NCBI GenBank assembly: GCA_030248065.1
Contig: JASAMV010003913.1
Location: 62,001 to 126,000, forward strand
DNA from: Rhynchonema sp. JSB1_4
Lineage: Eukaryota > Nematoda > Chromadorea > Monhysterida > Xyalidae
Direction of reading: 5' to 3'
Length of the DNA: 64,000 nt
Made by a program: the position numbers and the translations under genes. Numbering within the stretch: position 1 is the stretch's first letter; each line of letters opens with the position of its first letter. A model generated the notes under the pieces. That model was not told where the DNA came from and ran no database searches. It worked only from the letters and a program-made list of their open reading frames with translations. Positions 1-64,000 of this stretch are shown here, piece after piece.

Positions 1-168
1 TAAATGATAAAAGCATAGTTACAAGATCGGGTGGGAAAACTACAGAAATAAAAAAATAGTTGCAACCTGGTTATGACAAAACCACAGGAAGCAGATACTA
101 CGAAACGCGCCGGAAGCGCTAAATATCACGGACATCAAGACAGGTCACATGACGTGTTAAAGCTGCTG
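1..168. repeat. Interspersed repeat, partial copy
   Basis: This segment is homologous, in inverted orientation, to 31343-31505. Shared landmarks are a run reading AAAAAAATAGTTGCAAC, a GATCGGGTGGG block, and CACGGACATCA near its right side. It continues off the left edge of the window, so its full length is unknown. I do not recognise the family. Confidence 0.6.
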
Positions 169-236
169 GTCAACAACCCATCGACCTCGCTTAATCTTGG
201 GGGCAGTGCACATTAAGAAAGGTGGGATATCGTGTT

Positions 237-1141
237 ACTCGACTCTGACTTGGAGAGTCGATTCGTTGCTTCCTGATGTTTCACGGCCAGGTTGAAGTTC
301 GCCCCTTAGTGAAAAAATGCAAAAGTTATGCCGGCTTCCCGTGGAAAGCACAATTCACGGCGACGTTTAAGAATTTCAGAATATCAAACACAAACATTTA
401 TTTCATCGGTATGATATACGGCTTTGCAGGAAACAGCTTGCATCCTAAATGAGAAAACATTTAGTTTTTTTGGTCACCGTTTTCTTCGCCGATAATTTTA
501 AGCATCTGCGATTGACCAGTAAATGTGTTGATCGGACACAAAAATCCTCTAATTACTGTGTACATAACCTGTGCTTTTGAGTTCTCTGCACCAAACACAG
601 CTAATACAATATTTCGGACAACATGCGCAAGTCGGTCATTATCAGCGCGCGCGCTCAAAAACAACGTGCAGATTCGAGCACACAAAAATGTTTTGTCTTT
701 TTTGGGGTCGCGCACGCCCATAATGACCGACTTGCGCATGTTGTCCGAATTATTGCGTTAGCTGTATTTGGTGCAAAGAACTCAAAAGTACAGGTTATGT
801 ACACAATAATTAGAGGATTTTTGTGTCCGATCAACACATTTGCTGGTCAATCGCAGATGCTTAAAATTATCGGCGAAGAAAACGGTGACCAAAAAACACC
901 AGGTTTTTGGAACTAAACGTCTTCTCCTTCAGGATACAAGCTGTTTCCTGCAAAGCTGTATATCATACTGATGAAACAAACGTTGGTGCTTGATATTCTG
1001 AAATTATTAAACGTTGCCGCGAATTGTCCTTTCCACGGAAACCCGGGAAAATTTTTGCATTTTTTCACTGAGGGGCAAACTTCAACCCGGCCGTGAAACA
1101 TCAGGAAGCAACCAATCGACTCCCCAAGTCAGGGTCGAGAA
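237..1141. repeat. Giant inverted repeat (about 0.4-kb arms, short spacer)
   Basis: The left arm (about 237-643) is the reverse complement of the right arm (about 718-1141), with scattered substitutions and small indels. The spacer is only about 75 bp and begins with an alternating GC run. The outer ends pair over the whole distance (left end near CTCGACTCTGACTTGG, right end its inverse). Both arms keep matching open frames of 60-95 codons in mirror orientation, so the sequence may once have been coding; no family is recognised. It lies just upstream of the visible ZYG11-like exons. It could be a fold-back transposon or a hairpin-RNA locus. Confidence 0.75.
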
Positions 1142-1549
1142 CACGAAAAAAAAAATTAACAGAAAACTGCCAACTTTGGAGTAATGGTCTCCTCGTCGAC
1201 GTCAAACGGCAACGCCGCGTTCGGAGGGATGCACAGTTCATCCGTCCATATTATCAACAGTCCAGAACAGGCGGTCTGTTGTTTGCTGAGTGTCCGTCCA
1301 TTCCGTGTGCCACCAAATTAGCGACGTGGCTGGCGCTCCCAGTCAGACGTGAATGCGTATCGAACGAGACATCGCCATATCGCCATCCCGTTGACCGCAT
1401 CCGGACGCGGTGGTTGGTTGTGCCCGGTGCCCGTAATACAAACAAACTGGTATGGTTGTGGTTCACTGTGGACGATTCCACAGGGCATAAAGACACTTAG
1501 TAAGACAGAAATTTTTTCACACCGAGCTCGCAACTGCGTATCGTTCCAG

Positions 1550-4500
1550 GTGACCGGTGACGCCAACGAGACTCAAGTAGTGCTGTCGCTGACCACGTAC
1601 ATGGACCGACGTGGTCTGCTACAACATGTGCTCAATGAGGTCTATCAGCTGTACAGGTTTGGCGCCAACCAGAAGCTCTACAGCACCGCGCTGCACGCTA
1701 TATTGGAGGTTGGTCGGTGGTGCCTAGTTTCGTAGTCGGCTCCTTGTTTCGAGTCTGGGTCGTTCAGGCTTACATATTACACACGCCGACTTGTATCGTT
1801 GTGAATCGGCAAGCAGGTTCGTGTGTCCAGGCACCTGAGGCACCCATATTTAGCATCATTGTTCAACGATGTGTATGAATTTACCTTGTGTTCCGATCCG
1901 ATACGCAACAGTCGGTCTTAGTTTGTAACAAAGACACATGTGGAACGCAAGAACAGTTTGTTTTGTCTTACAGGCGATGCACGCCCATTTGGAGGACGGA
2001 TCGCTGCAGATTGCTGCCAGCGCCAGTTTGTTCTACATTATTCGACAGGTGGAAATGACGGCGAGCACAAAACGAAGTGTCATTCAATCACTGTTGTCGG
2101 GTAAGGTAGAATTACTGTTGTCAGTGTAGTTCCTGGTCCGGAGGGGGAGATAGCGGACCCTCCGTTTTTTTCGGAGGGGGAGATAGTGTACCCCCGAAGG
2201 GGGAAGGGGGGGAAGACCCAAATTCGGGAAAAAGTCACTTTTTGAGGTAGAAAATTTGACCTATTTTTGCCCCTTTTTGGAAAAAACTTCATAAAAAGGG
2301 TATTTTGGCGACTTTTGAGAACATTGACCTGAAAATCACACATGTTAGGCCTAAAAATGCCCATTTTGGGCCTAAAAATGGCCATTTTAGGCAAAAATTG
2401 GGGGAGATAATAGTGTACCCGGAGGGGGAGATGGGTGGATAGTGTATCACCCGAGGGGGAGATAGCGTACCCGAGGGGGGACCCCCCTCCCCCCAGGAAC
2501 TACACTGACTGTTGTTGATTTGGTGTGAATTTCGGCATCAAGTGCTACCCCCTGAAGTTGTTTGGTATTTTTGCTTCCGAATGGCCGTCAAATGGCCGAC
2601 GTCTGTCTCAGTACCAAGATCCACCCGGTCCCTACAATTGGCGACTTCGGATAGTCCACTCACGCACGACCCATAGTGCCATGTAGCTCATTCAGGCCTG
2701 CTTGAATTGCCGACCAACAGTTGAACTAGTCGACCACTAAACGATAAGCCAAACTGGCGGTACTAATTTGGCCGACAAGGTAACGATTGCAGGAACATTC
2801 AAACTTGTTTGTGACAACGTCAGGTATGGAACATCACATGCACGATCAAGTGATGGTGCGCAACTGTTGTCTGTCGCTGTGCAACTTCGAGATACCGACC
2901 GAGCTGAAACTGTTCGATTACGAACGAGCGGCTCGGCTGCTGGTGCGTGCGCTCGAACAACACACTGGTTGGTGGTCATTGATTGGTCTGGTCGCAGTGA
3001 TTGAAAATGCTCAGTGCACTACCGTTGCCGAAATCAATGATTGTGAGCTGCCACAACACCCTTCTGACAGTTTAGCGGAGTGACACAAACGCCTTTTCCA
3101 TTGTTGGCGTCAGAGATTTCACCTTTCATGTTCCATGGCACCTAAACTTCAAAAATAGCAGATGTGCACCTGTTTCAGCTGACGTGATGACCCAACGCAT
3201 AGCTGTGTTTCTGCTGAATGCGATGGCCTGTCACGTGAATGGCGAACAGAAGGTGCTCGTTGGCAACATGCATGCCATTGAGGTACGGTCCGACTCAGAC
3301 GTTGCAATCATGCAACGTAACAAATTGTTATCTTTCGTTTCTCCTGTTTTCGGGCAATTATCCCCATTGCTTAATTTGATTTCTCTCGATAACTTTAAGT
3401 TTCGTAGTTAGTCCACCCACGGTATCTGTTTACGTTCCGCTGTATGGCTGAAAAATAGTTTACGAGTCTTCCAGAGTTTCAGGTTGTGCTGGAACAGATT
3501 GAACGAAAACACAACCATAACGTATGCGACGACGTGATGGAAGTGGGGTGGAGCTTCCTGTGGAACATCACAGGTGCGGTTGGCTAGGTTTGGTATCCAC
3601 GCTGTATGTGGTCGAGCGGTCCAAAGATTAGCATAGTCCTTTTTGGTATGAAGGATGTGGTGCATGACATGACAATCACATTACACCACAGCTACATTCC
3701 ATTGGACGGGCTCCATTCTAAGGCGACTTGTCTTGCAGATGAGACGCCAACGAATTGTGCTCGATTCCTGACCAACGGCGGCTTGGAGTTGTTCCTCAAA
3801 TGCTACCAGGTTTGACGGTGGTCGAATATTATTGCTCACTCAAGAATGTTGTGAATAAAATTCAAGCCACGCGTTCGAGCAGTTTTTGGCCAGCGAAATT
3901 GTACTTGATTAAACAAACCGAAATTCCATCATGCAGACACCAGTACAACAGCCTCTCTTACTTTTAGTCGTTCCCATGGAAGAAAAAGTTGTGTCGCAAT
4001 ATGACCGGCCTAATGGTGGGTGTTTTATGTGCAATACTGCTGGTTGCAGAGGACAGATCAGTCTATTTTGTTGCATGTTTATTGATGTCGTGCTTGTTTA
4101 TCTTTTTTGGTGCTTCTTTCCGTGTCTGATTTTGTTTTGAGCGTGTCCCCAAGTATGATAATGTTGCACGTTTCACTCACACATCAGGCCGGTCATGGAG
4201 CGCGCTACTGATTGTCAAGCACTTGTCTGGACTTTGTGGGAATCACAACAAATTTATTGAACTGTCATCTATTGAATGTACATAATTGCAGCGTTTTCCC
4301 AACGAACAACAAAACGTGCGCAATATGATGGGCCTGATTGTGAGTGGATCATGCTTGATGCATAACCAGTCGCTTCTGCTGCGCAACATTCACACCTGAA
4401 TATGTTTAATAATTTCAGGGCAACATTGCCGAAGTGCAGGAGCTGCGCGAACAACTGATGAAATATGAATACATAAAGATTTTCTGGTCAGTTTCGGTTG

Positions 4501-6133
4501 TGCATTTAGGCTCTGTTTTTTTGAATAAATCTAGCCGAAATGCTTGCGATATTTTGTGCAATAATAATTACAACGCTTATGACAAAAAACTACGACGCTG
4601 CAACCAATCATTTTAGTGCATTGTTGGACAACATGTCTGACGGTATCGAGATCAGCTACAACAGTGCTGGTGTGTTGGCACATGTGCTCAGTGATGGACC
4701 GAAGGCTTGGACTATCACCGAACCGAGCAGACAGGCAGTGCAGGATTTGGTCATTCAGGTTAGACAAGATGTGGTGGTTGGTGTGTCATTCACGGCGGAC
4801 AGATTATCAAATTTGTGTGATCTTCATATTTTCCGTCGTGCAGCCAACAGCAGGGTAAAACGTTGCTTCTTCAACAGCGCAAGCATGAAATCGAAATTTA
4901 GGAAAATTGATTTTGGTAAATCAAATGATACGGCGAACGGATACTAACCCTGTTTTGTCGAACCTAGCACAGCACATTAGCTGGTGGCCGGGAAATCAAG
5001 AAGACCACTTTGAGCAACAAAGAAAGGGCAGAGCCAAAATCGAGGGTCTCAAGAGCAAAGGTCTTACAGTATTTTGCCCCAATTGCTTAGACTGATTTTG
5101 GCATCAGGTTTATGCTTACACTTAGGTTTAGTTTTGTGCTTGAGCTTAGTTCTGGGGTTAGGCTGTATTCGTTTTTAAACTCTGACCTTTTGGCCCCTGC
5201 TCCTTTTCACTTGCTCAAAGTGGTCTTGTTCAAATGTGCTTTGCTCAATTGCCCGTGCGCTCATTAGTTCAATCAATTTCAGGCCACCGAGAAATGGGAG
5301 ATCGACTCTAATCGATTCATCAATTATCGATCGTTCGGTCCGATCCTGCGTCTGTTGCTCGTGCCCGACTCACCTGCGAGTCAACGATGGGCAATTTGGG
5401 CACTCGCCAATCTCACAACCACTGACAGTACGTCCGCTACCATTTGCCCGCCGATCGATTAGGTTGTAACTCCTCGGTCGCATCGACCCTGACTTGGTCA
5501 TGTGACTTGGGGACGACGATAATTTTGTGATTGACTGGTGCAACTTTTTAGCTTGTACACTTTAAAATTAGTCGCATCAGTGATCTTTAGGTGTCCTGCT
5601 GAATACAACTAAGGCATGTGACTCGTGACCTAAGCCAACCCGATGCGATCAGCAACAGACGCATGATTTGAGTTATGTTTTCACAAATGAACACAGAATG
5701 ATCTGCTGTTCCCAATTCAGGCAAGAAATACTGCGAATATATTGAGAATGAAGGCGGCATGGAATTGTTGGACAAACTGATGCAGGACGACACGATCGGC
5801 GAGCGTATGAAACATTTAGCCGAAATTGTGCTCACCAATGTCGCCAAATGGTTGGTGCTCGACCAAGTTGGTATTTGGAAAGTGAAAAATGGCACCGGGG
5901 GTTTTTCCTGTGGCACCTGAAATTTAGGCATTTGTGTGGTTTTGGCTCTGATTTGAGTGGTAAAGTGCACTTCTGGCTCCATAACAAAAAATTATGGTGG
6001 CCGCGGCATTTTTTGAAATAAAGGCTCAAGTGTGATACCAGCCTGACGGTGTGCAGAACATCATTGTTGCAGGCGCGATGAACGAGAGAAGATGCTGCGT
6101 GGTGAATTGGCCAGCAGCGAACAGTCAGAATGA
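1550..6133 (+). CDS. ZYG11/ZER1-like CUL2 substrate receptor (C-terminal part)
   Basis: Twelve exons fit one frame: 1550-1708, 1974-2100, 2824-2967, 3179-3282, 3483-3573, 3739-3809, 4292-4339, 4419-4486, 4617-4758, 5283-5427, 5721-5850, 6073-6133 (stop 6131-6133). They encode 429 residues. The protein matches the armadillo-like C-terminal half of the ZYG11/ZER1 family: LFLKCYQ, GLIGNIAEVQELR, ISYNSAGVLAHVLSDGPKAW, NYRSFGPILRLL and KYCEYIENEGGMELL are hallmark blocks. Family members are substrate adaptors of cullin-2 E3 ligases, and ZYG11B and ZER1 read N-terminal glycine degrons with this repeat region. The N-terminal half (VHL box, leucine-rich repeats) is not visible, so the 5' exons lie left of the window or in the unassigned stretch before 1550. 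The intron after 2100 carries a MITE. ZER1 versus ZYG11 assignment is uncertain. Two donors in this gene are GTTGGT-type, as in other genes here. Confidence 0.9.
2122..2507. mobile_element. hAT-type MITE, CAGTGTAGTTCCTGG family
   Basis: Terminal inverted repeats CAGTGTAGTTCCTGG / CCAGGAACTACACTG bound a 386-bp element. A perfect 8-bp target duplication, ACTGTTGT, lies at 2114-2121 and 2508-2515. Near the ends the word GGAGGGGGAGATAGTGTACC recurs with small changes; the core is A/T-rich with TTTTAGGCCTAAAA-like palindromes. It sits 21 bp past the donor of a ZYG11-like exon. No coding capacity. Confidence 0.92.
5106..5160 (+). repeat. Degenerate period-6 array close to TTAGGC
   Basis: About ten hexamers in register (for example AGGTTT, ATGCTT, AGGTTT, GAGCTT, AGGCTG) drift around the consensus AGGCTT, a permutation of the nematode telomere unit TTAGGC. 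It lies in an intron of the ZYG11-like gene. It may be an old interstitial telomeric insertion or chance low complexity. Confidence 0.4.
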
Positions 6134-7815
6134 ACTGATGTGCATTTTTACGACTATGTTGTTTTTGTGGCCTTTGTACATTTTACGCATTTTTGAAAGC
6201 CCATGTTATAATTCGGCGTTGCACTCGGAAATTATGCATCCTTTTGACTGTGCAGTTACTGTTATTTTATAATGCAACATAACTAACAAATGCTATGAAA
6301 TGGCGTGTTCACGTAAATAACGAACTTGAAATTGTTCATCGGTGATATTTCTTGCTTTGTCTGTCGTGCGAATGTTGTTTGGAAAACTTTGGTCCGCGCC
6401 GCCCTTTGCAGTGTGTTGTCAATTTTGGATTTGCATTTGCGAATCACGGAACCCAGCGCAGCCATGCAGATACCATCAAACTCAAAGATATCAACTTGAT
6501 TGTTGCTTTTATAGGGTTCACTTGTGTGCAAACTTTTGTGCTTGTATTTATCTATCGGTGTGAAAATTGCAGTGAGGTTCATTTGAATCCATTGTCATGA
6601 AGCTGCTTGTCATACTTCTTTCTTAGCATGTCATCCATGTGGCTTTTATCAGCGTTTTTTCACAGAATTATCAAAAATACCTATACGTGAAATATTTAGG
6701 ATTACAGACGTTTAGTGCTGCACAACACTTTGTCAGATATTGAACCTCTTTCTGTGCGTGTGCGTTTCAAAATATATCATACAAAATAAAAATATTGAAA
6801 ATCGCGAAAGTCGTTACGGACCACCGACACAACGTCGAATCTCAATGATTTATGAATAAATGAAACAGGGCAATTTGTGGGACAGCGAAAAAAGAAAACT
6901 GACACCGAATACAACCGTGAATAAACCCCAAACAAAAATCCTAAAACGAAAACCGAAGTAGCATTCAAGTAATCATCACAAATAAACATTATTCCCAGTG
7001 ATATAGTTTGTATAACAAAAGGGAAAAGTACACTCGATCTTCATGGTATGTAATGTATTCATACCGCAATAATTGGCGATAACAGGCTGCCAAAGTATTA
7101 TTTTCACAAGAAATATCACAGATAGTAACAGACACACACACAGACCACCAGCTCGTGTCACGTTTATATTGAATGGTATGGCCAATCAACGAAACACACA
7201 ATCAACAGGTAACAGATACGATCACCGCGTCTCATACACATTTTTTGGATTTGAATGAAAGAACAACACTGTCAAAGCAAACAGAACGAAGCATATGTAA
7301 ACGCATGGTACCGCGGTATCCAAACTTCCATCCCTTCTCTTTTCAGTCAGTTCAATCGTCATCACTTTTCAGGGGGCAAAGCGCAATAGTCGATCCATCA
7401 CTTCGAAGTCACGCGTATTGAGCTGTCAATATTGGCACTCTTGCCCCCTATATCTGTCTATCTAAACGCATGATCAAACTCAGAAACAGCAAGCAATGTC
7501 AGGGTGGGCAAAAAAAACGCGTTTTTTTTAAAAAAATTTTAAAAAACCTTTTTTTTTTTTTCCCTTTTTTTTTCTTCCCCCCCCCACCCCCCCCAAAAAA
7601 AAAAAAACAGCAATGTACTTGTTAATAAATATGTAATAGGCAATCAATTTCAAAACTACATATTGATGTTTTTAGACCAAAAGCGTGGAGCGACTCCAAA
7701 TCCTTAAAGACCAAAACACCGGCAGTAGCCAGCACGCAATCTCTGGCACCAAGCAGAGCAGAAAGATAGCCTAACTCAACCAGCCTTGCTTTGAAACGTA
7801 CATGAAGGTCTAAAT
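6134..7815. other. Intergenic region after the ZYG11-like gene
   Basis: No exon with family similarity was found on either strand. The sequence is A/T-rich, with long homopolymer runs at about 7510-7610 that begin with CAGGGTGGGCAAAAAA, resembling one end of the CAGGGTTGGGC hAT family. It presumably contains the 3' UTR of the upstream gene and the 3' flank of VMP1. Confidence 0.5.
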
Positions 7816-8092
7816 TTTCGAAAGCGCAACCGCCCCCGGGGATGGTTGCGCAACCGCCACCAGAAACGATGATGACTACTTCCAGCTAGCTGACCTCAAT
7901 TGTTTGTGTGTACGAACACGTGAACAGTAGGTTTAAACACGTGTTGAGCAGCGTTACTGTTCGCGTAGTATACACACAAACAATTAAGAATTGAGGTCAG
8001 CTAGCTGGGATGCTGGAAGTTGTCATCATCGTTTCTGGTGGCGGGTGCGCAACCACCACCACCGGGGGTGGATGCGCTTTAGAGATTTTGGG
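7816..8092. repeat. Fold-back element
   Basis: Two arms of about 95 bp pair: the left arm runs from GAAAGCGCAACC through GAAACGATGATGAC and TCAATTGTTTGTGTGTA, and the right arm is its inverse with small indels. The loop contains AACACGTG motifs on both sides. No clean target duplication is seen. Related pieces occur near 25370-25430. Confidence 0.65.
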
Positions 8093-8294
8093 CCATTGTA
8101 ATGATAAAAAACGCATCTCTTGTTTGATTATGGATTGAATTTACGGTACCGCAAACCGAGTGCGTATGTGCAAATGTTAGTCAAGCTTCAGCAACCCAGC
8201 AAGGTTACGCAGTCAGTATGCAGTTGGTTAGACGGTAAACATAGCATAGAATGAATCAGGTGTGGTTATGGATCAAAACAGCCGTTTAGTTTCT

Positions 8295-11200
8295 TCAGCG
8301 AGCACCAACTTTCATCTTTTGTTGCTGCCATTTACGTTTGTGATAGGCCTGCGCGAGCGAGTTGACGATGGACAAGATAAAGTAGAAGATCATTGCAGCA
8401 ACCAGATAACCGAACATGTCTTGTAGCCACGAAGATCGCTGCAAATTGCAGGTCATGGAATGTTTGCAACAGTAGAACCAAAAATTTAGCTTCGAATTAT
8501 ATTCCACTAACAATTGGCAGCGCATCGGTGGGCTTGCGATGCAGATTCATTTTTTGTTTGCGCAAAAACTCCTCGAACGGACCGCCGAGCATCTTGCCGA
8601 AAACGGGAATTTGGCTGAAATCATGTACATACTTATTTATCGTATTTGTAGTTAAACAATTCTTCAACGCCAAATTGAATCGAGTTGAGTGGCTGGATGA
8701 GAACGCTGCACCGACCTCATCAATTTCACACATTGCTCAACGTGATGTTCGCTGAACGCAACGATCACAAACAATTTCTGAAAACAACAAATGCAGATTT
8801 TAATTCCCCCTGTTGTTTGCCTGTTGCCGCGCAGCACACGGAAACGGAAGTCGAAAATTGAGTGCACGCACAGACCTGGATATGCATTTTGATCACAGCC
8901 TTTCCCATGAGCGTCGCACCAAAAAACGTCCAGAACGGGACTAGAAAATGGCCGCAAGTGATGCCGGCCAGGTCGAATATGGGATTGGGAATCTGTGTGT
9001 GATCGACAATACGCGAATAATATCCTGCATTTTCTTGTCTACGGAATCGCGATTCTGCGAAAAAAGACCAAACTTACGGAGGCACAAAGCAGAATGCCGA
9101 AGAATCCGACACGTTCGACTAGTTTTTCGACAAAGGTTTTGGCGCGATCCGACCAAGACTGAAACAATACCGAATGTTGGAAGCAGCCGTTTTGTACGCT
9201 GAATTACGACTAAGCGAATACCTGCTGCTGTTTGATTCCTTTGTTTTCGTAGAGTTCCCGGTCACGAAGGAATTGGACGAACTCACGATATTCGGGGTCA
9301 TCCGATTCGACGCCAGACAGACGTGCTGAAAAAACGCGAAACACGTTGTTTGCGCGGTTTGCTCATGGGTTTTGTGACCAAAGAAAAACAGTAATTTGGT
9401 TGACATAAGTAAAAGATTGCGTTCGAAACGCAAAAGAAACAACGAGACAGACCGGCCCTGGCCATGAAGTAGGGCGGCAGCTCTCCGAGTGCAGTGCCAG
9501 CGCCCCACATGAACGCCTCGAGTCGCACTTTGGACATGATTGCCCACAGAGACACCATCGCTGCACCGAACATTGACGTTGAGCCGTTAGTGACATCGTG
9601 ATGATCGTATGGACATACAATTCTGCAAATTGTTGCCATTCAATACTTCGGACACATTTAAATTTGTCTCATAAATTACACCTGTGTGTGTGATGGGATG
9701 CAAACAGAACAAACTAACTGGTCAGGATATGGAGGTTCGGGGAATGCTAGCGAATCACATTCGTACGCCGCCAGCGTGACGGACGCAATGTGCGGACCCT
9801 GAACATGAATTGCAACAGAGTTTTCTCTCACGAAAGATGACGCCATCCGTGAGGAATACAATTGATCAACAAAAACTACCAACCAAGTACAGCAAGAATG
9901 TGTGTAGACCAGTGCCGAGGCCGATTGACGACAGTATGCCAAGACCGAGCCAGTATAAACACCACAGCAATTTCTTCTCAAAGTAACCGATGAACTAAAA
10001 TGCATGAAATTGACGTTTATGAGCTCGGCAACCCGGCTAGTCGTTAGCTAACTTTTTGATGAGGGCCAGCCGAAGTGTATGTGGCATAACCAAGCACAGA
10101 CATTAGAACCAACGCGATAAGTATTCGCTTGTGAGACCAGAGCCTGCAATTGTATTGCTGTGCTGTGCTTGTACGTATGAGTTGACTTTCAAAACATTTT
10201 CATCGACCGTTGCTCACCATAGCAGCCATTCCTTGCACTCCAACACCAATTCAGCAGCAAAATAGCTCAATGTCGTCAACGGTTGACGCCAGATGACGAT
10301 CGTCTGTCGGTCCAACAGGTTCAACGTCGCCACGCTCGGTGACGGACGAATCGAGACGTTGTTCGGCGTGTGACCGTTGCTCTGCAATGATAAATTGACA
10401 ATCGAATGAAATCCGTGCGAACGACGACCGTGAGTGAATTCAATCTCAGCTTGCGGAATGACCCCCTTCCCTTCCCCCTAAGAACTAGACTGCTTCACGG
10501 ACTCATGTATCTATCGTATACTTGCGGGCCGGAAAAAAACCGTTTTTTTCCGAGACCCGGAAAAATACGTTTTTATTTTTCCGAAAATTTTTCCAAGTGG
10601 CAACTTTTGGAAAAAAACCGTTTTTTTCCAAAAATTTCCGAAATATTTTCAAAGGTTGCGAAAGGATGCTATCAAAACCAATGTAAATCGGTACTAAACA
10701 GTTCAAAATGAGCACTTTTTAATCTCCAAGTGCATTCTTGGCCTGTTTCAAGCCATTTCCCGACGAAATTTTCTCGAAAATAGGCGTTTTTGGACCATGG
10801 GTATCCTTAAGTACTGGAAAAATATTTGGAAAAAAACCGTTTTTTTCCAAAAATATATTTTGCGGAAAAATACGCAAGTATAATCTATTGCAAACAACTT
10901 CTGGGGCTCCATCTCTTCTGGGGTCCATCTATCTATCGTCAACAACAACCGACCTCAAAACAGGGTTTATTTTTCAAAATGGGTTAGTAGCAAGAAGCTG
11001 GTGAAATTAAAAATTTAGTAGCTTTTTTGCCGCAGCAGCTTTTAGGCTACTAAATTTGAAAATTTACTAGCTTTTCAAAAAATTTAGTAGCTAAAAAGCT
11101 ACTAAATTTGGTTAAAAAAATCCATGCCTCAAAATCTGTATTTTAGACTCAAAACGCGCGCTACGCGCTAATTTAGTACATCTGAGTACATTTTCATCAA

Positions 11201-13140
11201 TACTTAAACATTATTACCAACTTCGTGCACTACAGACCAATCCACTGCAGCTTGATTTTTTGGTACCCCCACCATCTATCTCTCGTCAAAAGTTTGGGTC
11301 GACCCCCCCAGATTTCGGACTTGGGTCATCTATCTATCGTCAACACATTTCGGGTCCCAATCTATCTATCGTCAACACCCTGGCCAAGTGCTACACTGGA
11401 CCGGCCCAGATTTTTGCTGACCGTTTGCTGGAGCGTTTGATTTGGGCACCAACCAGGAGGACCTGTCACGCAAAGCACAAAATCCGCAAACAGTTCAATT
11501 TCACACTTCGGGGCAGTGGTGTAGCACCAAGCCAGGGCGGCAACCTACTGTACTAGTGTAGTTCCTGGTCCGGAGGGGGAGATAGCGGACCCTCCGTTTT
11601 TTTCGGAGGGGGAGATAGTGTACCCCCGAGGGGGGGAAGGGGGGGAAGACCCAAATTCGGGAAAAAGTCACTTTTTGAGGTAGAAACTTTGACCTATTTT
11701 TGCCCCTTTTTGGAAAAAATTCTTCATAAAAAGGGTATTTTGGCGACGTTTGAGAACATTGACCTGAAAATCACACATTTTAGGCCTAAAAATGCCCATT
11801 TTAGGCCTAAAAATGGCCATTTTAGGCAAAAATTGGGGAGATAGTGTACCCGGAGGGGGAGATAGGGGGATAGTGTACCACCCGAGGGGGAGATAGCGTA
11901 CCCGAGGGGGGGACCCCCCTCCCCCCAGGCAGTGGTGTCGTTGGGAAATCAAAAAGTCAGGATACCGGATACCCAAAATCCAAAATTTTCGGATACCGGA
12001 TACCCAAAATGAAAAATCTCGGATACCAGGGGGGGTTGCTCCCTAAAATAAAAAATCTCGGATACCCAGGGGGGGTTGTTCAAAAAAAGTCAATTTTTTA
12101 AGAGGAAAATTGAGCAAAATCGGTGTTGAAAGCGCAAAAAATGGTCATTTTGGGGGTTATGCTTGCGCTAGCAAGCGATTTTGAGCATTTTGGAGGTAAA
12201 AATGGGCGATTTTTACCGTTTTCGGAAAATTTTTAGGGTAGGATACCCTTGGACAAAAAGTCAGGATACCGGATACCCCTGTGTGAAAAAATCAAGATAC
12301 CGGATACCGGATACTAGGGAGGGTAACCCCCCTTCCCCCCCCAACGACACCACTGCCCCCAGGAACAACACTGCTGTACCACAAAAAATGGGGGCGGCAA
12401 CCTACCTACTGTACCGGCCGAGCAGGGGGGGGGGCAAAATTTTTTGGTCTAAAAATTGATGAAAATGTACTCTACCACGCTAATTTCGCTCGTAGCGTGC
12501 GGTTTTTCGCCTATTTGGAGTGAAAAACGCGCATTTTATACCGTTTTGAGCCAAAAATCGCACCTTACTAAACCAGCTGGGGGGCGGCGACCTACTTACT
12601 TTACCAGGATGGAGCGTCGACCTACCTATCTACCGTACCTTACCCCCACTTCCCCCCAGCTACACCAGTGGTTCGGGGTGGTGGGCCACGGTCGGATTCG
12701 AACCCGCCTAGGCACCGATATTTTTTCAACAATTTGGGACAAAAGGCGCAAGGCATGTGATCTAATGATGTGAAAATACTTTTCGTCGTCTTCAGCATCA
12801 CTCCAGGAAAAGATTTACGTCATTTCGGAGCTAACTTGGTCTGTTTTGGTCAGGTCCCGTATATTCCGGGAGTTCCGCCCGTTTCCTACCTCTGACTCGA
12901 TGAAACTCAAGCCAAGTGATAGCAACAAACCATATCTTTCTTGCTGCCACTTTTATTGCGTTTCAAAAGAAGAACATTATCGGCTCCAGCTGCTTGTCGA
13001 TGTGAATTCGACGTTGACGCACTTCTCAAATCATATTTGACTTCGTGGCCCGACAACGATGATCGGTCTCCGTTTAAATAATCATCATCGTCTTGTGATC
13101 CACCCAGGGAAAAGTTGGGGGTCGCACGTTTACGAGGCAT
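8295..13140 (-). CDS. VMP1: Vacuole membrane protein 1 (VMP1/EPG-3)
   Basis: Eleven exons in one frame: 10381-10218, 10143-10053, 9994-9884, 9798-9719, 9622-9453, 9325-9222, 9158-9078, 8992-8876, 8777-8716, 8614-8512, 8438-8295 (stop 8297-8295). They give 408 residues; human VMP1 is 406. Diagnostic blocks are [79 protein letters not shown] and [23 protein letters not shown]1 is a multi-pass ER membrane lipid scramblase of the DedA/VTT fold, needed for autophagosome formation and lipid export. The C-terminus ends in a membrane segment and a lysine-rich tail. A likely first exon starts at ATG 13140 ([14 protein letters not shown], acidic and polar) and runs to about 12960; its donor is uncertain and its link to this gene is an inference. 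The first intron, about 2.5 kb, is filled with nested MITEs. Confidence 0.93.
10492..11398. mobile_element. Degraded MITE of the CTATCTATCGTCAACA family
   Basis: The right end GGCCAAGTGCTACACTG at 11398 and at least three CTATCTATCGTCAACA words (11270-11380), plus a TTTAGTACATCTGAGTACA core, match the better-preserved copies at 34839 and 52869. The left end is not clear. The element at 10517-10882 is inserted in it. Confidence 0.6.
10517..10882. mobile_element. hAT-type MITE, TATACTTGCG family (7-run copy)
   Basis: The ends are TATACTTGCG and CGCAAGTATA. Flanks ATCTATCG and ATCTATTG form a 7/8 target duplication. The A- and T-runs of the CCGGAAAAAAACCGTTTTTT-type palindromes are 7 long throughout. 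Orientation is opposite to the copies at 26041, 33862 and 55550. Confidence 0.9.
11556..12373. mobile_element. MITE, CAGTGTAGTTCCTGG family (middle shell)
   Basis: Left end GTGTAGTTCCTGG (first two bases altered) and right end CCAGGAACAACACTG. Flanks CTGTACTA and CTGTACCA match at 7 of 8. The word GGAGGGGGAGATAGTGTACC and the TTTTAGGCCTAAAA core match the 2122 copy. It is interrupted by the element at 11930-12355. Confidence 0.85.
11930..12355. mobile_element. MITE, CAGTGGTGTCGTTGG family (inner shell)
   Basis: Ends CAGTGGTGTCGTTGG / CCAACGACACCACTG and a perfect 8-bp duplication CCCCCAGG at 11922-11929 and 12356-12363. The subterminal word is GGATACCGGATACCC. The core contains CTTGCGCTAGCAAGCG. 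426 bp, non-coding. Confidence 0.92.
12671..12712 (-). other. tRNA 3'-half-like remnant
   Basis: On the minus strand a GGGTTCGAATCC box-B-like motif is followed by a C/G-rich tail. The T-stem pairs poorly and no box A was found, so this is at most a tRNA or SINE remnant. Confidence 0.3.
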
Positions 13141-13328
13141 TTTGGTGATCGATTAGCGGGATGGTTGACACCTAAATGTTCTTCTCTTGAGAACTGGGTC
13201 CCGAGTATCGAAGGAGTGCCCCGGGCAGTGCTGTGGCGGGTGGGGGGGGGGGTGGGGGTTCCCCCAATGGTACCCTACCCGCCCCGCTCTGGTACCCTAC
13301 TCCCTACCCGCCAGTGTAGTTCCTGGGG

Positions 13329-13824
13329 GTATGGGTGGGCACAATACCCAATACCCAATACCAATACCACCCAATACCAATACCAATACCAGTGTTTGGT
13401 ATTGGTATTGGGTGTAATTCTGGTATTGGGTATTGGGTATTGGTATTGAAGCTGGCCTGGTATTGGTATTGGGTATTGGTATTGGGTTTGCCCAGGTATT
13501 GGGTGAAAACCAATACCCAATACTAATCCAGAAAAACCCAATACCAAACCAATACCAAACCCAATACCTGACTCAAAACCCAATACCAAACCAATACCAA
13601 ACCCAATACCAACCCAATACCAGACCAAAAACCCAATACCAAACCAATACTAAGACCAATACCCAATACCCAATACCAATACCAACCCAATACCCAATAC
13701 TCAATACCAATACCAACCCAGTACCAAACCCAATACCAGGCACTTCAGTAGCATTGATCTGGTATTGGGTATTGGTATTGGTATTGGGTCTCACCCGGTA
13801 TTGGTATTGGGTATTGGTATTGGG
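13329..13824. mobile_element. Truncated hAT element with CCAATA subterminal arrays
   Basis: The left end TATGGGTGGGCACAATACC matches the complete copy at 55186-56118. The interior is almost entirely CCAATA-type hexamers first on one strand, then on the other, giving long palindromic potential. The right end is missing; the next base starts another MITE. Confidence 0.75.
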
Positions 13825-14214
13825 CAGTGTAGTTCCTGGTCCGGAGGGGGAGATAGCGGACCCCCCGTTTTTTTCGGAGGGGGAGATAGTGTACCCCCGA
13901 GGGGGGCAAGGGGGGGGGAAGACCCAAATTCGGGAAAAAAGTCACTTTTTGAGGGAGAAAATTTGACCTATTTTTGCCCCTTTTTGGAAAAAATTCTTCA
14001 TAAAAAGGGTATTTTGGCGACTTTTGAGAACATTGACCTGAAAATCACACATTTTAGACCTAAAAATGCCCATTTTAGGCCTAAAAATGGCCATTTTAGG
14101 CAAAAATTGGGGGAGATAGTGTACCCGGAGGGGGAGATAGGGGGATAGTGTACCACCCGAGGGGGAGATAGCGTACCCGAGGGGGGACCCCCCTCCCCCC
14201 CAGGAACTACACTG
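13825..14214. mobile_element. MITE, CAGTGTAGTTCCTGG family
   Basis: Complete TIRs and the same word and core as the 2122 copy; 390 bp. The flanks (GTATTGGG left, GGGACCCC right) do not match, which suggests a deletion or recombination removed part of the host element on the right. Confidence 0.85.
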
Positions 14215-14497
14215 GGGACCCCCCTCGGGTACGTCTGTTCCCCCTCCGAGGTACGCCTGCCCCACTGTTCCCCCTCCGGGTACGTCTGCTCCCCCAATTT
14301 TTTCCTAAATGGGCAAATTTAGGCCTAAAATAGGCATTTTCAGGCCAAAAATAGGTAAACTTTAGGTGAAACCTCCAGAAAAACGCCAAAATACCCTTTT
14401 TATAGGGGATTTTTCGCAAAAGAAGGCAAAAATAGTCCAATTTTTCGACCTCAAAAAATGACTTATTTCCGCCCCCCCCCAAATTGGGACTTCCCCC

Positions 14498-14903
14498 CAG
14501 TGGTGTCGTTGAGAAATCGAAATTTTCCCATACCCAGCCCAATTTTCGGGAAATTTCCAATACATACCCCCAAAAATGAAAAATTTCCCATACCAGGGGG
14601 GTTTTCCAAAAACTCAAAAATTTCCCATACCCGAGGGTGGGGGTTTTGAAAAAAATGACCCTAAAAATCTTCTAAAACTGCCAAAATTGGTCTAAAAAGT
14701 GCTTAAAACAGAGTTTTCTTGCGGTAGTAAGCGATTTTTGACATTTTTGGACGAAAAATAGCCAATTTTGGTACTTCTCGGGGTCAAAAAGTCATTTCTT
14801 AGGGGTGCTTGTTCCAAAAGTGAAAAATTTCCCATACCCCATACCCCCGGCCGATTTCCCATACCCCATACCAGGGGGGGTAACCCCCCCAACGACACCA
14901 CTG
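14498..14903. mobile_element. MITE, CAGTGGTGTCGTTG family
   Basis: Ends CAGTGGTGTCGTTG / CAACGACACCACTG with a perfect 8-bp duplication CTTCCCCC at 14490-14497 and 14904-14911. The word is TTTCCCATACCC, unlike GGATACCGGATACCC in the 11930 copy with the same ends. The core has CTTGCGGTAGTAAGCG. Confidence 0.9.
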
Positions 14904-15794
14904 CTTCCCCCCCTTCCCCCCCAGGTAGGTACGTCTGTTCCCCCTCCGAAAATAGTGGAGGCGGAGGGTACGTCTGTTCCCCCTCCGGACCAGGAACTAC
15001 ACTGCTACCCGCCCCGCTCTGGTACACTACCCGCCCCGATTTTTGCCCTCAAAATGCCCATTTTCGGTAAAAAAATGCCCAAATTTCGATCGAAAAACCG
15101 AAAAGTGCAAAAAATCTCGCGCTGCGCGCGACAGTTGTCCTGGGGGGGGGGGCCCCCCCCCCCCCCCGGTACACACCGCCGCGACCAAGGTACACTAGTA
15201 CACTACCGCCGCGTCAGGACAAACCGCCTCAACTTTTGCCTAAAATGGCCATTTTTAGGGCCCAAATGGGGTTTTTAGGCCTTGTGTGTTTTTGCGCCGT
15301 CGCCATATATGTACTCTTTAGTACATATAAACAGGCACCCGAATTTTTTCCAAAAAGGGGTTAGTCTTTTCTACCCAAAAAGTACTTTTTCCTGTTTTGT
15401 CTTCCCCCCCCCCCCTTCCCCCCCCTCCCTCACCCTGCCGGCGCCCCGAAAAATCTTCCCCCACCCCCCACCCCCCAAATCCCAGGTACACTACCCCCTA
15501 CCCGCCCCGATTTTTTCCACCCATGTACCCTACCCGCCCCGCCCAAGTAGCCCCAGCACGGATACCGGGGTTCTGTACCCAGATTTTGGGGGGGGGGGGG
15601 AATTTGGTTTGTGGTGGGGGGGAGAATTTTTAGGGGGAGATGTTGCACCTACTACTTTCGCGAGAATTCAATTTTTATAGGTTAAAATGTGCATACCTAT
15701 ATCGCGCGGAGCGGGCTTGCCAACACATACCTGAAACCATTGCAGAAACCACTGTAGACTGTATGAAACTGAAAAAATCTGAGTCCAAGGGAAG

Positions 15795-16197
15795 CAGTGC
15801 TATGGCTACTTTGGCGGGGCGGGTAGGGTACATAGGTGGAAAAAATCGGGGCGGGTAGGGGGTAGTGTACCTGGGATTGGGGAGGATCCGGTTTGGGGGG
15901 GGAAGATTTTTCGGGGCGGGTGGGGTTGGGGTACAACACAAGTTTTTTCGGGTGCCTGTTTTTATGTACTAAAAAGTGCATATATCGCGCGCAGCGCGAG
16001 ATTTTTTGCACTTTTTAGGGTTTTCGGTCGAAATTTGGGCATTTTTGACCGAAAAATGGGCGTTTTGGGGGTAAAAATCGGGGCGGGTAGGGGGTAGGGT
16101 ACCAGAGCGGGGCGGGTAGGGGGGGGGTAGCGTACCAGGCCGGGGCGGGTAGGGTATCATTGGGGGAACCCCCCCCCACCCCCCAGCCACAGCACTG
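15795..16197. mobile_element. MITE, CAGTGCTGTGGC family
   Basis: Left end CAGTGCTATGGCTAC and right end AGCCACAGCACTG, flanked by AAGGGAAG and AAAGGAAG (7/8). The word is GGGGCGGGTAGGGTAC. The core has TCGCGCGCAGCGCGA. Confidence 0.85.
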
Positions 16198-16827
16198 AAA
16201 GGAAGCCAAGTGGTGTCTCAGTCCAAATGAAACGACACTAGGTGTGACCCTATCGAGGCTGAGCTGAGTCTGGTGGAAATAAAATTGCGTTTGCGTCGAA
16301 GGCGAAACAACACTTAGCTTGAACGAGTCGAAATTGAGTTGGCCTGTGCTTAAACAAAGTGAAACTCAGTTCAGAAACAAACGAACCTGAGTCTGCCAAA
16401 ATGGGACGAGGTACAAAACTACGCATGAGTCCATACTGAGGTTCAAATTCAAATTTTATCTGCAAGCTTACGCGAAGACCTTCACAAGATCCGGAAAAAC
16501 CCTTAAAATAAAACAGTGTTAATAACAAACATTGTGAACATGAATGAACAAGCGACAATGGAAACGCACCGGTGAGAATAGACCAACCAAACGAGCCAAA
16601 CTAAAAGGCAGTCTACGGCAGGTTGTCACTCAGCCCCCGAATACCGTAACCCACCGCAAGCAAGATCGTTGCGAGACCCATGCTGATCGCTGCTTATCGA
16701 CACGTGTATTAGCGGCAGCAAGCTGGAAATTGTCATCATGCGCGTCGATCACCAAAACTTCTAAATGTTGGTTGGTGTTGGCGCTAACACGCAAAACATA
16801 GATAAGAAACAAAATGGTCTCGCCACC
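16198..16827. other. No gene recognised
   Basis: Mixed-composition DNA between two transposon insertions. Open frames exist but none has recognisable similarity or a convincing splice structure. Confidence 0.4.
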
Positions 16828-16899
16828 AGTGTAGTTCCTGGGGGGGAGGGGGGTCCCCCCCTAAGGTACACTAACCGCCGCGACCAAGGTACACTAGTA
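16828..16899. mobile_element. Left-end fragment of a CAGTGTAGTTCCTGG element
   Basis: It starts with CAGTGTAGTTCCTGGGGG and carries GGTACACTAACCGCCGCG words, then is cut off by the 16900 element. The same word set occurs at 35494-35645 and 15180-15235. Confidence 0.7.
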
Positions 16900-17228
16900 T
16901 AGTCCGTCCACCAGCTCATGGCACTTTGTGTTGCTGCTGGCTGGTTTGGTCCCTTCCTCCACGTTCTAATGAAAGAGAAATTGAGTGTGAGCGATTTTGC
17001 AAAAAACTAAAAGAAAATAATAAAATGTGTCGAAAACCATTGAATTCGATCAAATTTAAAATTAAATTAAATTAAAATCTATAAAACACGTCGATTTCAT
17101 AAAGACAGCAATTTAGGAGCAAAAATAATTTTTTTTCGGAAACTCAATTTCTCTTTCATTAGATCGTGGAGGATGGGAACAAGTCGGCCAGCAGCAACAC
17201 AAAGTGCCATGAGCTGGTGGACGGACTA
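16900..17228. mobile_element. Tc1/mariner-type MITE with long TIRs
   Basis: TA target duplications (16898-16899, 17229-17230) flank about 80-bp inverted arms starting TAGTCCGTCCACCAGCTCAT. A/T-rich loop. A solo end of the same family lies at 21046-21095. Non-coding, 329 bp. Confidence 0.85.
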
Positions 17229-18468
17229 TACATGCGTTTTATTGCTCATCATTCTCAAAAAATCGCCTGCGGCGCTTATATTTCAGTTTAAAATGGCGTT
17301 GTAATGGACTCATACAGTTCCCAGACATCCCAACAATCGCTGCACGTATAATATAGGACACCCCATACCGTATAGTGTGCCGTTATTGAGCTATCGACGT
17401 AAGCTATCGACAGACTCCACGTTGCTCGCCTATTTGCAGTTGTGTGGATTTGTCATTTGTTGCTTTTGTCACACAACATGAGTGTGGTGTAGCTCTTTAT
17501 CTCTCTTCAAATTTATCCCCAAATTCACAAACAGAAGGTTGGTCGTTCCTTTGTCATATATGCCCACAGAGTTACCTTCGGGCGGGTTCTCAAAGTTACG
17601 ACCAAATGGGCTAGATCGCAGGTGATCGACATAAACATGCAAGTCAGTGGAGAAGTTCTCTTTAGTGTCCCTCAAAACATACCTAAGTAACATGATTTCA
17701 GAACTTTCATTTTTCTAGAAACCAATTTTTTGGGGGTCCGGAATAAATAAATGTGATTTTTAAAAAAAAATTTTAAAAAGTTTTTTTTTAAAAAAGTTCG
17801 ATAATAAAAATTTTTTTTAATCCAACCCTGCTTGTCTGACGTTAAGGTGTATGTATGCTACTCAAAGTAATATTATTTGCTCTTTGCTGTCCCGCACAAA
17901 CCAAAAACACTCCCCCCCGCCCCCGCCGCCCCGCCCGCCCCCCCCCCCCCCCGAAAAAAAAACAAATACACAGTCAGGGAACTAGCTTGTTCTGTTATTG
18001 TGCTCTGATTCTAAATAATGATCGATAAGAGTTGCTCTAAGACGTTCGAACTGTGCCAATTTAATTGCAAACAACAACGATTTCCGTTCAGCCCGTTTTG
18101 AAATAACATGCATGTGTATGGGTACCTGTCAGGCTGATGGTTATTGATCGATTTAAATGACTGCATTCGTGACATTGACCGTTTTGTGTCTGCGTCTGTG
18201 CGCATCCACCAAAGGTCAAAATTGAGGCAAAATATTGCTGGGTCCGCATTTCGCATAGTTGATGGCCAAAAAACGAAACCGTACCCGCACATGTGTCGCC
18301 GTGAAAGGTCAAACTTAATGATAAACGCATGACAACCTGCCAGACTGGCGACAAAAACGTGTTTGAGATCAATTGATGTCTGGTTGGAACTCTGCAATTC
18401 AAACGCGCATATCTGCACATAAAGCACAAACTTTCGATTGCATTGATAATAATGTATGAAAAACGAAA
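17229..18468. other. No gene recognised
   Basis: Unassigned sequence with long A/T and C homopolymer runs at 17760-17830 and 17910-17955. The segment ending AACCCTG near 17827 resembles one end of the CAGGGTTGGGC hAT family. No exon could be supported. Confidence 0.4.
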
Positions 18469-18478
18469 TTGCACATTT

Positions 18479-18663
18479 CAGAGTTTGAGCGTGTTTTGCG
18501 AGTGCAACAATTGCAGCCGCGTCACCGCGTCGCGCAGTTTCACTCATGGCGGCCGATGCCATGTTGGGTCCCTCAAGGGCCTGTGCATCGACCATACATG
18601 CGCTACAATGGGTACCCAGACAGCAATCAACCACCTATGGTTACGATGATCAAGCAACAATGA
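18479..18663 (+). CDS. Possible C-terminal exon, unknown protein
   Basis: A TTTCAG acceptor precedes an open frame ending at a stop at 18661-18663. The reading ends in a proline/glutamine/tyrosine-rich stretch (RPYMRYNGYPDSNQPP then MVTMIKQQ), of a composition common in real low-complexity tails. No upstream partner exon was identified, so this may be chance. Confidence 0.25.
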
Positions 18664-19649
18664 AACGCACATAAATACTCATAAACGCCACTTGAACACT
18701 TCAACGCTGAGTGCTGCACTCGCCATGCAGGAGCGGATGTGGGGTTGGGCTGAGGAAGGTGTGGTACACGTTGCCCCACGTCTATTACATCCTATACGGT
18801 GTTCAAGGGTGCTCATCACGGCAAGGATAACAGCCAGCGCCACACACTGGTGTTAGCTACAATTGAATGTTGTCTCCACGTACATAACGCGATCCACGCA
18901 TGATGATTGTTTGAGAAACAAAACCGTTGATTGACGAGTCACATTCACCTGAGCAAAATTTCGCATCTGCGTGGCACTGAATGGGCGTGTTTTGCGTGAA
19001 ACGAGATTCACAAAGTTACACTCTCTGACCAGCCGTTGACGACCACAAACCGCCATCACGCATGTGTCAAGTGGGTTGAGTCGTTGAGCAGCAGCACTCT
19101 ACCATCCCCGAACCATGGTGTCGTGTTTGCCACTTGGTGGTAGTACCCGAAAACGGCATGGTGCAAAGATGCTGCTGCCATCGAAATGCTTGACGTGCCA
19201 CATTGGAGAAGAGAAGCGCCTGCCCACTCTCTCAAAACGTCGTGCAGCGGGCATTTTTTCGCGATAAAAAACATTTTTTTCGTTATTATTGCGCACGCAC
19301 TCACTAAACTGCTCATCATGTCAATGGGCACGCACATCGGCCGTGTCCACGCTGCGCTTGAAACTCATGTGCATTCTTAAAATTTCGCTTTCTAAACGAA
19401 CAATTGTCTGCAGACAACGCGCGCACTCGGGGCATTTTTAGCAATTCGGAAATGCAATCAAATCAAATAATAGCTTATTTCAAACTGGACGTTTATATCA
19501 AGATATGTTTATCTCGTTTGACACTCTTTTTCAGTCGATATGTACGAAACACACATAATTGACGTGCTTCTATTGTAATATTTTGCAAAAGCATTAGCAT
19601 CTGCTGTCAATCAATTTAGCGAACCTCCAAGATTCAAGTCATCAGCAAT

Positions 19650-22600
19650 ATGATGTTACAGAACGGGCTTACTCTGGTGCTTTCCTGCTATTTCATCAGC
19701 TTTGGTGGTAAGTTTGAGGTGTACGTAATATATGGCAGCTTTTAGGCTTTACATCTCTGCTCATTTAGTCTCAAGTTCCTCGCTGGGAAACCCCAAGGTA
19801 CAGTGTACATGTTGGGGATGGATACCTGGTTGGCACTGACGATTAAAAGTATCTGACATTCTATGAAAACGGATCTCGACGAATTGATGCGAATGGCAGA
19901 TTGATTGCAGACGCGTGCAGTCGCTTTTCGCTCAACCCAACGACGTCACGTCGATCGAGCAACAGTGGCGGCAATGCAAACAGTCAGCCAGAAACATCCG
20001 GTGGCAAACAAGTGGATGGCGGTGGTGCACAGGAGGTGCCCGATCTGAGGGGTAAGCTCACTGCACGCTCTACACGCACTGTTCATAGTGATCATATTTG
20101 AAGTAATCCTCTTTAGTCACAGCGACACCTAAATGCAGTGGATAATGGTATTATGGATGTATAATACTCTGGTTCACAACTTGCCGTTAGATTATGTAAC
20201 GGTTTACACTTGTCAAAAATGATGGGTTCTGGTTAGGGTGTACGAGCTGTGATCAGTTTAGCTATAGTGTCTGTCAATTTTGTCTAAATATGCAATCAGC
20301 AGATTCCGGCAGGCAGAATCCAAGACTGCCGTTTTAGTGTCGATGTCGAATTCGGGTGACAAAAATGTACCGAAAGCAAACAAAAATGAATAAGTTGCTC
20401 TCAGTCATCCGTTTGTACTCATCATTTTCAGCATCGCTCGGCGGCAAAGCGCAATTCGACGGATACATCAACAATCGTGAGTTAACACAGGAAATGCCTT
20501 GACAACGTTTTCATTGAATGATAAATGTGGTGCCAGAAGCACGATGATCGGTCCGTTCTTGGCCACAGTTTATACATACAGTATACTGTATTCGTAATGC
20601 TATGCAGTTTCGACCAGTGTTAAAGTTGTTTGTTGATTGTTTTGCGAACCAGGTTAACACAGGTTGAAATACCTAAATTTCAAAATGTCCTGAATCACTG
20701 CGTTTATTAACTGGCGTTTCTGTTCAAAGTCCAACGTGCCCAAGATCAAGTAATCCTAATTAATTAACTGATGTGCCCAATCAATTATTGCAGCCAATCC
20801 CGATGGTCAACAACCAATTTCGTCGCCGAATGACCTGGCGTGCAGTGACTGGTTCACGGATTGTAGATGGCGAAATGAGGAGGATGGGCCAACCACGGAC
20901 AAGATGGGATGGGGACGGGGCACCGGACTGTGGGACACGACGAGAGGATCAATCGGTTTTGGCACGTCGAAGAAAGCTGGTTGGTTGCACGCGTCACGCC
21001 AATGGCGCAGTGATTATCAATTTGACGCTCCGTCCACTATATGTATAGTCCGTCCACCAGCTCATGGCACTATGTGTTGCTGCTGGCTGGTTGGTTCGGA
21101 CTGCGTACGTCTTTTTGTCACATTGCGGTTTGGCTGATCGCATGATGGCTGATGAAATTGCATGATCAACAATCATCGTATATGACTTCGCTTGCATTAA
21201 ACAGTGCAATTTTGTCCCGTTGTGGTTCAAAATCGCATGCACAAGGCTCACTGGCATGCATATACTTACACCGTTGTTCCTGTTCGATCGACCAAGCACT
21301 AACGATCGTATTTCAGAAGGCTATTGGTTGATCACCGGTTCATCTGTGAAAATGCACCCGGACGATAATTCGATGCTGGTGAGCGACCCAGTGCCCTGCC
21401 AGATGCGAGATGGAGAGATTTCGTTCAGGTTGTGCTCATAATTATTGGAAACTAGACGGGATCCGTGCCTACGGCCCGGCTGCAGCCCCGCCCCCCCCCC
21501 GTCCCCCCCCCCCCCCCAATTACCTGTTAGCTCCCCCCCCCCCGGAGAGCGGCAAAGGACAGGATGGTTTAGGCTTGTGCTGCTGTCAAATCACGCATGT
21601 ATTATTTCTCGCGCTCATGAGGGGCTCATGTATAATTGCTTGATTTAACGACATTATACTGTACATATTTTTTTGTGTCAAGCTGCTCAAAAGCCGCTGT
21701 TGTGGTTCGAGCTGTTCTGTTCGTAACTAACGTGACAGTATCTAGGTTATGCTTGTGCGACTGTTATACCTTGATTATTATCATTTCTGCAGGTATTGGA
21801 CAACACCAGGAGCCAAGATCCGCGTGTGCACTCGCAAGCCGGAAGACGGCACCAAATACATGTACTGCAGTCCGCACGTGGGCACGGGCGATCCGGGACC
21901 GGCCGTATACAACATTCCTGGACCGATTCAGGAGGCTTTTGAGGTGCTTGACCTCTTTGTGCTGTTTCACTTGATGATAGCTGTCGTTCAAAATTGGTCG
22001 GTTGACACTAACTCAGTTATGAAAAACCAAGCGCAAGCCAAACCCAATCCCATTTCAAACCCGCAATGAGCGTCTATATTGTTGTAGATTGTGGTGGAAG
22101 CGAGTGGATTCGATTTCGACAAGTTCGGTATCAAGGGCGGTGGCGCGATCATCGACGATCTCATTTACACCACCGATTCGGTGTCCAACTGTCCCGGTGC
22201 GCCAAAGGAACCCAAGCCACAAGAGGTATGTATATGTCGCGAAAAAAGCTGTCCTTATTGCGCATGGTGGCAGCCAGTGACTCTGATTTGCAGCCGCAGC
22301 GCGAGCAGCCGCGGAATGAACGCAATCGGCAGCCGGAATCAGAAAGGACTAGCAACAATGACGGTGAGCCACCGTCACAAGTAGACGATACAGCCATTTG
22401 TGACGTGGTTGCTTGTGGATTTGATGGAGGTGAGAAAATCAGACACATCGCATCACTCTGGCAGCCAGTTGGACAAAGCCAGCGCGAGCAACAGCACATT
22501 GAGCAAGAAAAAACGAAACATGCTCTTTTAGTTGCTGTTGCTTAGAATCATTCGTTGACGTCGTAAAGTCCAATTGGCTGCCTTATTTTTGTGCTCAGGC

Positions 22601-23722
22601 CCGGTCCAGGTACCATGTCTTGCGTTCGATTCTGCTCAGTTGGACCTGGCGCTGCTCAGTTGCCAAGCTGTCCGCCACCTTATGGCGTACATTATGTCGT
22701 TGGTAGTTAGTCCGCCCGTTGACGTGTTCACGATGATAATTAATCTTTCGTATTTATACTTCTGACAACATGCGCAATGAAAAGATTCCCACAAAATGTA
22801 TGATATTCACAAGTTTACCCTTATTTTCAGGCGCCTGCACGCAAGCAGTTGGCAACGGTTGGAGCATCAAGTCAGGTTCACATGGTAACCGACACACAGG
22901 GGTCAGGGCGGGCAATGGACCCTATGCAGTCGCCGACGGGCCTTCTGATGAGGTATACATACGGAGGGGAACGCAGCTGGAATAAGAAACTCTCCTACTC
23001 GCCGAAAATCAGTTCAATGCACCGTTCCTATCTGCCATGGCAGCGTTCTTTATCCTTGATCCATACCAATTCAAGGGTGTGCTCTCAAAGGCAGCGGGTT
23101 ATACTTTACGTGCGACCAGCCTTTCAGGTGAGCATGCAAACAGCGCCGTTCAGTCTCGGGTCGGACAAGATCATGAAATTCTGCTACTACCGACCGGCGG
23201 CCTTGTCCAATTTGATCATCTACGCGACCAGAGACGGCGTCAGGGACAAAATGTTCACGACGCCCAGCTTTTCGCGACAGCAACAACACGAGTGGAATTG
23301 TGACCAGCTGCTGTTGTCGAAGGGAGACTACGATGGGGTCAGTTTGATGCGTACGTTTACACAACCACTGCTGGTTTAGGCCTGACATAAGGCAAACACT
23401 GAGTTGAGCAACCAGGGTGGCCGTGCAATTGAGCAAAACCAGTTTCAGCAAGATCTGAGTTTTAGTTTTGTGCATGGGTGCTCAGGCGCACTTTTTGGTT
23501 CTGCTCCTCTGGGATATGCCCTTGTTTCATTCTCAGTGTAGGCCTGCTCATGCGTCCGCAAGCAGTGGTTCAAAGCCTCTCAAGCACGAAGAGAATCAAT
23601 GTCAAAAGTAATCTCTTCAGATTGAATACGTAGCCGAAGGTCTGCGTTCACAATTTGTCAGTCTTGGTTTGGACGACATTCAACTATTTGATCTAAATGG
23701 ACCATCAAAGCCGTTGTGCTGA
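19650..23722 (+). CDS. Secreted protein with two MAM-like domains
   Basis: Twelve exons in one frame: 19650-19707, 19911-20051, 20432-20476, 20794-20979, 21317-21428, 21793-21943, 22088-22225, 22294-22429, 22831-22952, 23013-23078, 23128-23337, 23621-23722 (stop 23720-23722); 488 residues. Residues 1-19 form a signal peptide (MMLQNGLTLVLSCYFISFG). A low-complexity linker rich in Ser, Asn and Gly follows. Domain 1 (about 85-280) runs from DLACSDWFTDCRWRN to GGGAIIDDLIYTTDSVSNC; domain 2 (about 320-488) runs from ICDVVACGFDGG to SLGLDDIQLFDLNG. The buried Cys/Trp start, the central C-x-F-Y strand and the closing (I/L)DD(L/I) strand are typical of MAM-type beta-sandwich extracellular domains. 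The 10th donor (GTGCTC) was chosen because it alone keeps frame. MAM assignment is by pattern only. The role is probably cuticle, matrix or cell-surface, an inference. Confidence 0.75.
21046..21095. mobile_element. Solo end of the TAGTCCGTCCACC Tc1-type MITE
   Basis: About 50 bp matching the left arm of the 16900-17228 element, beginning TATAGTCCGTCCACC. It sits in an intron of the MAM-domain gene. Confidence 0.7.
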
Positions 23723-23872
23723 TGGTGGCACTTGGATGCAATCTGTGTACAATGTACAACGGTTATGGACTCCATTACAAAAAGACATGGCATAACTAGC
23801 ATCAGGAAGTGTTGGTTTGATTGTGGGAAGCTTAGATTAGTGCTCCTATGTTTATGCGTATTTTTATCAATG

Positions 23873-23878
23873 AATAAA
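23873..23878 (+). promoter_or_regulatory. Polyadenylation signal of the MAM gene
   Basis: AATAAA, 150 bp past the MAM-gene stop and within the 227-bp gap to the convergent SPB1 gene (stop at 23950). The two 3' UTRs must be short or overlap. Confidence 0.5.
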
Positions 23879-23949
23879 GTCTGAAATCTGTTTCCAACAA
23901 CGGCAACAATCTGTAGCAATTAACAACGGAAGTAGCTCCTATTTCAAAA

Positions 23950-26900
23950 TTATCTCTTCTTTTTTCTGCCACCCACGGATGGCTTTCTGGCCTTGCCTTG
24001 TCCCTTCTTTGCTCGTCCCTTTGTCTTTTCCTTCGACTTTGCCGCCCTCAAGTCCTTTTTCAATCTCGAGTCCACCATTTTGTACGGTCCCTTCGGTCGA
24101 CCGGTCCTGCCTCGTTTACCTTTGGTCATTTTCACGTATTTGATGTCCGGTTTCTTGCTGGTCGCACCGGCCTTCTTGTAGATTCTGAATAAAAAGAGGT
24201 GTGCAATCAAACAACAGTTATACTCTGCAGGGCAAATTGTGCCGTTATCTCCGGGTTTGCAAATATTTGGACGCAACACGCGCGCTCAAATTTTCCGCGC
24301 GTAATCGAATAATCAGGCCAGTAAGTGACTGACTAACTTTTGCATTTGTCTGGCTTTCTCCTGCGCTGACAGGTCCTGATTATCCACCACACCCTCGGCC
24401 CGTTTGCGTGCCCGTTCTAGTCGACCGATTGCGTGCTTTTTCTTACGTAACTTTGCCTGCGCCACTTTCTTGATCGGTCGTACGTTGAGCTCGCGTTCAC
24501 GTTGTCGGTACTCGGCCACGATCGCCTGCCAATTTGGAACGGTGTCACAAATGAGTCACGAAAATGGAAATATAATAAATACGCACCTTATCGACCGGCA
24601 AAATCGGCCTGTAATGTTTTCGTTCGTCCTCAGCAAACCAGTCCGGCACATTCGTGTCATCGTTGGCGTATCTGCGAGACAAATGTTCATAAAAAACAAT
24701 GTCAATTCAGCAGATTGCGCGAACAGGCATGCCAAACTTGTTAAAAAAAATGAATACAGTATACCTTTCGCAATTGTATAGTCCAACCACGAGCTCATGA
24801 GACGATTTTTTTAAAGCTGCCTTGTGCGGATCCAATAATGTTCCGGTTCCACGCAGTGTAGTTCCTGGTCCGGCGCGGCGGTTAGTGTACCTACCCCTTT
24901 TTTCCGTGCGGTGGTTAGTGTACCTCCCTGGCGGGGAAGGGGGGGGGGAAGACCCAAATTCAGGAAAAAGTCACTTTTTGAGGTAGAAAATTTGACCGAT
25001 TTTTGCCCCTTTTTAGAAAAAATTCTCCATAAAAGGGTATTTTGGCGACTTTTGACATCATTGACCTAAAAAATCACCCATTTTAGGCCTACAAATGCCC
25101 ATTTTAGGCCTAAAAATGCCGGTTGTAGGCAAAAAATTAGGCGGTTAGTGTACCTGGCGCGGCGGTTAGTGTACTAGTGTACCTTGGTCGCGGCGGTTAG
25201 TGTACCTTAGGGGGGACCCCCCTCCCTCCAGGAACTACACTGGTTCCATGTATATCGGAAACGAACGAAAGAGAAACGCACGTATTTAATAAAAATACGC
25301 TCTCCACCTCGAAGCGTAAATTGCCTTTTGACTCCCAAAAGATTTGTGTGTTGAAAAACGTTGCTGTTCGCGTAAGCACGCAACAAATTGAGGTCAGCCA
25401 GCTGGACTTGTCATCATCTCTCTCAGCCCAACTCCTTTCTTTTGCTTTTCGAAACCGTGTAACCGGAGCATTTTTGAATCTGGCCAAGGAAGCTTCAAAA
25501 AAGTCGTATCATGAGCTCGTGGCTGGACTATACTGCATATGGATTTGAGTTACATCTGGATCAGTTCGCATAAAGCCATACCAACCTATTGAATGCCCAA
25601 TCAATCAAATCGCGCCTGGTCTTGGATGAATAGATCAGCTGTTCGCCCATCGCTAACGCCTCCGGTGTCAACTTGATGCGTCTGGAGGCTGCAATTGATA
25701 AAAAGAATGCATGGACAAGGAGTGTATAGCAGTGTTTTATTTAGTTTTTTATAAATGTTAGCAATTGTTATAATAATAGAGTAGTCTAAAGCTGCATATA
25801 TAGTTTCGGACCCTCTCAGGAGACTATATATGTCACAATGTATCCGGGTCCTCATCAAAACAAAAGACAGAATACTTGTGGCGTGCGTTTGAAGGAAGGT
25901 TGTTGGTCTGAGATCGCGCACAAACCAGACGGCGTGTATTCCACACAAAGGCAATTGTAACAGTCATCGACTGCTTCTCAATTATTCACGAGGAAATAAC
26001 GAAGCACAACAAACCTGATTCAGGCAACGAAGGTGTGGCATATACTTGCGTATTTTTCCGCAAAATATATTTTTGGAAAAAAAACCGTTTTTTTTCCGGA
26101 AAAAAAACCGTTTTTTTTCCAAATATTTTTCCAGTACTTAAGGATACCCATGGTCCAAAAACGTCTATTTTGGAGAAAATTTTGTCGGGAAATGGCCTGA
26201 AATAGGCTAAAAATGCACTTGGAGATTAAAAAGTGCTCATTTTGAACTGTTTAGCACCGATTTACATTGGTTTTGACAACATTCTTTCGCAACCTTTGAA
26301 AATATTTCGGAAATTTTTGGAAAAAAAACCGTTTTTTTTCCAAAAGTTGCCACTTGGAAAAATTTCCGGAAAAATAAAAACGTATTTTTCCGGGCCTCGG
26401 AAAAAAAACGGTTTTTTTTCGGTTTTTTTTCCGGAAAAAAAACGGTTTTTTTTCCGGCCCGCAAGTATAGTGTGGCAGTCACCACTTCGAAATCATCATC
26501 TGAAACATCCCAGTCATCCGACACAGAACTTCTCGACACTTGCAAAAGCGAAACATAAATAAGCGAACCGTCAGCTTCTGGCCTGTTGGCCTCCAGATGA
26601 TCAAATTCTGATGTAGGATTCTTCGTCTTCGACTGTTGTTTGGACACTGTTAGAACACAAGGATGGGAGTTAACCTGATTTCATGAAGGAAAGCAAACCA
26701 TTCAGACGCACCTTTGACATTGTACATGTTTTCATAATCGGTCGGCTCTGGTCTCTTCTCCTTCTTCTTCGTTCTCTTCTTATCCTTTGTCTTCTTGCTG
26801 TCAGTCGCGACTGCAGCCAGGTACGCCTCTTCAGCTTCCTGATCTGAGCCAGCCAGATCCCTGTCTGAGCCGGAATCGTCCTCCAGACCGGCGAACGTAG

Positions 26901-29900
26901 CCTGAACACAGACAGGGATTGGTTCATTCGTAATCGACTGCCAAGATGATGCACCACGCCACTTTACCCGTTGAAACCACAGTTCGGCCTTGCGTTTCGC
27001 TTTCTCCTCTTTGTCCAGGCCAGTTTGTTCATCAACCAGCAGAGGGTGATCGATGTCGTCATCGTCAGAAACAGTCGAGGCGCTGAAAGGCAGCGAAACG
27101 TGAATTCGAACGCGATTCTGGGACAATGACTCTGATGCAATTGGGTGGTAGACATAGGTAGCTGGCCGGGTATGCCGATTTGGGGGTGTATTGGTCAAAT
27201 GGTCAAAATTAGGGCTGTATAAAAATAGGTGAAAATTATGCTAAAATAGGCCTTAGACGAGGTAATTTTCTGCATACTAGAAAAAAATATGAGAAAATTT
27301 GACCATTTTGGAGCATAAAACAGCCCTTTTGGTTTTTGGTAGAAATTGACATCCAGTTCCTATCTGACAGGGTGCTTTAAACAAATGTTCAAAAAAATCG
27401 ACTTTGAAAAATAATGTTTTTGATCGTGTGGAGGAATAGCGAATTTGAACGGGCCCAAAACTTATGGCAAAAAAGTCTCACTGATAGCCTCATATTATGA
27501 TGTGAAATTATGCTTTGAAGCTGCTGGCCCACCCAGCAGGGACACAGGTACCTTTCGTTCCCGCTTTCGATCTCCTGTGAATTTTGACCCGCAGAGTGCT
27601 CAGCGACGCTCAACAGTTTCTGGAAAAGAACACACGCATTCGATGAAGTGACATCGAGACAAGACAAAAGCACTGAAACTGTATATCAGTGGCAGCAGTG
27701 CAAGACGAGTGAATCAAATAAGGCCGCATTCACAATGCAGCGGATTAGCGGGTTAGCGGATTAGCGGGTTGCGGATTAGCGGGCCCGCTTTTCGCGCACG
27801 CTTTTGCATTCACAATGGAAATTGAAAAAGCGGATTAGCGGGTCAGCTAATTGGAGACCCGCTAATCCGCTAACCCGCTAATCCGCTAATCCGCAAAAAG
27901 TGTTTGCGCTCACAATGCACGTCGTCCGAGTTTAGGTGAAAAAGTAGATTTACTTCAAAATTTTGTTGTTTGTGTCTTTCTTTGTTCAACAAATGGCAAA
28001 TTACACACATCAAATCAATCAAATGTTGTTATTCTAAATGTTTCATTGGATTGCAGCATTTCCAACCAATAAACAGAAATATAGGAACACCGATCACGAA
28101 AATAGCACGAATAACACATAGGCGTATATTAGAGTGGTCAACTCAAGTGGTCGAATCACTTTGTCAACTTACATTGTAGATTCGTCAACTCACCCCGAAT
28201 GCCATGTATTATTTCTCGCATTTATTTGGGACTGCTGTGAGTTGACTAAGTGATTTGACCACTTGAGTTGACCATTGTAATATTAGCCAAACTTGACCAC
28301 ATGCGCCTCAGGCAGGACGCAGTGTTTATGCACGAACAAACCTTCGCGTGTGTGATATCATAAGCACTGCACTGTCTAGTTTAGCGCAACACAGACTTGC
28401 AGTTTACACGCTGCTAGGTTTATCACTCGCTTTATAGCACGATCGATGCAGAGCTGCGAAGCGCAGCGGTAGCGTGCTGGCCTGCTGAATAATAGGGCGC
28501 GTGTACGACACCGCCCATGGACATCACTTTACATTATTTCTTCAGTTTTTTTGTTTTCATATGAAACCGTGTAAAAATAGCTGGCTGCTGTGGCAAAAAT
28601 GTGAATGAGTTGAATTGCATTCTCGCATTGGTTGTTCGATGCAAGTTATTTCTTCAGTGGCTGGCTGGCTGGCTTTACTTTCGCCACGATGCAAAGCCCG
28701 TCGGAAAAAACAGCAAGCACATTTTGTAATACAGCATTTTACAACCTTGTCGTGTAGAGTCGAAACTGAACGCGATAATGATACCATACGTTGTAAAAAA
28801 TCTCTTTTCCAAACATCAAACTGCAACAAAAACGTTTCCAATGAACGCAGGTGGTTAAGCTGCTAATGTATACACTTTTTTCATGCTCTGAAAATGTTTT
28901 GAAGGCAAATAATAAACTTCTGAACGTGCGCCTCCGGTGCTAATCCGCAAAAAAAATAGAACCAGTTCTAATCGTGAAAAGCGGATTAGCGGACCCGCTA
29001 ATCCGCTAACAGGCTAATCCGCTTTGCATTGTGAATGCACACGCGTGCAGCGGATTAGCGGATTAGCGGGTGTGAAAAGTTGCTCGCCCGCTAATCCGCT
29101 AACCCGCTAATCCGCTTTTTGCATTGTGAATGCAAAAGCGTGCGCATCTCGCCCGCTAATCGGCTAATCCGCTAATCCGCTTGCATTGTGAATGCGGCCT
29201 AAACGAACCTTTGCCGAATTAACATCTTTCAGTTTGAACAGCTCAATTTCGTCCGGCACGTCCGGTCGATCGCCGGCGATGACCATTTTGAGATCATATT
29301 TCTGTTTTCGTTTCTGTTTCTCCTTTTGTTCCTTTCGTTTCCTGCTGCAAAATAATTCAGAGTATTGAAAAAAACTGATCACCAAAACAGCATTTTGTGA
29401 CCTACCGTTTCAGCACTCTTCGCTCTTCCCCTTTGGCCTCTGCAATTTGTCTATCGATTTCAGCATCTTCATCATCGGATTCGCTGCCGTCAGTTGTTCT
29501 GCAAAAACAAAACTTCATAGCTGAGGAGCGAGAGGAACTTTTCAGCGAAACACACATGGACAAATCTAACGTTTTTTGCAGTTGCGTCGATTGTTTCGCG
29601 TCGCGTTCGGCCTTCTCGTCGGGCACAATGATCGTCTTGCGCAACGCCCGTCGCCAATTGAGAATATCGCGCAACGACTTCTTGCCCAAAACCTTGACAT
29701 CTTGCAAACATTCGCGCAGTTCGTTCGTGGTCGACGGATGGCTCGCAAAACGATCGTCATCCAGAATGATCTGACAAACAAGATCACATAAACGTGACGA
29801 TCACAGAATTCAACATTGATTCTGCGCGGTGCATTGACAAACAAGATGTGGGGTATTCGGTTGGACAGCCAAAATAACCACTTTCCGCACATTTTGCTTG

Positions 29901-32900
29901 AACACAAATTGCATTTTTTGCGTTTATTGGACGGTCACCAACTTTGATACCAACCTTGTCTGGAAAGAAAACTTCGGCGCACACAACGCAAACCGACCTT
30001 GTTCGCGTTGCTCAATAATTCCAAGTAATTATCGCTGGTCATGAACACGCTGGCCTTGACTTCATTATATAAAACACGGTCGGTGTCAGAATAACCTTCG
30101 GCCTTTCGTTTACGCTTGTCGGATTGCAATGTGTGTAACCTGAAATGTTGAAATATTAGAATCATGTTTTCATTGGTAGCGCATTTTCATTTTGGCTTGT
30201 TTGTAAGTATTTTGCTTTATGACATAATACAACATTTGAATCAGTCACAACAAGAGAAACTAACGACAATTTCTCTGGCTCCAGGTTCAATTCCTTGAAT
30301 ACCGATTTAGAGTCGAGAAACGTCGGATCAATTTTGTCCGGTTTCAGATATCCAGCGCAGACGACAAAAATTTCGGCCGATTCGTTGCGCGAAGCTTGAG
30401 GCTTGGTGACGTGCACCTGAAAGAAAAAAAACGGCCGTGGTTTTCTTTGGATTCAAAGTCCTATCACCCAGACAAGCAGTGATTGGTGTCGCTCTCGCTT
30501 GACACCGTTCAGTTTCCAGTTCATTTTCGATTTTTTTTTTGGTGAGAGAAAGATCACGGACATCACGACAGATCACAGGACATGTTAACAGAAAACTGAA
30601 ACTGAAAATTTGTATCTGTACTAGCGACACCGATATCCGACGAGAAAATCTAAACGAGCTTACTTTTTTGAACAATTTCTCAAAGACGGTAATCAGTGCG
30701 GGATAATCTTTCGAGCGAAACACCTTTGTGACGAAATATCCGCCTTTGCGAAGGATGAAGGTCGCAAGCTTGAGAGCAGACAACGTCAGTTGAGCTGAAA
30801 ATGCGTGTCGCCGTTAGCGTGAAGTACATTCTGAAAATCAGCATCGCGAAAACAAGGCAATAGAGCGCCAAACCAACCGACCTTGCATGAAAGCGTCATG
30901 CAGCCAGTTTTTGCCGACGTTCGGCGCACCGTCATTCAGCACACAATCAGCGCTCCAATTCTGCAGGTGTTTCTGAATTTCGGCACGCGTTTTGTCGCTG
31001 GTGATGTCGCCTTGCAGCGTGATCACGTTGTTGATCGGACGAATCGGCACCAGATCGACTCCTGAAATGAAGGGTTCGGTTCGTAATACGTATGAAGAGA
31101 TTTTGCACAGAGCACAAAGCATTTTGTACAAAACACGTGTAGTCGGAGCATTTTTGAATCTGGCCAAGCAAGCTTTAAAGAAGTCGTCTCATGAGTGGCT
31201 GGACTATGTGCGGAAGTGGCGGACAATCATCAACACACCATCTGTTCTGGACGGTTGACAATATGGACTGATAAAAATGTGCCTTCCGAGCCCGGCATTG
31301 CGGTTTGACGTAGGCGAGGATCAATGCATAAAATTTTCAGTTTCTGTTAACATGTCCTGTGATCTGTCCTGATGTCCGTGATCTCTTTCTCTCTCCTTGG
31401 CGCTTTATGCAGCTTTTATTTGCTGTAGTTTTTTTATAACCAGTGTTGTAACTATTTTTTTATTTCAGTAATTGTCCCACCCGGTCTTGTAACTGTGCTT
31501 CTATCACTAATTTACGCGCATGGTTTTATGCGTCATTGCGAGCAATAAACCAACCAAGAGATTTTGTACAAATCAAAAAAACAAAAGGCTTGATCGAACC
31601 AACCAATGATGATACTTGACGGCGCCATGTTCTGCGCGGCCACCTGTGTCCAGCCGCCCGGTGCGGCACACAAATCCACCAGCACTTTGCAGCGCGACAA
31701 AAAATCAAACTTGCGATTCAACTGAATGAGTTTGAACGAAGCGCGAGAACGATAGCCTGCATATGACGACGACAGCGATTGAGTGTCAAAAACGTGGCCG
31801 ATAACAGGGGAATCAAACTTGATCTGGCCTCTTGGGATGCTCATTGACAAAATTTAACTCAAAGAGCAGTGGCACGAAACCCGCTAGCCAGTGATCGACG
31901 CGTTTTTTACCATCAACACCCCGGCCAGGGTTTTTTGCCACCACTGGTGGCTAGGGTTAGAGGTCGGGGGGGGGGGGGGGGTACCCGACACCAGACAGCC
32001 GACACCCGACATCTGGAAGTACCCGACACCCGACATCGGAGAAAAAAAGCCGACACCCGACACCCGACAGCTGCAAAAAAAACCCGACACCCGACATCTA
32101 GTTTTTGAAAAAAACCGACACCCGACACCTGTTTTTGGACCAAAAACAGGCAAATTTTTGCTCCTTTGCATCATTAGTGCAATTTTTTGGCTCAGGTTAC
32201 TGAATTCAAGTAATTTCACACGAAATAAACACCAAAATGTCACATTCTGCGTCTTCGGAAACGGTTCGACGAAAATTTCCACTCAAATTCTTCTCTCAGC
32301 AAAACTGATGTTTTGAACCGTAAGTGTCGGGTGTCGGGTGCCAAAAAAACCGACACCCGACATCTGGGGGTACCGACACCCGACACCTACACTTTTTTGG
32401 CACCCGACACCCGACATCTCTCTAACCCTAGTGGTGGCTTACTATAAATTTTGAATGAGCCACAAGATTTTGGCAAATGATCCACCAATGAGTGGGCCAC
32501 TGGCCCATTTTGAAAAAAACCCTGACCTCAACAATAGCACAACAGTAGTGATGCTGATGTCCCAACGTTACTCTCGCATGACCTACCCTACCCGCCCCGC
32601 CAAAGTAGCTACAGCACTGATGTGCTACCTGTGTATGTGTACCATACCAAACATCGGGGGGATACCTACTGTACCAGAGTGCTGTGGCTGGGGAGGTGGG
32701 GTGGGGGCCAAAAGTACAGTATCCCCCCTCGCCGGTACCGCGCGGTATGTGCCTCCCGCGCTGAGGTACAGTGTCTCCCCCTCTCTGGTACGGTATCTCC
32801 CCCAATTTTTCCAAAATTTCACCCCTGAACGGGCTACCCCCGCAAACCCCCCTCTCCACTTCGAACACTGCCCCCTCCCCCAACCCCCCTAACTACACAA

Positions 32901-33170
32901 CTGTCAGCATCTAAGAAGACCTGCAGAATTCGGTTTACCGGACCACGGAAATTTTTTCTGTTGCCTCACCGGACCCCTGAATTTTCGGTCTTAGACACCT
33001 TACCGGGCGAGGGGGAAAAATTTCTACCTTGCACCAGTGGTCAGAACACAGAAGGCATTCGCCCAGCGGCGCATGACCGAACTGCAGCAGAAAAAGAACA
33101 AACCGGTTTCCTTCGCCAGTTGATAGAATTTATCGCGCCTTTGTTTTCCGACTTTACTTTTCTTCCCCAT
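23950..33170 (-). CDS. FTSJ3: SPB1/FTSJ3 pre-rRNA 2'-O-ribose methyltransferase
   Basis: Seventeen exons: 33170-33104, 31756-31604, 31061-30882, 30794-30664, 30416-30268, 30139-29998, 29770-29571, 29498-29406, 29344-29209, 27619-27552, 27082-26968, 26901-26712, 26646-26015 (interrupted), 25688-25586, 24671-24587, 24525-24338, 24184-23950 (stop 23952-23950). Leaving out the 26041-26469 insertion and one 8-bp duplicate, all phases agree and give 809 residues (yeast Spb1 841, human FTSJ3 847). The start [20 protein letters not shown] is the family N-terminus. The FtsJ domain shows [16 protein letters not shown] (SAM motif I), [14 protein letters not shown] and [11 protein letters not shown]. The Spb1 C-terminal domain has [43 protein letters not shown] and a basic tail [16 protein letters not shown]. 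It is a nucleolar enzyme that methylates 2'-hydroxyls in pre-rRNA of the large subunit. Whether this copy still makes full-length protein depends on the exon-13 insertion. Confidence 0.95.
24779..25530. mobile_element. Tc1/mariner-type element with a nested MITE
   Basis: TA duplications (24777-24778, 25531-25532) flank TIRs starting TAGTCCAACCACGAGCTCAT. It lies in an SPB1 intron and contains the 24854-25242 element. A solo right end of the same family is at 31139-31207 in another SPB1 intron. Confidence 0.8.
24854..25242. mobile_element. MITE, CAGTGTAGTTCCTGG family, GGCGCGGCGGTTAGTGTACC word variant
   Basis: Complete TIRs, flanks GTTCCACG and GTTCCATG (7/8). The core matches the 2122 copy closely, but each subterminal word is GGCGCGGCGGTTAGTGTACC or close to it, instead of GGAGGGGGAGATAGTGTACC. 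Confidence 0.9.
26015..26646 (-). pseudogene. FTSJ3: SPB1 coding exon 13 split by a MITE
   Basis: Exon 13 reads ...[16 protein letters not shown], then the 26041-26469 element, then PSLPES and a donor at 26014. The 8-bp GTGTGGCA (plus strand) is present on both sides. Removing the element and one duplicate leaves 195 nt with phases that match both neighbours. With the element, 437 extra bases shift the frame and translation would stop about 80 codons into the element (near 26237). I found no GT-AG pair close to the element ends that restores frame, so either an unusual splice occurs or this allele is broken. Confidence 0.85.
26041..26469. mobile_element. hAT-type MITE, TATACTTGCG family (8-run copy), inside a coding exon
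   Basis: Ends TATACTTGCG / CGCAAGTATA with a perfect 8-bp duplication GTGTGGCA at 26033-26040 and 26470-26477. The A- and T-runs of its CCGG-flanked palindromes are 8 long. 429 bp. Confidence 0.95.
27722..29199. mobile_element. PIF/Harbinger-like element filling an SPB1 intron
   Basis: Ends GGCCGCATTCACAATGC / GCATTGTGAATGCGGCC with TAA duplications at 27719-27721 and 29200-29202 (TWA is typical of PIF/Harbinger). The word GCGGATTAGCGG recurs many times, in both orientations, in the left 180 bp and right 220 bp. The interior holds a fold-back (28134-28275) and a tRNA-like stretch (28456-28520). No transposase frame, so non-autonomous. It makes up about 1478 of the 1589 bp between SPB1 exons 9 and 10. 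Confidence 0.85.
28456..28520 (+). other. tRNA-like remnant
   Basis: GCGCAGCGGTAGCGTGCTGG resembles the D-arm and anticodon-stem side of an initiator-type tRNA, and GTACGACACC is a weak box B. Pairing is poor; not a functional tRNA call. Confidence 0.3.
30543..31396. repeat. Inverted repeat pair flanking SPB1 exons 3 and 4
   Basis: The arm at 30543-30609 is the inverse of 31331-31396, with a few changes (shared block GATCACAGGACATGTTAACA). The two arms lie in the introns on either side of exons 3-4 (30664-31061). They belong to the repeat family also seen at 1-168. Confidence 0.8.
31952..32430. mobile_element. hAT-type element with CCGACA subterminal repeats
   Basis: Ends TAGGGTTAGAG / CTCTAACCCTA, flanks CTGGTGGC and GTGGTGGC (7/8). 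The arms are arrays of CCGACACCCGACATC and its inverse, a different word from the other families. It lies in SPB1 intron 1, 479 bp. Confidence 0.8.
32575..32900. mobile_element. Fragments of CAGTGCTGTGGC-family MITEs
   Basis: A right end AGCTACAGCACTG with TACCCGCCCCG word at 32583-32619 and a left end GAGTGCTGTGGCTGGGG at 32670 followed by GGTACAGTATC-type words. No target duplications found. In SPB1 intron 1. Confidence 0.55.
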
Positions 33171-33711
33171 ATTGATCCTGTGCGTTGAATGTTTGCGTTT
33201 GCAGAGATCCGAAAATCGCTCGAATTTCTCAACGCGCGCACCAACAGTGTCGCGGTCATTGAGTTCTGTAACAAACAGCTGTTGAACGCCTTTTACTTCT
33301 TCGTTTGCCTGTCATCATGTGCCGTGCTGCGGCTACTTTGGCGGGGCGGAGGGTACATTGGTAAAAAAATCGGGAGCGGGTACCCAAAATCGCGGCCCGG
33401 CCCGGCCCGATTGCGACCTCTGATAAAATCTCTATTTTTCTCTCCAAATAGGCGAAAAATCGCGTGCTACGCGCGCAATTAGCGTCTTAGAGTGCATTTT
33501 CATCAAAATTTCGACCTAAAAAAATTTCTACCCCCCTAGCTCGGCCGGTACAGTGGGTAGGTAGGTTGCCTGCCGCCCCACATTTTTGGTGGTACAGTAG
33601 GTTGCCGTCCCGCCTGGGTAGCTACACCACTGCTATGGACCATAACGATGGGTGGACCCTAATGCCATTGCCATGCAGTGTAGTGGCAGGCCCATGTGTG
33701 GGAGGTAAGTA

Positions 33712-34521
33712 CCGTATTGTCGGAAATAGAACCCCCCCCATTAATTGACCCCCCCCCCCCCCCCCCCAATTAATTGAACCCCCCCCATGAATCGCACCCC
33801 ACCCCCGACCTTCACCGTACCACAGATTAGTGGTATGGTAGGGCTGTGTTGTTGTGTCGCGTATACTTGCGTATTTTTCCGCAAAATATATTTTTGGAAA
33901 AAAAACCGTTTTTTTTCCGGAAAAAAAACCGTTTTTTTTTCCAAATATTTTTCCAGTACTTAAGGATACCCATGGTACAAAAACGCCTATTTTGGAGAAA
34001 ATTTTGTCGGGAAATGGACTGAAACAGGCTAAAAATGCACTTGGAGATTAAAAAGTGCTCATTTTGAACTGTTTAGCACCGATTTACATTGGTTTTGACA
34101 ACATCCTTTCGCAACCTTTGAAAAAATTTCGGAAATTTTTGGAAAAAAAACCGTTTTTTTTCCAAAAGTTGCCACTTGGAAAAATTTCCGGAAAAATAAA
34201 AACGTATTTTTCCGGGCCTCGGAAAAAAAACGGTTTTTTTTCGGTTTTTTTTCCGGAAAAAAAACGGTTTTTTTTCCGGCCCGCAAGTATAGTGTCGCGT
34301 ACACAACAGAATACAGCTTTTTAAGCATAATAGACGCTGTTAAAGGTAGAAAATACCGAAAACAAGCCATTTTTATGGGCATTATTAACAATGATTTTTT
34401 TCGTCGGGGGGCCAAATGAAAAATATAACCCCCCCAATAATTGACCCCCCATAAATTGAACCCCCCCAAAATGACCCCAGTGAAAAAATAGACCCCCCGG
34501 GTTCTATTTCCGACAATACGG
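33712..34521. mobile_element. Tc1/mariner-type MITE (middle shell)
   Basis: TA at 33710-33711 and 34522-34523 flanks ends CCGTATTGTCGGAAATAGAA and its inverse. Words of the type CCCCCCATTAATTGA recur near the ends. The 33862-34291 element lies inside. A solo left end is at 52806-52842. Confidence 0.8.
33862..34291. mobile_element. MITE, TATACTTGCG family (8-run copy), inner shell
   Basis: Perfect 8-bp duplication GTGTCGCG at 33854-33861 and 34292-34299. Nearly identical to the 26041 copy; all but one A/T-run are 8 long (one is 9). Confidence 0.95.
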
Positions 34522-34838
34522 TATGATGCGGGGTTGGGACCGGAAGCGTAAGAGGTATGATTTTGGTCACCCAAAAAGGCGAAAAAACACCGTTTTTGTG
34601 ATACAATTTTGGCCAAAAATTGAGGTAAAAATAGTACTTTTTCAAAATTTTCGCCGAAAATTGCCTAAAAATAGGTATTATGGGTGGGTTTGCGCGCGGA
34701 GCGCGCGATTTTTTGGGAAAATAAGGTCGAAAAACACTGATTTATGCCTTAAAGAGGTATAAAATTGCTTGTGAGAGGTATGATTTGGAGTTGTGAGAGG
34801 TAAGTACTCAACCCCCCTCGGGTTTTGTGGTAGGTAAG

Positions 34839-35315
34839 CAGGCTAGTACTGGGGGGGGGGGGGGGTGGGGGGTCCCCCCGCCAAACTCATCTATCTATCG
34901 TCAACACTTTTTGATTTCATCTATCTATCGTCAACACTTATGGGCAAATCTATCTATCGTCAACAAATTCTGGGAACAATCTATCTATCGTCAACACATT
35001 TCGACCCCAAAATGGGTATTTTTGCCTCAAAATGGCTCAAAATCGGTATTTTTTGTCCCAAATAGGCAAAAAATCGCGCGATACGCGCGGATTTAGTACA
35101 TCTAAGTACATTTTCATTAATATTTACACATTATTACCTACTTAGTACACTATACTATACCTTGATTTTTGGCGACCCCCCCCCCACCATCTATCTATCG
35201 TCAACAAGTTTGGGTCGACCCCCCCCAGATTTGGGACTTGGGTCATCTATCTATCGTCAACACATTTCGGGTCCCAATCTATCTATCGTCAACACCCTGA
35301 CCAAGTACTACACTG
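34839..35315. mobile_element. MITE with seven CTATCTATCGTCAACA words
   Basis: Ends CAGGCTAGTACT / CCAAGTACTACACTG with a perfect 8-bp duplication TAGGTAAG at 34831-34838 and 35316-35323. CTATCTATCGTCAACA occurs seven times, all in the same direction (four left, three right of the core). The core has TCGCGCGATACGCGCGGA. Confidence 0.93.
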
Positions 35316-35422
35316 TAGGTAAGTACTGAGAGGGGGGTAGGTAACCCCCCAACCCCCCCAGCCACTACTATGATGCCATGGGCTCTAACGCTACTGGGCT
35401 GGACCCAAATGTAGCATGGGAC

Positions 35423-35645
35423 CAGTGTAGTTCCTGGTCCGGAGGGGGAACAGGCGGTACCCCCCTTTTTTTCGGAGGGGGAACAGACGTACCCACAGTG
35501 TAGTTCCTGGGGGGGGAGGGGGGGTCCCCCCCCCCTAAGGTACACTAACCGCCGCGACCAAGGTACACTAGTACACTAACCGCCGCGTCAGGTACACTAA
35601 CCGCCTCAACTTTTGCCTAAAATGGCCATTTTTAGGCCTAAAATG
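35423..35645. mobile_element. Two left-end fragments of CAGTGTAGTTCCTGG elements
   Basis: 35423-35493 carries the GGAGGGGGAACAGACGTACC word and 35494-35645 the GGTACACTAACCGCCGCG word; each starts with CAGTGTAGTTCCTGG. The two abut, suggesting a nested insertion later truncated. Confidence 0.7.
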
Positions 35646-35941
35646 GCGGGATTCATTTTTAATCCCGGGATCGGGATTGGGATCAAGAAAGTGTCGGGAT
35701 CGGGATCGGGATTGACCAGATAGTGCAAAAGCAATAGTTTTTATCATTTTATGCCTAAGATGCAAGTTATGTAATGCCACAGACAACCATGAAGCATGTT
35801 TATCACACATGGATAAACACCCGGAACAGTGATCACAGCCGACTGAAAATCGAGAATAGCTGAAAACGGATAAGTTCAAAGTTCATAATTGTAGTCGATC
35901 AGTGGCAAAGCCTTTGACAGAAAGACAAGCATTTCACCATT

Positions 35942-36241
35942 TTATGGTTTCAAGCAGTATCTTTTGTCATCAAACAAATCAGTTGCACTGAAAAAGAGCT
36001 GTTCAGAAGGCGCGCTCGCAGGCGAAGCGCTTAGGTTTATGGAAGCTAGACGTGCTAGTCGCGGAAAGTTTGTCTCATTTGTTGCCCACCATGACAACAT
36101 TTCCTCGAAACTGAGTCTCTTCGTTTGGAGAAACTTTGTGTAAGCGTTCAGTTCTAGCTCGATTTGTTCGCGATTGGTGGTGCTTGCGGTTTCATCACGC
36201 TCGCAATCAGCCGTCGAGCACCTCTTTGGGGGCGCGGCCAT
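35942..36241 (-). pseudogene. hAT transposase C-terminal fragment
   Basis: The frame contains LSWWATNETNFPRLARL then SASPASAPSEQLFFSATDLF and DDKRYCLKP, matching the hAT dimerisation domain (W at the start, SAPSER-type core, KR-x2-L-x-P end). The usual arginine after SAPSE is glutamine and the N-terminal catalytic part is absent. A relic, not a working enzyme. Confidence 0.8.
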
Positions 36242-36492
36242 GCAAACACGGTTGTGGGCCGCGGGTCAGCAATAATTCTATGTCCAATGACCGCCGCGCG
36301 TTTGCATGGCCGCACTTGCGGATTGCGGTTTGCGGGTCACTCGAAACATTTATTTAGCCAACACACAGAAATGAACCAATCAGCGCTGTGCTACGGGCAC
36401 GTCTGCGACTTTGGCTCTACGCTGATGGGTTAATTTTTGTGTGTTGCAGCCAAATAAATGTTTCAAGTGACCCGCAAACCGCGACCCGCAAG

Positions 36493-37005
36493 CAGGGTTG
36501 GGCAAAAAAAACGACGGCGTTTTTTCTTAAAAAAGCGACGTTTTTTTAAAAAAAAAACGCCTGGGTCGTTTTTCGTTTTTTTTTAAATCCTGAATTTCCT
36601 TGATTTTCTCTGGTTTTTCAGGGAAAGTACCCTGATTATCAAGGAAAATCAATTTTTTGTCCCATTTTTTTCAAAAAATTTTCGACCAATTTTTACTTTG
36701 TCGAGATACGTCGATATACGGAGTTTGACTTTCAGTGATGACCCCGGCCAAAGTTGGTCCCACGATGCGGGTCTGATATGGGATCTTAGCAACTCGCTAG
36801 AAAAGGGTTGAAACCTGTTTATTTTGCCTCAGAACACATAGAATGACTTCATTTAACCACGTTTTCTTCCCAACATGAGCGTTTTCCAATTTTTTTGGGG
36901 GCATATTTTGGTCATCTGGGCGTTTTAAAAAAAACGTTTTTTTTTAAAAAAAACGTTTTTAAAAAAAAACGATTTTTTAAAAAAAACGTTTTTTGCCCAA
37001 CCCTG
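36493..37005. mobile_element. hAT MITE, CAGGGTTGGGC family
   Basis: Ends CAGGGTTGGGCAAAAAA / TTTTTTGCCCAACCCTG with a perfect 8-bp duplication CCCGCAAG at 36485-36492 and 37006-37013. The subterminal sequence is AAAAAACG and TTTTTT runs. 513 bp, non-coding. Confidence 0.93.
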
Positions 37006-37082
37006 CCCGCAAGTGCGGCCATGCAAACACGGGGCGGTTATTGGACATAGAATTATTGCTGACCCGCGGTTCTCTTTTCTAC

Positions 37083-37219
37083 AGATATGCCCAAACACAA
37101 CCCAAAGAATGGAAAACATGGTGGCGCGCCCAAAATCCCAGTCTTCCCAATTGGTGGTGTTGCGTTCAAAACATCAGCTGTGAAACAAAAGGAGATTAAA
37201 CAAGAATTGATCAAAAAGG
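37083..37219 (+). CDS. Exon-like open segment, unknown
   Basis: A CTACAG acceptor, an ATG at 37086 and a GTTCGT donor bound a frame reading MPKHNPKNGKHGGAPKIPVF, then a GGVAFKTS stretch and a Lys/Glu-rich end. It sits inside the inverted-repeat segment, so it could be a captured host exon or a piece of the transposon's own gene. No family recognised. Confidence 0.3.
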
Positions 37220-37464
37220 TTCGTTGCGTTCTTAAAGCGAAAGATCATAGAATATTTTTCTGACCCGCGACCCGCGCCCGCGTTTGCATGGCCGTGCTCT
37301 TACAACAGCTTGGCGAATTATGATTGCATAATTTTTTTACTTTTTGTTCTCAAAACTTAATCCCGATCCCGGTACTTTTTTGGGCGGGATCGGGATCGGG
37401 ATCAGAAAAAGGGGCCGGGATCCCGGGATCGGGATCGGGATCCCGTTCGAACACTGCTCCTGAC

Positions 37465-37849
37465 CACTGGCGTAGCTGGGGAGAGGGGGTGTCTCCCTGG
37501 ATACAGTAGTAGTACATACAGTATATGTACTGTAGGTCGATGCCCCATCCTGGATCAAGGTCGCCGCCCCCGGACTGGTGCAGTAAGGTTATGATTTTTT
37601 GCTCAAAATGGCATAAAATCGGTATTTTTTACTCCAAATTGGGGGGAAAATCGGCTTCAGCACATTAGTTGAGTACGAATACGAATACGAATCAAACAAT
37701 TAGTGTTTTAGAGTACATTTTCATTATTGTAAAGATGTAAAAAATTTTGGTTCCCGGATGACCCCCCAGCTCGGCTTGTACTAGGTTGCGCCTCATTTTC
37801 GATGGCACAGAAAATTTCCGCCCCGCCAGAGGGTAGCTGTACGCCACTG
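37465..37849. mobile_element. MITE, CAGTGGCGTAGC family
   Basis: Left end CACTGGCGTAGC and right end GCTGTACGCCACTG, flanks CTCCTGAC and TTCCTGAC (7/8). The core shares TTAGAGTACATTTTCAT with the CAGTGGTGTAGC family. Its left flank abuts the hAT end at 37456. Confidence 0.75.
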
Positions 37850-40311
37850 TTCCTGACATTTGTCCTGCTGCTTCTACTGTACGTGGTCTACTTGCGAACT
37901 ATGGCTACAAAAGCAGTTTCAATTCCACTATGTATGCAAACTCTTTCTGGTCGCGCGTCACTTTTCCGTCCATGCAGCAAACTGTGGTCCACTTTTCAGA
38001 AATAATGTCTGATTTTAATGCGTCAAGTAAGTGAGACGCCGCAAAGTGCATTGTGTCACAGTGAGCCGGCCATGTTGTTGAAAAGAAACTCATTATTTTT
38101 TATGATATTCAAGATTTAACGCGGCTGGAGACCGAAGCACGACACAAGCCTGTAATCACACAAATGGGAATACTTTTCGAGCATCTTATATGGTACACTC
38201 AAACTTCAATATTCAAAAATTCTGTTCCTCGCACGTTCTGGTACCAAAGCATGCGGCTTGAGATTTACTTTTGAGCCCAACAGTTGCACAGATTACAAAG
38301 CTGGATTCTGGCACAAAAAGACTGGGCAGATGCATAATGTAACACAAATGCGCTTGTTTTTAGGCAAACGCACACGCCCGGCTGTGCCACTGAAACGACA
38401 CTGATCTGAAAGACGTGTGGCGGACAAAACAGCGGTGGGAAAAACAGCGGGAGTAAGAGCAGCGGCCGCTCAAAGGGAGGCCTGGCCCTAAGCTTAAGAC
38501 TAGGCTACGCCTAATCCCAAGTCTGAACCAAAGCCTGTGCAAAGGCACAATCCTACAAAAAAACATAGCGCCGCTGCAGGTTTTTTCCACTGCTGTTTTG
38601 TCGGCACCCCTAAAAACTACATAAGGTAAGTGATAATTTTTTGGTCCTCTTGTCCTTCTTTGGGCAACTTTTTTTTAAAAGCGCGTTGGCAACACAGTTG
38701 CTTCACATACAGTATGCGGCATGGAGTTGTACATTATGCGGCGAAGCGATTTGTTTTCCAGCATAAAATTCAGTTGAGTGAGACCCTCGCGTAAACTTTG
38801 ACATTTTGTAAACTTCATTTCCCGCTGGCCCTTTTTGTGTGCCTGAAAACGTGTGCGCACTTTTTTGGTAAATTGTGCTTATTGCAACGGAACTAAACAT
38901 CAATTGTTGAAAAACGCACTCAATCAAGATCCAATTTTTCGGATCACTGAGCTGTTCTTAATGGCCTGCAAATAGGCCAGCGCACACAACAAGCTAAAAT
39001 CTAATCGAAACGTTTATCAGTGACACAGAAGCAGAAAAGCCCACTTTCGATCATGGGCTGGCCACCAAAACGTGCTCGTATTATAAATACATATTCAGCT
39101 GCTTTTGCATCTGTTCTGTCCTCCGATCTTGCTGTGTCCAGCTGGGTGCAAAAGTTTTACTTTAATTTCAAGTTTGAAACCTTGATGAGTTTGTATGATG
39201 TTGGCTGACCAGGCGCTTGACAACAGTCAGCACTACTCGGTCCCAAAGAAGCTCGATGTTCAAAGTTCAGGCTGTTGTTCATTTACGGACCAATTCTCAA
39301 GGTTGAAACCGTTTGAAAAGCTTTACCAGTGGCCGACTGTACGCTTCAAAAACTTTGAAAGCGAACCGTTGAGTCCGGTTGGATGTGCGACTTGTACATA
39401 CATATATACTGTATGTATATGTATAATAAACATGCGCACACAAAAGGGTCGTGATCAAGTAAGACTGATGATACACGATATGTACGTCAGCCGTGACTAA
39501 CATTCACGCATTCACTGATGCGTGCAGCAAAAGTTCGTATATTTGGCGTGTGTGCTCGTGTCTGTTTGAAACTTTGCAATTTTCTTACAACATATTATCA
39601 TTCCTATACGTTTGGGTTGGTGAGGTGATCAAAGTGAGAAGTTCCCCTCGATGGATATTTATTTTGAAAACAGGATACGAACGTGCGTACCACCGCATTG
39701 CAGCATGTGATATGTTCGAGATGCGGTTTTGCTAGGCTGTTCATAATTGTGCAGGCGCCGCAGCACAGCCTGACCTGTAAGGCGACCATCATTTGGCATC
39801 TTGTGTTTCTCCATGACGTTTCACGTGGCTTATGTCCGTCTTACTCAAACTCCATACTGTGGTTAGTGGCGCATCCATCCAGCTTTCGGCCAATGGGGGG
39901 CCAAATCGCAAGTCATTTTTATCTGGTGCGTGTTTGATTTTTTCAAACATCGTTTTCATGCAGTGCTTGTTTAATTGGGCGATTTTGCCAAATACCAACA
40001 AAAATATAAGCGTGGCGCGCGAAAATTTGCACTTCATGCACGTGCAACAGCCAACTTTCATGGAAATTGGTGTATCCAACGCGAGCGATTTTTTTTATCT
40101 TTGAGGCGTATCAGAGTGAAAATCTTGCGATTTGGGGCACTCTTTCCTTTTTCTCTTCGAAATGGTGCCCATCCTTCAGAGCCACTTAGACCTAAAGGAG
40201 GGGACCTAGGCCCTGTTCCCCTCAGATCTGCTGGGGCAGTGAGTTGGTTAGACGCTCCCTTTCATTTGAATTTCCCGAGTCCACCGTTTTATGATGACCT
40301 GTCTACTCTAG
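37850..40311. other. No gene recognised
   Basis: Unassigned DNA. A degenerate period-6 array near GCCTAA lies at 38476-38541. Several open frames exist but none shows family similarity or partner exons. Confidence 0.4.
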
Positions 40312-41024
40312 CAGGGTTGAAAAAAAATTTTTTTTATTAACGAGCTTTTTTTTAAAAAAAGAATTTTTTTTGATTTTTTTTGACGAAAATTTTTTTTATT
40401 AGAAAAAGTGTTGCAAACGACGTTTCAGGATAAATGAAATCGATGCAACATATTTTTCAAAAATTGAAAAATTTTCGCCTGAGACCCAACTTGTGTGGTG
40501 ACACCCGGTAGCATTGTGCAGATTCTATGGAATCCTACCAGTCTGAGGTTGATGTTCACTAACGATGTACTCTAATGTATGGTAGCATGCCGTACAATGT
40601 ATTTTAATGCATCCAATGCCGTATATCTGATATACGACCATCAAAATATCGATTACAGCCCAAATCTTGCGTGTCAGATCGACTTTGCGCGCCCGGTTTT
40701 GCACCAGACCTATGTATATACATGTGTAGTAGCATGCAGTGGTACATTATCGGTGCCACATCACTATAAAAGACCATCCCCGCGCATCCCTGTACGGATT
40801 TGGGGACAATACAGGGCGCCGCAGGCGCGATTTTGGAAAAATTGTCCCGTCCACAGAAAAAAAGTGCCAATTTTTTGCCTCGAAAAAGGCCATTTTTGTA
40901 CATTTCAGCCCATTTTGGGCAACTTTTTTTTATTAAAAAAAAGCAAAATCTGAGTTTCAAAAACAAAAAATTTTTTTTTTAAAAAAATTTTTTAATTAAC
41001 CACTTTTTTTTTGAAACAACCCTG
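40312..41024. mobile_element. hAT element, CAGGGTTG family
   Basis: Ends CAGGGTTGAAAA / TTGAAACAACCCTG with a perfect 8-bp duplication TACTCTAG at 40304-40311 and 41025-41032. Long A/T runs at both ends, 713 bp, no transposase frame. Confidence 0.9.
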
Positions 41025-42621
41025 TACTCTAGTGCTTTTTGCACGCGCGCATATATCTCAGCCTTTTGGTATGTACGTTAGTTTCACCACCTACTGTAAT
41101 TTATTGTTTGAAGCCAATAAAAAAATCTCAAATTACCGATATAATATCGGTGCTACCGTAATAATTTGAAGTTGCCCACGTTCTAAACGAAAACAGCTTT
41201 TTCCTATCAGCTTGAGTGACACACAAAGCTGGCTCACAGATCTGCGTCCAGTGCATTGCGGTCTAGATACCGCTATAATTGTCAGCTGTTGTGCTTGCAC
41301 TCAGCAAAGGTGGCACGCTTATTATTTTTTGATGCGGCAAAATTAGTTGTCGATTATTAATCTTGACTGTTACTAATGTCGCTTATTATTAAACGCTAAA
41401 GTCGATGTTTGTAGGCGACACGTTTATCACACAACAACATTGCGGCTTTGGTGCTCGCAATCTGAAATTGGGATGATCCGTTGCATTACGAGGCTTTGAC
41501 ACCCGCTGTTTTGTCAGTGACGCATCCGCCGCAGACAAACCCAGCAGACCATATAGTATCAAATCCGTATGTTACGCGTGACACATCGCCTGCGCTTGCT
41601 CATGTCCCGTAAAATAACCAAGATGATTTGAAACAGTGATGGTTGTTACTACAGTATGGTGCAATTAGTCGGGATGAGCCATGTCTGATAAAGATAGTGA
41701 CAGGACACGAACTGGCTTCTAAATCTTGTGAGTGAAACGTGTCCGCGACGTAAACAGATTAGCTGGATGCACGCTAGCGCTTGACATATTGTTTAGTGTC
41801 ATGATAATAATGACCGATATAAGATTGGGTGGACTTACACAGGAGTGGGCAGCAGCAAGCAAACTTGTCACAAACACACATGTCTGAGTGCGTGCTGACA
41901 CATCCAGTTGATTACGGCAGCTTTACAATGGCCGGTTGTACGCAGTACTAGGCACCCGTTTCTGTCCGTTTTTCAGGTGATACTGTATTTGCACCAAGCC
42001 TCAGAACCGGGGAACCGTTTGACGTTTCCTCGCTTTGCGGTGCACAGCACCAAAATTTTCAAACCAAGCGCAATCGCACGGTGCGAGTTTGAGCTGCAGT
42101 GGGCATGTGCAGACTCAGGTGTCAGACACATACAGAACGAACGGCGTCTAATTTTCAGAAGCGAAGAATGAGACACCAGAACACTTTAACCAATCACGAA
42201 ATCTTCAATTCAATCGATTCATGATGTCCTTTGCAATCACATTAATGACCAACTGAAGTGCGCACCCTCGCATTCTCATGTTGATGATCGCATCCGTCAC
42301 CGGCACTGGCCACCGTCATTGGTGCCAAATGGCGCACGACATTGTCTTCATTTGGACGACACTGGCGCACACACAACAACTGGTTGACACCAAGTCAACG
42401 CCACGACAATATAGTGTGACCGATCAGAGCAGTTGTTACAGGTCAGCCACACATCACACATACAAAACATTACAATAAATTGGTGGCATCTTGACCACCA
42501 CTGATGTTATCAGCACTGACGACCATCAATGGGCACGGCTCCCTGTGTGCCCACCCTTATCTTTAGGAAAAGTCGGATTGGCCTTTCGGCACCGGCGGAC
42601 GGATGGAACAAGGGCGCATAC
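41025..42621. other. No gene recognised
   Basis: Unassigned sequence between two transposons. It may hold the 5' exons or promoter of the 44-46 kb gene, but nothing in it could be tied to that gene. Confidence 0.4.
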
Positions 42622-43041
42622 CAGTGGCGGACCCAGCTTTTGGAAAAGGGAGTGGCCAAATCCAAAAAGTCATTTTTATCTATAGTGCTTGTTCCATTTT
42701 TGAAAAGTCATTTTTATCTATAGTGCTTGTTCCATTTTTGAAAAGTCATTTTTATCTATAGTGCTTGTTCCATTTTTGAAAAGTCATTTTTATCCAATGC
42801 CTGTTTAGAATTTCGTGCTTTTTGCACTTAAGATGTTAATGCGCGTGACGCGCGCGAAGTTTTGGCACTTTTAAGCGCTCAAAAGCCGAATTTCATTAAA
42901 AATTGGTGTGTCTTACGCGCGAAGCGCGCGCCTTTTGAACTTTTGAAGTGTAGCAGAGTGGAAATACAACGATTTAGGGGTCCCTTTTCCTTTTTACCAG
43001 AATGGACCAAAGGGGGGCATGGTCATCCTGTATCCGCCCTG
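42622..43041. mobile_element. hAT MITE with an internal 38-bp tandem repeat
   Basis: Ends CAGTGGCGGACCCAGC / GTATCCGCCCTG with a perfect 8-bp duplication GCGCATAC at 42614-42621 and 43042-43049. About 3.4 copies of a 38-bp unit (AAAAGTCATTTTTATCTATA...) lie at about 42665-42795, followed by two GCGCG palindromes (42841, 42917). Confidence 0.93.
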
Positions 43042-43407
43042 GCGCATACCAGGTCGAAGACATCGGATGAAATTTTCGAAACGGTGTAAACGTCAAGTCG
43101 GCGTATGTTGCCTGCATGTTTACACCGGGCTACCGACCTTTACGCCCGACTGACGTTTACATCGTTTCGAGCATCACACATTGAGTGTACATGAGATGAC
43201 TTCTTGATAAATTGTCGTCTTAATGCGGTGTATACGGCCACATCAGATTGCAAACATAACAATGGCATGGCTCACTGATGTTTTCTTCAAAGCTGTCGAT
43301 AGCAACAGACAATATTCACACCGTTGCGAGCAGTAAACAACAGGTTCTGTGAAGCAGTAAAGTCGTCAGTTTTATGCTGGCAAACACACACACTCGCGTT
43401 CGTTTTA

Positions 43408-43812
43408 GGGCGGACTTAGGTTGAACACGGAAACCGGAACACGGAAATATTTCCGTGTTCCGTGAATATTTTGGAGAATCACAGAACACGGAAATATTTC
43501 CGTGTTCCGTGTTCCGTGAATGTTTTGGAGAATCACGGAACACGGAAATATTTCCGTGCCACGGAACACGGCAATGATTCAGGCACGCAAACGGTGCCTT
43601 TGCAGTGATGATGACAAAAGCCAGCGTGCTGACGTCAAAAGCCCGCGCTGTTGACGCAAACAGCAACAACCATTCACACGGAAATATTTCTGTGTTCCGT
43701 GAAAATAAAAAAACACGGAACACGGAAACCGGAAATATTTCCGTGCTGTATTTCTGGTTTGTATGTAAATTATTTCCGTGTTCCGGTTTCCGTGTTCAAC
43801 CTAAGTTCGCCC
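43408..43812. mobile_element. PIF/Harbinger-like fold-back MITE
   Basis: Ends GGGCGGACTTAGGTTGAA and inverse, TTA duplications at 43405-43407 and 43813-43815 (TWA). The interior repeats ACACGGAAATATTTCCGTGT, itself a perfect palindrome, several times. 405 bp. Confidence 0.8.
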
Positions 43813-43952
43813 TTAGTTTGGCTGCGGTTTAACCGATTGGTGCGTGTATGTTGTATAAATCACTCCAAATCAAGGACAATACCGCTCAGGCCCAGCAAAG
43901 TGAATATTCCATGCCTTACGCAGAGCGATGGTAATGAAGCGCGTGTTTGCAG

Positions 43953-46551
43953 CTGCATGGACAACACGATAGCTGACAATTGGTCGCGTCTGGCCCGCAT
44001 CTATCAGAAGCCAATGAACTTCACCGATTATTGTGCACACATGCCCCGACTGGCTCAACACCGAATCGGTCGGATCACGTGTCCCAAGGGCGTCTGTGTG
44101 ACACTGGTCGAGCCGAGATATCTTGCTGGTTGGTTTACCGGTGTTTGGTTGCGTCACGTCACGGAGAAAACAACGGTGCCAGAGTAGCTGTTTTTTGAAA
44201 GCAACGACTGTACCTTTTTTATCTTAATTCTGGGCGTTTCAATTACACAGGATAAATTTAGAATAAAATCATCAAACGGAATCACTGAGAATATCACAGT
44301 ATCACCGAACGACCAACAATCTGATCTCAGTAAAATACAGCAAACAAATCACTGGAATTTCACAAAGCGCCAGATCCAGTCGACCCCAGTAAATCCTGGT
44401 CCATTGGGCGATCTATTATGTTCTTTCTGTGAGCTCGCCTCGAAGCTTCAAAGTTCTGGGCGACCAAGGTTGCTCGAGAGACCACCACGGCTGTGTTCAG
44501 CTGGACTGTTTACATCTTGCCATGGTGCTGTTGTAGTCTTTTGGTCCGGCTGTAGAAAGGGCGAACATCCATGGCCATTCACGAACTGTTCGCAATCAAT
44601 TTATTCTTTTGTTGACGTGGAATCTTTGTAGGTTAGTGATGTTCTGGGTAGGACCAGCAGACGAGTTCGGTTGGGGGGTTAAGCTAGTAGTTGTTGGGAG
44701 GGGAAGGAACGTGATGAATGCTTAGTTTTGAGTTTGATCAATAATGTAATCATTTGGTAAAAAAAGCCAGAACAACGGTAGTACCTAAACAGATGTCTGT
44801 TTCGCACAATGAACGCCTATATTGTAAGTCCAAGCTGCATTTCAAATTCCACCTGCCTGCATTTTCGAACAAACACCGATCCAACAATGTTTGACTTGAA
44901 AGTGCTTGTCAAATTGTCCTTGATACAACAGGCTACCGAATCGGCGAGACGTTCATCCGTGGTTGCTCAGACACCATATTCAACAAAGGACAACTGCCAT
45001 CCTGGACAATACAGCCTGAGTACGCAGATGCGAAAATGTGTTGGTTTTTGGCTGGATTCTTGTGTCATCCTGCATTTGTGCGTCTTATTTGATTGCTGTA
45101 GTAACCCAGTACACAAGCAGTGGGCGTTTCATACAGTATGCACAAAAGCAGTACAGGGTACTAGGTAAATCTATTTTGATCAGCTTGGAAATCTGCGCAG
45201 ATGAATGCTGAGAGGCCTGTTGCGCTTGGATCGAACGCACAAGCAATCCATTGATTTGCGTCAGAATCTGTGCTTAATGTACCTATTCCGTCTTGACAGC
45301 TGCCGTCAACTCAGATCGTCAACTCTTGTCGTCAGCTCTCATGTCTCACACTCATTTAGGTCTGCTTGAAGCGACAACTGTATACCATTAGTCGATCTTT
45401 GGGCGCCTTTTTGCTTGGCGTTTCGTGCAAGCTAAAGTGTATATACAGTAACTCATTTGCATCAACGTTGCGTAGCTTTCATGGACGCAAAGTCTGTTTT
45501 ATGTTCGTTTATATGGCCGAGATCCAAAAAGGGTTTGCGTTTCTATTGGGCTACGAATATGTAGCTGCATTGCTGTGGCTGGAGGGAAGGGTTTTGGGGG
45601 GGGGGGTCCCCCAAAGGTACAGTATCCCCCCTCGCCGGTACGGTATGTGCCACCCCGCGCTGAGGTACAGTATCTCCCTCTTTCTGGTACAGCATCTGCC
45701 CCAATTTTTCCAAAATTTCATCCCAAAAGTACCTTTTTATGGTCCAAAATGAAAAAAACGGGTCAAACCGACCAAAAGTGCAAAAATTTGCGCCCTTCGC
45801 GCGATTTATCCACATTTTAACCAATAAAAATTGAATTCTCGCGAAAGCAGTAGGTACAGTATCTCCCCTTAAAATTTCTTCCCCCCAAAATTCTGGGTAC
45901 AGTACCCCGGTATCTATCTTTTTTGGCCGCAAGGTACAGTATCTCCCCCTCAGAAGTAGCCACAGCACTGAATGCCGATGCTGGTCCCAGAATATCCCAA
46001 GCCGGACCTTGTGTATCAACAGGCTAAGCCTGAGCCGAAACTCAAGCAGTTGAAAAAATACGGGCGACCAAGTCAAAACGCGCGACGATGACCCCAGACA
46101 GTATCACTTGGTGGTGACATACGAAGGACTAAATCATTATATATGACCAAGCCTCCCCATTACGTAATTTTAACAACTGAAAAAGGTTTTTTAACCCATT
46201 GCATGTCGTACCAAACGACTAAAAATTAAAAGAAATATGTTCCAACCTATTGCATCGTGGATCACGTCACAGACATTTATTTCTGCAGTCCTTTCAGCGC
46301 AAACAGGCACGTGTCGCCGCATTCGTGTGAATCAGATCCGTCCACTGTACGGTCACCAATATAACGAGGACCGACCATGGTTGATTTGTTCGTGTGTGGG
46401 CAACAAATGCAACACGTATCCACGACGATTGCGAAAGGCCGCTAACACTATCACACAGTCAATAAAACGATCCGGCGCACTGCTTTTGCCCTATAATATG
46501 GCTGCTATCATTTTGGTTGTTATTGTCGGCTTGTATAGAATTGGCATTTGA
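43953..46551 (+). CDS. Cysteine-rich three-finger/ET-module-like surface protein (3' exons)
   Basis: Three exons in frame: 43953-44128, 44932-45039, 46298-46551 (stop 46549-46551). The reading has nine cysteines: CMDN, DYC, TCPKGVCVTL, FIRGC, GTC, ICSCVGNKCN. The spacing (C-P-x-G-x-C, then R-G-C, then C-S-C-x-G-N-x-C-N) resembles nematode ET-module, Ly6 or activin-receptor-like ectodomains. It ends in a hydrophobic segment MAAIILVVIVGLYRIGI at the very C-terminus, as in a GPI-anchor signal or tail anchor. The 5' exon with signal peptide was not found; it should end in phase 2. The second intron holds the 45568-45970 MITE. Confidence 0.6.
45568..45970. mobile_element. MITE, CAGTGCTGTGGC family
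   Basis: Ends CATTGCTGTGGCTGG and GTAGCCACAGCACTG; words GGTACAGTATCTCCCC. The core has GCGCCCTTCGCGC. No matching target duplication. It is an intron insertion. Confidence 0.75.
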
Positions 46552-48506
46552 CAGTGTCACTTGTCACTCATCTTATGAATTCCATACCATTATGCTTTCA
46601 CGTTTGGTCGCATACCACGGTACATTCATGTGTAAAGTTTGCAGTGCGTGGGGATTGTGGATTTTTCGACATTAGTTTTCAAGCGTAGTCAACAAAACTA
46701 GATAACAGCTATATCGCTAACTCGATAGCTGGGACATAGATAAATATGCTGTCTAAAATCGGCGGAAAGCTCAACAGCAAAAAAAACAATCACGAGCACT
46801 CATGGTACAAAATTGTCGTATGCAATAAACAATACCGTAAATGCGCGCCATTGGCAGTTTTCACGGGAGTGTGCGAAAAACAAGAGGTCAAACTTTAGAT
46901 AGGAGAATGCACAAAAACAGTCATGGGTGAAGCGGGGAAAAGAAGAGATGCTACCATTACCTCAGAAAGAACTCATCAGATGAAAATACATTGGCCTACA
47001 TGTGATAAATCCATCACATAACCAAACTATACGACCACGCACACCAGGACTTAGCGATCGAAATATTGTAATAGCTCCAGGTCAGTCACAGAGTAGGAGT
47101 GAGATGTTTGTTCTGAAGATTTCGCAGAGCACTTCAAAAACAATTAAAGTAGGCGCAGAAGGTTGAAATTTTCATAGGCCAACCCTGTACATAACACACA
47201 GCGCAACAACGTATAGTCTTTCCGTTTTATAACAGTCCAGAGGCGGTATACAGAAAATGTTTCAACGCCTTGAAAAACAGCAGTCATCGTCGTGGATGAT
47301 AAACAACAGGTTGACAACGTGGCTCGAAACATGCGTGTGACTTGATGGCTGCTGTTGCGATGAAACATTTGCTGTATAGTTTGTTTGGACCGAGAATAAA
47401 ATGAAAAACTATATATATCCAAGGTTCAGACAGAAAGCAACAAGGATGATTGTGATTACGTAAGGGGGTACTGCAAACGTGGCGTCCGTTTTCGGTCGAT
47501 GTTTTGTCACACATATTACAGTTAGTGTTGACAGCGTGTTCCTGTGTAATTAGATCAATGAACAGAGCAAGTATCACAAGATGAGCCCGTCTGGACCAAC
47601 TGCTGCGTGACGGCTCGTTTCTCCACACCACGCAATCTCAGCGACAAGAAAAGATTGAGCAACCGGCGGGTTTTCAGCACGCGGCACTTGCGTTGTCAAG
47701 ATGACGATCGATTCGTGTGGGTCTGCAAATGCACAAATTAACGAAATTATGTGGTGGATGATGAGGGGCTTCAAATCCGATAATGTTTTGAGACCGGGAT
47801 CGAGAATAGCGCCCGGGAATAGGATCGGTATTTAGTTTGAAATTCTCAGCGTTTGGAATCATAAAACATGTGGCATCCTGAACTTCGTGATCAGGATCTG
47901 GATCCCGTGTGATCCCGAAATCGCTTTCTGGCCAATATGAAATAAGTATTTCTGGCCAGTATCAGACAAGTACAGTAGATCGTAAAATAACCAACTCTGA
48001 TAGTAATTATGTCTGTATATTCCCTTTAATTTTTGTTTTTGTCATTGCAATGTCATTGTTGTTACATTAATGCACATGTTCCGTACAATGTCTGTCTATG
48101 TCTTGGTCAGCAGGTACAGTGTATATGTATAGGCGATGACGCATACACCCAACCCACAGTACTGGCATACAAGGCCTGTACATGATTCGAGGCACGTATA
48201 CCGTACCTATGGCACAAACGCGGACGCATGGGCACATGCGAGGGTGCCGACAGAACACGCGCCCTGACGTCAATGGACAGGGAACACCAATGGGAACCAC
48301 AGGAACTGATACCTTGAACAGTGATTGTTCGCCAAAGGAACATGAACCGTGTTTACCTTTACATACCAGAGATCCACCCCTCTAAACTCATGTATAAAAA
48401 CTATTATATATGTATTTGTAATCCCGCCTTTTACTGACTACTGATTTGCTACTGTGCACTCTTCTCTTATCTGATTGGTTACTATTGACGTCACTAATTC
48501 TTGCTG
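46552..48506. other. No gene recognised
   Basis: Unassigned DNA after the cysteine-rich gene. A GGGATC-rich stretch near 47795-47915 recalls the hAT end at 37360-37456 but is too decayed to delimit. Confidence 0.4.
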
Positions 48507-49488
48507 ACTAGGAAAAAAGAGCCTAAACAGGCTTACGGAATTATGCAACATCCGTAACTAAACCTAGCCTAGACTTCTGACGGTACAAATGGAAGAAACA
48601 AGTCTAACCGTATACTTATGACGGTACAATGGGGAGAAACAAGGATTATCGAGCAACAGTTATGCGGTCCGACCACGTGATGTAGAAAAAATGGCGTTGC
48701 ATAGTTCCGGCGCCCGCTCGGTGTTCGGCACCTCATCCGTTTTTTGCCCATTTCCGTCTCCATCATTTCGTTCAATAGCATTTTTTTCAGTAGCAAAACA
48801 CAATCTTCGAGCGCAATTATACACCTTTCATTTTACTTCTTATCATTAGTCAGTGTGAGAAACAAGTGCTGTGTGATTTCACCCGCCACATAATCCCACA
48901 ATAACACCCATCATCACATTTACTATGTATATTGGGCTTTATTATCGCGATTCTTGTGCAACTTCACGGAATCAATTTGTTCAACTCGCTAATAATCATC
49001 AGTTGGCTTTTTGGACAAGCTAATTAGTTCGTATGAATAAGATGCGGCTTGTCAGACCAGACAACAAAAGCACAAAATCCCTGGCTATTAAATACACGGT
49101 TTCACAAGGCAACCCTTGTTGACACTTTCCTCTTTTCATTTTCATATCATAGTTTTCCATCAGGTAACAGACAAGCACAAATGTAAGTGCAAGTGCACAC
49201 AAGTGTTCTGCGCTGTTGTACGAAGTTTTGACTAACCTCCAATGTAAGACGGCACTATGCATTTACGCCTCCCCCGAGCGGGCGCCGGAACTATGCAACG
49301 CCATTTTTTCTACATCACGTGGTCGGACCGCATAACTGTTGCTCGATAATCCTTGTTTCTCCCCATTGTACCGTCATAAGTATACGGTTAGACTTGTTTC
49401 TTCCATTTGTACCGTCAGAAGTCTAGGCTAGGTTTAGTTACGGATGTTGCATAATTCCGTAAGCCTGTTTAGGCTCTTTTTTCCTAGT
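48507..49488. mobile_element. DNA transposon with 215-bp terminal inverted repeats
   Basis: 48507-48721 and 49274-49488 read as exact inverses by eye over 215 bp, starting ACTAGGAAAAAAGAGCC. CTAG is shared at both edges, so a TA or CTAG target site is possible. The 552-bp centre has no recognisable gene. Near-perfect arms imply a recent insertion or gene conversion. Confidence 0.85.
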
Positions 49489-49491
49489 TTC

Positions 49492-49862
49492 TCCCAGTTC
49501 AAGGGTAAAACCACATTGCCACGCACACTCCTCGGGCATCGCTGCGCGATGCCCTCGAAGTGTCTTAATTGTCACCTACCCTTCCCATTCACCTCAGCCA
49601 CTGCTAAATCGTTGCTAGACAATTAGATCCAAAATATTTACCAAAGTCAATACAAAGCTTTGTAGCGAGCACTCTTGGTCAAAAAACTGCTGCTTCTTGT
49701 TCAAAAACTACATGGAATTCTCCCAGATCAAGGCGATACCACGTTGCCACGCACACCTCGAAGTGCTTTAATTGCCACCCACTCTTCCCATTCATTTCAG
49801 CCACTTCTAAATCTTCTTTCGAAATTTAGATCCGGAATACCAACGACAATATAAAACTTTCT
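49492..49862. repeat. Diverged tandem duplication, unit about 235 bp
   Basis: TCTCCCAGTTCAAGG at 49492 and TCTCCCAGATCAAGG near 49720 start two units sharing CCACRTTGCCACGCACAC, TCGAAGTG, TTCCCATTCA and TTTAGATCC blocks. Family unknown. Confidence 0.65.
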
Positions 49863-50282
49863 TGGTCTAAAAGGCATTCCTGGTTTGAAGCCCAGACCCG
49901 GAATGCCTATCATGGACCGGACAAAAAATCTTCCAATTTTTTAGGTTGCAGTGTCAATCTGCACTACACCACTTGGCAAAGTGTTCATGATGCAGCTATT
50001 CTGGATGTCTGTTTTATGTTCCGATGTGATCCTTTTCGTTGACACTATTCGTATTGTCTTGTTGTCTGATTCTGTTCCAAGTCTGGCAGTGTGTTATTTT
50101 GCGTTGCAATGTCTCTAATTTGTGTTTGCATTTATATCAGCAATTTTTGGTCAATAACTGCTGCTTGAAGGTCACAAAATTTTTAAATATAAGCCGCTCT
50201 TTATTTTACCAACATTTATATTTTATCAACATAGAACGAAAAAATACATTACGACATTTGGAGCAAAGAAACCTTTCGTTAT

Positions 50283-50336
50283 AGCGCGGAATTTGTGATA
50301 TCGAAGTTCGTTGTATCGAATCTTCTCTGTATTCAC
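50283..50336. mobile_element. Possible pogo/Tigger-type terminus
   Basis: On the minus strand TACAGAGAAGATTCGATACA, followed by a CGAACTTCGATATC block, has the look of a pogo-type end. No partner end was found. Confidence 0.35.
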
Positions 50337-50458
50337 AATGTTCTGTGGCAATGTACATACATGTTTTTACATAATGTGCATTAGTGTGACCATACATGTT
50401 TTGACACATTATAAATTAATGTAGCTGTTTTTAATTTATATTTTTTACAGGAATACAG

Positions 50459-50729
50459 TAATTCGTCGGTATCAGTAAAATTAAGACCAAGCCCCAACAA
50501 AAGACCAACCCCCTTTTTGTGTGCAGCGTGTAGCTGGCAAACTATTCTAAACATTCACCAAAAATTTTGTCTCAAAACGCTATGTACATTGAGTTACAGC
50601 ATGTTGAAAACACCTGCTACTCTCCGTTGGGGGTTGGTCTAGTTTCTTATTTTTGAAAAAGAAAACCAAGTTGGTTGGCGGAGGAATTTTCGCGGACAAA
50701 AAAGACCAAGCCCCAAAGCACGCGAGCCC

Positions 50730-50760
<31 letters not shown>

Positions 50761-51568
50761 GATTGCTTCAGCACATGATTGTTGCATAATACCCCAGCTG
50801 TGTGTGTGTGTTGTATTAGGGACTTTACGCTCTCTCGGTGAGTGCGTCGCTGCTGGCCCGATCATTACGTTTATAATGTATCGTAAGGCGGCTTGGCTGT
50901 CGGCGTCTTTAGCGCAGTGGCAAGCATATCTGACTGTGGTTGTGAGAGCCACGAGTTCGAAGCTTCTCACAGACAAGCTTTTTGATGTTTTTCTTTATGT
51001 TTTCAATGTGTAAATATCAATGATTTCAACAAACAGAAACCAATCGCTTCACACCCGACGTTTGCTTCAAAATACAATCAGAAAAACCCGGCCCAAAAAA
51101 TCGGGCCGGATAGGACCGGGCTGACTTTTTCTGAATCCGGTCATGCCGGACCGAGGTAACCTGATTCCCACCTCTGTAACAAGCATTTTGAATGATAATG
51201 CTGCATTTAAGACGTTTTCATGAACCCCGTATTGAATCATTTTCAAGCAGGCGAAAAATAAATGGCAGAGAAAATGGGGGTTGGACTATTTTTCGGTTTT
51301 CAACTGCTCCGCCAAGGGGCTTGGTCTATATTTATTTTTTTGTGAACTAAAACCAACCGACAAATAGCTTTGTTTTTGCTTGGATATGATGTTTCAAAGT
51401 CTACTTTTGTTTCTATGATGATCAGCAAGCTCCCTTACGTAGCCATGCCAAACATCAGCCTACCGAACCAAACCGTGTTGGAAATGCGGTCAGGCCAACT
51501 TCAAACGCTTTTTTCTCGAAAAAGTGGTTTGGGGGTTGGTCTTATTTTTACTGATACCGACGAATTGT
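50459..51568. mobile_element. TIR element of about 1.1 kb
   Basis: AATTCGTCGGTATCAGTAAA at the left and its inverse at the right, then AAGACCAAGCCCC / GGGGGTTGGTCTTA. GGCTTGGTCT-type words recur inside, so a second element may be nested (about 50636-51366). It contains a CA microsatellite (50730-50760) and a tRNA-like stretch. Confidence 0.7.
50903..50977 (+). other. tRNA-like sequence
   Basis: TTTAGCGCAGTGGCAAGC is a good box A and GAGTTCGAAGC a fair box B at tRNA spacing, but D- and T-stem pairing is broken. Likely a tRNA pseudogene or SINE head carried by the surrounding element. Confidence 0.45.
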
Positions 51569-51918
51569 TTGTGCTGCACGAGCCAGCGTGACGCCGAAAC
51601 ATCTGAGTTTGAACTTTGACGTTGAGCTTGACGGTGAGCTTGACTCTGTTTTCTGAATTCCACCCATCATGAGCGATAATAAAGCTGCACTTCCACCGCG
51701 AAAGTAGCTCAGCACTGGTATGGCAATAAATAATCGTTTGCGGCGGCTCACACAGCTGTTCATTTCTCATCCATCCCCTTCCTCCACACACCTAAAAAGG
51801 AAATGAGAGAGAAAATTTTTGAAATTTTTAATTTTTAGCTGTGGCTGGGGGGTTTTGGGAGGGGGTTCCCCCAAACGATGCCCTACCCGCCCCGACGTGG
51901 CACACTACCCCCACCCAG

Positions 51919-52358
51919 CAGTGTGGTGGCAGGCCAATCGACCCAAGATACCCTAGGGGGGGGGAAGGTTTCGGACTTACTCGAGATACCCCCCAGAGGC
52001 TACCCAAGATACCCCTATGGTCCGTCAAAAGGCGAAAAAAGGCCGTTTTTTGCATGCAATTTTACTGCAAAATTGGCCTAAAAATGGGTGTTTTTTGACA
52101 TTTTTGCCGAAAATTGGCCTAAAATGACCATTTTTGGGTGTCTGCGCGCGGAGCGCGCGATTTTTGGGGGTCCCGGGGTCGAAAAACACCTGTTTTTGCC
52201 TTTGAAAACCATAAATCTACTTACTCGAGATACCATTTGGGGTCGGCTCGAGATAGATACCCTTCCCCCCCCCATCCCCCCCCTAAGGGTTGACTCGAGA
52301 TAGATACCCCTTAGGGGGGGGGAATCCCCCCCCCCATCCCCCCCCAGCCACTACAGTG
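51919..52358. mobile_element. MITE with CTCGAGATA words
   Basis: Ends CAGTGTGGTGGCAGGCC / CCACTACAGTG with a perfect 8-bp duplication CCACCCAG at 51911-51918 and 52359-52366. Words are GACTCGAGATAGATACCC. The core has TGCGCGCGGAGCGCGCGA, as in the 33676 family. Confidence 0.92.
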
Positions 52359-52868
52359 CCACCCAGTGTAGTTGTAGTTCCTGGGGGCATAGTAGTGGCA
52401 GGGGGGGCACTGGTTGGGGGGTTACCCCCTCTCAGTACTTTCCCCAAAAATTGCGCGCTCCGCGCGCACACCCACCCATACTACCTATTTTTAGGCGATT
52501 TTCGGCGAAAATTTTGAAAAAGCGCTGTTTTTACCTCATTTTTTGGCCAAAATTGTATCGCAGTGTTACACGCACGGTTGGTACAAGTCTAAAACTGATC
52601 AGGCAATGTTTCATAGTTCGCCTTTACAATTCAGGCATGGATGATTTTCCAAAGATTTTTATCTCCTCTTCAAACGGGCCGGCGCGGCCCGAGCCCCCAA
52701 ATCTCCGGCCCGACCCGACCCGAACCCCCAAATCTCCGGCCCGGCCCGGCCCGAACCTCCAAATCTCCAGCCCGGCCCGGCCCGATTTTTTGGCTCAGAT
52801 TTTACCGTATTGTCGGAAATAGAACCCCCCCCATTAATTGACGAAGCAATGGTGTAGCAGGAGGGAGG

Positions 52869-53333
52869 CAGGGTAGTACTTGGGGGGGGGGTCCCCCCCA
52901 AATTCATCTATCTATCGTCAACACTTTTTGATTTCGTCTATCTATCGTCAACACTTATGGGCAAATCTATCTATCGTCAACAAATTCTGGGAACAATCTA
53001 TCTATCGTCAACACATTTCGACCCCAAAACGGGTATTTTTGCCTCAAAATGGCTCAAAATCGGTATTTTTTGTCCCAAATAGGCAAAAAATCGCGCGCTA
53101 CGCGCGGATTTAGTACATCTAAGTACATTTTCATTAACATTTACACATTATTACCTACTTAGTACACTATACTATACCTTGATTTTTGGCGACCCCCCCC
53201 ACCATCTATCTATCGTCAACAAGTTTGGGTCGACCCCCCCCCCCAGATTTCGGACTTGGGTCATCTATCTATCGTCAACACATTTCGGGTCCCAATCTAT
53301 CTATCGTCAACACCCTGACCAAGTACTACACTG
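52869..53333. mobile_element. MITE with seven CTATCTATCGTCAACA words
   Basis: Ends CAGGGTAGTACTTGG / CCAAGTACTACACTG with a perfect 8-bp duplication GAGGGAGG at 52861-52868 and 53334-53341. Very close to the 34839 copy. The core has TCGCGCGCTACGCGCGGA. Confidence 0.94.
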
Positions 53334-53484
53334 GAGGGAGGGGGTGGGGTATGCTTGCGCTAGCAAGCGATTTCAACATTTGAAGAAAAATAGCCTTTTT
53401 CCCTTCGGAAAATTTTACGGAAGAAACCCCCGGACCGAAAGCCGGAAACCCGAACCCCTGGGGAAAAAATCAAGATACCCGATA

Positions 53485-53640
53485 CGGCCCCCCCCCCCCC
53501 CCCCCCCCCCCCCCCTCTCCCCCGGCCCGGCCCGACCCACCCCCAAATCCCGCCCCCCCCCCCCCCCCCGCCCCCCCCCCCCCCCCCCCCCCCCCCCACC
53601 CCCACCCCACCCCCCCCACCCCCACCCCCCCAAGGTACAT
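53485..53640. repeat. Poly-C tract
   Basis: About 150 bp of almost pure C with a few A and G. Exact length in the assembly is unlikely to be reliable. Confidence 0.8.
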
Positions 53641-53706
53641 TTTTGCAGGTCCCTTGCATACAAACTCCCAAAAACGCCACCACACCCCCACGCGGGGGCC
53701 CCCCCG

Positions 53707-54136
53707 CAGTGTGGTGGCAGGCCAATCGACCCAAGATACCCTAGGGGGGGAAGGTTTCGGACTTACTCGAGATACCCCCCAGAGGCTACCCAAGATACCC
53801 CTATGGTCCGTCAAAAGGCGAAAAAAGGCCGTTTTTTGCATGCAATTTTACTGCAAAATTGGCCTAAAAATGGGTATTTTTTGACATTTTTGCCGAAAAT
53901 TGGCCTAAAGTGACCATTTTTGGGTGTCTGCGCGCGGAGCGCGCAATTTTTGGGGGTCCCGAGGTCGAAAAACACCTATTTTTGCCTTTGAAAACCATAA
54001 ATCTACTTACTCGAGATACCATTTGGGGTCGGCTCGAGATAGATACCCTTCCCCCCCCATCCCCCCCCTAAGGGTTGACTCGAGATAGATACCCCTTAGG
54101 GGGGGAATGCCCCCCCACAGCCCCCCCGCCCCCAGC
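53707..54136. mobile_element. MITE with CTCGAGATA words, right end decayed
   Basis: Left end CAGTGTGGTGGCAGGCC and interior as in 51919-52358; the right end is CAGCCACTACA followed by unrelated sequence. No target duplication. Confidence 0.8.
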
Positions 54137-54691
54137 CACTACAGGGGTAGGTAGGTAGGTTGACGCTTCATCCTGGTACAGCAGGTAGGTCGCCGCCTGG
54201 CGGCTGGTACAGTAAGTTGCTATTTTTGACTCAAAATGGTATAAAATCGGTATATTTCACTCCAAATAGGCGAAAAAAAATAGCGTCTTAGAGTACATTT
54301 TCATCAAAATTTCGACCTAAAAAATTTTCTTCCCCCCCCCCCTAGCTCGGCCGGTACAATAGGTAGGTTGCCGCCCCACATTTTTGGTGGTACAGTAGGT
54401 TGCCGCCCCGCCTGGATAGCTACACCACTGCTGGGAAGGGGGGGGAGAAGACCCAAAATCAGGAAAAACTCACTTTTGAGGTCGAAAAATTGACCTATTT
54501 TTGCCCCTTTTTGGAAAAAAATTCTTCATAAAAGGGGTATTTTGCCGACTTTTGAGATCATTGACCTGAAAATCACATATTTTAGGCCTAAAAATGTCCA
54601 TTTTAGGCATAAATGGCCATTGTAGGCAAAAATTGGGGAAATTAGTGTACCCGGAGGGGAAATTAGTGTACTAGTGTACCTTGGTCGGACC

Positions 54692-55112
54692 CATAGTAGT
54701 GGCTGGGGCGGGGGTTGGGGGGGGGGGGATTACCCCCCCCTCTGAGTACTTACCTACCACAAAACCCGAGGGGGGGGTTGGGGGGGGGGTTGAGTACTTA
54801 CCTCTCACAACTCCAAATCATACCTCTCACAAGCAATTTTTTGCCTTTTTAAGGCAAAAATCGGTGTTTTTCGACCTTATTTCCCCAAAAATCGCGCGCT
54901 CCGCGCGCAAACCCACCCATAATACCTATTTTTAGGCGATTTTCGCCGAAAATTTGGAAAAAGTACTATTTTTACCTCAATTTTTGGCCAAAATTGTATC
55001 ACAAAAACGGTGTTTTTTCGCCTTTTTGGGTGACCAAAATCATACCTCTCACGCTTCCGGTCCCAACCCCGCATCATACTTACCTCCCACACATGGGCCT
55101 GCCACTACACTG
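54692..55112. mobile_element. MITE, CAGTGTAGTGGC family
   Basis: Ends CATAGTAGTGGC / GCCACTACACTG with a perfect 8-bp duplication GTCGGACC at 54684-54691 and 55113-55120. Words ACTTACCTCTCAC and inverse. It is inserted in an older GGTACACTA-type element (54430-55150). Confidence 0.92.
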
Positions 55113-55185
55113 GTCGGACCTTAGGGTGGGGGTCCCCCCTCCCCTCCCAGCCTCCGGGAGGTTGCAAGGTACCCCTGGCCCTGAG

Positions 55186-56118
55186 TAGGCCTGGGCACAA
55201 TACCACTTTTGACACCCAATACCAATACCAATACCGGCCCTGTACCAATACCCAATACCCAATACCAATACCAAATTTGGGACCCAATACCAATACCGGG
55301 CGAGACCCAATACCAATACCAATACCCAATACCAAATCAATACTACTGAAGTGCCTGGTATTGGGTTTGGTATTGGGTTGGTATTGGTATTGAGTATTGG
55401 GTATTGGGTTGGTATTGGTATTGGGTATTGGTCTTAGTATTGGGTTTTTGGTCTGGTATTGGGTTGGTATTGGGTTTGGTATTGGTTTGGCATTGGGTTT
55501 TGAATCAGGTATTGGGTTTGGTATTGGGTTTTTCTGGGTTAGTATTGGGTATACTTGCGTATTTTTTCGCAAAATATGTTTTTGGAAAAAATACCGTTTT
55601 TTTCCGGAAAAAAACCGTTTTTTTCCAAATATTTTTCCAGTACTTAAGGATACCCATGGTCCAAAAATGCCTATTTTGGAGAAAATTTTGTCGGGAAATG
55701 GCCTGAAACATGCTAAAAATGCACTTAGAGATTAAAAAGTGCTCATTTTGAACTGTTTAGCACCGATTTACAATAGTTTTGACAACATCTTTTCGTAACC
55801 CTTGAAAATATTTCGGAAATTTTTGGAAAAAAACCGTTTTTTTCCAAAAGTTGCCACTTGGAAAAATTTCCGGAAAAATTAAAAACGTATTTTTCCGGGC
55901 CTCGGAAAAAAACGGTTTTTTTCCGGCCCGCAAGTATAGTATTGGGTATTGGTTTTGACCCAATACCTGGGCAAACCCAATACCAATACCCAATACCAAT
56001 ACCAGGCCAGCTTCAATACCAATACCCAATACCTGAATTAGACCCAATACCAATACCAAACACTGGTATTGGTATTGGTATTGGGTGGTATTGGTATTGG
56101 GTATTGTGCCCACCCATA
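55186..56118. mobile_element. hAT element made of CCAATA arrays
   Basis: Ends TAGGCCTGGGCACAATACC / GGTATTGTGCCCACCCATA with a perfect 8-bp duplication GCCCTGAG at 55178-55185 and 56119-56126. Nearly all its own sequence is CCAATA or its inverse with short spacers. The element at 55550-55938 is inserted in it. Confidence 0.92.
55550..55938. mobile_element. MITE, TATACTTGCG family (7-run copy)
   Basis: Perfect 8-bp duplication GTATTGGG at 55542-55549 and 55939-55946, taken from the host CCAATA array. A/T-runs are 7 long, with the first A-run broken by a substitution. 389 bp. Confidence 0.94.
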
Positions 56119-56307
56119 GCCCTGAGGTCCGAAAAAAGGGTGTTTTTTGCATGCATTATGCTGCAAATTTGGCCGAAAAATTGGTACTTTTTTGTATTTT
56201 GGCCGAAAATTTGTCTAAAATACAAGAGGAGTTAAAAATCTTTGGAAAATCATCCACGCCTATAAAAGGCAGAAAACGGCGTTTTGAGGCCAGCCGCGTC
56301 AGATTAC

Positions 56308-56396
56308 GTTTAAGCCCAAGCCCAAGAAGCCTAGGCGTAGGCCTAAGCGTAAGCCTAGGCCTAAGCCCAAGCCTAAGGCTAAGCTCAAGAAACCAA
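56308..56396 (-). repeat. Degenerate TTAGGC-type hexamer array
   Basis: On the minus strand about 13 hexamers in register (CTTGAG, CTTAGC, CTTAGG, CTTGGG, CTTAGG, CCTAGG ...) follow CTTAGG, a permutation of TTAGGC. Also seen at 5106 and 38476. Confidence 0.6.
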
Positions 56397-56522
56397 ACAA
56401 AAAATGATGGCTATGTTTTGACATCCCAACCCCGATTTCACTGTTATAAACACTATTTCTCATCATTTTGTGCATGTATAAATTAGTTTTAACCAAAAAA
56501 GCCAAAAAACAAAAAAGTTCAG

Positions 56523-56601
56523 CGGCGCCGGCGGGACTCGAACCAGCGGTCCCGCAGGCACCACGAGTCCAACGCCTTCGCCGCTGAGCTAGCGAACCGA
56601 C
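56523..56601 (-). tRNA. tRNA-Ser-like sequence, probably a pseudogene
   Basis: Minus strand: box A TAGCTCAGCGG, an AAGGCGTTGGACTCG segment matching the anticodon arm of tRNA-Ser (CGA), a long variable arm, and box B GGTTCGAGTCC. The acceptor stem pairs poorly and the 3' half of the anticodon stem is altered, so function is doubtful. Confidence 0.45.
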
Positions 56602-56760
56602 ACACACTCCCGTCTAGCCGCTGCTACTTATATCTAGCGCTGCTGCTGTCTAATACACACACGTGTATTAATTAATGCACACACAGCCAGCTGCGTGTAA
56701 CGGTTAAACCTGATGATCAAGGGCACCTGGATGATTTTCCAAAGATTTTTATCTCCTAAT

Positions 56761-62924
<6,164 letters not shown>

Positions 62925-63071
62925 TTTGATTGGTTTTATCATTCTACTTCTCTCTTTGTTGGTTGTTGTGAATTATTTTATGTATTGTGTGCCGAAACTT
63001 TTGATGACGATGTATGTGGTGGTAATGTTACAACCAGCTCGAGTGTAATTGTTTGATTTCGTTTTTAAGTA
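62925..63071. other. 3' flank of the RBBP4 gene
   Basis: A/T-rich sequence directly after the stop; presumably the 3' UTR. No clear AATAAA was seen before the MITE at 63072. Confidence 0.4.
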
Positions 63072-63518
63072 CCGGAGTTTTCCACTTGAAGTCCCGGGGG
63101 CTGTATGCGGTAATTGGTGAAAAATGGGCCTTCCGCCGACCAAAAAAGTCTAATTGGAGCCCCCGGAGGTTTAAGTGGAAACGTTTCCACTTACAGCACT
63201 CGGGGCGGGGGCTTCAAGCGGAACTGGGCGTTTTCAGCATTGTTAGTAGGGACACTTTAGGGCAGTATTTTGACATTCTGATACCATCTTTAAACTTGGT
63301 TATGAATATCTTCATCTAAACGTGATAAAACAGCCGAAAAACTATAAAAGTGTCAAGTTTTGGTCCGTGATACACCAATTTGAACTATTTTGGCAAGTTT
63401 ATTGTTGGATGAAAAATCGATTGTTGAGAAAAAATAAACCCGAATAGAGCTCCCACTGAACCCAATTGGAGCCCCCGGGGCTCTATTCGGGTGGGGGGCT
63501 TCAAGTGGAAAACTCCGG
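63072..63518. mobile_element. Tc1/mariner-type MITE
   Basis: TA at 63070-63071 and 63519-63520 flanks ends CCGGAGTTTTCCACTTGAAG and inverse. GGGGCTCTATTCGG and AATTGGAGCCCCCGG words inside. Same build as the 33712 element. 447 bp. Confidence 0.85.
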
Positions 63519-63520
63519 TA

Positions 63521-64000
63521 TGTTGCGCTACTTTATTTCAACTTTGTGTTTGATGTTTCAGCAAAGCACGGTGTGTACTTTTCAAATACGTGTATGATTT
63601 TACCAAGTTCTTTGTTATTTTTTAATGTGCGCATTCGCATATCTAAAATCTCATACCAATCAGTAACACATGAAATTCCGTGATTTTTTGTAACATGGCT
63701 TTTTTGGTTTATTTCCTGATTTTAGCTTCACGTGCAACCCATTGTGAAACTTTCGTTGTGTAAGTGTCCGTACGAAGTAAACGGTTTTCATCACCAAGAG
63801 AACCCTTTATTGTGCTCTTTGCATGATTATAATAAACCATATTTTCAAGCACCAATTAATTTCGGCAAAATTGCGGTTTTTTGGGAATGCCAACACATTT
63901 CCGTCGTTTCGCTCAGGGATGACTAAAAGCAAGACCAAAATTAATTTTGTTTTGTCTGCACTGCACCCGGAGAACAAACCGTTCGAAAAATGGCCTTTTC
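63521..64000. other. No gene recognised
   Basis: A/T-rich sequence to the window edge. One 64-codon open frame at 63732-63926 has no recognisable similarity. Confidence 0.4.

Follow-up and report, generated by a model that had tools for sequence, protein, structure and literature searches.

Ds insertions in exons of the maize waxy gene are partly spliced out, and a literature search for hAT MITEs that are likewise spliced returned none. SPB1, the host gene in the present case, owes its description as essential to yeast. Mar of Drosophila is a Buster-type hAT MITE with the ends CAG(G/A)GGTAGGC, and Buster-type hAT elements favour a central TA in their duplications, according to the part of the source available to us (PMC3517528). 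Introners, as far as the accessible part of their description goes, carry 8-bp duplications and inverted repeats, and some of them add a few codons (PMC9860276). The case described here is a MITE lodged in coding exon 13 of SPB1, for which a sequence-only reading had left three explanations: removal from RNA in the manner of an introner, a heterozygous or broken allele, or the existence of another copy of the gene. We consider the second the best supported, and it seems to us probable that the insertion in SPB1 is recent and polymorphic, and that the assembly lacks the intact allele.

The window (the whole 64,000-nucleotide stretch analysed) comprises bases 62001-126000 of contig C2389, and the assembly searched holds 204 Mb in 5747 contigs. 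The SPB1/FTSJ3 gene occupies positions 23950..33170 of the window on the minus strand, and was fitted by hand as a model of 17 exons whose product, once the insert is left out, amounts to 810 codons plus a stop. All 16 introns of this model start with GT and end with AG, their phases are consistent, and the 16 exons other than exon 13 have an open frame with no stop; the rest of the gene is therefore undecayed. When seven translated pieces were compared with Pfam, FtsJ was matched in one and Spb1_C in three, above the cut-offs, and the three remaining pieces, among them the occupied frame of exon 13, were unmatched. Both the FtsJ methyltransferase and the Spb1_C domain by which SPB1 is recognised are thus present, and the insert-free translation can be aligned with animal SPB1/FTSJ3 proteins. 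In a midpoint-rooted tree the gene joins 13 nematode or nematode-like rows and branches outside them, a placement from which a hairworm or an early-branching nematode could be guessed as the host. Identities to the protein collections reached at most 58% among the best 120 of 5233 matches and at most 59% among the 22 matches listed in the other search, so neither the host species nor any close relative was represented there by a transcript among the matches listed.

Several introns of the gene contain repeats of their own. Intron 9 has arrays of the palindromic GCGGATTAGCGG at 27740-27890 and 28970-29190, and most of intron 10 (469 nt) is occupied by two high-copy repeats, 27147-27332 and 27340-27510. 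Intron 13 contains a 141-bp repeat (25717-25857), to which 39 further places in the genome were scored as matches, 89-99% identical. In intron 14, a block at 24854-25242 is bordered by the inverted motifs CAGTGTAGTTCCTGG and CCAGGAACTACACTG, the first of which is found again near 35423 and 35496.

The element in exon 13 lies at 26041..26469, measures 429 bp and ends in a 10-bp terminal inverted repeat, TATACTTGCG; its G+C content is 33% and it contains many GGAAAAAAAACCGTTTTTTTTCC palindromes. It is flanked by two exact copies of the 8-bp target-site duplication GTGTGGCA, at 26033..26040 and 26470..26477, just as the sequence-only reading had reported. The span which that reading had given, 26015-26646, turned out to be the entire occupied exon on the minus strand (26015..26646, 632 nt), bounded by the acceptor CTAACAG and the donor CAG/GTTTGT. 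Removal of the element and of one duplication leaves an exon of 195 nt with phase 1-1 in the hand-fitted model, which bears out the insert-free length and the fitting phases proposed before, and exon 14 (25586..25688, minus strand), the next better conserved exon, starts in phase 1. The insertion lengthens SPB1 by 437 nt, that is 2 modulo 3, and the frameshift that had been claimed follows: read straight through, 59 exon codons are succeeded by 77 element codons and then by a stop, the SPB1-strand frame being closed within the element. This stop precedes the Spb1_C domain, and exons 14-17 would be lost in such a product. Insertion, duplication and frame shift are all direct observations.

A sample of related copies was assembled from the best 40 near-full places scored among 2105 first-look candidates, the SPB1 copy included, and it is biased in that its members are the best matches to the SPB1 element itself. 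The 39 other stretches fetched, together with the window, yielded 46 matches of at least 380 nt. At the expected ends, 8-bp duplications were exact in 40 of these 46, had one mismatch in 1 and three or more in 5; these last 5 copies were excluded, and the counts below refer to the other 41. The constant duplication length across the family means that the one in exon 13 is not a product of chance. Short, present in high copy number, bounded by inverted ends and too short for a transposase, the element has the properties of a MITE. A second copy is located on the plus strand at 33862..34291, ahead of the SPB1 start codon by about 0.7 kb, is 98.4% identical and has the duplication GTGTCGCG. Two diverged copies, 55550-55973 (94% identical) and 10482-10882 (88%), are also found in the window and have no matching duplications at the expected ends.

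As for the surroundings of the family members, the flanks of 28 of the 41 copies are repeated elsewhere in the fetched sequence. One copy (L031) is placed in a larger intron of a gene read as dihydrolipoamide dehydrogenase (DLD), about 26 nt past the apparent donor, and another (L049) in or near an intron of a gene read as ATP synthase alpha. The SPB1 copy is the only exonic one recognised among the 41, a count to be taken as a lower bound. Nine frames of other copies, chosen from larger lists (one of them with 74 frames), gave no Pfam match above the cut-off, and nor did the SPB1 frame run alongside; the sole match listed reached 11.7 bits where the cut-off is 27 and was rejected as chance.

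The same reading had assigned the element to the hAT superfamily, and we find this assignment likely. It is favoured by the 8-bp duplications and by a preference of the Buster type, nnnTAnnn: a central TA was present in the duplications of 8 of the 41 copies, which is above background and falls short of a rule (p 0.002, one-sided, when compared with the 5.8% of the flank background, and p 0.011 when compared with base composition). The genome has at least 150 matches to the hAT dimerisation domain (150 of 330 candidates were scored and all matched), but TATACTTGCG ends were present at 0 of the 20 such loci examined (about 3.2 kb each), and because no transposase with the same ends came to light there, membership of the superfamily is a likelihood and falls short of proof.

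Comparison of the 41 copies indicated that the one in SPB1 is a young insertion. It has zero private differences, and each of its three deviations from the consensus recurs in 4 to 9 other copies. It shows 0 differences from copy L017, one each from L018 and L020, and two from L019, and within the subgroup formed by these five copies the pairwise differences range from 0 to 3, the other 36 copies averaging 10. Identical pairs also exist among those 36, and on these distances we regard the subgroup as young without calling it the youngest.

The members of this subgroup could be asked for empty counterparts. The left flank of the L020 copy, on contig C5532, has only one other match that we found, on contig C4361, and there the site is exactly empty for L020, with no element and a single TCATAAAC where L020 has two. 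The left flanks of the two contigs are 99.4% identical over 1551 columns, and the right flanks are identical for 500 nt, 92-98% identical up to 900 nt and then 57-98% identical per 100 nt. The simplest reading of this pair (L020 on C5532, L083 on C4361) is that of an occupied and an empty haplotype, and it could be a recent duplication instead of alleles. Since the L020 site has this exact empty counterpart, the subgroup appears to be insertion-polymorphic. For the other members, no counterpart was found for SPB1 and L017, and the repetitive flanks of L018 and L019 could not be judged. In the case of SPB1, the assembly yielded no empty allele, either to flank searches or to a search for the 41-base string of the empty site in which up to 3 mismatches were allowed. 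Outside the subgroup, no near-identical second contig was found for the L031 copy; its flank with the DLD exon has 82-88% matches at C1038:5463-6630, perhaps a duplicated or decayed piece of DLD, and beyond C1038 only short matches elsewhere.

Taken with the youth of the SPB1 copy, the empty site of a sister copy that differs from it by one position makes a heterozygous or broken allele the best supported of the three explanations offered earlier; copy age and empty sister site are there to be read in the DNA, and from them we infer that SPB1 itself is heterozygous. In this scenario, a recently mobile, probably hAT-type MITE would have entered exon 13 of SPB1 and produced the usual 8-bp duplication. 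Normal splicing of the exon would then shift the frame and bring in the stop within the element before the C-terminal domain, and the occupied allele would be a loss-of-function or strongly reduced one. An intact SPB1 allele would be present in the sequenced individual or pool and would keep the animal viable, having been dropped from the assembly.

The main rival, and a serious one, is a fixed or homozygous insertion that is tolerated, with splicing either skipping exon 13 or using an upstream donor at 26568; we hold this to be possible, if on balance unlikely. Only 4 of the 17 exons are symmetric, and exon 13, with phase 1-1, is among them; being 195 nt long it can be skipped with preservation of the frame: the join of exons 12 and 14 stays open, and 65 residues are removed. 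It is also the least conserved exon, with a mean identity of 13% and gaps of 32% over 21 homologues (15-82% identity in the other 16 exons), and it belongs to an acidic linker that is weakly conserved. The sequence-only reading had raised neither this low conservation nor the in-frame skipping. The candidate alternative donor, ACG/GTTCGC, lies within exon 13 on the upstream side of the insert (26568..26569, minus strand) and is in frame with the exon 14 acceptor. Splice scores were computed with matrices from just the 16 introns of this gene, a small basis that limits them, and one on which its donors score between -5.0 and 11.3 when each is left out in turn. The combination of donor 26568 with the normal exon 14 acceptor reached 17.4, the top of 34 in-frame joins between exon 13 and exon 14; its use would remove 39 codons. 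The failure to see an empty SPB1 allele in the assembly is also as this alternative would have it. Against it, the splice sites of exon 13 are intact and the upstream intron is just 65 nt, which would favour inclusion by intron definition. The part skipped contains DDFEVV, which resembles a motif of many non-nematode homologues, and loss of this motif is the exception to the small cost that bypass of so poorly conserved and symmetric an exon might have. The location of the insert is a weak hint, since an insertion at random in the coding sequence would fall in exon 13 with a chance of about 8% (195/2433). Were the spliceosome indeed to bypass a fixed insertion, which we put forward tentatively, a lone young transposon would be causing the exon of a conserved gene to be skipped, an exon-to-intron change caught early, and the locus would document the birth of a skipped exon rather than a recessive broken allele.

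An intact SPB1 gene at a second locus absent from the assembly would equally spare the animal, and an assembly of 5747 contigs may be incomplete. We think this improbable. A genome search with Spb1_C gave 3 matches, each of them an exon of the one SPB1 gene, and the unique SPB1 DNA at 29209-29800 matched nothing in the assembly except itself; the second gene copy for which the sequence-only reading had suggested a search was thus not found by either route.

Removal of the element, alone or with a little flank, as a new spliceosomal intron is a further notch down in probability and we regard it as very unlikely. The resemblance to introners set out above speaks for it, and 39 in-frame splits could be enumerated, the best with a score of 11.7. 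However, the top-scoring splits would retain long K/F-rich peptides of the element, and 0 of the 9 registers for exact removal had GT-AG, GC-AG or AT-AC ends. The lone AG near the end of the element (its last 60 nt and the next 20) scored -11.4, to be compared with 0.5 to 14.0 for the 16 acceptors of the gene under leave-one-out. It is this lack of good splice sites at the ends in the SPB1 orientation, together with the lack of an exact register, that tells, at the level of sequence, against introner-like removal as it had been suggested. Nor was any of the 41 copies identified as an entire intron; that of L031 sits inside the larger DLD intron. A splice in the sense orientation of the element, from a donor at element base 10 to an acceptor at base 425 with 21 nt left behind, had scores of -2.2 and -4.3 and does not apply to SPB1, where the element is antisense.

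That the insert is an artefact of assembly is less credible again. The element is repeated in the genome, and assembly joins through repeats can be wrong, but a false join would carry the flank of another site, and here the 8 bases of SPB1 are exactly duplicated and the frame resumes beyond the element. Least plausible of all is a precise somatic excision of the DNA, IES-like and leaving one 8-bp copy, that would make the germline copy harmless: removal of the element and one duplication restores the open frame of SPB1 and the empty C4361 site is likewise exact, but there is no sign of regulated excision, a never-occupied empty allele would look identical, and precise excision would seem pointless at the 28 of 41 copies with repeated flanks.

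With a recent polymorphic insertion as the preferred explanation, the locus is a clear example of a DNA element that has recently entered the coding sequence of a gene central to ribosome biogenesis. The empty counterpart of the sister copy suggests continuing mobility of the family. It also calls for caution in annotation, where SPB1 may here be called truncated although everything in it apart from the insert is intact. With the known SPB1/FTSJ3 rRNA 2'-O-methyltransferase the gene has the FtsJ and Spb1_C domains in common, and it is similar to human FTSJ3 (8fkp_SJ) across two stretches (query 1-448 and 447-791); what sets it apart is the interruption of exon 13. Like Ds in maize waxy, the insert is a probable hAT element in a coding exon, splicing being known for Ds and the SPB1 insert being known from sequence alone. 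In the portion of their description at hand, introners are, as here, high-copy non-autonomous DNA elements with duplications and inverted repeats that enter coding exons, and unlike them the present element has no good end splice sites in the SPB1 orientation and its other examined copies were not recognised as whole introns (PMC9860276). From Mar the element differs in its ends, TATACTTGCG here as against CAG(G/A)GGTAGGC, and in that a matching transposase was not found here, but, going by what the available part of the source says of Mar, both are short and non-coding, with short inverted repeats, 8-bp duplications and a preference for a central TA (PMC3517528).
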